Shown here: one piece after another, positions 1 through 64,000 of the stretch
Numbering within the stretch: position 1 is the first letter of the stretch
Layout of the letters: each line of letters opens with the position of its first letter
Assembly (NCBI GenBank): GCA_016795465.1
Contig: JAEUHK010000062.1
Coordinates: 1-64,000, forward strand
Direction of reading: 5' to 3'
Origin: Verrucomicrobiaceae bacterium
GTDB lineage: Bacteria; Verrucomicrobiota; Verrucomicrobiia; Verrucomicrobiales; Verrucomicrobiaceae
Length of the DNA stretch: 64,000 nucleotides
Made by a program: the position numbers and the translations under genes
The notes under the pieces: generated by a model
What the model saw: the letters and a program-made list of their open reading frames with translations, nothing else
Databases searched by the model: none
Told to the model about the DNA's origin: nothing

Positions 1-1
1 G

Positions 2-1042
2 ACGTTCCCATCGCTCATGCAGCAGGCGGGCTACACGACTGGTGCCGTGGGCAAATGGCATCTCGGCGCACATCCACAGTTTCACCCGAACAAGCGCGGC
101 TTTGACGAGTACTTCGGCGTCCTCGGCGGCGGGCATGTGTATTTTCCCGGTGACAAAGGCGGCCCGGAATATCAGATCCCGCTCAATCGCAACGGGAAGG
201 ACGAACCGCATACGAAATATCTCACCGATCACTTTGGCGAGGAGGCCTCGGCGTTCGTCGGTCGTCACGCGGGAGAATCCAAGCCGTGGATGCTCTACCT
301 GGCCTTCAACGAGCCGCACACGCCGCTCCAGGCGCCGCAGGAGTGGATCGCGAGGTTTTCCGGCATCGCCGACAAAAACCGTCAGATCTACGTCGCGATG
401 GTGGCGGTGATGGACGCCGCCATCGGCGCCGTACTGGCGAAGCTCGACGACACGAAGCAGACCGAAAACACGCTGATCTATTTCGTCAGCGACAACGGCG
501 GCCCGCATCTCTCCAAGCGCAATCTCACTGACTTCACCGACAACAGCCCGCTGCGCGGCGCGAAAGGCGCGGTTTATGAAGGCGGCGTGCGCGTGCCCTT
601 CCTCGTGAGCTGGCCGGCAAAAATCAAACCCGGCACCTACAACCAGCCCGTCATCGCGCTCGATTTCCTGCCCACAGCGCTCGCCGCAGCCGAATCAGCC
701 GGTTTGACTCCAAAGAACCTCGATGGGGTGAATCTCCTGCCTTTTCTCACCGGCGAAAACAGCGCCGCGCCGCACGACACGCTCTTCTGGCGCAGCAGCG
801 GTCCCGGCGGGAACAACGCCGTGCGCCGTGGCAGCATGAAGCTCGTGCGCCTCGGCAAATCAGAGCCGGAACTCTATGACCTGGGCGCCGACATCGGTGA
901 ATCCAAGGACCTCGCCGCTGAGAAGCCGGAGATCGTGAAGGAACTCACCGCCGCCATCGCCGAATGGGAGAAAGGCACCATCCCGCCCGCGTTCGGCGGG
1001 GGGAAATCCGGCAAGTCCGCGGTGAAGAAGAAAAAGAAGTAG
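2..1042 (+). CDS. Sulfatase (arylsulfatase family), C-terminal part, cut by window start
   Basis: The reading frame is already open at the window edge, so the N-terminus and the catalytic Cys/Ser (formylglycine) motif lie outside. What remains is typical of the alkaline-phosphatase-fold sulfatases: a GKWHLG motif just after the edge (conserved Lys and His of the active site), an SDNGG motif in the middle (metal-binding Asp and Asn), and a GGVRVPF stretch. Family members hydrolyse sulfate esters, in these bacteria mostly on polysaccharides, in the periplasm or outside the cell. The protein ends in a Lys-rich tail (KSGKSAVKKKKK). A serine hydrolase/NamZ fusion follows 37 bp downstream on the same strand. 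The substrate cannot be told from this fragment. Confidence 0.93.
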   Translation, partial: TFPSLMQQAGYTTGAVGKWHLGAHPQFHPNKRGFDEYFGVLGGGHVYFPGDKGGPEYQIPLNRNGKDEPHTKYLTDHFGEEASAFVGRHAGESKPWMLYLAFNEPHTPLQAPQEWIARFSGIADKNRQIYVAMVAVMDAAIGAVLAKLDDTKQTENTLIYFVSDNGGPHLSKRNLTDFTDNSPLRGAKGAVYEGGVRVPFLVSWPAKIKPGTYNQPVIALDFLPTALAAAESAGLTPKNLDGVNLLPFLTGENSAAPHDTLFWRSSGPGGNNAVRRGSMKLVRLGKSEPELYDLGADIGESKDLAAEKPEIVKELTAAIAEWEKGTIPPAFGGGKSGKSAVKKKKK

Positions 1043-1079
1043 CCTGCATGGCGGCGCATCTGGCAGGATGTCCGCCGCC

Positions 1080-3323
1080 ATGAGCCGCCTGTTCACCTTT
1101 CTCCTCCTTGTCACCACCGCCAGCGCCGGAGACTTCGACGCCGCGCATGAAGTCGTGCGCAAGGCCGTGGCGAAGGGGAAGCCGCCAGGCGCGGTGCTGG
1201 TGATCGAAAGCGGCGGGAAGACGATGACGCTCGTCGAAGGCCAGCGCGCGATCGTTCCAGCCAAGGAGCCGATGACGGAGGACACGATCTTTGACGCCGC
1301 GTCACTGACGAAGGTGACCGCCACGCTGCCGAGCGTGATGCTGCTGATGGAGCAGGGCAAAATCAGGCTGGAGGCCGAGGTGCGGCGTTATATCGCCGAG
1401 ATGCGGCCTGGAATCACCGTGCGGCATCTTTTGACACACACTTCCGGCCTCCGGCCCGGCATTCCAAAGGAGCCCGCATGGTCAGGCTACGACACTGGAA
1501 TCAAGCTGGCGGCCACCTTGGAGCCGGACGGGCCTCCAGACCGTTTTTTCCGTTACTCCGACGTCAATTTCATCCTGCTCGGAGAGATCGTGCGGCGCGT
1601 CAGTGGCATGAAGCTCGACGAATTCGCCGCTCAAAACGTGTTCGCGCCGCTGAAGATGGATTCGACGCGTTTTCTGCCGCCGGAAGAATGGAAGCCGCGC
1701 ATCGCGCCGACGGAGAAAGACGAGAACGGCGTCATGCTGCGCGGCGTGGTGCATGACCCGACCTCCCGCAAGATGGGCGGCGTCACCGGCCATGCGGGCC
1801 TCTTCACCACCGCCGGTGATCTGGCGAAGTATGCGCGCATGATCCTGAATGACGGCGTGGGCGTGCTCAAGCCGGAGACAGTGAAGCTCATGACCACGCC
1901 GCAGACCATCGCAACGGTGTTTGAGCGCCGCGGACTCGGCTGGGATGTCGATTCGGCCTTCAGCCGACCGCGCGGGAAGGCATTTCCCATCGGCTCCTTC
2001 GGTCACACCGGCTTCACCGGCACGAGTTTGTGGATCGAGCCGCAGACAAAGACGTTCGTCGTCTTCATGAGCTCGCGCCTGCATCCGAACGGCAATGGCA
2101 GCGTGCGTGATTTGTATGAGGAGATCGGCACCGCCGCAGCGCAGGGCATGACTTTCGCTACACCAAACGCTCCACCGTGGCCGCGTGATGAAAAAGAGAT
2201 CCCCACCGTGCTCAACGGCATCGACGTGCTCGTGCGGCGGAAATTTGCCGATTTGAAAGGGCTGCGCGTCGGTTTGATCACGAACCACACCGGCATCGAC
2301 GCGCAGCGCCGCAGTACGATCGACCTGCTGGCCGCCGCGCCGGAGGTGAAGCTGAAAAAACTCTTCAGCCCGGAGCACGGCATCCGTGGCGAGCTGGACC
2401 AGCTCAAGATCGGCGATTCGACTGACAAGAAGACCGGCCTGCCCGTGCTCAGCCTTTACGGCGAGCGCCGCGCTCCGACGCCAGAGCAACTGGCGGACCT
2501 CGACGCGCTCGTGTTCGACATCCAGGACATCGGCTGCCGCTTTTACACCTACATCGGCACTATGCGACTGTGCATGGAGGCCGCCGCGAAGGCGAAGAAG
2601 GCGTTTTATGTGCTCGACCGTGTCAATCCCATCGGCGGCAGCGTCGTGGAAGGCCCCTCCGTGATTGATGAGGAGAGGCCGACCGCCACGCACGCCATCC
2701 CGCTGCGTCACGGCATGACGGCAGGAGAACTGGCCGCGATGATGAACGCCGAACGCGCGATGAATTGCGATTTAAAGGTGATCCCGCTCGAAGGATGGCG
2801 GCGCGGCATGTTGCACGATCAAACCGGCCTGCCGTGGATCAATCCGTCGCCGAACATGCGCTCATTGAACGCTGCGCTGCTCTATCCCGGCATCGGTCTG
2901 CTCGAATTCAGCGTGAGCGTGGGCCGCGGCACCGACACGCCGTTTGAAGTGCTCGGCGCGCCGTATGTGAACGACCTGCGTCTGGCGTATGAGTTGAACA
3001 AGATCGGCCTGCCCGGCGTGCAGTTCACGCCTGTGCGCTTCACGCCGACGGCCAGTGTCTTCAAAGGCGAGGCGTGCGGCGGCGCGCGCATCGCGATCAC
3101 AGATCGCGCGGCCTTGAAGCCGGTGGAAACGGGCATCGCGATCATCAGCACGCTGCAACGGCTGTATCCGAAGTCATTCAAGCTCGACCGGGTGGACACG
3201 CTGCTCAATCACAAGGCGAGCCTCGAGCTCATCCGTGGAGGGGAATCGTGGAGGAAGGTGATCGAGGCATGGCACGCGGAGACGGCGGCGTTCGAGGTGC
3301 GGCGGCGTTTGTTTTTGCGATGA
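1080..3323 (+). CDS. Secreted serine hydrolase (class C beta-lactamase fold) fused to DUF1343/NamZ-like muramidase
   Basis: This is a two-domain exported enzyme. A signal peptide (about residues 1-16, ending TASAG) leads into a beta-lactamase-family domain with the SLTK motif (S75, K78), YSD at 159-161 and HTG at 309-311. From about residue 385 comes a DUF1343 domain with SPEHGIRG and [18 protein letters not shown]1343 proteins characterised as NamZ are exo-beta-N-acetylmuramidases. In Bacillus subtilis the NamZ gene shares an operon with NagZ and a beta-lactamase-family amidase, so the fusion may combine removal of the peptide and of MurNAc in one polypeptide; that is inference. The start at 1080 is preferred because it leaves a clean signal peptide and an AGGA 12 bases upstream; an ATG at 1068 is the alternative. 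It is convergent with the next gene, 3 bp apart. A close paralogue lies at 37734-39983. Confidence 0.9.
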   Translation: MSRLFTFLLLVTTASAGDFDAAHEVVRKAVAKGKPPGAVLVIESGGKTMTLVEGQRAIVPAKEPMTEDTIFDAASLTKVTATLPSVMLLMEQGKIRLEAEVRRYIAEMRPGITVRHLLTHTSGLRPGIPKEPAWSGYDTGIKLAATLEPDGPPDRFFRYSDVNFILLGEIVRRVSGMKLDEFAAQNVFAPLKMDSTRFLPPEEWKPRIAPTEKDENGVMLRGVVHDPTSRKMGGVTGHAGLFTTAGDLAKYARMILNDGVGVLKPETVKLMTTPQTIATVFERRGLGWDVDSAFSRPRGKAFPIGSFGHTGFTGTSLWIEPQTKTFVVFMSSRLHPNGNGSVRDLYEEIGTAAAQGMTFATPNAPPWPRDEKEIPTVLNGIDVLVRRKFADLKGLRVGLITNHTGIDAQRRSTIDLLAAAPEVKLKKLFSPEHGIRGELDQLKIGDSTDKKTGLPVLSLYGERRAPTPEQLADLDALVFDIQDIGCRFYTYIGTMRLCMEAAAKAKKAFYVLDRVNPIGGSVVEGPSVIDEERPTATHAIPLRHGMTAGELAAMMNAERAMNCDLKVIPLEGWRRGMLHDQTGLPWINPSPNMRSLNAALLYPGIGLLEFSVSVGRGTDTPFEVLGAPYVNDLRLAYELNKIGLPGVQFTPVRFTPTASVFKGEACGGARIAITDRAALKPVETGIAIISTLQRLYPKSFKLDRVDTLLNHKASLELIRGGESWRKVIEAWHAETAAFEVRRRLFLR

Positions 3324-3326
3324 AAA

Positions 3327-3788
3327 TTACGGCGCGGCCTGTTTTCTCAAGACGTCGATCAACGCCGCAGGGTCGCCCACGCTGAGCATCACCGTGTAGC
3401 CTTCCGTCGTCGGGATGCGGGCGACGCGGGTGCGGTCGGTGACGTAAAGCAGGGCTTTGGCGCCGTTGCGCAGCTTGAACCATCCGGCGGAGTAACCCGG
3501 CAGTCCGGTGCCCATCGTCCGCCATTTGGGCTGATGATCCTTGTCAGTGTTGAGGTTGGTGGCGACCGCTTCGTCGATCTTGAGCGATGAGAGCGGGATC
3601 AACCGGCCCCAGAGATCTCCCTGGAGGCGCAGGCCCTCGTTGGAGACGGTGAATCGCACGTTTTGCATCGACCATGCCAGCCAGAGCATCAGCACGAGGA
3701 CAGCAACGAGCACGAGACTGATGATGAGGAAGAACCACAGCGACTTGCTCGCGGCGGGAATCATCGGGAAGACGATGGGTGCGTTCAT
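3327..3788 (-). CDS. Membrane protein with PH-like domain
   Basis: About 153 residues. One strong transmembrane segment (about residues 16-38, rich in Leu, Val and Ile) is followed by a soluble domain of about 110 residues that resembles bacterial PH domains (bPH type): FTVSNEGLRLQG followed by a beta-rich pattern and a terminal helix (VGDPAALIDVLRKQ). The start ATG at 3788 is preferred over 3836, because the 16 extra residues are not signal-like and would cover the 18-bp palindrome at 3801-3818. It follows lysS on the same strand after a 104-bp gap. Its role is unknown; such domains often bind partner proteins at the membrane. Confidence 0.7.
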   Translation of the reverse strand: MNAPIVFPMIPAASKSLWFFLIISLVLVAVLVLMLWLAWSMQNVRFTVSNEGLRLQGDLWGRLIPLSSLKIDEAVATNLNTDKDHQPKWRTMGTGLPGYSAGWFKLRNGAKALLYVTDRTRVARIPTTEGYTVMLSVGDPAALIDVLRKQAAP

Positions 3789-3800
3789 GGCACGAGTTTG

Positions 3801-3818
3801 ATCATCCCATGGGATGAT
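3801..3818. repeat. 18-bp perfect palindrome upstream of the PH-like gene
   Basis: ATCATCCCATGGGATGAT is identical to its reverse complement. It begins 12 bases before the start codon of the gene on the minus strand and lies in the 104-bp gap after lysS. No T-run follows on either side, so a rho-independent terminator is unlikely. A protein-binding operator or chance are both possible. Confidence 0.5.
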
Positions 3819-3892
3819 TCCAAGCAAAGAAAACAAGGTGGTCTGATTCCTGGCACGAAGGGCTGTGGTCGTTATGCGCCAGGAGATCCGCG

Positions 3893-5377
3893 TCAGTCTT
3901 TCCGCTTCAACTGCGGGAAGAGGATCACATCACGGATGCTTTCGGCACCGGTGAGCATCATGATGAGGCGGTCGATGCCGATGCCGATGCCGCCAGCGGG
4001 CGGCATGCCGTGTTCGAGGGCGAGGATGAACTCCTCGTCGATTTTTTGAGTCTCCTCGCCGGCCTGATGCTCCAGGCGGTCGCGCTGCACGATGGGATCG
4101 TTCAGCTCGGAGTAACCGGGGCTGATCTCCTGGCCGTTGATGACGAGTTCGTACACATCGACGATGGAATCATCGTCGGCGTTCTGCTTCGCCAGCGGCA
4201 CGAGTTCCTTCGGGCAATGCGTCACATAGAGCGGGTCGAACTGCTTCGCCTCGATCAGGCGCTCGAACACATGCTGCGTGACTTCGTAGTCCTCGAAATT
4301 GGCTCCGATTTCGACCCCCAGCTCCTTCGCACGCGTCTTGCGCTGCTCCGGCGTGTATTCATACCACTGCGGATCGATGCTCTTGAGCAGATCGGTGTAG
4401 CGCGCACGCTTCCACGGCCGCGCGAGGCTGATCGTCTTCGTCACATTGCCCTCCTCGTCCTTGTGCTCGATCTTGAGGCCGCCGCAGAAGTTTTCCGCGA
4501 GGTGACAGATCATGCCTTCGACAAGGTCGGCCATCTTTTCGAAGTCTGCGTAAGCCCAGTAGGCCTCCAGCATGGTGAACTCCGGATTGTGACGGCGACT
4601 GAGGCCTTCATTGCGGAAATTGCGGTTCAATTCGAAGATCTGCGTGAAGCCGGCCACCAGCAGGCGCTTCAAATACAGCTCCGGCGCGATGCGCAGGAAC
4701 ATCGGCTGGTTCAGCGCGTGGAAGAACGTCTCGAACGGCTTCGCCGCGGCACCGCCGGGAACGTCCTGCATCATCGGCGTCTCGACTTCCAGGAAGCCGC
4801 GCTCCTGCATGTAACTGCGGATCGCCGCGACCATCTGGATGCGTTTGCGGAAGACGTCCTGGCTCTTCTCATTCGAAATGAGATCGAGGTAGCGCTGGCG
4901 GTATTTGATCTCCTTGTCGGTGACGCCGTGCCACTTGTCCGGCAGCGGACGCAGCGCCTTGGAGAGCGGCGTGAGCTTTTTGACGTGGATGGACTTCTCA
5001 CCGCGCTTGGTGATAAAGGTGAAGCCCTCAATGCCGACGAAGTCGCCGATATCGACGAGGTGGTTGAACTGCTTGTAGGCCTCGTCGCCCACATCGCCCT
5101 TGCTCAGGTAGCACTGCATGCGGCCGGAAATGTCGCCGAGGTCGAAGAAGGTGGCCTTCCCCATCTCACGCCGGCTCAAAATGCGGCCAGCGACGCTCAC
5201 GGTGAGGTTTTCCTCGAAGTTTGCCTTCAACGCGCCGGGCTGGTGCGTGGTGTCAAAACGGCCGCCAAACGCGTCCACGCCCGTTTTCGTCAATTCGTCG
5301 AGCTTGTCGCGGCGAATTTGGAGCAGTTCGGATTCGGAATGTTCGGGAGCGGCTGGCGGAGGCGTGTTCGGCTGCAT
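3893..5377 (-). CDS. lysS: Lysyl-tRNA synthetase, class II
   Basis: Charges tRNA-Lys with lysine in the cytoplasm. Its 494 residues match the normal length of bacterial LysS. An N-terminal OB-fold anticodon-binding domain (about residues 55-165) contains VAGRILSRREMGKATFFDL. The class II core follows, with motif 1 (SYMQERGFLEVETPMM), motif 2 (FELNRNFRNEGLSRRHNPEF) and motif 3 (GIGIGIDRLIMMLTG) near the C-terminus. The N-terminus has a Pro-rich extension of about 12 residues. It sits in a minus-strand run between a PIG-L deacetylase (69 bp upstream) and a PH-like membrane protein, an odd place for a housekeeping gene; it may have its own promoter in the upstream gap. Confidence 0.98.
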   Translation of the reverse strand: MQPNTPPPAAPEHSESELLQIRRDKLDELTKTGVDAFGGRFDTTHQPGALKANFEENLTVSVAGRILSRREMGKATFFDLGDISGRMQCYLSKGDVGDEAYKQFNHLVDIGDFVGIEGFTFITKRGEKSIHVKKLTPLSKALRPLPDKWHGVTDKEIKYRQRYLDLISNEKSQDVFRKRIQMVAAIRSYMQERGFLEVETPMMQDVPGGAAAKPFETFFHALNQPMFLRIAPELYLKRLLVAGFTQIFELNRNFRNEGLSRRHNPEFTMLEAYWAYADFEKMADLVEGMICHLAENFCGGLKIEHKDEEGNVTKTISLARPWKRARYTDLLKSIDPQWYEYTPEQRKTRAKELGVEIGANFEDYEVTQHVFERLIEAKQFDPLYVTHCPKELVPLAKQNADDDSIVDVYELVINGQEISPGYSELNDPIVQRDRLEHQAGEETQKIDEEFILALEHGMPPAGGIGIGIDRLIMMLTGAESIRDVILFPQLKRKD

Positions 5378-5445
5378 GATGGGGGCGTGCCTTTAACCAT
5401 GAAGCCGGGCTTTGCCACCGCAAATGCCGCTTTGGAGCGGCGGGC

Positions 5446-6339
5446 TCACTTCGCGTCGTAAAACGGGAAGAGCTTCTTGATCTCGTCGGGTGAGGGACGG
5501 CGGCCGTATTCGCAGATTTCGAAGGTCTCGGCATATTTCACGGCCTTGCCCTTCTCCTCGCCGTAGAGCTTGATGAGGAGGTCGCGATACTTGTCGGCCT
5601 CGCTGCCCTGGCGGGCACCCCAGCGGCGTTTCAGCCAGGCACGGCGTCCGGCCTCGTCGCTGGCGGGCGGGACGCTTTTCACATGCTCCTCGGAGCCGTT
5701 CGCGCCGCCTTCGTAGTGCTGGGAGGTGAGTTCGTGGATGCCGTCGAGTTTTTGATCAAAGGAGTCGTCCACGCTCACGGCGATGTCGGGCGTGAAGGGG
5801 TAGGGTTTTTGAAAGCCATCGCTGGAGTAGAGAAAGACAGGATTCTTTTTCAGCGGCGGCACGTCCGGCACGATGAAGGGCACGGCGACCATGAAGGCAG
5901 CGTCCTGGATGAGCACGCCGACATAGCGGTGGTCCGGATGGTAATCCCACGGCCGCGGGGCGATGACGATGTCCGCCTTCCACTCGCGAATGACCCGCGT
6001 GAGGAGCTTCCGATACTCCAAAGAGGGCACCAGCTCGCCATCGTGGATGTCGAGCACTTGGGAAGTCACGCCGAGCTTTTTGGCACAGGCTGCCACCTCC
6101 GCGGCGCGACGCAGCGCGAGCGGGCCGCCGGCTTCCTTCCAGTGGCCGATGTCGCCATTCGTGACGGACACCAGCTTCACATGATGGCCTTGGCGGGCCC
6201 ATTTTACTGCCGAGCCGCCCGCTTTGTATTCGGCGTCATCGGGATGAGCACCGAAGACGATGATGCGGAGCTTGCCGTCATCGGCTTGAGCATGGAGCAG
6301 CGTGGCAAAGGCGAGCAAAGAGAGGAGGATGCGGATCAT
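5446..6339 (-). CDS. Secreted PIG-L/LmbE family deacetylase
   Basis: 297 residues with a signal peptide (about 1-19, ending LLHAQA). The PIG-L family zinc motif AHPDD occurs at residues 31-35 and a second conserved motif HPDH in PWDYHPDHRYVG. Family members remove N-acetyl groups from GlcNAc-containing substrates. The export signal suggests that the substrate here is an extracellular or periplasmic glycan, but no substrate can be named from sequence. The stop lies 69 bp before lysS and the start lies 55 bp after the preceding secreted-protein gene, so co-transcription of the minus-strand run is plausible. Confidence 0.9.
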   Translation of the reverse strand: MIRILLSLLAFATLLHAQADDGKLRIIVFGAHPDDAEYKAGGSAVKWARQGHHVKLVSVTNGDIGHWKEAGGPLALRRAAEVAACAKKLGVTSQVLDIHDGELVPSLEYRKLLTRVIREWKADIVIAPRPWDYHPDHRYVGVLIQDAAFMVAVPFIVPDVPPLKKNPVFLYSSDGFQKPYPFTPDIAVSVDDSFDQKLDGIHELTSQHYEGGANGSEEHVKSVPPASDEAGRRAWLKRRWGARQGSEADKYRDLLIKLYGEEKGKAVKYAETFEICEYGRRPSPDEIKKLFPFYDAK

Positions 6340-6393
6340 GGCGGCAGCATTACGCGGCCCCGGTGTGGCATCTCTCCGCCTGGCGGGACTCGA

Positions 6394-7272
6394 TCAACGC
6401 ACGATGAAGGGCAGCGTGACCTCTTTCGGAGCGCCGGTGGCGGGCGATTCCCAGCGCAGCACCTCGATGGCGGGCTGCTCCGGCTTTGTGAGATCGATTT
6501 TATAAAGGCGGATGCGCACGACGGGCTTTTGGCCATCGGGCGGTGTGACGGGCCGCAGGCGCAGCGTGACCTCGTTTTGACCGGCCACGAGGCCTCCGAG
6601 CACGAGTTGCTGATCGAGGCCGTTCTCGACCGGGTCGTAGGTGAAGCCGTTCATGAGTACCTGAGTCTCGTAACCGGTCGATTGCAGCTTCAGCCCGCCT
6701 TTGAAGTCCGGCACGCGGCACAGCGGCGGTGCGGGCGGCATTTTGCCCGGCGGCGTGAATTCCGGCGCATCGAGCAGATCGGGCTTTTTGCCCTCTCGCA
6801 GGGCCTTCAGCACCTCCGGGCTCGAATCGAGGTCCGTCACGCGGGCGCTGTCATAGCGCCAGCGACCGCCTTCGAGGCCAAACTTCAGCTTCATGAGCAC
6901 CTCGTTCGCATCAGCGGCGTCCTTACCGCCGTCGATTTTGCCAAAGTAAACGAGATGGGCCGTGGTGCCCACCGCCTGGGCTTCCACCAAACGCATGGCG
7001 TCCGTGCCCGGCGGCTCGCCGGGAGCAGCAAAGACCGCGGCGGGAAAGGCTTCCTTGTTGCTCACGACCTCATTGCGGATCGTCGTCTGGCGATAGGAGG
7101 TGATCGCACCGGCCCAGGCCTGCGGATTCTTTTGGATCATGGCATCACGCCAGGCGGCGTAGGCCTTCGAAAGCGTCGCGGCGAGCACGGATTCGTCCTG
7201 CTGGGCCAGAGCCGGGCCTGCCGTGAGGGTGAGACAAAGCCATCCGATGAAAAAAAGCGTCCGCTGGGTCAT
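6394..7272 (-). CDS. Secreted protein of unknown function
   Basis: About 292 residues. MTQRTLFFIGWLCLTLTAG followed by PALAQQ is a clear signal peptide; the ATG at 7272 is chosen over 7284 for that reason. The N-terminal half looks helical, in the manner of SnoaL/NTF2-like or lumazine-binding domains (an ESVLAATLSKAYAAWRDAM helix and a later WRYDSARVTDLD), a weak impression only. A Pro-rich linker (PPGKMPPAPPLC) leads to a beta-rich C-terminal half (LVAGQNEVTLRLRPV) like an adhesion or carbohydrate-contact sandwich. It is the first gene of the minus-strand run towards PIG-L and lysS and is divergent from the hydrolase at 7425. No family recognised. Confidence 0.75.
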   Translation of the reverse strand: MTQRTLFFIGWLCLTLTAGPALAQQDESVLAATLSKAYAAWRDAMIQKNPQAWAGAITSYRQTTIRNEVVSNKEAFPAAVFAAPGEPPGTDAMRLVEAQAVGTTAHLVYFGKIDGGKDAADANEVLMKLKFGLEGGRWRYDSARVTDLDSSPEVLKALREGKKPDLLDAPEFTPPGKMPPAPPLCRVPDFKGGLKLQSTGYETQVLMNGFTYDPVENGLDQQLVLGGLVAGQNEVTLRLRPVTPPDGQKPVVRIRLYKIDLTKPEQPAIEVLRWESPATGAPKEVTLPFIVR

Positions 7273-7424
7273 ATCGGCCGCCATCTTGGCCTGATTCGCC
7301 CGAACTCAACCGCAAAACCCGCATCCAGACGTGGCATTTCGTCGTCTCTATTTGCCCTCGCGGGAAGGAAACCATTTGCCGTTCTCATAATTCTCTCAAA
7401 CCTCGCCCGTCACAAAACCCGCAC

Positions 7425-8294
7425 ATGGAAGGCCCCCTCCGCACACCCCCGATAGATCGAGGTCGGGAACTGCTTAAGACCGCTCGTGAAGAGATCTTCA
7501 AGAGCGTGAACGGGGTCGATCTGCCCGTGTATATTTGGGAGCCGGAGCCGGACAAAGCCCCGCCCTACCCGAAATCGGTGGCGGCCTTCTTCTTCAGCAG
7601 CGGCTGGGACAATGGCCAGATCGCCCAGTTTGCCCCGCACTGCGTTTACTTTGCCTCTCGCGGCATGACGACGATGTGCTTTGACTACCGCGTTAGCGCC
7701 CGCCATCCCGGCGCCGGCCCGCTGCAAGCCATGGCCGATGCCCGCTCCGCCATCCGCTGGATCCGCATGAACGCCGTCGAGCTCGGTGTGAACCCCGGCA
7801 AGATCATCGGCGTGGGCGGCTCCGGTGGCGGCCATGCCATCGCCTCCGCGGCGGTGCTGAATGGCTTCGACGATCCCTCTGATGTCACGGATTGCAGCCC
7901 GGTGCCGAATGCCGTCGTGCTTTTCAATCCGGTGATCGACACCTGGTCCCGTCATGCGCCTTACCAGGACCGCTGGCCGGACAATGCCTCCCGCAAGGCC
8001 GCCGACCTCATCCGCGGCATCAAGGCCGGCTTCCCTCCGATGCTCATCATGCATGGCACGGACGACCGCGTGGTGCCCTTTGAGGGCAGCTACACCTTTG
8101 CCCGCAAGTCCTCGAAGAAGAAGAACATCTGCCGCCTCATCGAGTTCGATGGCAAGGGGCATGGCTTCTTCAATTTCAACCTCTCCTTCGAGATGTACGA
8201 GGCCACGCTGATGGCCATGGACGAGTTCTTCGTCGAGCTGGGCTTCATCGAGCCAGACCCGAATGCCGGCCTCGGCAAAGAAGACGCGTTTTGA
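7425..8294 (+). CDS. Alpha/beta hydrolase (esterase-like), no signal peptide
   Basis: 289 residues of alpha/beta hydrolase fold. The nucleophile elbow is GVGGSGGGH (about residues 126-134), the acid is in HGTDDRVVPF and the catalytic His in GKGHGFFNF. These are hormone-sensitive-lipase or dienelactone-hydrolase-like features, so esterase or acyl hydrolase activity is expected. It lacks the export signal that marks nearly all of its neighbours, so it is probably cytosolic. It is divergent from the secreted-protein gene upstream (152-bp gap) and is followed by the inverted repeat at 8309-8346, which separates it from the M16 gene. Confidence 0.85.
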   Translation: MEGPLRTPPIDRGRELLKTAREEIFKSVNGVDLPVYIWEPEPDKAPPYPKSVAAFFFSSGWDNGQIAQFAPHCVYFASRGMTTMCFDYRVSARHPGAGPLQAMADARSAIRWIRMNAVELGVNPGKIIGVGGSGGGHAIASAAVLNGFDDPSDVTDCSPVPNAVVLFNPVIDTWSRHAPYQDRWPDNASRKAADLIRGIKAGFPPMLIMHGTDDRVVPFEGSYTFARKSSKKKNICRLIEFDGKGHGFFNFNLSFEMYEATLMAMDEFFVELGFIEPDPNAGLGKEDAF

Positions 8295-8308
8295 GAATGA
8301 AGCATGGG

Positions 8309-8346
8309 GAATGACGAAAACATGTCTCCGCGCCGTTTCGTCATTC
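8309..8346. repeat. Inverted repeat GAATGACGAAA/TTTCGTCATTC between genes
   Basis: Two perfect 11-nt arms (8309-8319 and 8336-8346) flank a 16-nt loop, starting 14 bp after the hydrolase stop. A further copy of the arm core, CATTCGTCATTCGTC, follows at 8363-8377. The hairpin could act as a terminator or mRNA 3' end, but there is no T-tract right after it. The reiterated ATTCGTC unit suggests a dispersed intergenic repeat. Confidence 0.55.
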
Positions 8347-8394
8347 GAAGATAGCTTCTGAACATTCGTCATTCGTCCTTTTCCCTCTCCAACC

Positions 8395-11211
8395 ATGCTC
8401 CGCACCTTCTTCACCCTCCTCGCCACCTCGTGTGCTCTTTTCGCCGGCTGGCCGCAAGACGCCTCCGACCTCAAACCGGACCCGAAGGCCATCTTTGGCT
8501 CGCTGGACAATGGCCTGCGCTATCTCGTGCTGCCGCATGACGAGCCGCCCGGACGTGCCAGCATCCGCCTTTACATGGATGTGGGCTCGTTGATGGAAGA
8601 GGACGACCAGCAGGGCATGGCGCACTTTTTGGAGCACATGGCCTTCAACGGCACCCGCACCTTCAAAGGCGGCGAGGATGGCGACATGGTGAAGTTCTTC
8701 CAGCGCCTCGGCATGGGCTTCGGTGCCGATACGAATGCCCACACCTCGTTCAAGGAGACCGTTTACATGCTCGAACTGCCCGAGGTGAACGCCAAATACC
8801 TTGATGAGGGCTTGCGCCTATTCCGCGATGACCTCGACGGCATGCTGCTGAAGGCCGACGAGATCGACAAAGAGCGCGGCATCATCCTCAGCGAAAAGCT
8901 CTCCCGCGACAGCATCGAGTATCGCACCATGCTCGAAGGCTACAAATTCGCCCTGCCGGAGTCCCTCCTGCCGAAGCGACTGCCCATCGGCATCGAGGAG
9001 ACGCTCAAGACGATGTCACGCCAACGCTTCGTGGACTTCTACGGCAAATGGTACTCGCCCCAGCGTGCCACCGTCGTCGCCGTCGGTGATTTCAAAGATA
9101 CCGCCGCCGTCATCGCCGCGATCAAAAAGCACTTCGAATCCGCCAAGGCCGCACCCGAAGTGAAGGACCCCTCGCTCGGCAAAATCTCCATCGGCCACGG
9201 TTTGATCGCCAAACTGCACACCGAGATGGAATCGCAGGCCCTCACCATCTCCGTCGAGCGCCTCCGCCAGGCCGAAAACAAGCCGGACACCACCGCCGAG
9301 CGTCGCAAGAACCTCGTCCGCATCCTTGCCGACAGCATGATCAACCAGCGCCTCTCGAAACTCGCGAAAGCCGAAGGCGCTCCCATCATCGGTGCGGAGG
9401 CTTACAGCTACGAGCAGTTCGATTTCGTCTTCACCAGCGGCATCCAGGCCCAGTGCGACCCGAAGAACTGGCAGCCCGCCCTCACGCTCATCGAGACGGA
9501 GATCCGTCGCGCCCTTCAGCATGGCTTCACCGATGCCGAATTCGCCGAAGCGAAGGCCACCGCCCTCAAAGGCGCCAAGCTCCGCGCCGACCAGGCGGAC
9601 TCACGCAAGTCACGCGACCTCGCCAGCGGCCTCGTCAGCCAGATCGCCGCGAAAAAGGTCTTCACGCATCCGAAGGACGACCTCATCCGCGTCGCCAAGG
9701 TGCTCGCCACGATGAAGAAAGAGGAGTGCCACGAGGCCCTCGTCGCCGATTGGAAAGGCGATGACATCCAGGTCTTCCTCGGCGGCAATCTGAAGCTCGA
9801 TGGCGATGCCTCGAAGCAGATCACCGACGTTTACAAAGCCAGCGCCGCCAAGCCCGTCGAGCCTCCCGCGAAGGAAGAAACCGCCGCCTTTGCCTACACC
9901 GACTTCGGCCCCGCCGGCAAGATCGCCTCCCGCAGCGAGGCGAAGGACCTCGAGGTCACGCAGGCCGTGTTTGAGAACAACGTCCGCTTCAACTTCAAGC
10001 GCACCGAGTTCGAAAAAGGCACCATCCGCGTGCTGGTGAACTTCGGCGGCGGCAAGCTCACCGTCCCCGCCGACAAGCCCGGCCTGCTCGTTTACGCCAG
10101 CAGCACCTTCCAGCTCGGCGGCCTCGTGAAGCATGACGTCGATGAACTTCGCCGCGTGTTTGCCAGCAAGACCGTCTCCTCCGATTTTAGCATCGGCGAT
10201 GAGGCCTTCCTCCTCTCTGGCCGCACCACGCCCGCCGATCTCGAAGCCCAGCTTCAGCTCCTCGCCGCCTACCTGACCGCTCCCGGCTACCGCATCGAGG
10301 CCGCCCGTCAGTTTGAGAAGAACATCGACCCGCTCTACACCCAGCTCCAGCACACCGCCGAGGGCATCATGAACAACGAAGTGATGGCCTTCACCCACGG
10401 CGGCGATCCTCGCTGGGGCTTCCCGGCCAAGGACGTGCTCAAACAGCGCACGCTGGACGAAGTGAAGGCCTGGCTCACGCCCGCTCTCACCGAAGACTAT
10501 CTCGAAGTCACCATCGTCGGTGATGCCGATCTCGAAAAAGCCCTCGCCGCCGTCGCGAAGACCCTCGGTGCCCTGCCGAAGCGTGCCGACAAAAAGCCCG
10601 ACTACGCCAAAGAGCGCACCGTCGCCTTCCCGAAGCCCGCCGAGAGCAAATCCTTCGCCTTCGACACGGAGATCCCGAAGGCCATTGCCACCATCTACTG
10701 GCCCACCGAGGACATGCCCAGCGATGTCGCCCGCGCCCGCCGCCTCATGTTGCTCGCCAGCATCCTCGATGACCGTCTTCGCATCAAAATCCGCGAGGAG
10801 CTCGCCGATACCTACTCCCCCGCCTGCTACCACCTCGCCAGCGACACCTTCACCGGCTACGGCTACGTCGTCACCATGATCGAGTGCAAGCCCGAGCAGG
10901 TCGAAAAGCTCGCCAAGCTCAGCATCGAGATCGCCGACCAGCTCGCCACCGGCGAGATTACCGACGACGAGTTCGAGCGCGCCCATAAACCTGTCGTCTC
11001 GCAGATCGATCAGCAGCGCCGTGACAACCGCTACTGGTCCTCCACCGTCCTCCGGTGCTCCCAGGAGCACCCCCAGCGCCTCGACTGGTCCCGCACCTTC
11101 GTCAGCGACATCACCGGCATCAAAAAGTCCGACCTCATCCCGCTCGCGAAGAAATACCTTCCCAAAGCCCGCGCTGTGACGGCGAACATTGTGCCGAACG
11201 CGAAGAAGTAA
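8395..11211 (+). CDS. Secreted M16 (pitrilysin-type) zinc metallopeptidase
   Basis: 938 residues, the length of two-lobed M16 proteases. The signal peptide ends near TSCALFAG. The inverted zinc motif HFLEH is at residues 77-81, and the third ligand is probably E167 in IILSEKLSRDS. The inactive second lobe follows (for example RIKIREELADTYSPACY near the C-terminus, the usual R/Y substrate-carboxylate region). M16 enzymes degrade peptides; the bacterial secreted forms act in the periplasm. The gene opens the long plus-strand run of exported hydrolases that continues to 23074, with the next gene only 23 bp downstream. The ends of both lobes are intact, so the enzyme should be complete. Confidence 0.95.
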   Translation: MLRTFFTLLATSCALFAGWPQDASDLKPDPKAIFGSLDNGLRYLVLPHDEPPGRASIRLYMDVGSLMEEDDQQGMAHFLEHMAFNGTRTFKGGEDGDMVKFFQRLGMGFGADTNAHTSFKETVYMLELPEVNAKYLDEGLRLFRDDLDGMLLKADEIDKERGIILSEKLSRDSIEYRTMLEGYKFALPESLLPKRLPIGIEETLKTMSRQRFVDFYGKWYSPQRATVVAVGDFKDTAAVIAAIKKHFESAKAAPEVKDPSLGKISIGHGLIAKLHTEMESQALTISVERLRQAENKPDTTAERRKNLVRILADSMINQRLSKLAKAEGAPIIGAEAYSYEQFDFVFTSGIQAQCDPKNWQPALTLIETEIRRALQHGFTDAEFAEAKATALKGAKLRADQADSRKSRDLASGLVSQIAAKKVFTHPKDDLIRVAKVLATMKKEECHEALVADWKGDDIQVFLGGNLKLDGDASKQITDVYKASAAKPVEPPAKEETAAFAYTDFGPAGKIASRSEAKDLEVTQAVFENNVRFNFKRTEFEKGTIRVLVNFGGGKLTVPADKPGLLVYASSTFQLGGLVKHDVDELRRVFASKTVSSDFSIGDEAFLLSGRTTPADLEAQLQLLAAYLTAPGYRIEAARQFEKNIDPLYTQLQHTAEGIMNNEVMAFTHGGDPRWGFPAKDVLKQRTLDEVKAWLTPALTEDYLEVTIVGDADLEKALAAVAKTLGALPKRADKKPDYAKERTVAFPKPAESKSFAFDTEIPKAIATIYWPTEDMPSDVARARRLMLLASILDDRLRIKIREELADTYSPACYHLASDTFTGYGYVVTMIECKPEQVEKLAKLSIEIADQLATGEITDDEFERAHKPVVSQIDQQRRDNRYWSSTVLRCSQEHPQRLDWSRTFVSDITGIKKSDLIPLAKKYLPKARAVTANIVPNAKK

Positions 11212-11234
11212 CTGCGCCAGGCGTATTCGCTGGC

Positions 11235-12623
11235 ATGAAACCACTCCTTCTGGCGGTCGCTTTGATCGCCCAAGCCATTCATGCCGCCGAATTTCGTGCC
11301 GGTGCTGCCACCAGCAACATCACGCCGGAGCTCGGCAGTTCGATCAACGGCGGCTTTCAGGATGGAAAAGCCGCTTTCATCCACGACGAGCTCCATGCGA
11401 GGTGCCTCGCGCTCGACGATGGCCAGACGAAACTCGTTTTCGTCGTCGCGGATAGTTGTGTGATCGGCCGCGGCATCTTTGACGAGGCGAAGAAGATGGT
11501 GAACGAGGCCACGGGCCTGCCGGTGGAGAACATGATGATGTCCGCCACGCATGCGCATTCCTGCGCGACCTTGCAGGCCGTGGGTCAGAGCGAGCCAAAC
11601 CCGATGTATCAGCGTTTTGTGGCGCGGCGCATTGCCGATGGCGTGCGGCGTGCCTTGAACAACCTCGCGCCGGCGAAAATGGGCCACGGCAGCGCCTCGG
11701 TGCCACATCAGGTCTTCAACCGACGCTGGAAAATGAAGCCCGGCACCATCCCGCCCACGCCGCTCGGCGTCACCACCGATCAAGTGAAGACCAATCCCGG
11801 CATCAACAATCCCGGTCTCGTCGAACCCGCCGGCCCCACCGATCCTGAGGTGAGCTTCATCAGCGTGCAAAGCCCCGACGGCAAACCCATCGCCCTGCTG
11901 GCGAACTACTCGCTTCATTACGTCGGCGGTGTCGGTCCCGGCCACATCTCGGCGGATTACTTTGGCGCGTTCGCGGTGAAGATCGGCCAGTTGCTAGGCG
12001 CAGGCCCAGAGTTCGTCGGCATCATGTCGAACGGCACGAGTGGCGACATCAACAACATCGACTTTCGCGGTGGTCAGGCCAAGGAAGCACCGTATGGCCG
12101 CATCCAGATCGTCGCGAACGATGTCGCGCAGGCCGTCGCGGCCGCGGTGAAGACCGTGAAGCATGCCGACTCGGTGCCGCTGCGTGTCGCGCAGAAGGAG
12201 ATCGAGCTGGGTTTGCGCATTCCGAACAAGGACGAGGTCGAAAAGGCCCGCGAGGTAATGAAGGACTCCAAACTCTTCCCGCGCATGGAGACGATGGAGC
12301 AGGTCTATGCGCGTGAAACCGTGCTCCTGGCCGATTTTCCCGCCAAAGTGTCCGCACCACTGCAAATCATGAAAATCGGCGAATTGCACGTTTCGGCCAT
12401 TCCGGCCGAGGTCTTCGTTGAGATCGGTCTTGAGCTCAAAAAGCGTCATTCGCCGACTTTCACCGTCTCCTTGGCCAATGCCTACCATGGCTACTTGCCC
12501 ACGCCCGAGCACCACGCCCTCGGCGGCTATGAAACCTGGCGAGCGAGATCGAGCTGCCTCGAAGTCGATGCCTCGACGAAGATCATCGCGGGACTTGAGG
12601 AGCTGTTCGCGAAACTGAAGTGA
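11235..12623 (+). CDS. Secreted neutral/alkaline ceramidase-fold protein, copy 1
   Basis: 462 residues. The ATG at 11235, just after the M16 stop, gives a clean signal peptide (MKPLLLAVALIAQAIHAAE). The first ATG of the open frame, at 11055, would lie inside the M16 gene. Family marks are AGAATSNITPELG near the N-terminus, SATHAHS (zinc His), NYSLHYVGG (second zinc His) and GYLPTPEHHALGGYE near the C-terminus, which resemble the neutral/alkaline non-lysosomal ceramidase N-terminal domain. In true ceramidases a GDVSPN motif carries the serine nucleophile; here the same place reads GDINN (270-274), so ceramidase chemistry is unlikely. Paralogues lie at 19647 and 31868. The substrate is unknown. 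Confidence 0.85.
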   Translation: MKPLLLAVALIAQAIHAAEFRAGAATSNITPELGSSINGGFQDGKAAFIHDELHARCLALDDGQTKLVFVVADSCVIGRGIFDEAKKMVNEATGLPVENMMMSATHAHSCATLQAVGQSEPNPMYQRFVARRIADGVRRALNNLAPAKMGHGSASVPHQVFNRRWKMKPGTIPPTPLGVTTDQVKTNPGINNPGLVEPAGPTDPEVSFISVQSPDGKPIALLANYSLHYVGGVGPGHISADYFGAFAVKIGQLLGAGPEFVGIMSNGTSGDINNIDFRGGQAKEAPYGRIQIVANDVAQAVAAAVKTVKHADSVPLRVAQKEIELGLRIPNKDEVEKAREVMKDSKLFPRMETMEQVYARETVLLADFPAKVSAPLQIMKIGELHVSAIPAEVFVEIGLELKKRHSPTFTVSLANAYHGYLPTPEHHALGGYETWRARSSCLEVDASTKIIAGLEELFAKLK

Positions 12624-12662
12624 GCTGCGACCTTTTTGGCGTGTCGCGTTTTAACCAGACGC

Positions 12663-13565
12663 ATGAAAGCTCTTCTTTTCGGTCTGCTTCTCTCCGTCAC
12701 CGGGCTTTGTGCCCAGCAAAAGCATGTCTGGGTGCTGCCCGAGTCCACGGCACCGCGCCTGCAGCGCGTGCTTTTCGACAGCAAAGCCGCCGGTGAACCG
12801 GTGAGCTGCTATGTCTTCACACCGGAGAACTACGATGCAGCCAAAGAACAACGCTTTCCCGTGCTCTACTGGCTTCACGGCAGCGGCGGCAGCTCACCTG
12901 GCTCTGCCGCGCAAGTGGCGCAGCGTTATGGCGAGGCCATGCGGACAGGCAAAATACCGCCGATGATCCTGGTCTTCCCGAATGGACTGCCGATGGGTAT
13001 GTGGTCTGATTGGAAAGATGGCTCGGTGAAGCTGGAGACGATGTTCATCGAGGAACTCATCCCGCACATCGACCGCGGCTTCCGCACGCAGGCGAAGCGT
13101 GAAGGCCGCATCATCGAAGGCTTCAGCATGGGCGGCTATGGCGCGGCAAGACTGGGCTTCAAACATCCGCAGCTCTTCGCCGCCGTGTCGCTGCTCGGTG
13201 CAGGGCCTTTGCAGCCGGATTTCAATGAAGCGCCTCGCGCGGGCCCACGCGGTCGCGATCAGGTGCTCGGCACCGTGTATGGCGGCGACATGGCCTACTA
13301 TCGCGCCCAGAGCCCGTGGCAGATCGTCGAGCAAAACGCCGAAAAACTCCGCTCCTGCCTCCTCATCCGCCAAATCATCGGCGATCGCGATGAGACGCTC
13401 GGCTTCAATCGCGAGTTCAAGCAGCATCTCGACGCTTTGAAGATCCCGCACACTTACCGCCAGCTCCCCGATGTCCCTCACAATCCCAACAGGGTCCTCG
13501 ATACCCTCGGCGACGACAACTGGGCGTTCTATCGGCAGGCCTTGAGCCTCGCTGACGCCAGGTGA
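12663..13565 (+). CDS. Secreted esterase (esterase D/feruloyl-esterase-like)
   Basis: 300 residues from the ATG at 12663, which starts a signal peptide (MKALLFGLLLSVTGLCAQQ). The frame is open from 12636 but the extra residues are not signal-like. Alpha/beta hydrolase of the putative-esterase family (PF00756 type): YWLHGSGG oxyanion region, nucleophile elbow GFSMGGYGA, and a final LPDVPHN region that supplies the His. Related secreted enzymes cleave acyl or feruloyl esters from polysaccharides. It lies 39 bp after the ceramidase-fold gene in the same run. The specific ester is not predictable here. Confidence 0.88.
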   Translation: MKALLFGLLLSVTGLCAQQKHVWVLPESTAPRLQRVLFDSKAAGEPVSCYVFTPENYDAAKEQRFPVLYWLHGSGGSSPGSAAQVAQRYGEAMRTGKIPPMILVFPNGLPMGMWSDWKDGSVKLETMFIEELIPHIDRGFRTQAKREGRIIEGFSMGGYGAARLGFKHPQLFAAVSLLGAGPLQPDFNEAPRAGPRGRDQVLGTVYGGDMAYYRAQSPWQIVEQNAEKLRSCLLIRQIIGDRDETLGFNREFKQHLDALKIPHTYRQLPDVPHNPNRVLDTLGDDNWAFYRQALSLADAR

Positions 13566-13611
13566 CCTCAAGAAGCATCACGCAGGAAGCGTATGGTTGG
13601 GCCTTCCAACC

Positions 13612-14754
13612 ATGAAAACGACTCTTCTCAGCCTCTCGCTGGCCGTTTTGACCACGGCCGCCTCCGCCAAAGTCGAGCGCGTCTGGATGACGCACCAGTC
13701 ACCGGACAACAGCCGAATCGTCATCTCGTGGGAAACGACCACTCTGGGTGACTCCGTCGTCGAGTTTGGCACGTCACCGCAGCTCGGCGAGAGCGTGAAG
13801 GTGGATGGCAGCCGCACGCTGCATCAGGTGGAGATCCCCATCCCGCAGAAGGATGTCGTCTATCACTACCGCGTAAAGAGTGGGGACCAGGTTTCGGAGA
13901 TCAACACCTTCAAAGGCTATCCATCGAAGCTGCTGCGCATCGCTGTCGTGGCAAACATCCGCGCGGATGCGAAGCTGAGCTTTGCCGCGATCAAGAAGGA
14001 CGATCCGCATCTTCTCATCTCCGCAGGCGACACGGCCATGCAGTATCAATTTGCCACGCAGGCGGACAAGGAGGCCACGAAGTCGCACAGCACCGCCATC
14101 GACACCCAGGCGGACCTTTTCAAAAGCACGCCGCTGATGGTCTCGCTCGGCAATCTGGACCGCAAAATCCGTCCGAACGGCCTCAGCATGGAGGAGCCGG
14201 GCTATGACGTCGAGGCCACGGGCTATCGGAAGTTCTTCGCGCTGCCGGGCAAGGAGTGGATCTGGGCCTGGGACGTGCCAGACTTTGATCTCCGCCTCAT
14301 CAGCGTGGACATGAGCCACACGGGCGATTTCGGGAAGCCGAACCAGGCCTGCCACGCCTTCGACAAGGACTCCGAGCAATTCAAATGGTTCGAGGAAACG
14401 ATGAACGCCACGAAAACGGGCTTCGTCGTGACGCTCTTCGGTGAAACCGGCGGCACCGTGCGCCGTCACGCGGAGGGCGGATGGAAGCGCGTGATCGGCC
14501 AAGGCACGCTCGCCATCTCGGGCGAGTGCTACCACGCCGAGCGCACCGAGGTGGACGGCGTGACCTACTACAACAGCTCCGTGCGCGGCAACGGCACTTT
14601 CGGCCACGACCCGCAGGCCGCCTTCTCCGACAAAGCCGCGAGCTACCAGCTCCTCACGCTCGACCGCGGAGCCGGCACGCTCAGATCCGAGCTGAAAGCC
14701 CTCGATGACGGCCGTGTGCTCGACAGCAAAACCTTCACCAAGCGGGCGAAATGA
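13612..14754 (+). CDS. Secreted purple-acid-phosphatase-like protein with degraded metal site
   Basis: 380 residues with a signal peptide (MKTTLLSLSLAVLTTAASA). An N-terminal fibronectin-like domain of the purple acid phosphatase type (about 20-105, with NSRIVISWETTTLGDSVVEFG) precedes a calcineurin-like domain. In that domain the usual motif set D-x-H, GD, GNH and GHxH is largely gone. The first motif reads ANIRAD, the second keeps the Asp (SAGDTA), the third reads GNLD, and the last region reads FGETGGTVRRH. Phosphatase activity is therefore doubtful. The stop overlaps the next start by 4 bp, so the two genes are translationally coupled. Confidence 0.8.
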   Translation: MKTTLLSLSLAVLTTAASAKVERVWMTHQSPDNSRIVISWETTTLGDSVVEFGTSPQLGESVKVDGSRTLHQVEIPIPQKDVVYHYRVKSGDQVSEINTFKGYPSKLLRIAVVANIRADAKLSFAAIKKDDPHLLISAGDTAMQYQFATQADKEATKSHSTAIDTQADLFKSTPLMVSLGNLDRKIRPNGLSMEEPGYDVEATGYRKFFALPGKEWIWAWDVPDFDLRLISVDMSHTGDFGKPNQACHAFDKDSEQFKWFEETMNATKTGFVVTLFGETGGTVRRHAEGGWKRVIGQGTLAISGECYHAERTEVDGVTYYNSSVRGNGTFGHDPQAAFSDKAASYQLLTLDRGAGTLRSELKALDDGRVLDSKTFTKRAK

Positions 14755-15287
14755 GATTCCTGGCTCTTTGGGCGGTTCTTCTGCCTCTGTCACTCCACGC
14801 TGTGGACAAGCCCGCGCCTGCGAAAGCCGTCTTCGTCATCTCCGGCCTCGAATGCGGGAGCTGCGTTTACATGGTGCAGACGCAACTCAACCAGACTCGA
14901 GGCATTTCCGAGGTGGAGGTGCTTCAGGGCGTCGAGGGCTTTGCACGCATGAGTTACGATCCGAAGGTCATCACGGAGCATCAGATCGCCCAAACCGTGC
15001 GTGATACCGCCGCGCTGCATGGCATGCCTTACATCGCCTCGATGAAGCTGCGCGTGCCCGGCTTCTCCCAAAATGCGGCCAAGGTGAAGGCTCTGTTTGA
15101 GAAATGGAAGCCAACGGTCGAGCTGGTGGTCTGGAACGAGCACGAGGGCGAGTTGATCGTGAACTTTGCCGAGCTCGAAAGAGACGCCAAACTCGTGCTG
15201 CCACGCGGCTGGAGCCTCTCGCAGCTCGCGGAGGGGCTGAAAGGCCTCGGCCTGAAGTATGAGATTCTGTCTCCTGACACGCTTTGA
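14751..15287 (+). CDS. Secreted heavy-metal-associated (HMA-like) domain protein
   Basis: 178 residues. A signal peptide (about 1-17) is followed by a ferredoxin-like HMA unit with the metal-binding pair LECGSC (C35 and C38) and the typical order FVISGLECGSC, SEVEVLQGVEG, MSYDPKVITEHQIAQTV. A second unit of about 80 residues (LRVPGFSQNAAKVKALFEKW) looks like a diverged HMA repeat without the cysteines. HMA domains carry Cu(I) or Zn(II); an exported form could deliver metal to secreted metalloenzymes, which is inference. It overlaps the preceding degenerate phosphoesterase by ATGA. Confidence 0.78.
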   Translation: MRFLALWAVLLPLSLHAVDKPAPAKAVFVISGLECGSCVYMVQTQLNQTRGISEVEVLQGVEGFARMSYDPKVITEHQIAQTVRDTAALHGMPYIASMKLRVPGFSQNAAKVKALFEKWKPTVELVVWNEHEGELIVNFAELERDAKLVLPRGWSLSQLAEGLKGLGLKYEILSPDTL

Positions 15288-15302
15288 ACTTTCGTCGCTG
15301 GT

Positions 15303-16136
15303 ATGAAACGCCTCCTCGCCCTCCTTTTCGCCACCAGCGCCTTCGCCGCTGACACCATCCGCACCGAGCACGATGTCGCTTACCTCGGCGGAGGGCGAAA
15401 GGAAAAGGCGGATCTGTATCTGCCGGCGAATCCGCAGCCTGGGCAGAGGTTTCCCGCGGTGGTCATTATCCATGGCGGCGGCTGGTCGGGTGGTGAGAAG
15501 CGTGCAGCGCGTGAGATCAACATCGGCACCACGCTGGCGCTGAATGGCTATGTCGGCATGAGCATCGACTACGTTTTGGCGAACAGCGAGCACCCAGGCC
15601 CGACCTGGCCGCAAAACCTCCACGACTGCAAAACGGCCGTGCGCTGGCTGCGGGCGCATGCGGAACGCCTGAACGTCGATCCCGCGCACATCGGCGTGAT
15701 CGGCGGCAGCGCGGGCGGACATCTCGCCGCGATGGTCGGGCTCTGCGGCGGCGAGCTCGATCCTCCCGGCGAGGGTGACACGCGCGTGCAGTGCGCCGTT
15801 GATCTATATGGCCCGGTGCTTTGGTTTGAGCAGCGAGACCTCGCAATGTTCCGCAAAGCGCGCGTGGAGGCTCCTGATCTCTACAAGCAGGCTGATCCAC
15901 GTTCGCACATCGACAAGAATGACCCGCCGCTGCTCATCCTGCATGGCACCGCGGACAAAACCGTCGCCGTGGCCGATTCCGAGGCGCTCGCTGTTGCGAT
16001 GAAGTCCGCCGGCGCAGCTTATCAGCTCGAAATCATTCCCGATGCGCCGCACACCTTTCACCTCCAGCCGAAACAGCGCGATCTCCGCCCGCTCGTGCTC
16101 GGATTCTTCGACAAGCACCTCAAACCCAAGCCATGA
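15303..16136 (+). CDS. Secreted alpha/beta hydrolase, acetyl-esterase/carboxylesterase type
   Basis: 277 residues with a signal peptide (MKRLLALLFATSAFAAD). The oxyanion motif HGGGW, the nucleophile elbow GGSAGGH, the acid in HGTADKTVAV and the His in DAPHTFHLQ match the hormone-sensitive-lipase/BD-FAE group of esterases. In this group several secreted members deacetylate plant glycans. It starts 16 bp after the HMA gene and overlaps the M14 gene by 4 bp, consistent with one transcript. Confidence 0.9.
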   Translation: MKRLLALLFATSAFAADTIRTEHDVAYLGGGRKEKADLYLPANPQPGQRFPAVVIIHGGGWSGGEKRAAREINIGTTLALNGYVGMSIDYVLANSEHPGPTWPQNLHDCKTAVRWLRAHAERLNVDPAHIGVIGGSAGGHLAAMVGLCGGELDPPGEGDTRVQCAVDLYGPVLWFEQRDLAMFRKARVEAPDLYKQADPRSHIDKNDPPLLILHGTADKTVAVADSEALAVAMKSAGAAYQLEIIPDAPHTFHLQPKQRDLRPLVLGFFDKHLKPKP

Positions 16137-17359
16137 AGCCCCTTCTTCTTCCCGCCGCACTGTTGATGGCCGCGATGTTCGCTCTCGCGGCGGATGCGCC
16201 TCCTGCCACGACCGCGCAACCGCTCGATTTCATCGACACCAGCTTCGAAAACGCCTCGCCGCTTTGGTATGAGCTCGGTGAGGACGGCACGGTTAAGATC
16301 AATCTCATCTACGATCAGGAGCGCCTCTCACCGAATCGGGCAGCGGGCCATTTTCACTTCCGCATCCAGGCGGAAAAGGGCCGCAAACTCACGCTGGAGT
16401 TCAATAACCTCGAAAACGTCTGGAATGGCAAACCCGGCTCCGTGGCGAAGGAGGTAAAGCAGGTCGTTGTGTCGCAAGACGGCAAGACTTGGACCTCGGT
16501 GCCGACCGAATCGCCCGAAGTCGGCCGCGTGCGTGTCACCCTCGAAATGCCGGGCGCATCGCTCTTTGTCGCACGCGCGGAGCCGTATCGCGTTTCGGAT
16601 TTGAATCGCTTCCTCGCCGAGATCCAAGCGAGCCCGCTCGTGAAAGTCGAGACGATCGGCAAAACGGTGCAGGGCCGCGATCTGGAGATCATTCGCGTGG
16701 GAAAAGATGACGCCCCGAATCACGTCTTCATCCGCGCTCGCGCGCATCCATGGGAGCCGGTGGGCAACTGGGTCGTCGAAGGACTCGTGCGTCGTCTGCT
16801 GAAAGGCGATGCGGAAGCCCAGAAGTGCCTCGCGCTCTACAACGTGTGCATTTTGCCGATGGCCAACAAGGACGGCGTCGAGCGTGGAGGCACGCGATTC
16901 AATCTCGGCGGCTGGGACTTGAACCGAAAGTGGGACAAACCCGCCGATCCGAAGCTCGCACCGGAAAATGCGGCGCTGGAGCGCTGGCTCGAAGGCGAAA
17001 TCAAGGCCGGTCGCCGACCGACCTTCGCGATGGATCTGCACAACGACGGCAACGGCATGCTGCACATCAGCCGCCCGGACATTCCCGACATCGACGCGTA
17101 TCTCGCACGTATGAAGCTGTTCGAAAAGAGCCTGCGCGAGCACACCTGGTTTACCGTGGGCTCCACCAAGCCCACGTTTCGCAATCCTGGCACCCTCGGC
17201 GAGGGCTGGTTCTCGCGTTTCGGCATTGATGCCGTCATCCTCGAGTTCAACTGCAACTACATCGAGAAGCTGAAGCAACCCGCGCTCGGCAAGCACTGGG
17301 TCACGTTCGGCGAAGGGCTATCGAAGACGTTCGAGGCGTATTTTGCCGCGCGTAAATGA
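16133..17359 (+). CDS. Secreted M14-family zinc carboxypeptidase
   Basis: 408 residues. Signal peptide (MKPLLLPAALLMAAMFALA). A beta-rich N-terminal domain (about 25-150, with FHFRIQAEKGRKLTLEFNN), as in cytosolic-carboxypeptidase-like M14 enzymes, precedes the peptidase domain. Zinc ligands are visible as RAHPWEP (H and E) and MDLHNDGN (H), and the catalytic Glu sits in AVILEFNCNY near the C-terminus. The substrate is a peptide or perhaps a murein tail; it cannot be decided here. It overlaps the upstream esterase by ATGA and is followed 28 bp later by a beta-helix protein. Confidence 0.88.
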   Translation: MKPLLLPAALLMAAMFALAADAPPATTAQPLDFIDTSFENASPLWYELGEDGTVKINLIYDQERLSPNRAAGHFHFRIQAEKGRKLTLEFNNLENVWNGKPGSVAKEVKQVVVSQDGKTWTSVPTESPEVGRVRVTLEMPGASLFVARAEPYRVSDLNRFLAEIQASPLVKVETIGKTVQGRDLEIIRVGKDDAPNHVFIRARAHPWEPVGNWVVEGLVRRLLKGDAEAQKCLALYNVCILPMANKDGVERGGTRFNLGGWDLNRKWDKPADPKLAPENAALERWLEGEIKAGRRPTFAMDLHNDGNGMLHISRPDIPDIDAYLARMKLFEKSLREHTWFTVGSTKPTFRNPGTLGEGWFSRFGIDAVILEFNCNYIEKLKQPALGKHWVTFGEGLSKTFEAYFAARK

Positions 17360-17387
17360 CGTGGTTGGGTGCGTATGAGATCGCCAG

Positions 17388-18734
17388 ATGATTTCACGGC
17401 TTCTCCTCCTCACGCTGACCGCTTTCTCACTTTCTCTGCACGCCCAGCCTGTCGGCGATGGCAAGGCGGATGACACCGCTGCGGTGCAAACGATGCTCGA
17501 TACTGGCGGCGCGGTGGGTTTGCCACGCGGTACCTATCGCCTCACGAAGCCCATCGTCGTCGATCTCGACAAAACCGGCTTCACCTCGCTTAGCGGCGAT
17601 GGCGTGGTGCGATTCGTGATGGAGGGCGCAGGACCGGCGTTTCATTTCAAGGGCACGCACGGTGGCACGGCCGATCCCACGAGCCTCAAGCCGGAAATCT
17701 TCGCCCGTCAGCGCACCCCGATGGTGGATGGCATCGAAATCGTCGGCGCACATGCTGAGGCAGACGGCATCGAGGCCACGGGCACGATGCAGCTCACGAT
17801 CACGCGTGTTTCGGTGCATGAAGCGCGTCACGCGGTGCGGCTCAGCGTGAAGAATCGCAATGTGATCATCAGCGAATGCCATTTGTATCACAACAGCGGC
17901 GCGGGCGTGTTTTACGACCACGTCGATCTCCACCAGTCGAACATCATCGGTAGCCACATCAGCTACAACGCCGGCGGTGGCGTCGTGACACGCGGCGGAG
18001 CGGTGCGGAATCTCCACATCGGCACTTGTGACATCGAAAGCAACATGGCTCCTGAGTCCCCGCCGACTGCAAATGTGCTCATCGACTGCACCGACGGCTC
18101 CACCGCCGAGGTCAGCATCACCGGCTGCACCATTCAGCACAACAGCGTCTCGCCCGGTTCGGCAAACGTGCGCTTCATCGGCAAAGGCAAACCCTACGGC
18201 AACGACGAAACCGCCCGCTGGGGCCACCTGAGCATCTGCGACAACGTTTTGAGTGATGTCTCCGTGAACATCAACCTCCAGGAAGTGCGCGGAGCCGTCA
18301 TCACCGGCAACACCTTCGGCGTCGGCTTCGAGCACGACTTGCTCGCGGTGGGTTGCAGCAATCTGGCCATCGGCCCGAACACCTTTGACCGCAATCCGCC
18401 CTACTATCGCGGCAAAGCCGCCGCGGTGAAAGGCGGGCTCGTCTTCCGCGACTGCCGCGACATCACGCTCACCGGCCTGCACATCGACGGCGTGCGCACG
18501 CATCCCGCTGCCGTGCAAATCGTGAACGGCGACACCTTCAACATCTCCGGCTGCACCATCCTCGACAGCGATGGCGCGGGCCTTTGGATGAAGAACACCA
18601 GGCACAGCCTCGTCACCGGTTGCCTCATCGCCGACCGTCGCAAAGATAGCCAACCTGCGCCCTCGCTGCGAGTCGAAGGCGGCGAGGACAACACCTTCGC
18701 GAACAACAAGCTCGCCCACGGCGAAGCCAAGTAG
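17388..18734 (+). CDS. Secreted right-handed beta-helix protein (pectate-lyase superfamily)
   Basis: 448 residues with a signal peptide (about 1-19, ending LSLHAQP). The entry motif GDGKADDTAAVQTMLD and the LPRGTYRL pattern mark the pectate-lyase-3/phage-tailspike beta-helix families. Repeated helix rungs follow, rich in ITG, ISG and NNK turns (IGSHISYNAGGG, ISGCTILDSDGAG, VTGCLIADRRKD). Such proteins bind or cleave acidic polysaccharides or act as glycan-binding scaffolds. No catalytic set can be assigned with confidence. It ends 17 bp before the large palindrome at 18752-18825. Confidence 0.82.
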   Translation: MISRLLLLTLTAFSLSLHAQPVGDGKADDTAAVQTMLDTGGAVGLPRGTYRLTKPIVVDLDKTGFTSLSGDGVVRFVMEGAGPAFHFKGTHGGTADPTSLKPEIFARQRTPMVDGIEIVGAHAEADGIEATGTMQLTITRVSVHEARHAVRLSVKNRNVIISECHLYHNSGAGVFYDHVDLHQSNIIGSHISYNAGGGVVTRGGAVRNLHIGTCDIESNMAPESPPTANVLIDCTDGSTAEVSITGCTIQHNSVSPGSANVRFIGKGKPYGNDETARWGHLSICDNVLSDVSVNINLQEVRGAVITGNTFGVGFEHDLLAVGCSNLAIGPNTFDRNPPYYRGKAAAVKGGLVFRDCRDITLTGLHIDGVRTHPAAVQIVNGDTFNISGCTILDSDGAGLWMKNTRHSLVTGCLIADRRKDSQPAPSLRVEGGEDNTFANNKLAHGEAK

Positions 18735-18751
18735 CGCTCTCGAATCGAGAA

Positions 18752-18825
18752 GTTGGAGTCTAGGCTTTAGCCGATCTTTGACCTCTCAACCTTCCCAAAC
18801 CGTCGGCTAAAGCCTAGACTCCAAC
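18752..18825. repeat. Large palindromic intergenic repeat, 23-nt perfect arms
   Basis: Arms at 18752-18774 and 18803-18825 are exact reverse complements; the core of the left arm is GGAGTCTAGGCTTTAGCC. The loop is 28 nt (18775-18802). The element fills most of the 102-bp gap between two same-strand genes. Transcribed, it would make a very stable hairpin without a U-tract. It has the form of a REP/MITE-like mobile palindrome, the kind mobilised by RAYT-type transposases, but no such transposase is in the window. Confidence 0.8.
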
Positions 18826-18836
18826 CTCACCTTTCC

Positions 18837-19604
18837 ATGCGTCTGCTCATTCTCGCTTTCCTCGCGCTTCAATCTCTGCGCGGGGCCGATTTTCACGCCA
18901 CGACGTGCGAAGGCATCTATCCGCGTCATCTCCAAGGCATCTGCACCAACGACAAAGACGCCATTTACTGGTGCTGGACCGATTTCCTCGTCAAAACCGA
19001 CACCGAGGGCCGAGTGCTCCAAAAAGTGCCGGTGGCGAATCATCATGGCGACCTCTGCTTTCACGCCGGACGCGTCTATGTCGCCACCAACCTCGCAAAG
19101 TTCAATCGACCGGCGGGTGAAGCCGATTCGTGGGTCTATGTCTATGATGGCGATACTTTGGCGGAACTCGCGAAGCATCGTGTGCCCGAACTGGTGCACG
19201 GTGCAGGCGGCATGGCGTGGAATGACGGCAAGTTCATCATCGTCGGCGGCTTGCCGCCCGGTGTGAACGAAAACTACGCCTATGAGTATGACGAGAGCTT
19301 CAAATTCGTGAAGCGTCACGTCATCGCCAGCGGCTACACGCTTATGGGCATCCAAACCGTCGCGCAGGCTGATGGCGCGTGGTGGTTCGGCTGCTACGGA
19401 AAGCCCGCCGTCCTGCTGCGTGCCGATGAAAAGCTCCGATTCACCGGCAAATGGGAGTTCAATGCATCGGTCGGCATTGCGCCGATCAGCGCCGGACGTT
19501 TTCTCATTGCCGAAAACACACCAGTGAAAGGCAAAGGTCATTCGGCGAAGGTCGTGATCGCCCGCGTGGACGAAAAAGCCGGTTTGGTCATCGAAAAGCG
19601 CTGA
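18837..19604 (+). CDS. Secreted protein, beta-propeller-like, unknown function
   Basis: 255 residues with a signal peptide (about 1-17, MRLLILAFLALQSLRGAD). The body has repeating beta segments ending in aromatic or Gly turns (AIYWCWTDFLVKTD, GRVYVATNLAKF, DSWVYVYDGDTL, GAWWFGCYGKPAVLL), as in small beta-propellers. No enzyme motif is seen. The start lies 11 bp after the right arm of the palindrome, and the next gene follows after 42 bp. Confidence 0.7.
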   Translation: MRLLILAFLALQSLRGADFHATTCEGIYPRHLQGICTNDKDAIYWCWTDFLVKTDTEGRVLQKVPVANHHGDLCFHAGRVYVATNLAKFNRPAGEADSWVYVYDGDTLAELAKHRVPELVHGAGGMAWNDGKFIIVGGLPPGVNENYAYEYDESFKFVKRHVIASGYTLMGIQTVAQADGAWWFGCYGKPAVLLRADEKLRFTGKWEFNASVGIAPISAGRFLIAENTPVKGKGHSAKVVIARVDEKAGLVIEKR

Positions 19605-19646
19605 GGTGATCAAGATGCCGCAGCGGCGGCGTTTCCTCACGGCCGC

Positions 19647-21056
19647 ATGAAATCCCTGTTCCTCTTCCTCATCGTTCTGCCTGTGCTCGCCTGCGCTCAA
19701 GGCCAGCCTGTCTTCAAAGCCGGTGCCGCCACGAGCAACATCACGCCGCCGCTGGGCATGGAGATCGTGGGAAACTTCGCTCCGCGTCCCATCGCGAAGC
19801 ATGTGCATGATGAGCTGCATGTGCGCTGCATCGTGCTCGATGATGGCACTACGAAGCTCGCCTTTGCCGTGGCAGACACCATTTCACTCGGGCGCGATGT
19901 TTGGGACGAGGCGAAGAAGAAGCTCGAAGCGGCCACAGGCATTCCGGCTTCAAACATGATGTTCTCCGGCACGCACACGCACTCCAGTGTGTCGGCCATT
20001 ACGAACAAAGATCCCTCGCTCGACTACCGCAGCTTCATCATCTCCCGCGTGGTGGATGGCGTGCGACGGGCACTGAACAATCTGGAGCCTGCCCGTATCG
20101 CCTGGGGCTCGGGAAGGGTGCCGCAGCACGTCTTCAATCGCCGCTGGCTGCTCAAGGAAGGCGTCACGAATGACAACCCCTTCGGCGGCAAAGATCGCGC
20201 GGTGATGAATCCGAGCAGCCTGCTGAGCCCACGACTCGCCGGACCCGCAGGGCCGACGAATCCCGAGGTGTATTGTGTGTCCGTGCAGGCCACCGACGGA
20301 CGCCAGCTCGCGCTCATGGCGAATTATTGGCTGCATTACGTTGGCGGCGTGAACAAAGAAGATCTCTCCGCCGATTACTTCGGCGAGTTCTGCCGTCGCA
20401 TCGAAGAAAAGGCCGGCGCACCATGCGTCGGCATCTTGGCCAATGGTCCCTGCGGCGACGTGAACAACAATGACTACAGCGGCAAAACCCCCGCCGTGAA
20501 ACGCGAGCCGTATGAGAAGATCAAACTCGTCGCTGGTGATCTCGCGCAGCAGGTGCTGCGTGTTCGCGAGACGCTCAAACATCAAGATTGGGTGCCGCTG
20601 AAAGCCGCGGCGAGCGATTTGGAGCTCGCCGTGCGTCGTCCGACGCCGGAGATGATCGCGTGGGCGGAAGGCGTGCTCGCCAAACCGAAAGACGCCGCGC
20701 CCACGCATCGACTGGAGCAGCCGTATGCCGAGCGCACGCTCGCCGCACGCGATGCGAAGCCGGACACGGTTCAAGCCGTCATTCAGGCCTTCCGCATCGG
20801 CGATCTTGGCATCGCCTCGATACCCTTTGAGGTCTTCACGGAAATCGGTCTCGAAATCAAAGCACGCAGCCCTTTCAAAGACACCTTCACCATCGAGCTT
20901 GCCAATGGCAGCAACGGCTACCTGCCGACGCCGAAACATCACGACCTCGGCGGCTACGAAACCTGGCTCGGCACCAACCGTGTCGAACGCGAAGCCTCCG
21001 TGAAGATCACGGCGAGGGCGCTGGAGATGCTGCAACGTGTTCACACCGCGCCATGA
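19647..21056 (+). CDS. Secreted neutral/alkaline ceramidase-fold protein, copy 2
   Basis: 469 residues, signal peptide MKSLFLFLIVLPVLACAQG. It aligns along its full length with the copy at 11235: AGAATSNITPPLG, SGTHTHSS, a NYWLHYVGG zinc-His region, and GYLPTPKHHDLGGYE near the end. The place of the ceramidase nucleophile reads GDVNN (270-274), numbered exactly as in copy 1, so the loss of Ser is shared. The cysteine in VLAC followed by AQG could be read as a lipobox, making a lipoprotein possible but uncertain. It overlaps the next gene by ATGA. Confidence 0.85.
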   Translation: MKSLFLFLIVLPVLACAQGQPVFKAGAATSNITPPLGMEIVGNFAPRPIAKHVHDELHVRCIVLDDGTTKLAFAVADTISLGRDVWDEAKKKLEAATGIPASNMMFSGTHTHSSVSAITNKDPSLDYRSFIISRVVDGVRRALNNLEPARIAWGSGRVPQHVFNRRWLLKEGVTNDNPFGGKDRAVMNPSSLLSPRLAGPAGPTNPEVYCVSVQATDGRQLALMANYWLHYVGGVNKEDLSADYFGEFCRRIEEKAGAPCVGILANGPCGDVNNNDYSGKTPAVKREPYEKIKLVAGDLAQQVLRVRETLKHQDWVPLKAAASDLELAVRRPTPEMIAWAEGVLAKPKDAAPTHRLEQPYAERTLAARDAKPDTVQAVIQAFRIGDLGIASIPFEVFTEIGLEIKARSPFKDTFTIELANGSNGYLPTPKHHDLGGYETWLGTNRVEREASVKITARALEMLQRVHTAP

Positions 21057-23074
21057 TCTCCTTTGTCCGCCAATTCATCATCGCTGCTTGTTTGTGCTGG
21101 CTTGCTCATGGGGAAGTCACGCGCATCGAAATCACCGAGCGCTCGCCGTTTGCCGATGGCAAAGGGTTCGGTCCTGCGGGTGCCTATGAACGACTCAAAG
21201 GCCGGATGTTCATTGAGACCGATCCGGTGAACCAGGCCAATGAACGCATTCACGACCTCCAGCGGGCACCGCGCAATGCCCGTGGGAAGGTGGAGAGCTG
21301 GACGGACTTCTTTTTGCTGAAGCCGGTCGATGCGAGCAAGGGCAACGGCGTGCTGCTCTACGACGTGAATAATCGCGGCAACATGCTGGCGCTTTGGACC
21401 TTCAACGATGGCGAGCGCACGAACGATCCGAAGACGGAGGCGCATGCCGGGCATGGCTTTCTCATGAAGCATGGCTTTTCCGTGCTGTGGTGCGGCTGGA
21501 ATGGGGAGGTGCAGGCGGATGACACGCAGCGCCTGCTGTGCGGTCTGCCCATCGCGACCGAGAACGGCAAGACGATCACCGGCAAAGCGCATCTGGAGAT
21601 CACGAGCACGGAAAAGGTCTTCAGCCGTGCCTTCTCGTGGAGCCCGTGGGGCGTCGGCGCGGCGTTTCCATCGGCGAGTCTCGACAACACCGACGCTACA
21701 CTCACGATGCGACCGCATCGCGACGCGGATGGCATCGAGGTGCCGCGCGCGGAGTGGGCGTTTGGACGTTGGGAGAATGACAAACTCATTCCCGATGCCA
21801 CGCATGTCTATGTGAAGGCCCGTTTGCGGCCCGGCTGGCTCTACGACCTCGTTTACACGGCCAAAGAGCCTCGCGTGACCGGTCTCGGCCTCACCGCGAT
21901 GCGCGACTGCGTGGCGTTCTTCCGTCACGGCGATCCCAAAACGAATCCGCTGGCTGGCGCGGTGGAGAAAGCCTGCGTCTTCGGCATTTCGCAGTCAGGC
22001 CGCGTCGTTCATCACTTCCTCTATGAAGGCCTGAATGGCGATGAGCAGGGCCGCATCGTCTTCGACGGCGCTTTGATCCACGTCGCGGGCTCCGGCAAAG
22101 GCATGTTCAACCATCGCTTCCGCATGAGCACGGAGTATGGCACGCAGCACGAGGGCCACCTTTCCGGCAGCGAGTTCTTCCCGCTCGCCCCGCTGCCGCA
22201 AACCGATCCCGTCACGGGCGAATCAGGTAATTCGCTCGCTCGTTCGCGAAAATCCGGCCACACGCCACGCATCCTCTTCACGCAATCCTCCACCGAATAC
22301 TGGAGCCGCGCCGCCTCGCTGCTGCACACTGATGTGGAGGGCCAAACCGACCTCACCTTGCCCGACGACGTGCGTGTGTATCTCGTGGCCGGCGCGCAGC
22401 ATCTCGGCAAGAGCGACGGCACACCCGGCATCTGCCAGCAGCCACGCAACACGCTGGATGACCGCGGCCCTGTGCTGCGTGCGATGCTCATGCACCTCGT
22501 CAAATGGGTGAAAAACGGCCAAACACCGCCACCCAGCCGTCATCCGCGTCTCGCCGATCAAACGCTCGTGACCTTCGGCACCTGGAAATCGCAATTTCCG
22601 AAGATTCCGGGCCACCACCTGCCCACGCATGCCTACCAACCTCCGCGACTCGATTTCGGCCCACGCTTCCAAAGCGAAGGAATCGCCGACATCATCCCGC
22701 CGAAGACCGGAAAGCCCTTCCTGACACTCCTGCCCGCCGTGAACGCCGATGGCAATGAAACCAGCGGCATCGTGCTCCCTGAAGTCGCCGTCCCTCTCGG
22801 CACCTACACCGGCTGGAACCTCCGCTCCCCTCAAGTCGGCGCTGAAACCATGCTCTCACCGCTCGATGGCATGTTCATCCCCTTCGCCAAAACCAAAGCC
22901 GACCGCGAAAAGACCGGCGACCCGCGTCTCTCGCTCGAAGAACGCTATCCGACACAGTCAGAGTATCTGACGTGCCTCACCGAAGCCGCGAAGAAGCTCC
23001 AAGCAGAGGGTTTTCTGCTCGATGAAGATGTCACGAGGATCATCGAACGTGCGGAGAAAATGGCTCGGGACTGA
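21053..23074 (+). CDS. Secreted large alpha/beta hydrolase (PF20091-like)
   Basis: 673 residues with an N-terminal signal (about 1-20, ending CWLAHGE). The sequence matches the large alpha/beta hydrolase-10 type: an N-terminal VTRIEITERSPFADG with a beta-sandwich, then FGISQSGRVVHHFLYEG as nucleophile elbow, a QSSTEYWSRAASLLHTD region, and AGAQHLG for the His. Members are poorly characterised, with some acting on bulky esters. It is the last gene of the plus-strand run and is translationally coupled to the ceramidase-fold gene. It is convergent with the lower-GC islet that follows. Confidence 0.85.
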   Translation: MISFVRQFIIAACLCWLAHGEVTRIEITERSPFADGKGFGPAGAYERLKGRMFIETDPVNQANERIHDLQRAPRNARGKVESWTDFFLLKPVDASKGNGVLLYDVNNRGNMLALWTFNDGERTNDPKTEAHAGHGFLMKHGFSVLWCGWNGEVQADDTQRLLCGLPIATENGKTITGKAHLEITSTEKVFSRAFSWSPWGVGAAFPSASLDNTDATLTMRPHRDADGIEVPRAEWAFGRWENDKLIPDATHVYVKARLRPGWLYDLVYTAKEPRVTGLGLTAMRDCVAFFRHGDPKTNPLAGAVEKACVFGISQSGRVVHHFLYEGLNGDEQGRIVFDGALIHVAGSGKGMFNHRFRMSTEYGTQHEGHLSGSEFFPLAPLPQTDPVTGESGNSLARSRKSGHTPRILFTQSSTEYWSRAASLLHTDVEGQTDLTLPDDVRVYLVAGAQHLGKSDGTPGICQQPRNTLDDRGPVLRAMLMHLVKWVKNGQTPPPSRHPRLADQTLVTFGTWKSQFPKIPGHHLPTHAYQPPRLDFGPRFQSEGIADIIPPKTGKPFLTLLPAVNADGNETSGIVLPEVAVPLGTYTGWNLRSPQVGAETMLSPLDGMFIPFAKTKADREKTGDPRLSLEERYPTQSEYLTCLTEAAKKLQAEGFLLDEDVTRIIERAEKMARD

Positions 23075-23111
23075 TTGGGATGATTCGAAAGTAGCCCTAC
23101 TCTACTGAATA

Positions 23112-24440
23112 TCACCTCTGCCATCCTTCGATCTTGAAGACACGCTCGGCGAGCTTTCGTTGGTCCTTGCCTGAGTCCGGTTCGAACCATACTTCGAATC
23201 TTGCGGCATATGGCTTGCCCCAATCGCCCTCGTAAATGGTGAAGCCAGCTTTGGCACCGAAGCGCTCTTCGGGAGTGCTGGACCAAGTCATTCGAGTCTT
23301 TGATTTCTCTTCCAACCGAGCGGCGGACAACGGTGTGCCTTGTGTGACCTCGAAAGCTTTCAGATACACCGATCCGGCCTCACCAGGATTGAGCGAGTAA
23401 GCCACGGTGTAGATTCCAGGCTGCATTCCATTGAGCAATCGAAAGTCATGGGCGCTAGTGCCTGCCAGGCGTTTTGCTAATTCGCGGGATCGGCCACGGA
23501 CTTTTGCAACAGCAGCATCAGGGTTCACCAGGAATTCCGAAAACTCTTTCTCCAAAGCAGCCAAAGTGGCCTTCGTGACCCGCCGTTCGAGGTTGTTCGA
23601 TTGCTCGAAGAGTTCGACCCAGACTCCGCCACATTCGACCATGATCCGGCTTTCGTGCAGTTCATTGCCTTTGCGCATCTCGGGCAGTATCGACTTCTTC
23701 CCCTCTTCAACATGCTGGACTGAGTAGCTGCTCCACTGCTTCCGATCCAGGCATAGAAGGCACCGAGTTTGAAAACGAGCCTCGTCATTGAACTCGGAGA
23801 TGTAGCCATGTAGTTCGTCCCGAGGTTCTCCACCATAGCTCCAGCTCCTTGAGGCAAAGCGGTTCCCGCGTTCGAGAAATACATGCCAGTCTGGCGAGGC
23901 CTCGACATAATCCATGAATTTGGAAGCGTGGTTCGTTGCTGCCTTGCGAAGAGATGGCATGTCGGGAGTTAACTCAGCTTTGTCATTCCCGGGGACGGTT
24001 AGCGCTTTGCGGACTGCGTCTTGGAGTTCGTCAGTGCCACCCATAGCTGTTGCTTCGCCATCTTCGCTCGCATCCCTCTCTGGCTCGGCAATCACGATGC
24101 CTTCGGGAATTTTCAGACTATCTGCAAAGCCGTCTTCGCTTGGGCCGAACATGGTAGAAAAGGCCAAGATCCCAGCGGCCATCACTGTCGCAACCCCACA
24201 CCCAACGATCAGAAGCAGGCTCAGGAAGCCTTTGCTCCACTGTCTCTTGATGAAGTGCCGGATAGACACGGCGAATAGGCCTAAGAGGGCGATTCCCATC
24301 ATCCCGGTAAGACAATTGGCCGCGACCACCAGCGGTCTCCAAGAAGAAAGTGCCACGCCGGAAAACGCAGCCAGAATCCCCAAGTAAACCAAGGGGGGAA
24401 GCCACCAGGAGGTGAAGTAGGATTCAAAAATACGCTTCAT
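23112..24440 (-). CDS. Membrane protein of unknown function in toxin-antitoxin islet
   Basis: 442 residues. Three N-terminal transmembrane segments (about 13-31, 37-60 and 71-94) are followed by a large soluble domain with many charged residues and paired Trp/Arg (EASPDWHVFLERGNRF, VECGGVWVELFEQSNN). No family recognised. Base composition is visibly lower in GC (52-53% in two sampled 60-base lines) than the neighbours (about 60%), pointing to recent arrival. It follows the toxin gene after 32 bp on the same strand, so it may be a third cistron of that operon. Confidence 0.75.
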   Translation of the reverse strand: MKRIFESYFTSWWLPPLVYLGILAAFSGVALSSWRPLVVAANCLTGMMGIALLGLFAVSIRHFIKRQWSKGFLSLLLIVGCGVATVMAAGILAFSTMFGPSEDGFADSLKIPEGIVIAEPERDASEDGEATAMGGTDELQDAVRKALTVPGNDKAELTPDMPSLRKAATNHASKFMDYVEASPDWHVFLERGNRFASRSWSYGGEPRDELHGYISEFNDEARFQTRCLLCLDRKQWSSYSVQHVEEGKKSILPEMRKGNELHESRIMVECGGVWVELFEQSNNLERRVTKATLAALEKEFSEFLVNPDAAVAKVRGRSRELAKRLAGTSAHDFRLLNGMQPGIYTVAYSLNPGEAGSVYLKAFEVTQGTPLSAARLEEKSKTRMTWSSTPEERFGAKAGFTIYEGDWGKPYAARFEVWFEPDSGKDQRKLAERVFKIEGWQR

Positions 24441-24472
24441 GATGACTTCTTGCTCGATTCACAGGGCTAAAG

Positions 24473-24799
24473 TCACACCAGCTTCCATCCCATACTGGCA
24501 TTGATCTTGTCCACGATCTGACGACGACGGATCGTGGCGACAGCACCGCGTTTCTTGGTCAGCTTCGACTTATCGACGAGCCACAGGGCATCGCAGCGGC
24601 AGAGGGTTTCCCAGTCGAGTCCGTCAGCTCCGTTGAGACGGACTTCGGTGGGCTTGGGCGTACGGTTGGCACGCTGGGTCGTGCAGAGCAGGACATTCAC
24701 CCAATCGGCTTTGGCCACGCGATCAGGATGAGAGACGATCACGGCGGGATGTGGTCCGGCATCACCAAAGTCGTAGGTGTAGATGTCCCAGGGCTTCAT
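24473..24799 (-). CDS. Type II toxin, PemK/MazF-like endoribonuclease family
   Basis: 108 residues, the normal size for PemK/MazF toxins. The N-terminal KPWDIYTYDFGDAGPHPAVIVS fits the family pattern of a short beta strand, a G-rich loop and the PAVIVS strand that forms the RNA-cleaving core. VNVLLCTT follows, and a C-terminal helix (RRRQIVDKINASMGW). These toxins cut mRNA and stop translation until neutralised. The start overlaps the stop of the antitoxin gene by 4 bp, the normal order and coupling for such modules. Confidence 0.82.
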   Translation of the reverse strand: MKPWDIYTYDFGDAGPHPAVIVSHPDRVAKADWVNVLLCTTQRANRTPKPTEVRLNGADGLDWETLCRCDALWLVDKSKLTKKRGAVATIRRRQIVDKINASMGWKLV

Positions 24800-25026
24800 A
24801 CTTCGTCAGGCTTGGGGATGCGGACGCGTTTGGCGAGTTTGGACTCGGCTGCGTTCTCTTCCTTCGAATAGAGGTCTTTCAGCGAACCAGCTGGGAAGAT
24901 TTCGCCCTCGGTTTCCTGGAGCTTGCGCAAGGCGGTGCGGACGACCTCGCTGGCGTTGTTGTAGCGGCCAGAGTCGATCAGTTGCCGGATGAAACCTTCC
25001 CAATGAGCGGTGAGTGCGACGTTCAT
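24796..25026 (-). CDS. Antitoxin, ParD/CopG-type ribbon-helix-helix
   Basis: 76 residues. The N-terminal half, NVALTAHWEGFIRQLIDSG, then NNASEVVRTALRKLQE, is the ParD-type ribbon-helix-helix fold (beta strand, helix, helix) that binds DNA as a dimer. The C-terminal part (LYSKEENAAESKLAKRV) would be the toxin-binding tail. ParD usually pairs with ParE, but here the partner is a PemK/MazF-like toxin, so this is a hybrid module. Direct repeats just upstream (25029-25044) are a candidate operator for autoregulation. Confidence 0.85.
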   Translation of the reverse strand: MNVALTAHWEGFIRQLIDSGRYNNASEVVRTALRKLQETEGEIFPAGSLKDLYSKEENAAESKLAKRVRIPKPDEV

Positions 25027-25028
25027 AG

Positions 25029-25044
25029 TTGCTAACTATTGCTA
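25029..25044. promoter_or_regulatory. Candidate operator: two TTGCTA repeats at 10-bp period
   Basis: TTGCTA occurs at 25029-25034 and again at 25039-25044, one helical turn apart, immediately upstream of the antitoxin start codon (25026). A TTGACG-like -35 box lies on the minus strand at 25064-25059, but no good -10 box is seen. Ribbon-helix-helix antitoxins commonly bind short repeats at this spacing and position. Confidence 0.4.
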
Positions 25045-25085
25045 TTCGGATGTTCGTTCGTCAACTTTGGCCTCGGCATTGTAGA

Positions 25086-26660
25086 TCACACGCGTCGCAG
25101 CGGCTGGGAGAAGATCATGTCCACAATGGGGATCGGGGTGCGCAGGGCGGGATCGGTGCTGGCAAAGGCGGGGCCGCGCAGGGCTTTTTGATCGTGAAGC
25201 TGCGAGATGTCATGCACATGCATGCCGCGCAGCATTTCGGCGGTGAGGGGCTGGCCGCGTTGATGCGTCTGCGGATAGGCGAATGCTTCCACGCGCACAA
25301 AGGCGGCCTCAAGCCGGCCGTTCGCGTCGCGTTTCAGCGGAAACGCGGTCTCTGCGGCATCCACGATGCTGGCGATGCCTTGATCGGTGATGAAGCGGAT
25401 CTGCACGTTCGGGCGCTGCGGGTCGTTGTCGGAGACGGAGACGTGCAAAGCGTCGTCTTTGACGATGATGCGGCTGAAGCGAAAGCTGCTGCGATCATAC
25501 GGCGCGATGACTTCACCGGTCTCGCTGGCGGCGAGTGAAGCGACTGAGCCGAAGAAGGCGCCACTGCGGTAGGCGCGCAAAGCCGCGGCTTCGCGCTCGG
25601 TGGCGGTCATGGCATCGAGCTGGGGCACGAGCAGCACGTTGCGACCGCGACCGTAGGTGTTGTGGTCTTTGACGAAGAATCCCCAGCAGCGCCGCCCAGT
25701 GCGCAGGATGTCATCCCAAAGCTTGTAAAAGTGCAGGCTGGGCTCGCCGCTGTGATCGTAGAAGCCGCGACTGGAGCCAAAGCCGGAGGTGAGTTGGTTC
25801 CACACCTCGATGCCGAGCACGCGCGGATCGAAGTCGAGCATCGGCAGGTAGTCGGCGAGCTTGCCGGTCGGATGATTCAGCGTCATGCCGCCGCCGTCGG
25901 GGTGCTGCAGCTTCTCAAAGGCCTCGCGGAAGACATCGCGCCATGGGCGGTTCGTGCCTTGCATGAGGCGATACTGCGTCACGCTGAGGGTGTCGGCATC
26001 AAACACGAGCCTCGTCTCGATGCTCGCTGCCGTGGTGCGCAGGTAGAGCGTGTGATTGCCCGGCGGCAGGCTGCGGTCGCGCACGGGGCCTTTGTCGGCA
26101 AAGCCGTTGCGAAAGTCGCACTCGTTCGCGCCTTCGATCGTGAGACTGGCCGTCGGTTGGCCAGCTTTCGCGGCGAGCCGCACGTCCAGTCGATACACGC
26201 CGAGCCAGGGGCGCTGCGCATCAAACACGTTCAAGCCCTCAAAGCGATGCTTGATGGGCGAGGTCGCGCACTCCTTCGCACTCACGCTGCTGCCGTAACC
26301 CGTGGCGAGCAGACTCCCGAGCGCGTTCGCATGCAGGCCCGTGTCGGTATAGGAATGATGCTCCGCATTCGGCGCGGCGATGAGCTGTGGATGCTTCGCG
26401 GCATAGTCCTGAGGCAGCGGATACGTCGGCGCGGAGGGGTAGTAGTTGCTGAAGGCAAAGTGGCCGTAGCCCATGTCCAAAAAGCCATCGCGCGAAGCAT
26501 CGGTCTGTCCCTGATGCTGATGCGACATCGAGTGCAGGCACTCCCACGCGTCCCAATCAACCTCCGCATACGGGTTGTCGAGCTCACGGCCCGCGCCTGC
26601 CGCCAATGATGACGTGGCAGGCAGGGTGGCGAGCGTGGCGAGGAGTCGGCGGCGGTTCAT
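25086..26660 (-). CDS. Secreted PHP-superfamily-like metal-dependent phosphoesterase
   Basis: 524 residues from the ATG at 26660, chosen because it gives a twin-arginine-like leader (MNRRRLLATLATLPATSSLA). The body has His-rich motifs in the order expected for PHP domains: HSMSHQHQ, GHFAFSNYYPS, LNHPTGKL and GIEVWNQ, with VKDHNTYGRG later. PHP proteins bind metal ions and hydrolyse phosphoesters, though many secreted members are uncharacterised. The C-terminal region is beta-rich. It is divergent from the Gfo/Idh gene at 26756. Confidence 0.72.
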   Translation of the reverse strand: MNRRRLLATLATLPATSSLAAGAGRELDNPYAEVDWDAWECLHSMSHQHQGQTDASRDGFLDMGYGHFAFSNYYPSAPTYPLPQDYAAKHPQLIAAPNAEHHSYTDTGLHANALGSLLATGYGSSVSAKECATSPIKHRFEGLNVFDAQRPWLGVYRLDVRLAAKAGQPTASLTIEGANECDFRNGFADKGPVRDRSLPPGNHTLYLRTTAASIETRLVFDADTLSVTQYRLMQGTNRPWRDVFREAFEKLQHPDGGGMTLNHPTGKLADYLPMLDFDPRVLGIEVWNQLTSGFGSSRGFYDHSGEPSLHFYKLWDDILRTGRRCWGFFVKDHNTYGRGRNVLLVPQLDAMTATEREAAALRAYRSGAFFGSVASLAASETGEVIAPYDRSSFRFSRIIVKDDALHVSVSDNDPQRPNVQIRFITDQGIASIVDAAETAFPLKRDANGRLEAAFVRVEAFAYPQTHQRGQPLTAEMLRGMHVHDISQLHDQKALRGPAFASTDPALRTPIPIVDMIFSQPLRRV

Positions 26661-26755
26661 CCAAGGCAGTCGGATTCGATGCGGCGGTCCTTTCAATCAG
26701 GGAGCGTCGGACAGCGCACGAAGATTGGCGGACTTCTCGCGTATCGTCTCACCGC

Positions 26756-28156
26756 ATGACTTCCGCACCCAAATCACGCCGACACTTTCTCAAAACCGCC
26801 GCCGCGGCGGTGACCACGTTCAACATCGTGCCTCGGCATGTGCTCGGCGGGCCGCGGTTTGTGCCGCCGAGCGAGAAGGTCAACGTGGCGATCATCGGCA
26901 CGGGCGGCCAGGGACGCACGAACGTGCGGAATCTCTTCCCGCTCGATGATTGCCAGATCATTGCGGTGGCTGATCCGGCGGAGTCGTTCAGCCTCGAAAA
27001 CTTTTACTTCAAAGGCATGGGCGGACGCCTGCCGGTGAAGGCGGAGATCGAGAATCACTACGCGGAGAAGACCCCGAACCATCGCTGCGCCGACTACATC
27101 GACTTCCGCGAGATGCTGGAGAAGGAAAAAAGCATCGACGCAGTGCTGATCGCCACGCCGGATCACTTGCACGCCTATGCCTCGGTGATCGCGATGCGGG
27201 CGGGCAAGCACGTTTACTGCGAAAAGCCTCTCACGCACAACATCTGGGAGGCGCGTCACGTCGCCAAAGTGGCTGCGGAAACAGGTGTCGCGACTCAACT
27301 CGGCAGCCAGGGACATTCCTCGCTCGGCACGCGTGAGACGATCGAATACATCCAGGACGGTGCGATCGGCGCGGTGAAGGAAATCCATGTGTGGGTGGGC
27401 GCGAAGCGATGGAATCCCGCGCTCACCGGCAAACCCACCGACACGCCGCCCGTGCCTGCGGGGTTGAACTGGGACCTGTGGCTCGGACCGCGTCAGGCGC
27501 GGCCGTTTCATCCGGCCTACTTTCCCGTCGCCTGGCGTGATTTCTGGGACTTCGGCTGCACGGGCATCGGCGACTTCGCCTGCCATGACATGAACACCGC
27601 CGTGCGTGCCTTTGACCTGCCGATTCCCTCGCGCATCGAGGCGCACGCGGCCGGTTTGATGGACAGCGAGATCGCGCCGCATGGAGCGCTGATCTATTAC
27701 ACCTTCCCCGCCGCAGGCTCGCAACCCGAGATCCGTATGACGTGGTATGACGGCGGCATGATGCCACCGAAGCCCGAGGCGCTGGGCAACTTCTCGCTGC
27801 CGAAACGCGGCTGCCTTTTCATCGGCGAAAAAGGCGTCATCCAGTGCGATGGCGGCGGCGGTGCTCCGCGGCTCTTTCCCGATGCACGCCGTGCCGAATA
27901 CAAGAAGCCCGCGCCGAAGCTGAAACGCAGCAACGGCCACCACCGCGACTGGATCGATGCCTGCAAAGGCGGCGAACCCGCGACGAGCCCCTTCGCCTAC
28001 GCCGCACATCTCACGGAGATCGCGCTGCTCGGCGTGCTCTCGCTGCGCACGCAAAAGCCCGTCGAGTGGGACGCCGCCGCGATGAAGGCCACCGGGCTGC
28101 CCGCAGCCGATGCGTTCATCAAGGAGAGCTATCGCAAAGGCTGGGAAATCGTCTGA
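26756..28156 (+). CDS. Gfo/Idh/MocA oxidoreductase with Tat signal, copy 1
   Basis: 466 residues. The ATG at 26756 opens a twin-arginine leader (SRRHFLKTAAAAVTTF); the frame continues upstream to 26606 but that part is not leader-like. The Rossmann motif VAIIGTGGQGRTNVRNL, the ATPDHLHAYA segment and the CEKPLTHNIWEAR motif (catalytic Lys of the EKP motif) are typical. Family members reduce or oxidise sugars and inositols with NAD(P); an exported form would have to carry its cofactor through the Tat system folded. The GNAT gene follows 3 bp after the stop. Confidence 0.92.
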   Translation: MTSAPKSRRHFLKTAAAAVTTFNIVPRHVLGGPRFVPPSEKVNVAIIGTGGQGRTNVRNLFPLDDCQIIAVADPAESFSLENFYFKGMGGRLPVKAEIENHYAEKTPNHRCADYIDFREMLEKEKSIDAVLIATPDHLHAYASVIAMRAGKHVYCEKPLTHNIWEARHVAKVAAETGVATQLGSQGHSSLGTRETIEYIQDGAIGAVKEIHVWVGAKRWNPALTGKPTDTPPVPAGLNWDLWLGPRQARPFHPAYFPVAWRDFWDFGCTGIGDFACHDMNTAVRAFDLPIPSRIEAHAAGLMDSEIAPHGALIYYTFPAAGSQPEIRMTWYDGGMMPPKPEALGNFSLPKRGCLFIGEKGVIQCDGGGGAPRLFPDARRAEYKKPAPKLKRSNGHHRDWIDACKGGEPATSPFAYAAHLTEIALLGVLSLRTQKPVEWDAAAMKATGLPAADAFIKESYRKGWEIV

Positions 28157-28159
28157 CCC

Positions 28160-29095
28160 ATGAGCGAAACCATCGAATTCACCCCTCTCATCGCCGCCGA
28201 CCGCGACCCCATCGCCCGGCTGCTGCATCGTGCCCTCGTTCATTGGTATGAGAGCCGACTCGGCCAAGGTGCCCGCTTTGGCGACAGCCACGAGCCCTTC
28301 ACGCTTTTCCCCGAGGTGTATGAGGCGCTCGACCCTGGTGAATGCGTCACCGCACGCACGGACAGCGGGGAGATCGTCGGCGTGTGTTTCTCGCATGAGC
28401 GTGAAACGCATGTCTCCGTCGGCATCGTCGCCACTTCGCCGGATGCGGGTGGACGCGGCATCGCGAAGAAAATGATGTCGCTCGTGCTGGAGAAGGCGAA
28501 ACGCCTCGGCAAGCCCGCTCGGCTCGTTTCGAGCCTGCTGAATCTCGACTCGTTCTCGCTCTACACGCGGCTCGGATTCGTCCCAGGAGCCATTTTCCAA
28601 GATCTGCTCATCACCGTGCCCGAGACCGGCCTGACCGCCGCTGCGCCCACAGGCATCGAACGCGTGCGCGAGGCCGTTTTGGCCGATGCGCCGCGAATCG
28701 CCGACTTCGAGCAATCGCAGCAAGGCATTCGCCGCGAGAAGGACTTCGCGTTTTTCGTGCGCAATGAGGTCGGTGCCTGGCGTCTGCTCGTCTCCGAGGC
28801 TGCAGACGGCTCCGTGAAGGGTTTCCTCGGCATGAGTACGCATCCATCATGCACGATGATCGGCCCAGGAGTTGCCGCTGATGAGGAAACAGCCATCGCC
28901 TTGCTTTGGAAAGCGCTCGATGGTCTTCGCGGTAAGACGCTCGTCTTTCTCGCGCCCTGCGCCGCCTCCGCACTCGTGCGCACGGCCTACGGCTGGGGTG
29001 CACGCAATGTCGAGCTCCACGTCGCCCAATCCACCGCCCCGGTGGCAGGCGCGAAGGGCATCGTGTTTCCGACCTTCATGCCGGAGACGGCGTGA
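28160..29095 (+). CDS. GNAT-family acetyltransferase, two-domain
   Basis: 311 residues, no signal peptide, so cytosolic. The first GNAT domain (about 5-155) contains VGIVATSPDAGGRGIAKKMM, the acetyl-CoA binding motif A, and SLYTRLGFVPG (motif B). The second half (about 165-305) repeats the fold in diverged form, with SVKGFLGMSTHPS and GPGVAADEETAIALLWKAL. Tandem GNAT proteins often have one active and one inactive half. The acceptor is unknown. It starts 3 bp after the Gfo/Idh stop, so it is probably co-transcribed. Confidence 0.85.
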   Translation: MSETIEFTPLIAADRDPIARLLHRALVHWYESRLGQGARFGDSHEPFTLFPEVYEALDPGECVTARTDSGEIVGVCFSHERETHVSVGIVATSPDAGGRGIAKKMMSLVLEKAKRLGKPARLVSSLLNLDSFSLYTRLGFVPGAIFQDLLITVPETGLTAAAPTGIERVREAVLADAPRIADFEQSQQGIRREKDFAFFVRNEVGAWRLLVSEAADGSVKGFLGMSTHPSCTMIGPGVAADEETAIALLWKALDGLRGKTLVFLAPCAASALVRTAYGWGARNVELHVAQSTAPVAGAKGIVFPTFMPETA

Positions 29096-29098
29096 AGG

Positions 29099-29677
29099 CT
29101 ACTTCGTCAGTCCCGGCACCAGCTTCGGATCATAGGTCGATCCCTTGGAGACTTGGATCACTGTCATCCGCACCTTGGTGGGGAAGAACTTGTCCGGATC
29201 GGGCCGCTTGTGCGCGTGAAGGTTTTTGTCGTCTTTGAGCACGAGGTGCATCTCCTTGATGCCCTGGCTCCAGAGGATGTCGTTGTTCTGCCAGAACTTC
29301 GTCATGTCGAGATCCTTCTCGATCACGCCGGTCTTCGAATACGGCCCTGTGCCGATGCAGCCGTAGCCGTGGTTCTGGCCCTTGTAAGGGATGTAGCACA
29401 CGCTCCACGACGTCGGCTGGTCACCCGCGGGTTTTTCGAGCACTTCGAGGCGCAGGTGAGCGGTGCCGTTGCGATAATCGACCGGCGTGGTCCAATCCTT
29501 CGGACGCTGCGGATTCAGACGGTCATCCTTGAGATAGTAGTGTGACTGGCTCGGCTTCGAGTTCAGCGCATCCTCCTGCGTGAAGGTGAAAGTCACGTCA
29601 AAGAGCACAAACTGCTCCGCGTGGAGCAACGAGGCTTGAGCAGACAAAACGAGGAGCAGGGCAAAAAAGCGGCGCAT
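29099..29677 (-). CDS. Secreted protein of unknown function
   Basis: 192 residues with a signal peptide (about 1-20, MRRFFALLLVLSAQASLLHAEQ). The rest is a compact beta-rich domain with many aromatics and Gly (FVLFDVTFTFTQED, SWSVCYIPYKGQNHGYGCIG, MHLVLKDDKNLHAH), which could be a small carbohydrate-contact or structural fold. No family recognised. Convergent with the GNAT gene (3 bp apart) and divergent from the ThuA-like gene, so it is a lone transcription unit. Confidence 0.75.
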   Translation of the reverse strand: MRRFFALLLVLSAQASLLHAEQFVLFDVTFTFTQEDALNSKPSQSHYYLKDDRLNPQRPKDWTTPVDYRNGTAHLRLEVLEKPAGDQPTSWSVCYIPYKGQNHGYGCIGTGPYSKTGVIEKDLDMTKFWQNNDILWSQGIKEMHLVLKDDKNLHAHKRPDPDKFFPTKVRMTVIQVSKGSTYDPKLVPGLTK

Positions 29678-29766
29678 GGCCCGGACGAATGCTTCGGGCT
29701 CGTCGAAGATGCAAGAAGGCGTCGCGGAGAAGAACAGAGGCCTTCTCGGCGTAATCTCGCCTGTTC

Positions 29767-30519
29767 ATGAAAGCTCTTTTGCTCGCTCTTGCCTTCGCTG
29801 TGACCTCGCACGCGTCCAACATCGTCATCATGGTCGTCGAGGACCCGAACAACTACGAGGCACCGCGCACGATGCGTGATTTCGCCGAGGAGCAGCTCCG
29901 ACCTCTCGGTCACCACGTCACGATCATCGATGGCGACAAGCCGCAACCGCATCACTTTGCCGGACTCGTCGAGGCGCTGAAGGATGCCGACCTGCTCGTG
30001 CTCTTCTCACGCCGTCGTTTTCCGCCAAAGGATCAAATGGCCGCCATCCGCGCCCATCTCGCCGCCGGAAAGCCGCTGCTCGGCATTCGCACCGCGAATC
30101 ACGCCTTCATCCCGAAACCCAAAGAGGTCGTCGATCCCAGCCTCGTGTCTTGGGCTGAGTTCACCGATGAAGTCCTCGGCGCACCCAACACCGGCTATGA
30201 GACCAAAGGCCTGCCCTACACCGTCAGCATCGCCCCCGGAGCGGAAACCAGCCCGCTGCTCGCCGGTGTGAACCCCGCGAACATCCTCGGTGCCCAATCC
30301 CTCTACAAAGTACTCCCGCTTGCCGCTGATGTGACCCCAATGCTCATCGGCACCGCCAAGACCAACACCAGTCCGCCCATGCCTGTCGCCTGGACGCGAC
30401 ACTACGGCCCGAAAAAGGCTCGCGTCTTCTACACCAGCCTCGGCGCACCTGAGGACATGGAAATCGCCGATGTGCGCACGCTACTGATTAATGGTGTCGC
30501 ATGGACCCTCGCAAGATAA
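29767..30519 (+). CDS. Secreted ThuA-like (trehalose-utilisation-type) domain protein
   Basis: 250 residues; signal peptide about 1-16. The ThuA-like fold is a class I glutamine-amidotransferase-like domain: NIVIMVVEDPNNYEAPRTM, LKDADLLVLFSRRRFPPKDQ and GKPLLGIRTANHAF, where the nucleophile-elbow position reads GIRTANH, with no Cys. ThuA proteins are linked to sugar metabolism in plant-associated bacteria, and exported members are common in Verrucomicrobia and Planctomycetes beside Gfo/Idh genes. Its role here is unknown. It starts an operon-like run to 37712 and lies 5 bp before the polysaccharide deacetylase. Confidence 0.85.
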   Translation: MKALLLALAFAVTSHASNIVIMVVEDPNNYEAPRTMRDFAEEQLRPLGHHVTIIDGDKPQPHHFAGLVEALKDADLLVLFSRRRFPPKDQMAAIRAHLAAGKPLLGIRTANHAFIPKPKEVVDPSLVSWAEFTDEVLGAPNTGYETKGLPYTVSIAPGAETSPLLAGVNPANILGAQSLYKVLPLAADVTPMLIGTAKTNTSPPMPVAWTRHYGPKKARVFYTSLGAPEDMEIADVRTLLINGVAWTLAR

Positions 30520-30524
30520 CGCCC

Positions 30525-31871
30525 ATGCGAACGATCCATCACATCCTTCTGGCCACTGTGTTCACGGCAGCTTTGAATGCCCAGTCGCCGGATCTTGGCG
30601 GAGTGAAAGTTTCGTGGGAGCGCTACACCGGCTCTGCCAGCTTCACGGCGACCAGCCTGGGCAAGTTTGAGCTACGAGTTGAAGTGGATCGCAAAGGCGA
30701 AACGCAGCCGCTCACGCTGCGCATCGCACTTCCATCGACCGGACGCGATGCTTGGCCCGCGAATATCGTCGAGGTGCGAGACTCGGCAGACCAGGCGATG
30801 CTGGTGCGGCGGTCCGGCATCGAGTGGGACAAGTTGCTGATTCCCCTTCCGCAAAGCGTGACGAGTTGCGTCGTGCAGGCCGTCGATCCAGCCGGTGGAT
30901 GGCCCCAAGTGACTTCAGAAAAGGATCGAGTCCTTCAAGATGCTATCAGCGGAGTCAGCGTGCGCATTGCGAACTGGCCGCAGGGTCGCACTGCGGCTCT
31001 GAGCATCCGTTTTGACGACTCGCATCCCACGCACCTCAGCAAAGCCATTCCCATCCTGCGCGAATACGGCTTCAAAGGCACCTTCATGGTCAATCCAGGT
31101 CCGAAGGAGCCCGGCAGCCGACAAAACTATTCCTTCGAGACACAGCATGCCGAATGGGAGGCCGTGATGAAGCAGGGTGACATGGAACTGGCGAACCACT
31201 CCGCGCATCATCGCGGCGCGAAAGGCGACGAGGACATGGAGCGCGAGATCAGCGGCGCGGCGGCGGCGATTTGGAAACTCACACCCGGCAAAAGCAAACT
31301 CACGGCGCTGAATCTCGGAGGTGGCACGATGTGGGAGACCACGCGCACGCTGCGCTACTACCTCGACAAGTATCATCAGTTTGATGCCTCCAGCGGCTCG
31401 CTCGGCATGGATGACAGCTACGGCGGACGTGTGGAGGCCTTCCGCAAGGCGCTGCAAACCCACCTCGAGCGCGGCCTGTGGTGCCGCGTGCATTACCACT
31501 ACATCGGCGAGGGCCTCAGCAGCAGCGAGGCGAACTTCCGTTCCGCGCTAGATATCGCCAAACAGCATCAGGACAAGCTCTGGATCGCGGGCATGGCGGA
31601 CATCTACAAATATCAAACCGAGCGCAGCAGCGCGAAACTCACCCTGGTGAAATCCGATGCGAACAGCCTCGCCTTCCAGCTCGACTGCGGCACAGAAGCG
31701 ACACTTTATGACCAGCCGCTGACTCTTGAGTTCACCCTGCCTGAATCCTGGAGGAACCGTCAGGTCATCCTGCAGGATTCCAAACGGGAGGTAGTCAAAC
31801 CAGCGGACAGCCATCTCCGCTTCGAGGTGCCTCCTGTCTCATCTGCTTTTGTCATCCAAGCCATGCCATGA
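30525..31871 (+). CDS. Secreted polysaccharide deacetylase (NodB-type)
   Basis: 448 residues from the ATG at 30525, which gives a signal peptide (MRTIHHILLATVFTAALNAQ); an earlier ATG at 30501 overlaps the ThuA-like gene. N-terminal beta domain (about 20-150), then a NodB-homology domain with SIRFDDSHPTH (the FDD catalytic/metal motif), GFKGTFMVNPG and ELANHSAHH (metal His pair). Removes N- or O-acetyl groups from glycans such as chitin, xylan or peptidoglycan. The C-terminal part (about 370-448) is beta-rich. Overlaps the next gene by ATGA. Confidence 0.9.
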   Translation: MRTIHHILLATVFTAALNAQSPDLGGVKVSWERYTGSASFTATSLGKFELRVEVDRKGETQPLTLRIALPSTGRDAWPANIVEVRDSADQAMLVRRSGIEWDKLLIPLPQSVTSCVVQAVDPAGGWPQVTSEKDRVLQDAISGVSVRIANWPQGRTAALSIRFDDSHPTHLSKAIPILREYGFKGTFMVNPGPKEPGSRQNYSFETQHAEWEAVMKQGDMELANHSAHHRGAKGDEDMEREISGAAAAIWKLTPGKSKLTALNLGGGTMWETTRTLRYYLDKYHQFDASSGSLGMDDSYGGRVEAFRKALQTHLERGLWCRVHYHYIGEGLSSSEANFRSALDIAKQHQDKLWIAGMADIYKYQTERSSAKLTLVKSDANSLAFQLDCGTEATLYDQPLTLEFTLPESWRNRQVILQDSKREVVKPADSHLRFEVPPVSSAFVIQAMP

Positions 31872-33322
31872 AACCTCTCCTCGCCCTCTTTCTCTGCGCA
31901 TTGCCGCTGCATGCCGAAATCCTCGCTGGTATCGCGAAGGTGGACATCACGGACCGCACGGTGCCGGTGAATGATCCGTGTTTTGCCAAGGCGCTCGTGT
32001 TGAAGAGCGGCGAGACCACCGCAGTGCTCGTCACGGTCGATGCTGTAGCGATTGGCGGCATCGGGCGCATCGGAAACGGCTTTCTCGCGAATGTGCGGCA
32101 GGAACTCGGCGATCTTGCGGACGAGGTCATCATCAATGCGAGCCATTGCCACGGCATCGTGCGCATGGATTTGCAGCAACTCGTCGTGCTGGCCATCCGA
32201 GATGCGGCGAAGAACCTCGTGCCGGTCAAAGTGAGCACCGGAGTCGGCAGCGAGAGACGCATCAGCGAAAATCGCCGCATGTTTCTCAAAGACGGCACGC
32301 AGACCGACATGCGCCGCGCCTACTCCATGCCGCGTGATGAGGAGGTGGTGAGCACTGGGCCGATTGATCCGCAGATTGGTCTGCTGCGGCTCGACCGCGC
32401 GGACGGCATGCCGTTTGCCATCGTGTATCAGTTCGCCTGTCATCCGATCATGAACCCGCCGAGCAAGGGCAACTCGGCCGACTATCCCGGCTTTGCCTCC
32501 AAAGTCATCGAGGAGGCCACGGGCGCGATGGCCTTCTTCGTCCAAGGCTGCGGCGGCGACATCAATCCGGTGCATTATAAAGAAGTGAGCCGTCCTGCCG
32601 ATGCCGAGCCACTCGGCACGATGCTCGGCGCGAGCGTTTTGGCCGCGATTCGTCGATTTGAGCCACAAAACGACGCCACACTGAAAATCAGCCGCGAAGT
32701 GCTCCAGTTGCCCCGCGCCGCCGATTTCGAAAAACGGATCTCAAACATCGAAACGGAGCAAAAAGCCCTCGTGGCGGCCCTGAAGCCCACCAACATCAAT
32801 TTCAAGACCTTCCTGCCGCTGCTCATGCAGCACAAAATCTTCCCCGACATGCCCTCGCACTACGCGCAGGGCTATCTCGACAACGCGAAGCCGCTCCAGC
32901 AGCTCGATGCTGACAACAAGGCGCTCGTCGAGACCTACCTCGGCAATCTCGCCATCATGGAAAAGCTCACGCGGCTGAATGCGAACCTTGCCTTGCTCAA
33001 AAAGCACCTCGCCGACACGCAGGCCGCAAACAGCTCGACACTGGACGCGGAAGTGTGTGGTTTGCGAGTCGGCGCCTTCAAGCTCGTCACCTTTCCCGGC
33101 GAGGTCACCGTGCAGGTCGGCCTGAACATCAAAAAAGCCGCGCAGGATGCCAACGCGCACGTCTCCGGCTACACGAACGGCTACATCTGGTACACCGCCA
33201 CCGAGCAGCAGCGCCGGAACACCGGCTATGCACAGGAGGACTGCGACGTGCTCGTGGCTCCCGAGTGGCAGAAGATGTTTGAAGCCAAGGCGCTGGAAGT
33301 GTTGCAGCAGCTTGCCCGATAA
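31868..33322 (+). CDS. Secreted neutral/alkaline ceramidase-fold protein, copy 3 (diverged)
   Basis: 484 residues with signal peptide MKPLLALFLCALPLHAE. The N-terminal AGIAKVDITDRTVPV, NASHCHGIVR (zinc His), FACHPIMNPP (second zinc His) and VQGCGGDINP (residues 226-234) match the ceramidase-like family, but it is only distantly related to the two copies at 11235 and 19647. The nucleophile position reads Asn again (N233). An insert of about 80 residues (EKRISNIETEQKALVAAL and helical neighbours) is predicted to be coiled or helical. The activity is unknown. Translationally coupled to the deacetylase upstream. Confidence 0.78.
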   Translation: MKPLLALFLCALPLHAEILAGIAKVDITDRTVPVNDPCFAKALVLKSGETTAVLVTVDAVAIGGIGRIGNGFLANVRQELGDLADEVIINASHCHGIVRMDLQQLVVLAIRDAAKNLVPVKVSTGVGSERRISENRRMFLKDGTQTDMRRAYSMPRDEEVVSTGPIDPQIGLLRLDRADGMPFAIVYQFACHPIMNPPSKGNSADYPGFASKVIEEATGAMAFFVQGCGGDINPVHYKEVSRPADAEPLGTMLGASVLAAIRRFEPQNDATLKISREVLQLPRAADFEKRISNIETEQKALVAALKPTNINFKTFLPLLMQHKIFPDMPSHYAQGYLDNAKPLQQLDADNKALVETYLGNLAIMEKLTRLNANLALLKKHLADTQAANSSTLDAEVCGLRVGAFKLVTFPGEVTVQVGLNIKKAAQDANAHVSGYTNGYIWYTATEQQRRNTGYAQEDCDVLVAPEWQKMFEAKALEVLQQLAR

Positions 33323-33328
33323 GCCCTC

Positions 33329-36292
33329 ATGACAGCTCTTCGCCTGGTGAAACCGGTCCTCACAGCGCTCTTGCTAGCTTCGGCCGCATCCGCGGAGGTC
33401 GGCTACAATCGCGATGTGCGGCCCATTCTCTCGGATCGCTGCTTCAAATGCCACGGTTTCGATTCGGCGACGCGCAAGGCTGACCTCCGTCTCGATGTGC
33501 GCGAGGCCGCGCTCGAGGTCATCGAGTCCGGCGAGCTCATGAACCGGCTCACCACCTCCGATCCCGAGGAAGTGATGCCGCCGCCGAAAGATCATGCGCC
33601 GCTGAAAGAGAAGGAGATCGCTCTTTTGAAGCAATGGATCGCCGAAGGCGCGAAGTATGAGGCGCACTGGGCCTTTGTGCCACCGAAGAGCAGCACGCTG
33701 ACCTCCATCGACGCCATCGTTCGCTCCAGGCTCGCTCAAGAAGGCCTTAAACCCTCGCCAAGCGCTGATGATGCCACGCTTCGCCGCCGAGTCGCTCTCG
33801 CGCTCACTGGCCTTCCAACCCATGAGACTCATAAGACCTATGCCAATCTCGTGGACGCGCTCTTATCGTCTCCCCACTTCGGCGAGCGCCTTGCCATCGA
33901 CTGGCTGGACGCGGCGCGGTATGCGGACACGAATGGTTACTACACGGATGCGGAGCGGCAGGCGTGGCCGTGGCGGGACTGGGTGATCCGCGCGTTCAAT
34001 GACAACATGCCGTTTGATCGTTTCACCATCGAGCAGCTCGCGGGCGATCTGCTGCCGGAGGCGACGCTGGATCAAAAGATCGCCACCGCCTTCAATCGCA
34101 ACCACACGGTCACTAACGAGACAGGCATCATCGACGAGGAATACCGCGTCAGCTATGTGGCCGACCGCGTGGAGACCACGGCTGCGACCTGGCTTGGGCT
34201 CACGATGGGCTGTGCGAAGTGCCACGATCACAAGTTCGATCCGATCACGATGCGCGACTACTACGCGCTCTTCGCCGCTTTCAATAACCTCGACGAAAAA
34301 GGCATCATCAAAGACGTCGCCGCGCCGGTCATCGAGTTGCCCACCGAGGCTCAAACACGCCAAATCACCGATTTGGCCGCCAAACGGCAAAAACTCGAAT
34401 CACGTCTCAAATCGGCCCGCCCGGCTCTCGACAGCGAAATCATCGCTTGGGAGCCCAATGCCCTCCAAACCTTGCCTGCGAGCCCTTCGAAGGGCGAATC
34501 GGCGCGTTTCAGCTTCGACGGTAATCATCTCGATCACGGCCCGAAGTCCCTCAAAGCCAACGTCACTGGCAAAACCTCGCTCAAGCCCGGTGTGAAGGGC
34601 AGCGCGACGATGCTCGATGCCACGCAGTATGTCGATTTCGCCGATCCGTGGCCGCTGGAGCGGGATCGTGCGTTTACGCTCTCGGTGTGGATCAATCCTG
34701 GCAGCTCGCCGCAAGGTTGTGTGGCCTCCAAACAGGATTCTGACTCGCAGGCACGGGGTTTTGAGATCCTCTGGTATAAAGCGCAGCCGCGCATCAACCT
34801 CGCGCATCGTTATGGCAACGACGGCATCGAGGTGGTGGCGAAGGATAAATTCAGCGGCGGCCAGTGGCGGCACCTCGTCATCACTTACGACGGCTCGTCG
34901 AAGGCCGCGGGCCTCAAAGTGTATGTCGATGGCAAACTCAGCGAGGTCGATGTGCGGCGCGACAGCTTGAGCGGCAGCATCGCGTCGAAGGAGCCGTGGC
35001 GCATCGGCTGGAAGGGCACGGGCATCGGTTTCGAGGGCGGCATGGACGAGTTTCGCCTCTTTGACCGCGCCATCTCGGCCGCGGAGGTGAACGCGCTGCA
35101 TTGGCGCGAGTTTTTGGAAGGCACGCTGGTCGTGAAACGCGATCAACGGCCGAAAAGCACCGCCGAGAAGCTCGAAAGCTACTTCATCGACCACCACGGC
35201 ACGCCAGAGCTGCAAACGATCGCACACGAGCTCGCGAAGACACGCACCGCGGAGGCCGATGCGAAGAAAGGTGTGCTCTCGCTCGCCGTGATGCAGGAAA
35301 TGCCAAAGCCGCGCGAGACGCGCGTCCTCAACCGCGGCCAGTATGACCAACCTGCGGACGCTGTGACCTTTGCCGTGCCAGCTTCGCTCGGTCAGCTCGA
35401 TGAAAAGATGCCGCGCAATCGTCTCGGCCTCGCGCAGTGGCTTGTGAGCAAAGACAACCCGCTCACCGCCCGCGTGATGGTGAACCGCTTGTGGACGATG
35501 TGCTTCGGCGAAGGCCTCGTGCGCACGCCGAACGACTTCGGTCTGCAAGGCGAGGCTCCGATCAACGCCGAGCTGCTCGATTTCCTCGCCGTGCGCTTCC
35601 GCGATGGCGATGCGCACACGAAACCGTGGGACGTGAAAGGCCTGCTGAAGCTCGTCGTGACGAGCGAGACCTTCCAGCAATCGTCCAACTTCACGCCCGA
35701 GTTGCTCGCGCGTGATCCCGACAACCGCCTGCTCGCCCGCGGCCCGCGTTTCCGCCTTCCCGCCGAGGTCATCCGCGATCAAGCGCTCGCTTTGAGCGGC
35801 CTGCTTGTCCCAAAAATCGGCGGCCCGAGTGTGAAGCCGCCGCAACCTGCTGGTCTGTGGGAAGCCGTCAGCTACAACGGCGAGGCCAGCTACCTCGCCG
35901 ACAAAGGCGACGCCGCGCATCGTCGCGGCCTCTACACCTTCTGGAAGCGTCAATCACCGCCGCCGGACATGCTCACGCTCGACGGCCCCACGCGTGAAGT
36001 TTGCACCGTGCGCCGCCCACGCACCAACACCCCGCTGCAAGCCCTCCTGCTGCTCAACGATGAAAACTACCTCGAAGCAGCGAGAGCACTCGCGCAGCTC
36101 ATCTTGAAGGAAAAAGACCATCGCATCGAATGGGCCTTCCACCGCGTCACCGGCCGCCATGCCAGCGCGCGCGAAATCGATGCTCTCCGCGCCTTCTTCA
36201 ACGCCCAACGCGCCGCCTCCAACGAAACGCAGGCCTGGACGATGCTCGCCAGCCTGCTGCTCAACCTCGACGAGGTGCAAACGCTTCACTGA
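33329..36292 (+). CDS. Exported multidomain protein: heme-motif PSCyt1, DUF1549, LamG, DUF1553
   Basis: 987 residues. After a signal peptide (about 1-23) comes a cytochrome-like domain with CFKCHGF (CxxCH at 38-42). DUF1549 follows with [18 protein letters not shown] and a second [11 protein letters not shown] heme-like motif. A LamG/concanavalin-like domain (about 390-600; [48 protein letters not shown]) is inserted, then DUF1553 ([45 protein letters not shown]). Such proteins are abundant in Planctomycetota and Verrucomicrobiota and nearly always precede a DUF1501 protein, as here (2 bp). Their role is unproven; extracellular carbohydrate handling and electron transfer are suggested. The LamG insert hints at glycan binding. 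Confidence 0.93.
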
Positions 36293-36293
36293 C

Positions 36294-37712
36294 ATGAACC
36301 CCGCGCACGATTTCGCTCTCGCTTTCACGCGCCGCCAGCTGTTTGGCCGCGCGGCAGGGGGCATCGGCACGCTGGCGTTGTCGTCGCTTCTGAACGCGCA
36401 CGGAGGGCTGACGCACTTCGCGCCGCGGGCGAAGCGGATCATTTATCTCTTCATGCAGGGCGGGCCGTCGCAGCTCGATCTGTTTGATCCGAAGCCCGGG
36501 CTCGCGAAGCGGCATGGCGAGGAACTCCCGGAGTCCATCCGCAAAGGGCAGCGACTCACCACAATGACCTCGAAGCAGACCTCGCTGCCGGTCGCACCTT
36601 CGCCGTTCCAGTTTGCGCAGCATGGGAAAAGCGGCGCGTGGATGAGCGAGCTGCTGCCGCACACGGCCAAGATCGCTGATGAGCTGTGCATCATCCGCTC
36701 GATGCACTCGGAGGCTATCAATCACGATCCTGCGATCACCTTTCTGCAAACCGGGCATCAACAACCGGGCCGCCCGAGCTTCGGGAGCTGGCTCAGCTAC
36801 GGCCTCGGCACTGAAAACAGCGATCTGCCGGCCTTTGTCGTGCTCATCTCGCGCGGCAGCGCCGTCTCGCCTGCGGATCCGCTCTATGCGAGGCTTTGGG
36901 GCAGCGGCTTTTTGCCGTCGAACCATCAAGGCGTGAGCTTCCGCTCCAGCGGCGACCCCGTGCTCTATCTCTCGAATCCGCAAGGCGTCCGAGCGAGCGA
37001 CCGGCGGCGCATGCTCGACACGCTGGGGCAGTTGAATGCCATGCAGCATGAGCAATCGCTCGATCCGGAGGTCCAGACGCGCATTGCGCAATACGAGATG
37101 GCTTTTCGCATGCAGAGCAGCGTGCCGGAGCTCACCGATCTGCGCGGCGAGCCCGAGTCCACCTTTGTCAGCTATGGCGAGGACGCTCGCCGCCCCGGCA
37201 CCTTTGCCGCGAACTGCCTGCTCGCTCGTCGTCTCGCGGAAAGAGGCTGCCGTTTCATTCAGCTCTACCACCGCGGCTGGGACCAGCACTACAACCTGCC
37301 CACGAACGTCGCGCTGCAGTGCAAAGACGTCGATCAAGCCGGTGCTGCGCTCGTCGCCGATCTGAAGCAGCGCGGCTTGCTCGATGACACGCTCGTCGTG
37401 TGGGGCGGTGAGTTTGGCCGCACGACTTACAGCCAGGGCCGGCTCACATCGACGAATTTTGGCCGCGACCATCACGGCCGCTGTTTCACGATGTGGCTGG
37501 CCGGTGGCGGCGTGAAGCCCGGCCTCACTCATGGCGAGACCGATGACTACTGCTACAGCATCACGCGCGATCCCGTGCACGTGCACGATTTGAACGCCAC
37601 GCTGCTTCACCTCTTCGGCCTCGACCACACCAGGCTCACCTACCGCTTCCAAGGCCGCGACTACCGCCTCACCGACATCCACGGCGAGGTGGTGAAGGGG
37701 ATTCTTGCTTGA
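36294..37712 (+). CDS. DUF1501 protein with Tat-like signal, partner of the DUF1549/1553 protein
   Basis: 472 residues. The ATG at 36294 is chosen because it comes right after the upstream stop and opens a twin-arginine-like leader ([19 protein letters not shown]); the frame runs back to 36159 inside the previous gene. DUF1501 features: [65 protein letters not shown] and [20 protein letters not shown]. The fold is related to sulfatases and alkaline phosphatases, as the GEFGR and DHH motifs suggest; no substrate is known. The pair with the upstream heme-motif gene is the recurrent unit. Confidence 0.93.
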
Positions 37713-37733
37713 GGCGGCTACTTCCGCTTCTCC

Positions 37734-39983
37734 TCAATACCTCAAAAAGCCCTTCCGCCTCGCTTCAAAGGCGGCCGTTTCGGCGGACCAGGCTTCGATG
37801 ATCTTTTTCCACGATGTCTCGCCGCGGATCTGCTTCACGCTGGAGCTGTGATTGAGCAGCGTGTTCACCTTTTCGAGCGCGAAGGATTTTGGATAAAGTC
37901 GCTGCAGCACGCACGCGATGGCGATGCCGGTTTCGACGGGCTTCAAAGCCTCACGATTCGTGATGGCGATGCGCACGCCGCCGCAGGTCTCACCTTTGAA
38001 GATGCTCGTCGTTGGCTTGAACCGCACCGGGGTGAACTGCACGCCAGGCAGGCCCAGCTTGTTCAGCTCATGTGCGAGCCTCAAATCATTCGCATACGGC
38101 GCACCCAGCACCTCAAAAGGCGTGTCCGTGCCGCGGCCCACGCTCACGCTGAATTCCAGCAGGCCGATACCGGGATAGAGCAACGCCGCGTTCAGCGTGC
38201 GCATGTTCGGCGAGGGATTGATCCACGGCTGGCCGGTTTGATCGTGAAGCATGTCACGCTTCCAACCCTCCACCGGAATGATCTTCAAATCACACTTCAT
38301 GTCTCGCTCCGCGTTCAGCATCGCCGCCAGCTCGCCGGCGGTCATGCCGTGACGCAGCGGGATGGCATGCGTGGCGGTTTGCTTCTCCTCGTCGAGCACC
38401 GCCGGGCCTTCCACCGCGAGCCCGCCGATCGGATTCATGCGGTCGAGCACATAAAAGGCCTTCTTCGCCTTCGCCGCTGCCTCCATGCACAGGCGCATCG
38501 TGCCGATGTAGGTGTAAAAACGGCAACCGATGTCCTGGATGTCGAAAACAAGCGCATCGAGATCCGCAAGCTGTTCAGGCGAAGGTGCACGTCGCTCTCC
38601 GTAAAGGCTCAAAACAGGCAGCCCGGTCTTTTTGTCCTTTGAGTCGCCGATCTTCTCCTGATCCAGTTCGCCGCGGATGCCATGCTCCGGGCTGAAAAGC
38701 TTTTTCAGCTTCACTTCCGGCGCGGTCGCCAGTAGGTCGATGGTGCTGCGGCGCTGCGCGTCGATGCCTGTCTGGTTCGTGATGAGCCCCACACGCAATC
38801 CCTTCAAATCCGCGAACTTCCGCCGCACGAGCACATCAATGCCATTCAGCACGGCGGGCACCTCTTTCTCATCTCGCGGCCACGGCGGGCCTTTTTGGAC
38901 AAACGACATGCCTTGAGCCGCCGCAGTGCCGATTTCCTCATACAAATCTCGCACGCTGCCTTTGCCATCCGGATGCAAACGCGAGCTCATAAAGATTACA
39001 AAACTCTTCGTGCCCGGCTCGATCCACAAACTCGTGCCCGTGAAGCCCGTGTGACCAAAAGAGCCCAGCGGAAACACCTTCCCGCGAGGCCGGCTGTAAG
39101 TCGATTCGATGTCCCAGCCGAGCCCGCGACGCTCAAACACCGTAGCGATCGTCTGCGGCGTGGTCATGAGCTTCACGGTCTCCGGCTTAAAAAGGCCCGC
39201 ACCGCCATCGAGCAGCATCCGTGCATACTTCGCCAGATCACCCGCGGTCGTGAAAAGGCCTGCGTGACCGGTCACGCCGCCCATTTTCCGCGACGTGGGA
39301 TCATGCACCACACCGCGCAGCATCACGCCGTTCTCATCTTTCTCCGTCGGCGCGATGCGCGACCGCCAGTCCTCCGGCGGCACAAAGCGTGTCGAGTCCA
39401 TCTTCAGCGGCTCAAAGATGTTTTTCGCCGCGAAATCGTTCAACGCCATGCCGCTCACACGCCGCACCACCTCGCCGAGCAGGATGAAATTGATGTCTGA
39501 GTAGCGGAAGAAGCGATCCGGAATGCCCTCCGGCTCCAGTTCCACCGCACGTCGAATACCATTCTCATATCCGCTCCACTCCGGCTCTTTCGGAATACCC
39601 GGTTTCAGTCCCGAGGTATGCGTGAGCAGATGCCGGATCGTGATGCCTGCTCGCATCTCCGGCACATAACGCCGCACCTCCGCCTCCAGCTCGATTTTGC
39701 CCTGCTCGATGAGCAGCATCATGCTCGGCAGCGTCGCCACCACCTTCGTCAGTGATGCCGCGTCAAAGATCGTGTCCTCCGTCATCGCCTCCTTCTCCGG
39801 CACGAGTGTCCGTTGGCCTTCCACCATCACGGCTTTGCGTGCTCCGCTTTCGATCCACACCACCGCTCCCGCGGGATTGTGTTTCGTCACCGCCTTCTGC
39901 AGCACCTCACGCACCGCGGAAAAATCCTCCGCGCAGGCGAGCGTGGCGAGCAGCAAAAACGAAATGAGCCGGTGGAGGTGCAT
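37734..39983 (-). CDS. Secreted serine hydrolase fused to DUF1343/NamZ-like muramidase, paralogue
   Basis: 749 residues, same architecture as 1080-3323 and by eye identical at roughly four of five positions, with whole stretches identical ([33 protein letters not shown]). It keeps SLTK, YSD and HTG of the beta-lactamase-fold half and SPEHGIRG with [12 protein letters not shown] of the NamZ half, so both halves should be active. The signal peptide is [20 protein letters not shown] from the ATG at 39983; an ATG at 40001 is the alternative. It lies on the opposite strand, 36 kb from its twin, convergent with the DUF1501 gene. Confidence 0.9.
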
Positions 39984-40059
39984 CGGACAGCGTAACGACA
40001 AATTGCCGCTCCGCGAGCATCACGCGTTGCGTGCCGGGCGGCCTTGCGCAGGTTGCGCC

Positions 40060-40791
40060 ATGCCCTCCTCCAGTCCGTCCACGCCCACGCTGCCCGTGTT
40101 TGAGGCACGCGGCCTGCGAAAGGTCTATCAAACGGGCGAGCTCGACGTGGTGGCGCTGGCCGGTGTGGACCTCAGCCTGCACGCGGGCGAGCTCACGGTG
40201 CTCCTCGGTGCCTCCGGCAGTGGCAAATCAACGCTGCTGAACATCCTCGGCGGCCTCGACACACCCACTGCGGGTGATTTGCGCTACAAAGGCTGGAGCC
40301 TCACGGATGGCGATGAGCGCACGTTGACCTTGTTCCGCCGGAACTGCGTCGGGTTTGTCTTCCAGTTCTACAACCTCATCCCCAGCCTCACCGCCCGCGA
40401 GAACGTGGCCCTCATCACCGAGATCGCACCGGACCCGATGAAGCCGGATGAGGCGCTGGACATCGTCGGCCTCGGCCACCGGCTCGATCATTTTCCCAGC
40501 CAGCTCAGTGGCGGCGAGCAGCAACGCGTGGCCATCGCCCGTGCCATCGCGAAGCGCCCCGAGGTGCTCCTGTGTGATGAACCCACCGGCGCCCTCGATG
40601 TGACCACCGGCATCACCGTGCTGGAAGCCGTCGAGCGCATCAATCGCGAGCTCGGCACCCTCACCGTCGTCATCACGCACAATGCCGCCATGGCCGACAT
40701 GGCCGACCGCGTGCTCCATCTCAGCGACGGGAACATCGTCAAAGAGCATCGCAATGCCACGCGCATGCCCGCTTCCAGCCTGAAGTGGTGA
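40060..40791 (+). CDS. ABC transporter ATP-binding subunit (LolD/MacB type), lone
   Basis: 243 residues. Walker [12 protein letters not shown] (about 50-60), Q-loop [17 protein letters not shown], signature [14 protein letters not shown], Walker [13 protein letters not shown] and the switch His in VITHN are all intact. The PSLTARENV and EPTGALD forms are those of the LolD/MacB/FtsE group that powers lipoprotein release or efflux. The start is the ATG at 40060; the open frame extends back to 39697 inside the antisense of the paralogue gene. The usual permease partner is not adjacent; a tRNA gene follows instead. Confidence 0.92.
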
Positions 40792-40855
40792 GCCGTGCAA
40801 TGCTTCCTTGCCGCCGCGAGGCCCGCGTGCATACTCCGCGCCGCTCGCAGCACAG

Positions 40856-40928
<73 letters not shown>

Positions 40929-40955
40929 CTTTCAGGGCATGGGGCACGATTTTCC

Positions 40956-43145
40956 ATGAAGCTCACCACCTTCCTTCTTGCGTTCCTCCTCTGCCAACCG
41001 GTGCTCGCCGAAGACTGGGGCTCCTACCACATCGTGCCGGTCAGTGCTCCCGACTTCGTTTTGGAGGTCGTCGGCGACTCAAAGGAAGGCGACATCGTGT
41101 CCATCAACAAGCCGAGCAACGCCGCGAATCAAAAATGGATCATCCAGCCGCGTGGCGATGGTTTTGCGTGGCTCATGCCGGCCTCGCAGCCCGGTCTCGC
41201 GCTCACCGTGGACGGTGCGGGCACGAAAAACGGCACGAAGGTCCTCCTCGCGAAGGACAACAAATCCGACGCGCAGCTCTGGACGCTTACGAAGCAGGAC
41301 AACGGCAGCTACGCCATCGAGCCGAAGCACGCGCCTGGCATGGGGCTCGATCATCTCGGCGGCAAAAAGGAGGTCGGCGCGAAGGTCGATCTCTGGCAGC
41401 ACAAAAAGGGCGATTCACATTTGCAGTGGTTCGTGCGACCGCTCGCGGGCAGCAATGTGGTGCAGCCGTCCCCGGCTGCTGCTCCGACTTACACACCGCC
41501 CGCCATCAAGCCCGACGACATCAAAGAAGGCCGCATCGAGACCTTCACCTTCTCGCAGAGCAAAGTCTTCCCCGGCACCGTGCGCGAGGTCACCGTCTTC
41601 ATCCCGGCACAATACGACGCCAGCAAGCCTGCGTGCGTGTATGTGAAGACCGATGGCTTCAATCCGCGCGAAAAGACCGCCTTGGAGACGATGATCGCCA
41701 CAAAGGAGATTCCTGTGATGGTCGGCGTCTTCGTGCGGCCCGGCACGCTGCCCGCGCCGATGAAAGGCACCGCCGACCACCGGAATCGCGACTTTGAATA
41801 CGACGGTATCAGCGACAACAACGTGCGCTTCTTTGACGAGGAGTTGCTGCCCTTCGTCGCGAAGCAGTATCAGCTCAATCTGAGCACCAGCGGCAACGAC
41901 CGCTGCATCGCCGGAGGCAGCAGCGGCGGCATCACGGCCTTCACCGCGGCGTGGCATCGCCCGGAGGCCTTCAGCCGCGTGTATGCGGCGAGCGGCAGTT
42001 GGGTCGCGTTTCGCGGCGGGCATGAGTTTCCCACCATGGTGCGCAAGTTCGAGGCGCGGCCCATCCGCTCGTTTTTGACCACCGGCACGCGCGACATGGA
42101 AAACGCCGCAGGCGACTGGTTCCTGCTCGATCAGGAAATGGACAAGGCGCTGAAGTTTTCCGGCTACGACTACCAGTTCCGCATCATCGACGGCGGCCAC
42201 GGTGCGGGCTACGCCGACCACTGGATGGAGGCGATGGCCTATCTGTGGAAAAACTGGCCCGAAAAAGTCACCGCAGGCCCCAGCGCCCCTCGTGCGCAGG
42301 AAATCATCATCCCCGGCGAAGACTGGAAACTCGTCGCCGAAGGCTTCAAAAGCACCCGCGGGCCTTCCACCGCACCAAACGGCGAAATCTTCTTCGCCGA
42401 CACCTCCGCCGACAAAATCCATCGCATCGGCCTCGATGATCAAATCAGCGTTTTCGCCGAAAAAACCGGCAATGCGCACTGCGTCAGCGTGGGAGCCGAT
42501 GGATCGCTTTACACCATCTCCGAGAAATCCGGCCAGCTCCTCCGCTACGACGCCAGCGGCAAGTCGGGCCTCGTTTTGGACGGCCTCACCGGCCACAGCA
42601 TCCTCGCGCATCCGAACGGCAGCCTCTACGTCACCGACAACGACGCGAAGAAGCCCAACAACGGCGGCAGCGTGTGGTTCATCAAGGACGGCCAGAAGAA
42701 GCAGGTCGATGCCGGCATCAAATTCGCGACCGGCATGGCCTTCCGTCCCGATCAATGGCTCCTCTCCGTCGGCGAAGGCCACTCGAAATGGGCCTACAGC
42801 TATCAAATCACCGAAGACAGCTCCTTGATAAACAAAGAGCGCTTCTTCCACCTCCACGTCCAGGATTGGGACGACGACGCCGGTGCGGAATGCCTCTGCT
42901 ACTCGCAGGAAGGCCGTCAATTCATCGCCACCAAGAGCGGCATCCAAATCAGCGCCGACGACGGCCCCACCCAGGTCATCCTCACTGTCCCTGATCGCGG
43001 CCGCGTCACCGGCGTCGCCATCGGCGGCAAAGACAAGGACACGCTCTACGCCTTCTGCATGACCAAGATCTGGAAACGCAAGATCCAGCAGCACGCGCTC
43101 GGTGCGTGGAGCCCGTGGACGAAGGTGGCGCCGAACAAGCTGTAG
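40956..43145 (+). CDS. Secreted three-domain protein: ricin-type lectin, esterase, beta-propeller
   Basis: 729 residues with signal peptide MKLTTFLLAFLLCQPVLAED. A ricin-type beta-trefoil (about 20-165) has three QxW-like motifs (QKW, QLW, LQW). A Pro-rich linker leads to an esterase of the PF00756 type (about 190-440), with nucleophile elbow GGSSGG (S323) and catalytic His in DGGHGAGY. A gluconolactonase-like propeller follows (about 455-729), with GPSTAPNGEIFFADTSADKI and SILAHPNGSLYVTDNDAKK. Lectin plus esterase points to a glycan-bound acyl-ester substrate. It starts 27 bp after the tRNA. The joining of all three domains is unusual. Confidence 0.87.
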   Translation: MKLTTFLLAFLLCQPVLAEDWGSYHIVPVSAPDFVLEVVGDSKEGDIVSINKPSNAANQKWIIQPRGDGFAWLMPASQPGLALTVDGAGTKNGTKVLLAKDNKSDAQLWTLTKQDNGSYAIEPKHAPGMGLDHLGGKKEVGAKVDLWQHKKGDSHLQWFVRPLAGSNVVQPSPAAAPTYTPPAIKPDDIKEGRIETFTFSQSKVFPGTVREVTVFIPAQYDASKPACVYVKTDGFNPREKTALETMIATKEIPVMVGVFVRPGTLPAPMKGTADHRNRDFEYDGISDNNVRFFDEELLPFVAKQYQLNLSTSGNDRCIAGGSSGGITAFTAAWHRPEAFSRVYAASGSWVAFRGGHEFPTMVRKFEARPIRSFLTTGTRDMENAAGDWFLLDQEMDKALKFSGYDYQFRIIDGGHGAGYADHWMEAMAYLWKNWPEKVTAGPSAPRAQEIIIPGEDWKLVAEGFKSTRGPSTAPNGEIFFADTSADKIHRIGLDDQISVFAEKTGNAHCVSVGADGSLYTISEKSGQLLRYDASGKSGLVLDGLTGHSILAHPNGSLYVTDNDAKKPNNGGSVWFIKDGQKKQVDAGIKFATGMAFRPDQWLLSVGEGHSKWAYSYQITEDSSLINKERFFHLHVQDWDDDAGAECLCYSQEGRQFIATKSGIQISADDGPTQVILTVPDRGRVTGVAIGGKDKDTLYAFCMTKIWKRKIQQHALGAWSPWTKVAPNKL

Positions 43146-43164
43146 CTTCGAAGGTGCTGGCACC

Positions 43165-44439
43165 TCAAAGCGGCCGCTCGTAGATGCGCTGGAAGGTGTT
43201 TTCGCGGTTCATTGGATCGATGATGGTGATGCCATCGTCACCGAATCGGGCGGTCACGGGCGCTCCTTTGCCTTCGGACATGTATTGGAAGTTCAAATCA
43301 CGCACTTTGGCGGCAGCATCGACGATGGCGCAGGTGATGCGGGCCTCCTCGGCGGTTGGATAGAGATGCGCGACGGCGTCGCGGCTGGCTCCGGCGAATT
43401 TGACATCGCAGATGGCGACGAGGGCCACGGTGAGGCTGTCTACGCCGTAGCCGATGTAGGCCTTGGTGCCATCGGCACGCAGCACATCGCGGGTGAAGTG
43501 GTTGTTGCTCGTGCGGGAGCCGCCGCCCTGATTCCACCAGCGGAAGCCGCGGTATTGCTGATCGCTCTCCACCTTGCCATCGGCTCCGACGATTTCGTGG
43601 CCCTGGTTCACGGGGCCTTCGAAGTCGGCGGGGGTGATCCAGTTGTTGTGGAAGTTGATGCTCATGCCGTTGTCGAAATCGACTCGGACCTGCACGGCGT
43701 CGTAGGCGTTGATGCCATCGCGCACGAGGCGCTTCTTCTGGCCGACGGCGGTGAGGCTGACGGGCTTGGATTTGTAGTAGCTGAAGATGAGATCAGTCCA
43801 GTGCGGGCCGACGTAGCTGAAGGGATCGCTGCTTTCGACCCACTTGAAGGTGCTGGTGGAGACCTCCAGCGGCTCTTCGAGGTAGGCGGTGCCGTAAAGC
43901 GGGGCTCCGATGCGGTTCTGGATGTCGTCGCGAATGCGGAGGTGGTCGGGGTCGTAGCGTTTGTGCATGTCCACGCCGACGATGAGGTTCTTCGCTTTGG
44001 CGGCGTCGATGATCTCATCGGCTTCGAGGGTGGAGAGGCACATCGGCTTCTCCGTGAGCACATGCACGCCTGCTTTGAGCGCGGCGAGCACCGGCGCGGT
44101 GTGGAGATGATCTGGCGTGGCCACGGCCATCACATCGAGATCGGGGAAGGCCTTCAAAATGTCGTTCCAAGGCTCCTCGCCGTGAAAACAGCGCGGTTCA
44201 TGCCCGGTGATATTTTTAAAGAACGCGGCCGATTTCTTCGCCGAGGCCTCCGAACGGGTCGCCACGGCCACAAGGTCAAATTTCACCGGGGCGAGGTCGC
44301 GTGAATACTTGTCGAGTCCGACACGAGCGAGCTGCCCGGCGATGCCGAAGCGCTGGAGGTCCGCGTAGGCACGCAGATGGACATCCCCGCCGAACATGCC
44401 GGCGCCGACGAGAGCGAGTTTGATGGTTTTTTCAGCCAT
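43165..44439 (-). CDS. Gfo/Idh/MocA oxidoreductase, cytosolic, copy 2
   Basis: 424 residues from the ATG at 44439 (MAEKTIKLALVGAGMFGGD); the 47 extra codons up to 44580 are not family-like and run into the promoter region of the giant gene. Rossmann VGAGMFGGDVHL, VATPDHLHTAPVL and LTEKPMCLSTLEAD (catalytic Lys) are clear, and VGVDMHKRYDPDH is typical of dehydrogenases with extended C-terminal domains. There is no Tat leader, unlike copies 1 and 3. Divergent from the giant protease gene (155-bp gap). Confidence 0.92.
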   Translation of the reverse strand: MAEKTIKLALVGAGMFGGDVHLRAYADLQRFGIAGQLARVGLDKYSRDLAPVKFDLVAVATRSEASAKKSAAFFKNITGHEPRCFHGEEPWNDILKAFPDLDVMAVATPDHLHTAPVLAALKAGVHVLTEKPMCLSTLEADEIIDAAKAKNLIVGVDMHKRYDPDHLRIRDDIQNRIGAPLYGTAYLEEPLEVSTSTFKWVESSDPFSYVGPHWTDLIFSYYKSKPVSLTAVGQKKRLVRDGINAYDAVQVRVDFDNGMSINFHNNWITPADFEGPVNQGHEIVGADGKVESDQQYRGFRWWNQGGGSRTSNNHFTRDVLRADGTKAYIGYGVDSLTVALVAICDVKFAGASRDAVAHLYPTAEEARITCAIVDAAAKVRDLNFQYMSEGKGAPVTARFGDDGITIIDPMNRENTFQRIYERPL

Positions 44440-44540
44440 AGGCCGCCAAGCAAGCCGTCGGGGCAGGGGATGCAACCAAGCAGCGTGGTATGGGCGTGCC
44501 GGGATTCGATACGAAATCGTTGGGGTTAGGTAGATCGTGC

Positions 44541-44570
44541 TTGCCGCCACAAAGTTCGGTTTGGTATTAA
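44541..44570 (+). promoter_or_regulatory. Candidate sigma-70-type promoter of the giant protease gene
   Basis: TTGCCG at 44541-44546 and TATTAA at 44565-44570 are separated by 18 bp, ending 24 bp before the ATG at 44595. It is the best-placed -35/-10-like pair in the divergent gap. No strong Shine-Dalgarno is seen before the start (only GGGGC). Confidence 0.3.
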
Positions 44571-44594
44571 ACCGGGGCAATTTCGTAAATCACC

Positions 44595-47500
44595 ATGAAA
44601 ACCGCTCCCAACCGAGCCTTGTGGCCTTTGCTGGCCGTCCTTTGCGTTTTGATTGCCCTCATGCTGTGGCTGCCGCGAGGACCTGAGGATTCATCCAAAT
44701 CCACCGAGGCACCGAAGAGCACGAAACGCGTCAAATTTACCTCGGAGAAACCGAAGCCGCTGCCGGAGATCGAGGTGCGTGGCAAACATGGGCAGACGGA
44801 CTCGCCGCCGGAAAACCGCGCGGAGGCCTTTGCGGAGCTGAAACGGCAGAAACCGAGGTTGCAGGCGCAGTTCGATGAAATCAGCGGCGCGCCGAGTTAT
44901 CTGCAGGAGACGGGGAAATTCCTCACAGGGAAGAATCCAGGCAAATCAGCCAAGCAGGTCGTGAAGGACTATGTGAGCCAGTTTCCCGGTCTGTTCGGCC
45001 ATGACGGCACGGCGTTGGACAAGGCCAAGCTCACCCGCGAAGACGTGACGGCGCACAACGGCATGACGACCCTGGTGTGGCAGCAGCAGCATGGCGGGGT
45101 GCCCCTATATAACACGATCTTCAAAGCGAACGTGACGCAGGACGGCGAGGTGGTGACGGTGAGTGATCATTTCCTGCCCGACACGACTGTGGCGGCAGCG
45201 GCGGAGGATGGCGCGGCGGATCTGACGGCGGCGCAGGCCGTTTCCAAGGCGGCGGCGGGCCTGGGTGATGTGGTGGCGGCAGCGGAGGTGGTGGCGGTGC
45301 CCGGTGGCGAGGAACGGCAGGCTTTCACCGCGCCCAAGCTGAGCGATGTGACGGCGCGGCTGACGTGGTTTCCGATCTCGGCCTCGGAGATGCAACTTTC
45401 CTGGGATGTGGTGACCACCAGCCTGGCTCGAAACGAAATGTACCAGACGATCGTGGACGCGGAGAGCGGCGAACTGCTTTACCGCCGCAGCCTGACGGCG
45501 GACGTCAGTGATGCGAGCTACCGCGTTTATGCGGATGCGGTGACGAAGCAGCCTTTCGACAGTCCGTTTCCGTTTTCGCCGGGCCATAGCACGCCGAGCA
45601 ATGTGCAGCCGCCAGAGGTGCCGCGGCAGCTTCTGACGCTCTCGGCGGAGAATTTGACCGCCTCCCCCGAAGGCTGGATTCCCGATGGCGGAACGACAAC
45701 GCTGGGAAACAACGTGCAGGCGCACACGGACACGAACGCGGACAATGTGCCCGACCTCCCGCGTCCCACTTCGCCAACACGGAATTTCGACTTCCCGGTC
45801 GATTTCGGCCAGTCCCCCACGACCTACAAGGACGCGCTGGTGACGCAGCTCTTCTACATGAACAACTGGATTCATGACAAGACCTACGCGTTAGGCTTCA
45901 CGGAGAGCGCGGGGAATTTCCAGACGAACAATTTCGGCAAGGGCGGCCTGGGCAATGACGCGGTCCAGGCGGATGCGCAGGACGGCAGCGGCACGAACAA
46001 CGCGAACTTCAACACACCGCCGGATGGCAGCGCCGGGCGCATGCAGATGTTTTTGTGGACGCCGGCCGATCCTGACCGCGACAGCGACTTTGATGATGAG
46101 ATCATCGTTCACGAATACGGCCACGGCGTGAGCAACCGCCTCGTGGGCGGCGGCGTGCTCATCAGCGCCCTGCAAACGGCGGGCATGGGCGAGGGCTGGA
46201 GTGACTTCCTGGCCCTCTCGTTGTTGAGCCAGCCAGGTGATGATGTGAACGGCGTGCATGCGAAGGGCGGTTACTCCACCTACCTGCTCAGCGGGATGGA
46301 CACGAACTACTACTTCGGCATCCGCCGCTACCCCTACAGCCCGGACATGTCGAAGAGTCCTCTGACTTTCAAAGACATCGACCCCACGCAAGCCAGCCCG
46401 CACACCGGCATCCCGCTGAGCCCGCGTTATGGCGGCGTGTCGAACGGCAACCCCGCACAGGTCCACGCGCAGGGCGAGACGTGGTGCAACATGCTATGGG
46501 AGATGCGGCGGAACCTCGTCATCAAACATGGGCACGCGGTGGGCAATCAACTGGCCCTCCAGCTCGTGATCGACGGCATGAAGCTCTCCCCGGCAAACCC
46601 GAACTTTGTGCAGGCGCGCGATGGCATCCTCCAGGCGGACGTGGTGAACAACGCAGGGGCGAACCTGGATGAGATGTGGGCCGGTTTTGCGAAGCGCGGC
46701 CTCGGTTTCTCCGCAACCTCGCCGGCTAGCAGCACCACCAACGGTGTGGTGGAGGCTTTTGATGTGCCGGATGACCTGTTCGTGACACCGAACGGTGTTT
46801 CCAGCACCGTGGCGACACGGCTGAGCGGTCCGATCGAGCCCTCCGTGCATGTGTACACGCTGAACAACACGGGTGCCGTGGCAATCCCGTGGACGGCGGC
46901 AAAGACGCAGCCTTGGATCTCTCTTTCTGCCACCAGCGGCACACTGGCACCGGGTGCCAGTGTGGAGGTACATGCCCAGATCCAAGCAAGTGTGCTCAAC
47001 ATGACCGCGGGCAGCTACACGGACACGGTGAGCTTTACGAACACACTCAACAGCGCGGTAATGACACGACAGATCAACCTCACTGTGGAACCTTACACCA
47101 CGCTGGCGGCCTCCTTCACGCTGGACAGTGATCCGCTGTGGTCGCGAAACGGCCAGTGGGCCTTCGGCACCACCACGGGTGCTGTGGCTTCGGATGGCTC
47201 GACGGACCCGACCTCGGGTTTCACGGGCGTGAACGTGCTCGGCATCAATCTGGCGGGCGGTTACGCCACCACGGGCGTCACGCCGGAGTATGTGACGGCC
47301 GGCCCGGTGAACCTCAGCGGCATGACGGGCAACCGCGTGAGCTTCAAGCGCTGGTTGAATGCCTCCGCGCCGAACTTCCTGCTGCAAACGGTCGAGGTTT
47401 CCAATGACGGCACGAATTGGACCACGGTGTGGAGCAATGACGCCGCCATCGCCGAAAGCGCCTGGAGCACGCAGACCGTGCCACTGGGAGCCGTGGCGGA

Positions 47501-50500
47501 CAATCAAAGCGCGGTCTATGTGCGCTGGGGACACCGCATCACCGGCATTCCCACCTCCCGTGCGGGCTGGAACATCGACGATATCGAATTCCGCACTTCC
47601 TCGACGGTGACGACACTGACAGCGGACGCCCAGCACCTCAGCACGGCGCAGGGCACGCCGGTGAGCTTCACGCTCACGGGCACGAACACGGCCGCACCCG
47701 CCGCGGCGAAGATCTTTGCGGTCACCGGTTTGCCGAATCACGGCTCTATCACCGGCACCGCGCCCAACCTCACCTACACGCCGGATGCAGGCTACTACGG
47801 CACGGACAGCCTCAGCTTTACCGTAACCAGCGGCGGTCTGACCAGCTCGCCCGCCAACGTCGTCTTCACCGTGGGAGCGGGTGCTCCGGTGATGGCGGTG
47901 GCGCTTGCGGGCGGCACACCGCTGCCAGATGGCACAAGCACGCTGAACTTTGGCAATCTGATGAACGGCTCCGGCAAGACGCTGCGCCTCGTCATTTCCA
48001 ACACGGGCGGCGGGCCGCTGACGCTCGGCGCCCCCACGCGTGATGGAGTCAACTCGGGCGAGTTCACCAACAGCACGCTCACGGCCACACGGTTGGAACC
48101 GGGTGCCATCGCCTTGCTCGACGTGACCTGGAGGCCTTTGCAGCCGAACACCCGCCGTGCCGCGCTGCACATCTCCTCGAATGATCCAGCCCGCACAAGC
48201 TATGACATCGCCCTGGAGGGTTTTGCCAGCCTGCCCGCAGGCGGCGTGATGCTGGCGGAGGACATCAATCAGACGCAGAACGGCCTGCTTCCAGCACAAG
48301 GCGTCACTTTGGGAGGTGTGGCCTACTTTCCAGCCAACACCCTTGATCAGGGACTGGAAATGTGGCGCAGCGATGGGACGACGGCCGGCACCTTCATGGT
48401 GCGGGATCTGACTGTGGGATCAATCGGCGGGGTGACCTCCAGTGCAAACGGCACACTGGCCGTTTTGGGCGGCGCGGTGTACTTCTCCGGCAATAGCGGC
48501 AGCACTGGTGGGGAGCTTTTCAAGACGGATGGCAGCTCCGCTGGCACGGTGCTGGTGAGAGACATTTTCCCCGGAGTCAGCTCGTCTTTTCCCACGCTGA
48601 TGACGCCAGCGGGCGGCATCATGTATTTCGTGGCCACGGACAGCAATGGAGCGGAGCTTTGGAAAACGGACGGCACCGCTGCCGGGACGGTGATGGTGAA
48701 AAATGTCAACGGCACGACCGCCAGCTCCAGCATCGCCAATCTTGTCGTGGCAGGCTCCACGCTCTATTTCACCGCCAATGACGGCACCAGTGGTGTGGAG
48801 CTATGGAAAAGCGATGGTACAACCGCGGGCACCGTGCGGGTGAAGGACATCGTGGTGGGTTCTGGTGGTTCCAGCCCGGCAAACCTGGCCGCAATCGGCT
48901 CCTCAGTGGTTTTTGCCGCCAACAATGGCATCAACGGCACCGAGCTGTGGGTGAGTGACGGCACGGATGCAGGCACCGTGATGCTGGCGGACATCAACAC
49001 CGACGCCGCCAGTTCCTTCCCGGCCCGCATGACCGCTTTTGCCGGGAAAGTCTTCTTCACAGCCACTTCAGCCATCGGTGGAACCGAGCTTTGGAGCACG
49101 GACGGCACGCCAGGAGGCACGGCGGAGTTTATCGACATCCAGACCGGACCTGGCAGCTCCAGCCCGGATGTGCTCACGGTGGTCGGTTCCGCACTGTACT
49201 TCAGTGCCTTCGATGCCGCTGGCCGCGAGCCGTGGATCACGGACGGCACTCTGGCGGGAACCCGCATGGTGGCCGATGTGGTTTTCGGAGGCATGAGCTC
49301 CACGCCGGTTCGTTTCACCTCTGCCGCAGGCACGGTGTTTTTTGCCGCGAATGGCGATGGAGCCAGCGATCTCGAGCTGTGGCGCACGAACGGCACCCCG
49401 GCTACCACCCTGCGGGTAAAGGACATCTATCTGGGCGCCACCGGCTCCAGTCTGGGGAATTTCATGTCCATCGGCTCCCTGCTGGTCTTTTCCGCCAATG
49501 ACGGCCTCAACGGCCAGGAGCCCTGGGTGAGTGATGGCACGGAAAACGGCACCTTCATGCTCCTCGACGGCCAAAACGGCACGAGCAACGCCGCCATCGC
49601 CAATCTGCGCAATGTGAACGGCATCCTCATGTTCAGCGCCGCGGATGGCGTGAACGGCCAGGAGCTGTGGAAGAGCACGGACGGGACCCCGGCGAATACC
49701 GTGCTGAGCGCCAACATCAACACCGCAACCGGAGCCAGCTCCAGCCCGGCAAACTTTGCCCACATCGGCACCACGCTCTATTTTGCCGCCAGCAACGGCA
49801 CCGGTTCCGGCCAGTTTGGCACCGAGCTCTATCGCAGCCTCACCACCGGCACGGGAGCCACCTTGGTGAGGGACATTTTCAGCGGCGCCTCCAGCTCCAA
49901 CCCCGCCAACCTCACCGCCGTGGGCACCACGCTCTACTTCAGCGCCACGGACACCGCGGCGAACGGCTCCGAGTTGTGGATCAGCACGGATGGCACCAGC
50001 GCCAACACCACGCTGGTCAAAAACATCAACACCATCGCCAATACCGGCTCCTCCATCAGCAACATGGTGGATTTCAACGGCGTCCTCTACTTCTCCGCCA
50101 ATGACGGCGTGGCAGGCCAGGAGCTCTGGCGCAGCGATGGCACAGACGCCGGCACGGTCATGGTCATGGACATCAATCCAGGCACCGCCGGCTCCAGCCC
50201 GGGCAACATGCGTGTGTTCGGCACCACCCTCTATTTCACCGCGACCACTGCTGCCAATGGCACGGAGCTGTGGAAGACCGACGGCACCACCACCTCGCTC
50301 GTCATGGACATCAATGTCGGCACGGCGAGTGGCAGTGTGGGAAATCTGACCGTCGTGGGGACGAATCTGTTCTTCTCCGCCAGCAACGGCACCGGCGCCG
50401 GGCAGCACAGCGGCGAGCTATGGAAGACGGACGGCACCACGACGGTGATGGTGAAGGACATCTTCGTTGGTAGTGGAGGCTCGTTCCCCTCCAACTTCCT

Positions 50501-53500
50501 CAATTTCGGCGGCGTGCTTTACTTTGCCGCCAACAACGGCATCACCACCGGTCTCAACGGAAATGAGCTATGGAAAAGCGATGGCACCGAGGCAGGCACG
50601 GTGCTCGTGGCGGACGTCGTGCCCGGCACCACCAGCAGTTCCCCCACGCTGCTGACCGATGCTGGAAACGGCACCTTTTACTTCACCGCCCTGACCACCG
50701 CCGCGGGACGCGAGCTTTGGAAGAGCGACGGCACCGCCGGTGGCACCGTCTTTGTGTCTGACATCCTTCCCGGGACAGGCAGCAGCAATCCCTCCAACCT
50801 CACTCTCTCCGGCAATTTGCTCTACTTCACCGCCCGGGGACCTGATCTGGGCCTCAGCGAGCTCTTCAGCATCGACGTGCGGCCCTTCGAGGACATCGTG
50901 GTGCAGTATCCCCATGGCACGGACCTCGTCGATGGCTCCTCCACGGTCGATTTTGGCTCGTTGCCCGCCGGGCAGACCACCAGCCGCATCTTCACGGTGA
51001 AAAACACCGGCACGCAGCCGCTCACTTTCACCAGCCTTTCCCTCACTGGTCCTGATGCCGCTCGTTTTACCCTGCCTGCGGTCACTCTGACCACGCTTAA
51101 CACCGGTGCCTCCACTTCCTTCTCGATCAGCTTTACCGCGGCCACCGTGGGAGCCAACACCGCCACGCTTCGCGTCGAGAGCACGGACCCGGATGAGAAT
51201 CCCTTCGACATCACCCTCACCGCCACGGTCACCGACGCTCCGGAGATCGTCATCGAGCAGCCTGTCGGCACACCTCGATTGGATGGCAGCGGCACCATCG
51301 CCTTCGCTGAATCCCCTGTCGGCACGTCAGTGATGAGGACGCTCACGCTGCGAAACAACGGCACGCTGGCCCTGAATGTCACCGGAATGAGCATCACCGG
51401 CCCGAACGCGGCAGAATTCATCACCACGGGAGCGGCGGTCAGCTTGCCAGCGGGTTCCAGCACCTCCTTTGATGTCACCTTCACGCCCGCTGGAGACGGG
51501 GCGCGGGTGGCGTGGCTGCAACTGTACAGCAATGACGCGGACGAGCCTGTTTATGACCTCTACCTCACCGGCATCGGCCACACGATCTTCCCAGGCTTGC
51601 CTCAGTTGATGAAGGATGTCGGCAATCAGGGAGCCTCATCGTCCCTCACTTCGATGACCGCTTACGGCGGGGCGGTTTATTTTGCCACCACTTCAGCGGC
51701 CGCAGGCACCGAGCTCTGGAAAACAGATGGCACCGCGGCAGGCACCGTGATGGTGAAGGATATCAATCCAGGTGCTGTGAGCAGCTCGCCGCAAAATCTC
51801 ATCGTCGTAGGCGGTGTGCTCTATTTCTCAGCCATTGGTAGTGGAGGCACCGATCGCGAGCTGTGGCGCTCGGACGGCACCAGCGCGGGCACGGTGCGGG
51901 TGAAGGACATTTTCCCTGGAACCAGTGCCTCCAATCCCTCCAACATGGTCGATTTCAACGGGACCTTGTTCTTCGCCGCTGCAGACAGTGGGGCAAACGG
52001 CACCGAGCTATGGAAGAGTGATGGCACTGATGCAGGCACGGTGCTCGTGAGCAACATCAACACCGCCGCCAACTCTTCCTCGAGCCCGGCGAACCTGACA
52101 GTCGTGGGCTCCACGCTCTATTTCACCGCCAATGGAAGTGCCGCCTCAGGATTGGAACTCTGGAAAACAGACGGCACGGGAGCTGGCACGATGCTGGTCA
52201 AGGACATCAATCCAGGTGCCGCCACCTCCAGCCCTTTCCTGCTGAGAGCAGTGAACGGCCGGCTTGTTCTCGCCGCGACGACTCCCACCGAGGGGACGGA
52301 GCTGTGGGCCAGTGATGGCACGAATGCCGGCACGGTGCTGGTGACCGATCTGACGCCGGGCGCGGCAAGCACCACGTTCACCAATTTATTCGTCCACGGC
52401 AGCGGCAGCTTCATGTTCTTCACGCCGACCTCCGCCACCTACGGCACAGAGCTCTGGCGCACGGATGGCACCACCGCGGGCACCATGCTGGTGAAAGACA
52501 TCAACCCGGGCACCAATAGCTCCAGCGTGGCCAATGCCAGCATCACTCCGAACGGCCTCGTTTTCTCCGCCAGCAATGGCATCAACGGCTCGGAACTTTG
52601 GATTTCCGACGGCACCGATGCGGGCACCTACATGCTTCTGGAGATCAATCCTGGCAGCGCCTCCTCCACGCCCTCCAATTTCCGCATGGTCGGCTCCCAG
52701 CTCTTCTTCACCGCATTCAGCCCGGCTGCGGGGGTGGAGCTCTGGCGCAGTGATTTCACTCCTGGCGGCACCTACATGGTCCAGGATAGCATTCCCGGCA
52801 CCGGCTCCTTTACCGCCAGCAGCCTCGTCCAGCTCGGCAGTGTGGCGGTTTTCCAAGGGTTTGATCCCCTCAACGGCTCTGAACTCTGGATCACCGATGG
52901 CACGGCCGCTGGAACACGGATCGTCGCGGATCTCACTCTCGGCACGCAGGGCAGCGGGGCCACGACGTTCACCATTCACAATGGCCGTCTCTATCTCGGG
53001 GCGGCGGATGTGGCGGGCGGAAACGAGCTCTGGAGCGTTAACGGCGCTGCTGGCAGCCCGGCGCAGCTCCGTGATATTTTTGCCGGCACCGGCAGCAGCT
53101 CGCCAAACGGCTTCACCTCCGTCGGAAGCACCCTCTACTTCGCCGCGGCGGATGGCCCCAACGGCCGCGAGCTATGGAAAACCGACGGCACCCCCGCCGG
53201 CACTGTCTTGGTGAAAAACATCGCCTCTGGAATTGGAACCTCGAATCCTCTCAATCTCGCCGCCGTGGGTTCCACGCTCTATTTTGCCGCCCTAGATACG
53301 ACGACCGTGGGCATCGAACTATGGAAATCTGACGGCACCAATGCAGGAACCGTCTTGGTCAAAGACATCAGCCCCGCCGTCGGCACCAACTCCAGTCCCG
53401 CGAATCTCACGGATGTGAGCGGCACGCTGTTCTTCAGCGCCACGGATGGGGTGAATGGCATCGAGCTGTGGAAATCAGACGGCACCAGCGCAGGAACCGT

Positions 53501-56057
53501 CATGGTGAAGGACATCAATCCCGGCAGTGTGAACTCCACGCCCTCCAATCTCCGCGCCATCGGTTCCACCCTCTACTTCACCGCCTCCACCGCCGCGAAC
53601 GGCACCGAGTTGTGGAAGTCCGACGGCACCTCCGCAGGCACCGTGCTCGTGATGGAGATCGCCGCAGGCGTCGCCAGCTCCTCTCCGGCCAATCTCACCG
53701 TCATCGGCTCCACCATCTACTTCTCCGCCAGCAACGGCCTCAACGGCACCGAGCTATGGAAGACAGACGGCACCACCACCACGATGGTCAAAGACATCTT
53801 TGCAGGCACTGTCAGCTCCTCCCCGGCTAACTTCGCAGCCATCGGCAGCACGCTTTACTTTTCCGCCGGCACAACGCTTCAGGGAACCGAGCTGTGGAAA
53901 AGTGACGGCACCAATGCTGGCACCGTGCTCGTCAGTGACATCCTCACAGGAGCAGCTTCTTCCTCCCCGCAGCTCCTGACCAACATCCAAGGCACGCTCT
54001 ACTTCACGGCCCTCACGGCCCAAGGTCGCGAGCTGTGGAAATCCGATGGCACCAGCTTGGGCACCTTCATCGTGGCAGACATCTGGCCCGGAACGTCCAG
54101 CTCATCCCCCTCAGCCATCGGAGCCATCGACCAAACACTTTTCATCCTCGCCACAGGCCAGGACATCGGCTCGGAGCTTTTCCGCTATTCCATCGGTGCA
54201 CCGGAGATCTCCATCGAGCAGCCTGCCGGAACGATCCTGGCAGATGGCCTGTCCACGGTCAGCTTCGGCGATGCCTCCGCGGCGAACCTCGGACTCCTGA
54301 CATTCACCTTGAAGAACATCGGCACTCAGGACCTTGCAAGCATCAGCGCCGTGGTCAGCGGCGCTCATTCGGCTGATTTTAGCGTCAGTCAGCTGCCATC
54401 CACGCTCGCCGCTGGCGGCAGCACCACGTTTACCGTCATGTTCAATCCGGCCGTGCTTGGCCTGCGCACCGCCATCCTCAGCATCGCCAGCGATGACAGC
54501 GATGAGAACCCGTTTGATATCGCCCTTGGAGGCAATGGTGTGCCCGCCGTTGTCGCGCCGGTGTTCCTAGGTTCAGGCGGCTCTTCCGGCAGCGGCACAG
54601 GCGGTGGTGTGGTGAATGCGCCGAACGGGAATGGAACAGGATCGCTCGGACGCTGGGAATCCCTCCGGGCTGGCGCGGTGCTCGCCAGCAACGGCCACAT
54701 CGCCTTCCGTGGGCACTTGGAGATTGGTAGCGGCACCCAGCCCGTAACCATGGGCGACTTCCAGGGCATCTGGCGCTTCGACGGCACCGATACGCGTCTC
54801 AAGGCCCGCAGCGGCTCGGCCGCTCCGGAGTCTGGCGGGGCACTTTTTGACATGCTGCCGCTCAATCCCGCCATCAGCCCCAACGGACTCATCACCTTCT
54901 ACGGCACCCTTCGCATGGGCACCGGTGCTCCGCCGGTCACCAGTGCGGACAATCTTGGTCTCTGGAGTGAGCTGGGTGGCGGCGCGGTGCGCCTCCTGCT
55001 GCGCAAAGGCGACACCATCGTCAGCGGCAAGACCTTCCGCAGCGGCTGGGCAATCAGCGGCTCCTCTGCAAACACCGTGGCCCTCAATGCGAAGCTCAGC
55101 AGCGGCACCGCCGTGATCCATCTCGATGTGAACACACCCTCCGTGCTGCTCACCGTCGTGGCCGAGGAAGGTCAAAACGCACCCGGCGGCGGCACCTGGG
55201 TGGCCCTTGATGGCAACTCCAGCGATCCGCGCCTCAGCGCCAACGGCGATCTCGGCTTCATCGGCTGGGAACTGGAAGGCGGCGCTTACATGCAGGGCAT
55301 CTACAGCCGCCTAAACAGCACTGCCGTGGGCACTTCCGGTGCCACGCTGCAGGCCCGCATGGGAGCCACGGCCCCCGGAACGAGCGGCGCCACCTTCTTC
55401 GCCTTCGAGCGTCCCACCGTCTTCAACGGTGGCATGGCTTTCCGTGGTTTCCTCAATCTCGATGGAGACAACGTCGGCGGCACCAAGGGCCAGGGCGTGT
55501 GGGCAGGATCCTTCGGCTCACTCGCGCCCGTCGTGCGCACGGGCGACACCACCGCACAGATCCCCACCATCCCGGCGAGCAGCAGCATCACCAGCGTGTG
55601 GAGTCCCTTCAGCAATGTGCTTGGGTCCATCACGATGCGCGTGGGTCTCAACGATGGCGTGAATGAGACACGCGCCATCATGGGCAGCACAGGAGGGACC
55701 ATGCGGGTGATCGCCAAAGTGGGAGACGCTGCGCCAGGACTCGCTGGCGAGACCTTCGCGAACTTCGACCATCCGGTCATCGGCGATGGCGACCAGGTGG
55801 CTTTCACCGCCTCCACCAACACAGGCACCTACGGCATCTGGAAGCAGGCCACCGGCGGCGGAGCGCTGAGCCTCGTCATGAAAGTGGGAGACATCATCAG
55901 CACAGGCACCGGCAACAAGGTCGTCGCCGAAATCGCCCTGCCAGGAGCGACGAGCGATGACCGGAAGTTTGAGGAGCGCTGCATGGATGCCACCGGCCGC
56001 CTGCTCATCCACGTCACCTTCTCGGATGGCACCACCAGCCTCCTGCTGGGCCAGTGA
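44595..56057 (+). CDS. Giant exported M36 metalloprotease with two 17-repeat ELWxxDGT blocks
   Basis: 3820 residues. A hydrophobic N-terminal segment (about 5-26) is a signal anchor or leader. FTP/PepSY-type propeptide (about 130-230). M36 fungalysin domain (about 400-715) with HEYGH at 506-510 and third ligand E533 in GEGWSDF, so the active site is intact. Then a BACON-like domain (748-832), a MAM/jelly-roll-like domain (836-1003), an Ig/cadherin-like domain (1005-1093) and a HYDIN-type domain (1095-1215). ELWxxDGT block 1 (1216-2094) follows, then two HYDIN-type domains, block 2 (2336-3199), another HYDIN-type domain, a Gly/Ser-rich linker (about 3318-3345) and a C-terminal domain with its own repeats (about 3346-3820). 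No LPxTG or PEP-CTERM sorting signal is seen. Probably a cell-surface or secreted protease/adhesin. Confidence 0.93.
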   Translation: MKTAPNRALWPLLAVLCVLIALMLWLPRGPEDSSKSTEAPKSTKRVKFTSEKPKPLPEIEVRGKHGQTDSPPENRAEAFAELKRQKPRLQAQFDEISGAPSYLQETGKFLTGKNPGKSAKQVVKDYVSQFPGLFGHDGTALDKAKLTREDVTAHNGMTTLVWQQQHGGVPLYNTIFKANVTQDGEVVTVSDHFLPDTTVAAAAEDGAADLTAAQAVSKAAAGLGDVVAAAEVVAVPGGEERQAFTAPKLSDVTARLTWFPISASEMQLSWDVVTTSLARNEMYQTIVDAESGELLYRRSLTADVSDASYRVYADAVTKQPFDSPFPFSPGHSTPSNVQPPEVPRQLLTLSAENLTASPEGWIPDGGTTTLGNNVQAHTDTNADNVPDLPRPTSPTRNFDFPVDFGQSPTTYKDALVTQLFYMNNWIHDKTYALGFTESAGNFQTNNFGKGGLGNDAVQADAQDGSGTNNANFNTPPDGSAGRMQMFLWTPADPDRDSDFDDEIIVHEYGHGVSNRLVGGGVLISALQTAGMGEGWSDFLALSLLSQPGDDVNGVHAKGGYSTYLLSGMDTNYYFGIRRYPYSPDMSKSPLTFKDIDPTQASPHTGIPLSPRYGGVSNGNPAQVHAQGETWCNMLWEMRRNLVIKHGHAVGNQLALQLVIDGMKLSPANPNFVQARDGILQADVVNNAGANLDEMWAGFAKRGLGFSATSPASSTTNGVVEAFDVPDDLFVTPNGVSSTVATRLSGPIEPSVHVYTLNNTGAVAIPWTAAKTQPWISLSATSGTLAPGASVEVHAQIQASVLNMTAGSYTDTVSFTNTLNSAVMTRQINLTVEPYTTLAASFTLDSDPLWSRNGQWAFGTTTGAVASDGSTDPTSGFTGVNVLGINLAGGYATTGVTPEYVTAGPVNLSGMTGNRVSFKRWLNASAPNFLLQTVEVSNDGTNWTTVWSNDAAIAESAWSTQTVPLGAVADNQSAVYVRWGHRITGIPTSRAGWNIDDIEFRTSSTVTTLTADAQHLSTAQGTPVSFTLTGTNTAAPAAAKIFAVTGLPNHGSITGTAPNLTYTPDAGYYGTDSLSFTVTSGGLTSSPANVVFTVGAGAPVMAVALAGGTPLPDGTSTLNFGNLMNGSGKTLRLVISNTGGGPLTLGAPTRDGVNSGEFTNSTLTATRLEPGAIALLDVTWRPLQPNTRRAALHISSNDPARTSYDIALEGFASLPAGGVMLAEDINQTQNGLLPAQGVTLGGVAYFPANTLDQGLEMWRSDGTTAGTFMVRDLTVGSIGGVTSSANGTLAVLGGAVYFSGNSGSTGGELFKTDGSSAGTVLVRDIFPGVSSSFPTLMTPAGGIMYFVATDSNGAELWKTDGTAAGTVMVKNVNGTTASSSIANLVVAGSTLYFTANDGTSGVELWKSDGTTAGTVRVKDIVVGSGGSSPANLAAIGSSVVFAANNGINGTELWVSDGTDAGTVMLADINTDAASSFPARMTAFAGKVFFTATSAIGGTELWSTDGTPGGTAEFIDIQTGPGSSSPDVLTVVGSALYFSAFDAAGREPWITDGTLAGTRMVADVVFGGMSSTPVRFTSAAGTVFFAANGDGASDLELWRTNGTPATTLRVKDIYLGATGSSLGNFMSIGSLLVFSANDGLNGQEPWVSDGTENGTFMLLDGQNGTSNAAIANLRNVNGILMFSAADGVNGQELWKSTDGTPANTVLSANINTATGASSSPANFAHIGTTLYFAASNGTGSGQFGTELYRSLTTGTGATLVRDIFSGASSSNPANLTAVGTTLYFSATDTAANGSELWISTDGTSANTTLVKNINTIANTGSSISNMVDFNGVLYFSANDGVAGQELWRSDGTDAGTVMVMDINPGTAGSSPGNMRVFGTTLYFTATTAANGTELWKTDGTTTSLVMDINVGTASGSVGNLTVVGTNLFFSASNGTGAGQHSGELWKTDGTTTVMVKDIFVGSGGSFPSNFLNFGGVLYFAANNGITTGLNGNELWKSDGTEAGTVLVADVVPGTTSSSPTLLTDAGNGTFYFTALTTAAGRELWKSDGTAGGTVFVSDILPGTGSSNPSNLTLSGNLLYFTARGPDLGLSELFSIDVRPFEDIVVQYPHGTDLVDGSSTVDFGSLPAGQTTSRIFTVKNTGTQPLTFTSLSLTGPDAARFTLPAVTLTTLNTGASTSFSISFTAATVGANTATLRVESTDPDENPFDITLTATVTDAPEIVIEQPVGTPRLDGSGTIAFAESPVGTSVMRTLTLRNNGTLALNVTGMSITGPNAAEFITTGAAVSLPAGSSTSFDVTFTPAGDGARVAWLQLYSNDADEPVYDLYLTGIGHTIFPGLPQLMKDVGNQGASSSLTSMTAYGGAVYFATTSAAAGTELWKTDGTAAGTVMVKDINPGAVSSSPQNLIVVGGVLYFSAIGSGGTDRELWRSDGTSAGTVRVKDIFPGTSASNPSNMVDFNGTLFFAAADSGANGTELWKSDGTDAGTVLVSNINTAANSSSSPANLTVVGSTLYFTANGSAASGLELWKTDGTGAGTMLVKDINPGAATSSPFLLRAVNGRLVLAATTPTEGTELWASDGTNAGTVLVTDLTPGAASTTFTNLFVHGSGSFMFFTPTSATYGTELWRTDGTTAGTMLVKDINPGTNSSSVANASITPNGLVFSASNGINGSELWISDGTDAGTYMLLEINPGSASSTPSNFRMVGSQLFFTAFSPAAGVELWRSDFTPGGTYMVQDSIPGTGSFTASSLVQLGSVAVFQGFDPLNGSELWITDGTAAGTRIVADLTLGTQGSGATTFTIHNGRLYLGAADVAGGNELWSVNGAAGSPAQLRDIFAGTGSSSPNGFTSVGSTLYFAAADGPNGRELWKTDGTPAGTVLVKNIASGIGTSNPLNLAAVGSTLYFAALDTTTVGIELWKSDGTNAGTVLVKDISPAVGTNSSPANLTDVSGTLFFSATDGVNGIELWKSDGTSAGTVMVKDINPGSVNSTPSNLRAIGSTLYFTASTAANGTELWKSDGTSAGTVLVMEIAAGVASSSPANLTVIGSTIYFSASNGLNGTELWKTDGTTTTMVKDIFAGTVSSSPANFAAIGSTLYFSAGTTLQGTELWKSDGTNAGTVLVSDILTGAASSSPQLLTNIQGTLYFTALTAQGRELWKSDGTSLGTFIVADIWPGTSSSSPSAIGAIDQTLFILATGQDIGSELFRYSIGAPEISIEQPAGTILADGLSTVSFGDASAANLGLLTFTLKNIGTQDLASISAVVSGAHSADFSVSQLPSTLAAGGSTTFTVMFNPAVLGLRTAILSIASDDSDENPFDIALGGNGVPAVVAPVFLGSGGSSGSGTGGGVVNAPNGNGTGSLGRWESLRAGAVLASNGHIAFRGHLEIGSGTQPVTMGDFQGIWRFDGTDTRLKARSGSAAPESGGALFDMLPLNPAISPNGLITFYGTLRMGTGAPPVTSADNLGLWSELGGGAVRLLLRKGDTIVSGKTFRSGWAISGSSANTVALNAKLSSGTAVIHLDVNTPSVLLTVVAEEGQNAPGGGTWVALDGNSSDPRLSANGDLGFIGWELEGGAYMQGIYSRLNSTAVGTSGATLQARMGATAPGTSGATFFAFERPTVFNGGMAFRGFLNLDGDNVGGTKGQGVWAGSFGSLAPVVRTGDTTAQIPTIPASSSITSVWSPFSNVLGSITMRVGLNDGVNETRAIMGSTGGTMRVIAKVGDAAPGLAGETFANFDHPVIGDGDQVAFTASTNTGTYGIWKQATGGGALSLVMKVGDIISTGTGNKVVAEIALPGATSDDRKFEERCMDATGRLLIHVTFSDGTTSLLLGQ
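48241..50876 (+). repeat. ELWxxDGT repeat block 1 (17 copies plus a degenerate SELF end)
   Basis: Codes for residues about 1216-2094. I count seventeen units of about 51 residues ending in a form of ELWKSDGTxAGTVMVKDI, with variants LEMWRSDGT, REPWITDGT and TELYRSLTTGT. The eighteenth position is degenerate (SELFSIDV). At DNA level the units share a GAGCTNTGGAAA-like core followed by a GATGGCAC stretch. Confidence 0.85.
51600..54190 (+). repeat. ELWxxDGT repeat block 2 (17 copies plus a degenerate SELF end)
   Basis: Codes for residues about 2336-3199. Again seventeen units and again a terminal SELF variant (SELFRYSI). Units are slightly more regular than in block 1 (TELWKTDGTAAGTVMVKDI, IELWKSDGTSAGTVMVKDI); variants are VELWRSDFTPGGT and NELWSVNGAAG. 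A HYDIN-type domain starting APEISIEQPAG follows, matching the APEIVIEQPVG domain that precedes the block. Confidence 0.85.
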
Positions 56058-56116
56058 GTGACGCGCCGTCGTTTCGTGTGAGGGCTTGCATGGCCCTTGC
56101 GCAGCGCCTGCGTCAC
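56058..56116. terminator. Possible terminator-like nested hairpin after the giant gene
   Basis: GTGACGC (56058-56064) pairs with GCGTCAC (56110-56116), and inside it AGGGC pairs with GCCCT around a TTGCATG loop. It starts right after the giant gene's stop codon. No T-run, so a terminator is only a possibility. Confidence 0.3.
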
Positions 56117-56131
56117 CGCTAAACCCGGCGC

Positions 56132-57328
56132 ATGCTTCTCCGCATCGTATTCTGGCTCGTCGCCCTCGTCCCGCTCGCGTGGTGGCTGGATCGTGAGCAA
56201 AGCGCCGGCCGTTTTCAGCGTGTGGACGAGTTGTTCCTCGATTTCCTCGTGGCGAACTCGCGTGAGAAACTCACCACGCCTGATCCGGCCGCGAAGAAGG
56301 ACGAGGTGCTGCTCATCCGGCTCGATCCGGCCGAGCGGGATGAATACGCCGGATGGCCCGCGCAACCCATCGACTGGCAGATGATCCTCAAAGGCATCCG
56401 TGAGGCGGAGTCCGCGGTCGTTGTGATCCCCGAGCCGCTGAGCTGGGGCAAGCCCTCGCCTGAGTTCATTCCCGCGCTCGCCGAGAGCATGGTGCCCCTC
56501 GCGGGTCTTGTGTTTGGAGTGGAAGCGCAACTGGCCGAAAACTTCACCGGCCCAGCCTTCACCGGCGGGCTCGATGAGGTCTTCCCGCGCTTTGTAAAGG
56601 CTGGTGGCGATTTGCATCTCGCGCCCACCTTCTCTGCCTTGGTCACCGCGCCTGATGAACAACTCCGCCGCCATGGCGAGCTAGGCCTGCTGGTCGAAAA
56701 AAGCCTTCCATATGTGCTGCGTGAGGGTGACACCTTGATGCCCGGTGTGCTCGCCCAGGCTCTTGCGCGACACACGCACACACCTTATGCCACTCATCGG
56801 TTGCTGTTGGGCCCGGGCGCGGGTGCTTACCTGCAAAATGGACTCTTCGTTCCGCTGCAAAACAACGGTGAGGTGGCCTTCGACGCCAAAGCCGATGTTC
56901 ACGGCATAAACGCACTCGACTTTCTCTCCGGCGGCCTCGCCGATGCCTTGTCACAGGAAAACAAAGCCCGCATCAAGAACGCTAAAATCATCGTGATCGG
57001 CACGGATGACAAAACGCAGCCTGGAGCCGTCCGGGCTCATGCGCAGGCTCTCGCCAGCATTTTGAGCCTGCCGCGTTTGCGGGTGCTTGCTCGCTTGGAG
57101 CAGATCATCCTCTGGAGTCTTGCTGCGCTGGCGGGCTTGTGGATCGTTCTGCGCACGCCCCGGCAAAAAGCACCCATGCGTGGTTTTTTCTTCATCTTCC
57201 TCACCATCGTCGCCGGCTTTCTGGCCTTCCAGACCACGCTGCTCTGGTTCCCTCCCACGATGCCGGTGGCTCTTCTCTCCGCCTCTGCCATCATCGGCAG
57301 TCTTGTTGGTCGTCGTCATGTTGCGTGA
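56132..57328 (+). CDS. CHASE2-like extracytoplasmic sensor protein without output domain
   Basis: 398 residues. An N-terminal transmembrane helix (about 3-19), an extracytoplasmic domain of about 300 residues, then three C-terminal transmembrane helices (about 320-340, 349-368 and 373-392). The domain start RVDELFLDFLVANSREKL and the pattern KNAKIIVIGTDDKTQPGAVRAHAQALASIL recall CHASE2 sensor domains, which close with a similar strand and AHAQA helix before three membrane helices. No kinase, cyclase or GGDEF follows; the protein ends after the membrane helices. The next gene starts 11 bp before its stop, so they are coupled. Confidence 0.6.
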   Translation: MLLRIVFWLVALVPLAWWLDREQSAGRFQRVDELFLDFLVANSREKLTTPDPAAKKDEVLLIRLDPAERDEYAGWPAQPIDWQMILKGIREAESAVVVIPEPLSWGKPSPEFIPALAESMVPLAGLVFGVEAQLAENFTGPAFTGGLDEVFPRFVKAGGDLHLAPTFSALVTAPDEQLRRHGELGLLVEKSLPYVLREGDTLMPGVLAQALARHTHTPYATHRLLLGPGAGAYLQNGLFVPLQNNGEVAFDAKADVHGINALDFLSGGLADALSQENKARIKNAKIIVIGTDDKTQPGAVRAHAQALASILSLPRLRVLARLEQIILWSLAALAGLWIVLRTPRQKAPMRGFFFIFLTIVAGFLAFQTTLLWFPPTMPVALLSASAIIGSLVGRRHVA

Positions 57329-58106
57329 TTTTCTGCAAGCCTCTGGCTGGCCTAAAAGCCTTCAAATGTTCCTCGGCATCGCTTCCGAGAACTGGCTGCG
57401 CTATGCTCTCGTCGCCAGCACCGCGTGGTTGCTGGCTTATGTGATTTTCAAGAAGCGCTGGTGGCACCGGAAGATCATCCAAAAGGCTCCAACTGGCGCT
57501 GATGTGCGTCGGGAGATGAAATGGTCCGTGCTCACCGCCCTCATCTACGGCCTTGTCGGAGTGGTGACGATCCTCGCCGGTAAAACCTGGGGCTGGCAGA
57601 TGTATCGGCGGATCGATTCGCATGGCTGGGCGTGGTTCTTCGCCAGCATCGGCATCGCCATCGTGGTGCATGACACCTGGTTCTACTGGACGCACCGGCT
57701 CATGCATCACCGCCGGCTCTTCAAGCTCTTCCACCGCGTTCATCACGAGAGCACGAATCCCACGCCATGGGCCGCCTACTGCTTTGCACCGCTGGAGGCC
57801 ATGGCGCAGGCCTGCATCTTTCCATTGCTGGCGTTCACCGTGCCGATGCATCCGCTGGCCTTCTTTGCCTTCATGATCTGGCAGATCGTCTTCAATGTCA
57901 TCGGTCACACCGGCTATGAATACTTTCCAAAGTGGCTGATGCGCTCCTGGCTGGGCAAAATACTCAACACGCCCACCAACCACGTCCAGCACCACGAAAA
58001 GATGCGAGGGAACTACGGCCTGTACTTCAACGTCTGGGATCGCCTCATGGGCACAAACCACGCCGATTACGAGAGGCGCTTCCACGAGGTCACGCACCGG
58101 CCCTGA
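57318..58106 (+). CDS. Fatty acid hydroxylase/sterol desaturase superfamily protein
   Basis: 262 residues, a polytopic membrane protein. The diiron His boxes are present: HDTWFYWTHRLMHH, FHRVHHES and NHVQHHEKMRGNYG, with HTGYE between. The family inserts hydroxyl groups or double bonds in fatty acids, sterols or carotenoids using O2. The start ATG at 57318 overlaps the upstream gene by 11 bp; ATG 57366 is an alternative. The open frame runs further back to 57087, but that part is the shadow of the CHASE2-like gene. Confidence 0.88.
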   Translation: MLRDFLQASGWPKSLQMFLGIASENWLRYALVASTAWLLAYVIFKKRWWHRKIIQKAPTGADVRREMKWSVLTALIYGLVGVVTILAGKTWGWQMYRRIDSHGWAWFFASIGIAIVVHDTWFYWTHRLMHHRRLFKLFHRVHHESTNPTPWAAYCFAPLEAMAQACIFPLLAFTVPMHPLAFFAFMIWQIVFNVIGHTGYEYFPKWLMRSWLGKILNTPTNHVQHHEKMRGNYGLYFNVWDRLMGTNHADYERRFHEVTHRP

Positions 58107-58151
58107 GCGTGCCGCAGGAAACGGCGCCTGGTTTTCGTTTAGCCTGGCACC

Positions 58152-59507
58152 ATGAGCCATCCCACACCGTCCCGCCGCGCCTTTCTCCAGACCTCCGCCG
58201 CCGCTTTCGGCTTTCAATTCGTCCCCGCGCACGTCGTGCGGGCTCAAAGCGGTTCACGGGTGCCTTCGGAGAAGATTCGCATCGCGGTGATCGGCTGCGG
58301 AGGCCGTGGTGCAGTCGATTTGAAGGGCGTCTCGGGTGAGGACATCGTGGCGCTGTGTGATGTGGACGACATTCGTGCGGCGAAGAGCTTCGAGGAGCAT
58401 CCGAAGGCAAAGCGCTTCAAGGACTTCCGCCAGATGTTCGACAAGATGGCCAATGAGATCGACGCCGTCGTCGTCGCAACGCCAGACCACACGCATGCGG
58501 CGGCCTGCCTTCCGGCGATTGATCTCGGGAAGCATGTGTATTGCGAAAAGCCGCTCGCGCACACGGTCAAGGAGGTGCGCCGTTTGAGAAAGGCGGCGCA
58601 GGAGAAGAAGGTCATCACGCAGGTCGGCAATCAGGGCCACTCCTCGCACACGATCCGGCTTTTCGTCGAAATGGTGCAGGCGGGCGCCATCGGCAACATC
58701 AGCGAGATCCACGCGGGCTGTGACGCCTTCCGCGAGGTCTATTGCCGCATCGGCAAACCGGCATCACCGCCCGCCGAAGTGCCTAAAAACCTCGATTGGG
58801 ACCTGTGGCTCGGCCCCTTGAAGGCGCACGCGTATGAACCGGCCGCCGTGCCCTTCGCGTGGCGTGGCTTCAGCGCCTACGGGAACGGCTGCATCGCCGA
58901 CTGGATCTGCCACATTGTCGATCCGAGCTACTGGGCGCTCGATCTTGGCTCGCCGACGGCCATCACCGCGGAGGTCAGCGGCTATGATCCAGTCAAAGAT
59001 GCCGCTTTGTACCCGCGTGGCAGCCGCATCACCTTCGAGTTTGCGGGCAAAGGCTCGCGCGGCCCGGTGAAGCTCGTCTGGCACGATGGCGACATGACGA
59101 TCCCGGCTCCGCCGGAGCTCGAGGAGGACAAGCGCAAGGTTGTCGGCATCGGCGCGGTCATCATCGGTGATAAAGGCAAGATCATGCACGGATCGCACGG
59201 TGCGGGCAGCGTGCGCATCATCCCCGAATCGAAGATGAAGGCCTTCACCATGCCGAAGGAGACACTTCCACGTGTCGAAAAAGGCGATCACCACCAGGAC
59301 TGGCTCGATGCCATTCGTGCGAACCGCCCCGCGGGCTCGCCCTTTGAATACGGCGGTGCCTTGAGCGAGATCGGCCTGCTCGGTATGATCGCGATCCGAC
59401 ATGCCGGTCAGCGCCTTGAATGGGACAATGACGCCGTCGCGTTCAAAAATGCGCCGTCCGCGAATGCGCTGCTCGACAAGGAATATCGCCCAGGCTGGGC
59501 CGTGTGA
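58152..59507 (+). CDS. Gfo/Idh/MocA oxidoreductase with Tat signal, copy 3
   Basis: 451 residues. Twin-arginine leader SRRAFLQTSAAAFGFQFV, then Rossmann motif IAVIGCGGRGAVDL, VATPDHTHAAACL and CEKPLAHTVKEVRRL with the catalytic Lys, then GNQGHSSHTIRLFVE. It is closely related in layout to copy 1 at 26756 (both have Q-G-H-S-S in the same place). The substrate is probably a sugar derivative but is not assignable. It is followed directly by the gamma-glutamyltransferase gene. Confidence 0.92.
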   Translation: MSHPTPSRRAFLQTSAAAFGFQFVPAHVVRAQSGSRVPSEKIRIAVIGCGGRGAVDLKGVSGEDIVALCDVDDIRAAKSFEEHPKAKRFKDFRQMFDKMANEIDAVVVATPDHTHAAACLPAIDLGKHVYCEKPLAHTVKEVRRLRKAAQEKKVITQVGNQGHSSHTIRLFVEMVQAGAIGNISEIHAGCDAFREVYCRIGKPASPPAEVPKNLDWDLWLGPLKAHAYEPAAVPFAWRGFSAYGNGCIADWICHIVDPSYWALDLGSPTAITAEVSGYDPVKDAALYPRGSRITFEFAGKGSRGPVKLVWHDGDMTIPAPPELEEDKRKVVGIGAVIIGDKGKIMHGSHGAGSVRIIPESKMKAFTMPKETLPRVEKGDHHQDWLDAIRANRPAGSPFEYGGALSEIGLLGMIAIRHAGQRLEWDNDAVAFKNAPSANALLDKEYRPGWAV

Positions 59508-59521
59508 GTCCGACACCTCTC

Positions 59522-61153
59522 ATGACATCCATTTCCACCGTTCTCTCCCGCCGTCATTTCCTCGCACAAACTGGCGGGATGCTGGCTGCATCGTCGTGGG
59601 TGCGGGCGGAGCTGCGACCAGCGAGTGAAAACGGCCATGTCGTCGGTGAACCGGTCGTCGAAGGCATCGGGGCAAAGATTCTGGCCGATGGTGGCAATGC
59701 GGTGGACGCGCTCATTGCCACGGCGCTGGCGGGAGCGATCACGCAGCCGCACCAGACCGGCATCGGCGGGTATGCCACGCATGGGATGTTTGCGATGGAT
59801 GGCGGCAGGCGTATCGCGGCTCTGGATGCGAACACCATGGCGCCGGCGGCTTTCACGAAGGACATTTTCAAGCCGGATGCTCAAGGCCGCGTGCCGGACG
59901 CCAGGAACTACCACGGCTGGCTCTCGACCGGCGTGCCCGGCGTGATCGCTGGCCTGAAACTCGCGCTGGATGAGTTTGGCACGATGTCGTTTGGCGATGT
60001 GCTCGCTCCGGCGATCCGGCTCGCACGCGAGGGATTTCAGCTGCCTGCCTCGCTGGCGGGAACGATGGCACGCATGAAAGCGTCGTTCGAAAAAGATGCG
60101 GGCACAGCCCGGCTTTACCTGCCTGGAGGTGCTGCGCCAGCCGCGGGATCGCTTTTCAAGAATCCCCAGCTCGCGGACGTGCTCGACACGCTGGCGAAGG
60201 CGAACTCGATCGAGCCTTTTTACCGTGGCGACATCGCGCAGTGCATCGCGGAAGGCTTTTCGAAAAATGGCGGGCTCGTCACGAAGGAGGATCTCGCGGC
60301 TTATCGTGCCCGTTGGGTCGAGCCGCTGCGGCTTGCTTGTGGCGCACACACGATCCACACGCCGCCGCTGGCCTGTGGCGGCATTACCGTGCTGCAAATG
60401 CTGGCTATTCTGAAGGCGCTGAAGTGGGATACCATCACAGACGGCCGCGAGCGGCTCGTTCTGCGCGTCGAGGCGATGCGGCTGGCCTGGCGTGACCGGC
60501 TCACCTTGCTCGGCGATCCCGATTTCGGCGATGTGCCGCAGGCGAAGCTGTTGTCAGAGGACTACGCCTCCGAATGCGCGGAGACGATCCGGGCCGCGGT
60601 GAAGTCGGGGCAGATTCTCGAGCCGGGTTTCAAAACGAGCACACAGGGCGGCACGCTGAATTTCAGCGCCAGCGACAAGCACGGAAACATCGCCACGCTC
60701 ACACTGACGCATGGCGACGGCTTCGGTGCGCATGTGACCGTAGATGAGCTCGGCCTCACGCTCGGCCACGGCATGTCACGCTTTGATCCGCGTCCCGATC
60801 ACCCGAACGCCCCCGGCCCGCGCAAGCGTCCGCTGCACAACATGGTGCCCATGCTCATCACGAAAGGCTCGCAGCCCGTCGTCGCCATCGGCGGACGCGG
60901 CGGAAGGCGCATTCCGAACGCGATGCTCGAGTTCCTGACGCAGCACGTCGTGCGTGGCAGGCCGTTTGGCGAGTCGCTGGCCTCGCCGAGACTCCACACA
61001 GAGGGTGGGAAACTCGTTGAGCACCAAAAAGCCTGGCCCAAGCCCAGCATCGACGCCCTGAACAAGGCCGGCTACTCCGTGAAAACCGGCGGCAGTGCCA
61101 CTTTGAGCGGCGTGGCCCTCGAAAACGGCAAATGGCTCGCTGGCATGACTTGA
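59522..61153 (+). CDS. Gamma-glutamyltransferase with Tat-like signal
   Basis: 543 residues from the ATG at 59522, which gives a twin-arginine-like leader (VLSRRHFLAQTGGMLAASSW). A GTG at 59504, overlapping the upstream gene by 4 bp, would be the alternative. The layout is that of the N-terminal-nucleophile GGT family: ILADGGNAVDALIATAL and HQTGIGGYATHGMF in the large subunit, then the autocleavage/nucleophile region QGGTLNFSASDKHGN, T378 being the likely catalytic Thr. The nearby His common in this motif is replaced by Asn. Cleaves gamma-glutamyl bonds, for example of glutathione, outside the cytoplasm. Confidence 0.88.
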   Translation: MTSISTVLSRRHFLAQTGGMLAASSWVRAELRPASENGHVVGEPVVEGIGAKILADGGNAVDALIATALAGAITQPHQTGIGGYATHGMFAMDGGRRIAALDANTMAPAAFTKDIFKPDAQGRVPDARNYHGWLSTGVPGVIAGLKLALDEFGTMSFGDVLAPAIRLAREGFQLPASLAGTMARMKASFEKDAGTARLYLPGGAAPAAGSLFKNPQLADVLDTLAKANSIEPFYRGDIAQCIAEGFSKNGGLVTKEDLAAYRARWVEPLRLACGAHTIHTPPLACGGITVLQMLAILKALKWDTITDGRERLVLRVEAMRLAWRDRLTLLGDPDFGDVPQAKLLSEDYASECAETIRAAVKSGQILEPGFKTSTQGGTLNFSASDKHGNIATLTLTHGDGFGAHVTVDELGLTLGHGMSRFDPRPDHPNAPGPRKRPLHNMVPMLITKGSQPVVAIGGRGGRRIPNAMLEFLTQHVVRGRPFGESLASPRLHTEGGKLVEHQKAWPKPSIDALNKAGYSVKTGGSATLSGVALENGKWLAGMT

Positions 61154-61277
61154 GCCCAACGGGCCATTTTCCGGTCAAACAGCGTTCTGAGGCATCCGCC
61201 GCCGGTTCCCTGGCCCGCTCTGTGCTGCAACAAAAGGCCGCTTTGCCTCGTTTCACTGCCCCCCCAAAACACCCTGC

Positions 61278-62543
61278 ATGAATCGTCGTCATTTCCTTCT
61301 CAGTTCCCTTGGCACCACGCTCGCTTTGCCGAGCATGTCTTCTCTCATGGCGAAGTCCGTGGGCGGCTCCGTGCAGGCGGCGAAAGGCGCGGGCATGGGC
61401 GCTCGGCGCTTTGCCGCCATCGGCAACCTGCTCGGCTACCAGACGAAGAGCCTGTTTCCGACGACGCAGGGCCGGAATTACGAGAAAACGGCGTTGCTGG
61501 AGCCGGTGTGGGACATTCGCGACAAGATGACCGTGTTCCGTGGCCTCGATCATGGCGTGAAGGGCGGGCATTTCGCGGTGCATTCGTTCCTGTCCGGCGT
61601 GCTGCATTCCGAGGCGCAAAATCGGCCGGATGGCAATGTGACCATCGACCAGTTCCTTGCGGACGAGGTGGGCTTCGAGACGCGGTTTCCATCGCTCACG
61701 GTCGGTTCGGAGGGCGGCATTCATGGCGGCTGTCAGATCGCGTGGACGAAGTCGGGCGTGCGTGTGCCGCCGGTGACGAATCCGGCGGAGTTGTTCGAAA
61801 AACTCTTCATCAGTGACTCGCCGGAGCGTCAGGCACGTCGGGCGCAGGAGAACAAGGTGCAGGCCTCCATCCTCGACTCCGTTTTGGACGAGGCGAACCG
61901 CCTTTCCAAGAAGGTGAACCAGGAGGACAAGGCCAAGCTCGATGAGTATCTGACCTCCGTGCGCGATGTGGAGAAGCGCCTCGAACTGCGCCAGCGCTGG
62001 ACGAACCAGCCGAAGCCGAAAGCGCCCTTCGACAAGCCCGCGAACCGCAACGCCGTCGAAGATCTGCCGCTGCTGTATGAGCTCATCGCGCTCGCTTTGC
62101 AGACGGACAGCACGCGCATCGCCACGCTGGAGATCGGCGGCGACTTCATGCCGCAGCATCTCGGCATCAAGAAGGACTGGCACGGCCTTTCCCACCACGG
62201 CAACGACGAGGAGGCCATCGCGAGCCTCATCACGCTGGAGAAGTATCAAATCGAGCACTTCGGCAAGTTCGTGGCCCGTCTCGCGAAGATGAACGACGGC
62301 GAGCGCTCGCTACTCGATTCGACCACCGTGCTTTTCGGCAGCGGCATGGGCGATGGCAACGTGCACAAGAACACCGACCTCCCCATCCTCCTCGCCGGCG
62401 GTGGCTACAAGCACGGCGAATATCGCGAAGTCCCGCGCGAAGGCATCAACAAGGTGCCGCTGTGCAATCTCTTCGTCGATATCGCTCAGAAAATGGGCGT
62501 GGAAACCGATTCGTTTGGCAGCAGCACGGGACGTTTCGCGTGA
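61278..62543 (+). CDS. DUF1552 protein with Tat-like signal
   Basis: 421 residues, MNRRHFLLSSLGTTLALPSM being a twin-arginine-type leader. DUF1552 marks: RFAAIGNLLGYQ, FPTTQGRNYEKTALLEP, KMTVFRGLDHGVKGGHFAVHS, GNVTIDQFLADEVG, and the terminal HGLSHHGND and GSGMGDGNVHKNTDLPILLAG. Like DUF1501 proteins it is found beside cytochrome-type proteins in Planctomycetota/Verrucomicrobiota; here it precedes the heme-motif gene at 62543, the two overlapping by one base (TGATG). Function unknown. Confidence 0.93.
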   Translation: MNRRHFLLSSLGTTLALPSMSSLMAKSVGGSVQAAKGAGMGARRFAAIGNLLGYQTKSLFPTTQGRNYEKTALLEPVWDIRDKMTVFRGLDHGVKGGHFAVHSFLSGVLHSEAQNRPDGNVTIDQFLADEVGFETRFPSLTVGSEGGIHGGCQIAWTKSGVRVPPVTNPAELFEKLFISDSPERQARRAQENKVQASILDSVLDEANRLSKKVNQEDKAKLDEYLTSVRDVEKRLELRQRWTNQPKPKAPFDKPANRNAVEDLPLLYELIALALQTDSTRIATLEIGGDFMPQHLGIKKDWHGLSHHGNDEEAIASLITLEKYQIEHFGKFVARLAKMNDGERSLLDSTTVLFGSGMGDGNVHKNTDLPILLAGGGYKHGEYREVPREGINKVPLCNLFVDIAQKMGVETDSFGSSTGRFA

Positions 62544-64000
62544 TGAGCATGTTGAATTCTCACGCAAAGGCGCAAAGGCGCAAAGGTTTCGCAAACAAGA
62601 CTCTGGGTTCATTCTTTGCGCCTTTGCGCCTTTGCGTGAGACCTGAATGGCTCGTTTTGGCCGCGTTCGCTTCTTCCCACGCCGCTGACGCACCACCAAA
62701 GGTCGTGCAGCAGTTCCTGGGCAAATACTGCCTCGAATGCCACGACGCGGATGTGCAGAAGGGCGACCGCTCGTTTGAGAAGTTTGAGCTGCCGCTGAAA
62801 GGGACTGCCGACCTCATCGAGGCGCGGGACATCATCGACCAGCTGACGCTGAAGGAGATGCCACCGAAAAAAGCGGACCAGCCGAGCGATGAGGAGCGCA
62901 TCGCCATGATCCGGGCGCTGCGTGACGGCACGGTGGTGGCGTATGGCAAGCTGCAGAGCACCGGCAGCCGCACGGTGATGCGCCGACTTTCCAGCCGCGA
63001 GTATGAAAACACGCTCGCGGTGCTGTTTGGCCGTCGCGTGGACACGCTGGGGCTCACGGCGGGTTTTCCGAAGGAGAAAACCACCGAGCACATGGACACC
63101 ATCGGCAAGTCGCTCGTGACCTCCGGCTTCCTCGTGGATCAGTATTTCCAATCCGCGAACCGCCTCGTCGAGACGCGACTCGGCAAACCGGCCACGCCGC
63201 CGAAGGATTGGAAGTTCAACGGCCACTTCGTGCAATACGAGGAGCTGCAAGGCTCGCACAAAAGCGCCTTCAACTACCGCTACCTCAATCTCTACGAGCA
63301 GCCGAACAGCGACACACGCCAGGGCGGCTACGGCCACATCGAGGACTTCAAGCAAGGTGTGCCCGTTTCCGGCCTTTACGACCTCGAAGTCGAGGCCACG
63401 GCGATGCATCGCGACACGCATTACGATCCCGCCATCTTCGGCATCGACTTCTCCGAGCCCTTCATCCTCGGCGTGGTGCCGGGCGATGTCACCGCGGGCC
63501 ACATTCATTATCCGCAGCCCATCGAGCCCGTGCTCGCCACCGCCGTCGTGCCGGACAATGAACCCAAGCGGCTCAAATTCCGCGTGTGGCTCGAAGCAGG
63601 CCAAACACCGCGCTTCATCTTCCCCAACGGCCCGTATGAATCCCGCGCCGCGGTCGTCACGATCAACAAGCGCTACAAAGACGAGTTCAAAGGCGACGTC
63701 GGCTCATCCGGCGTCGGTCGTGCGCACATTTTGAAGGAGGGCAAGCTCCCGCACATCCGCATCAGCGAGATCGCCATTCACGGTCCCTTGCCTGAAGCGC
63801 CTGGAGCCGAGGAAGTGGCCGTTTTTGGCAAAGAAGGCTTCCAGGAGGCCAAGGCGCTCGATCAATTGAATGCCTTCGCCGAGAAAGCTTATCGCCGTCC
63901 GATCACCGACGAGGACAAAAAGCCCATCCGTGCGCTCTACGAGAAGCGCATCGCCGAAAAAGCCTCGCCACGTCAGGCCGCGCTCGATGCGCTCAAATTG
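62543..64000 (+). CDS. Exported CxxCH (heme-motif) DUF1587/DUF1592-type protein, N-terminal part, cut by window end
   Basis: A continuous frame runs from 62543 to the window end, so the C-terminus lies outside. The visible part has KYCLECHDAD (CxxCH), MRRLSSREYENTLAVLFG (DUF1587 type) and AEKAYRRPITDEDKK (DUF1595 type); the family then has DUF1592, DUF1588 and DUF1585, beyond the window. Two starts compete. ATG at 62543 (or 62549) overlaps the DUF1552 stop but puts the palindrome 62558-62641 into the coding part. GTG at 62636, inside the palindrome's right arm, gives a signal-peptide-like start, MRPEWLVLAAFASSHAADA. I favour the GTG start weakly. The partner is the DUF1552 protein. Confidence 0.9.
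   Translation, partial: MSMLNSHAKAQRRKGFANKTLGSFFAPLRLCVRPEWLVLAAFASSHAADAPPKVVQQFLGKYCLECHDADVQKGDRSFEKFELPLKGTADLIEARDIIDQLTLKEMPPKKADQPSDEERIAMIRALRDGTVVAYGKLQSTGSRTVMRRLSSREYENTLAVLFGRRVDTLGLTAGFPKEKTTEHMDTIGKSLVTSGFLVDQYFQSANRLVETRLGKPATPPKDWKFNGHFVQYEELQGSHKSAFNYRYLNLYEQPNSDTRQGGYGHIEDFKQGVPVSGLYDLEVEATAMHRDTHYDPAIFGIDFSEPFILGVVPGDVTAGHIHYPQPIEPVLATAVVPDNEPKRLKFRVWLEAGQTPRFIFPNGPYESRAAVVTINKRYKDEFKGDVGSSGVGRAHILKEGKLPHIRISEIAIHGPLPEAPGAEEVAVFGKEGFQEAKALDQLNAFAEKAYRRPITDEDKKPIRALYEKRIAEKASPRQAALDALKL
62558..62641. repeat. Palindromic repeat with 28-nt perfect arms at the 5' end of the last gene
   Basis: Arms at 62558-62585 and 62614-62641 are exact reverse complements, separated by a 28-nt loop (62586-62613). 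The core is CACGCAAAGGCGCAAAGG with the internal unit GGCGCAAA repeated. It sits at the junction of the DUF1552 gene and the next gene, and its right arm holds the GTG start candidate. It has the form of a mobile intergenic palindrome of a different sequence family from the one at 18752. Confidence 0.8.

Follow-up and report, generated by a model that had tools for sequence, protein, structure and literature searches.

A dispersed palindrome in the leader of a verrucomicrobial PSCyt1-type gene is probably translated as an in-frame N-terminal extension

At the start of a gene for a PSCyt1-type protein in a Verrucomicrobiaceae bacterium (assembly GCA_016795465.1) lies a long, perfect palindrome. 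It is near the end of the 64,000 nucleotides of contig JAEUHK010000062.1 that were analyzed, here termed the window. An earlier note, made from the DNA sequence by itself, had proposed that this element was inserted into the leader region, and that it is either translated as an N-terminal extension from an ATG at 62543 or has supplied a new start, i.e., a GTG at 62636. We asked what kind of element the palindrome is, and which of these two outcomes is better supported. The features of the locus are listed in Table 1.

Table 1. Features at the junction of the DUF1552 and PSCyt1 genes (window coordinates)
Feature	Position	Strand	Basis
Upstream DUF1552 (HXXSHH) gene	61278..62543	+	Pfam PF07586, E 2.9e-79; ORF
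PSCyt1 / DUF1587 / DUF1595 protein gene, 852 codons, extending beyond the window end	62543..64000	+	
Ancestral start codon of the PSCyt1 gene, preferred start	62543..62545	+	Overlap also used by insert-free compact orthologues
Left arm of element A, TCTCA CGCAAAGG CGCAAAGG CGCAAAG, read SHAKAQRRK	62558..62585	+	
Element centre, 28 nt in the window copy; 11-21 nt in the other 20 complete copies	62586..62613	+	
Right arm of element A, CTTTGCG CCTTTGCG CCTTTGCG TGAGA, read FAPLRLCVR in the gene frame	62614..62641	+	
GTG within the right arm, rival start giving MRPEWLVLAAFASSHA	62636..62638	+	Sequence; kept in G014
Predicted signal-peptide hydrophobic core and c-region WLVLAAFASSHA, predicted cleavage before ADA	62648..62683	+	Inspection of translation
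Approximate recombination boundary, G014-like leader / G016-like body	62677..62683	.	blastn and PSC tree

The two arms are complementary at 28/28 positions and are separated by 28 nt, so that the palindrome is 84 nt long, or exactly 28 codons. The reading frame is open throughout, with 31 codons from the ATG to the GTG. The earlier note thus correctly described the 28-nt arms, the open frame adding about 31 residues and the GTG within the right arm. A short signal peptide beginning at this GTG is plausible. When the region was folded as single-stranded DNA, it gave z = -6.8 relative to shuffled sequences, with no shuffle (0) as good. The ATG shares bases with the TGA of the DUF1552 reading frame (TGATG). 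The downstream protein matched PSCyt1, with a CLECH motif at 62729-62743, as well as DUF1587 and DUF1595, and the ..HAAD.. boundary at the end of its predicted signal peptide is conserved among orthologues. A search of the window against Rfam returned one tRNA and nothing else. Another palindrome occurs at 18742-18835 of the window, with 33-nt arms that are 88% complementary (..GGCTTTAGCCGA / TCGGCTAAAGCC..); its sequence is unrelated to that of the element studied here, and it is probably the one that the earlier note counted as the first.

The palindrome is real, but not unique. The arm motif CGCAAAGGCGCAAAG had 79 matches in the 6.76-Mb genome (G000; 132 contigs), compared with 0 for the reversed control, and the genome contains 21 complete palindromes and several half copies of what we term element A. 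Its consensus is TCTCA-CGCAAAGG-CGCAAAGG-CGCAAAG, followed by a variable centre of mostly 17-20 nt and then the inverse arm, each arm representing three 8-nt units CGCAAAGG. The arms are stop-free in five of the six arm/frame combinations, and several of the copies are located within a coding sequence or on the 5' side of a gene. Because the arms are nearly invariant among copies, with one paired change only, covariation speaks neither for nor against a structural role. The window palindrome is one copy of a small dispersed palindromic element that is probably mobile. A chance inverted repeat or an assembly fold-back can be ruled out given perfect 28-nt arms and 21 sites; the sole point for a fold-back is that the draft assembly is fragmented, whereas the 21 sites differ in their centres and flanks, and a second assembly has orthologous copies at the corresponding sites (L014 and L219).

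Strict copies of element A were present in four of 48 genomes of the genus (12 in G000, four in G011, and two each in G016 and G040), and a draw of 386 other Verrucomicrobiota genomes from the phylum contained none. Identical arms were present in contigs labelled Planctomycetota and Acidobacteriota. There were no strict copies in viral contigs, no similar DNA was found in plasmid and phage records, a literature search for the repeat strings returned no paper, and NCBIfam contained no model for the leader peptide.

Comparison of the 5' end with palindrome-free orthologues had been suggested as a check on the insertion. Many such orthologues were found: in 20 of the 53 the leader is compact and free of any insert, with the overlapping ATG as start and a short, ~24-residue signal peptide. 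Relative to these, element A is an 84-nt in-frame insertion just after codon 5, between the ancestral ATG and the signal-peptide core. Together with the dispersal of element A, the insert-free orthologues support the proposed insertion into the leader. Joined-flank searches recovered homologous junctions but no high-identity empty site for the window copy. There was also no consistent direct repeat at the edges of element A copies, and the leaders diverge too fast to define edges at the level of single bases. In G011, G009 and G016 (L124, L123 and L120), about 0.9-7 kb of other DNA lies between the DUF1552 and PSCyt1 genes, so the junction takes insertions besides palindromes.

The orthologue in G014 carries a decayed insert of the same length, differing from that in G000 by 24 substitutions, half of them at third positions, with 0 indels and 0 in-frame stops (dN 0.25, dS 0.86). 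Stops are present in both other frames of this insert, and its hairpin is degraded although its reading frame is intact. In simulations, the probability of an open frame with so few amino-acid changes was about 0.10, so that frame conservation in G014 is weak as a sole line of evidence. The gene itself looks mosaic. The G000 leader resembles that of G014, and from about 62678, the position at which the blastn alignments to G016, G009 and G011 start, the body has ~98% protein identity to those three. The simplest account of the sequence pattern, and a likely one, would be a recombination boundary within the leader.

Other orthologues have different palindromes in the slot that element A fills in G000. 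Element B, an inverted pair of GTAG-stem units whose core is present in 23 of the 48 genus genomes, is found at the junction in 13 genomes. The right unit of element B contributes SSRGARGLLCFA to the signal peptide, usually downstream of a new ATG. Most B-type orthologues have the ancestral ATG out of frame, its role having passed to a new ATG located between the two inverted units. Element C (AACCGC..GCGGTT), another palindrome of this slot, occurs in 17 of the 48 genomes. Element D is found at the junction in G017 and G032, and in decayed form in G050; it is in frame with the ancestral ATG, and the hydrophobic stretch is encoded by its right arm. Element D has one site each in G017, G032, G000 and G016. 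On a tree of the gene body, at least 17 changes among junction states are needed, although this is not a count of insertions since recombination at the leader is likely.

Element A also lies in frame in other genes. An acetate-CoA ligase (L030, about 1913-2300) has a 57-residue in-frame insert, comprising the element A peptide and a further stretch with CTCTGCGG repeats, that is absent from its relatives L217 and L220 (in G040 and G036). In an AMP ligase (L009, 2045-2120), element A lies in frame in a linker at which relatives are variable; at this linker (L178/L218), G040 has a different repeat-like insert, in frame like the element A of G000. As the element is inside these two CoA-ligase genes, an alternative start cannot explain those copies away. 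Element A is also found in frame before the export signals of a TolC-like protein, a NodT-like lipoprotein, a pseudopilin, T2SS protein K and a GFO/IDH protein. The copy in the TolC-like gene is kept in frame in G011. In the NodT-like lipoprotein, element A is in frame in the signal peptide in G000 (L029), whose position in G039 (L164) is taken by a different palindrome, of GTAG type and likewise in frame.

Of the two outcomes envisaged in the earlier note, the extension from ATG 62543 is the better supported and the new start at GTG 62636 the less so. We favour the former because the ancestral ATG is retained, the insert comprises 28 whole codons, the frame is kept in G014, and the element is in frame in other genes, the last being stronger support for translation than the pattern in G014. 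We estimate a probability of about 0.7 that the palindrome is read as an N-terminal extension from ATG 62543, as a mobile in-frame insertion in the n-region of the signal peptide. If the element were instead untranslated, with the GTG opening the short signal peptide and the arms forming leader RNA, the basic residue after the GTG in both G000 (GTG AGA) and G014 (GTG AAG) would fit, and start replacement does occur at this junction, as most B-type orthologues illustrate. In addition, many N-terminal REPs of other species have been judged to be possibly extragenic (PMC3733652). However, GTG is the rarer start codon, and this one is embedded in the 3' arm of a perfect hairpin, where the upstream sequence consists solely of CTTTGCGCC repeats and lacks a purine-rich, Shine-Dalgarno-like stretch; moreover, the ancestral ATG stays in frame through exactly 28 codons, and element A lies in frame inside other genes. 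We therefore consider a start at the GTG unlikely.

One point against the extension is the RNA structure. Codons 1-52 have a predicted folding energy of -75.8 kcal/mol, and the 28-bp hairpin begins 15 nt past the ATG, which could hinder initiation. A very stable hairpin between two co-directional genes might itself be the functional feature, e.g., an attenuator, an mRNA stability element or a barrier to coupling that lowers expression of the second gene, with the peptide being incidental; effects on mRNA are known for REPs (PMC3733652). Nevertheless, there is no T-run past the hairpin and hence no classical terminator, several copies of the element are placed inside or 5' of genes, and in G014 it was the pairing that decayed and the frame that was retained. 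This explanation thus appears improbable.

The closest known kind of element, matched by behaviour, is the protein-coding palindromic repeats, i.e., the Rickettsia palindromic elements (RPEs) and intragenic REPs. Like the RPEs, element A is a dispersed palindrome lying in frame in protein-coding genes, N-termini included; its 21 complete copies (control 0) make up a dispersed palindromic family, and the acetate-CoA ligase is an in-frame insertion with insert-free homologues. RPE-1 N-terminal proteins have been reported as expressed (PMC3733652), and REPs occur inside ORFs and at NH2 termini, including in Opitutus terrae (Verrucomicrobia), although the authors cautioned that the N-terminal cases may come from misread starts (PMC3733652). 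The likeness to RPEs is one of behaviour; the host of element A differs in belonging to the Verrucomicrobiota. A further difference is that several copies lie ahead of export signals, and that different palindromes share one leader across species.

We also considered whether element A might be an ordinary GTAG-type REP or REPIN moved by a RAYT (Y1) transposase. Both are short, dispersed palindromes, some within ORFs; all genomes checked contained Y1_Tnp genes, and the element B that relatives carry in this slot does have the GTAG-stem, inverted-pair layout. However, the element A consensus has no GTAG or CGTC tetranucleotide beside the stem, its 28-bp arms of 8-nt units compare with 6-13 bp, and of 38 Y1 loci examined, none had a copy at a distance of 1.5 kb or less (0/38). 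An origin of this kind is highly improbable; with neither a tag nor a checked Y1 gene flanked by it, element A represents an orphan family. It resembles a MITE in being a small (about 70-85 bp), non-autonomous inverted-repeat element near genes, but differs in that the palindrome covers the whole element rather than only the ends; no parent transposon was found, and the copy edges showed no consistent direct repeat that would mark a target-site duplication.

In the model that we prefer, i.e., the translated extension, a copy of element A would have entered the gene for an exported PSCyt1-type protein in frame, immediately behind codon 5. Translation would start at the ancestral ATG, coupled to termination of the DUF1552 gene, and the ribosome would read through the element, producing a 28-residue extension, SHAKAQRRKGFANKTLGSFFAPLRLCVR. 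This would lengthen the basic n-region of the signal peptide ahead of the original hydrophobic core, and the leader would be cleaved off after export. Such an insertion would be tolerated, we propose, because cleavage removes the leader and the arms are largely stop-free. The start codon used, export, cleavage, and both the act and the agent of transposition are what we infer from the sequences.

A more speculative idea, which we think rather unlikely to hold, is that palindromes in this genus are recurrent raw material for signal peptides, with unrelated families landing in n-regions and being selected to persist there because arms with few stop codons specify a basic stretch (KAQRRK, SSRGAR) and then an apolar one (FAPLRLCV, GLLCFA). 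More broadly, palindromes that code in frame are known from intracellular Rickettsia and a small number of REP-rich species, and the findings add an orphan element whose arms are identical across three phyla. They are also a warning that some gene starts in Verrucomicrobiota and Planctomycetota may be misread, and they indicate signal-peptide leaders as a site where such elements are tolerated and reused.
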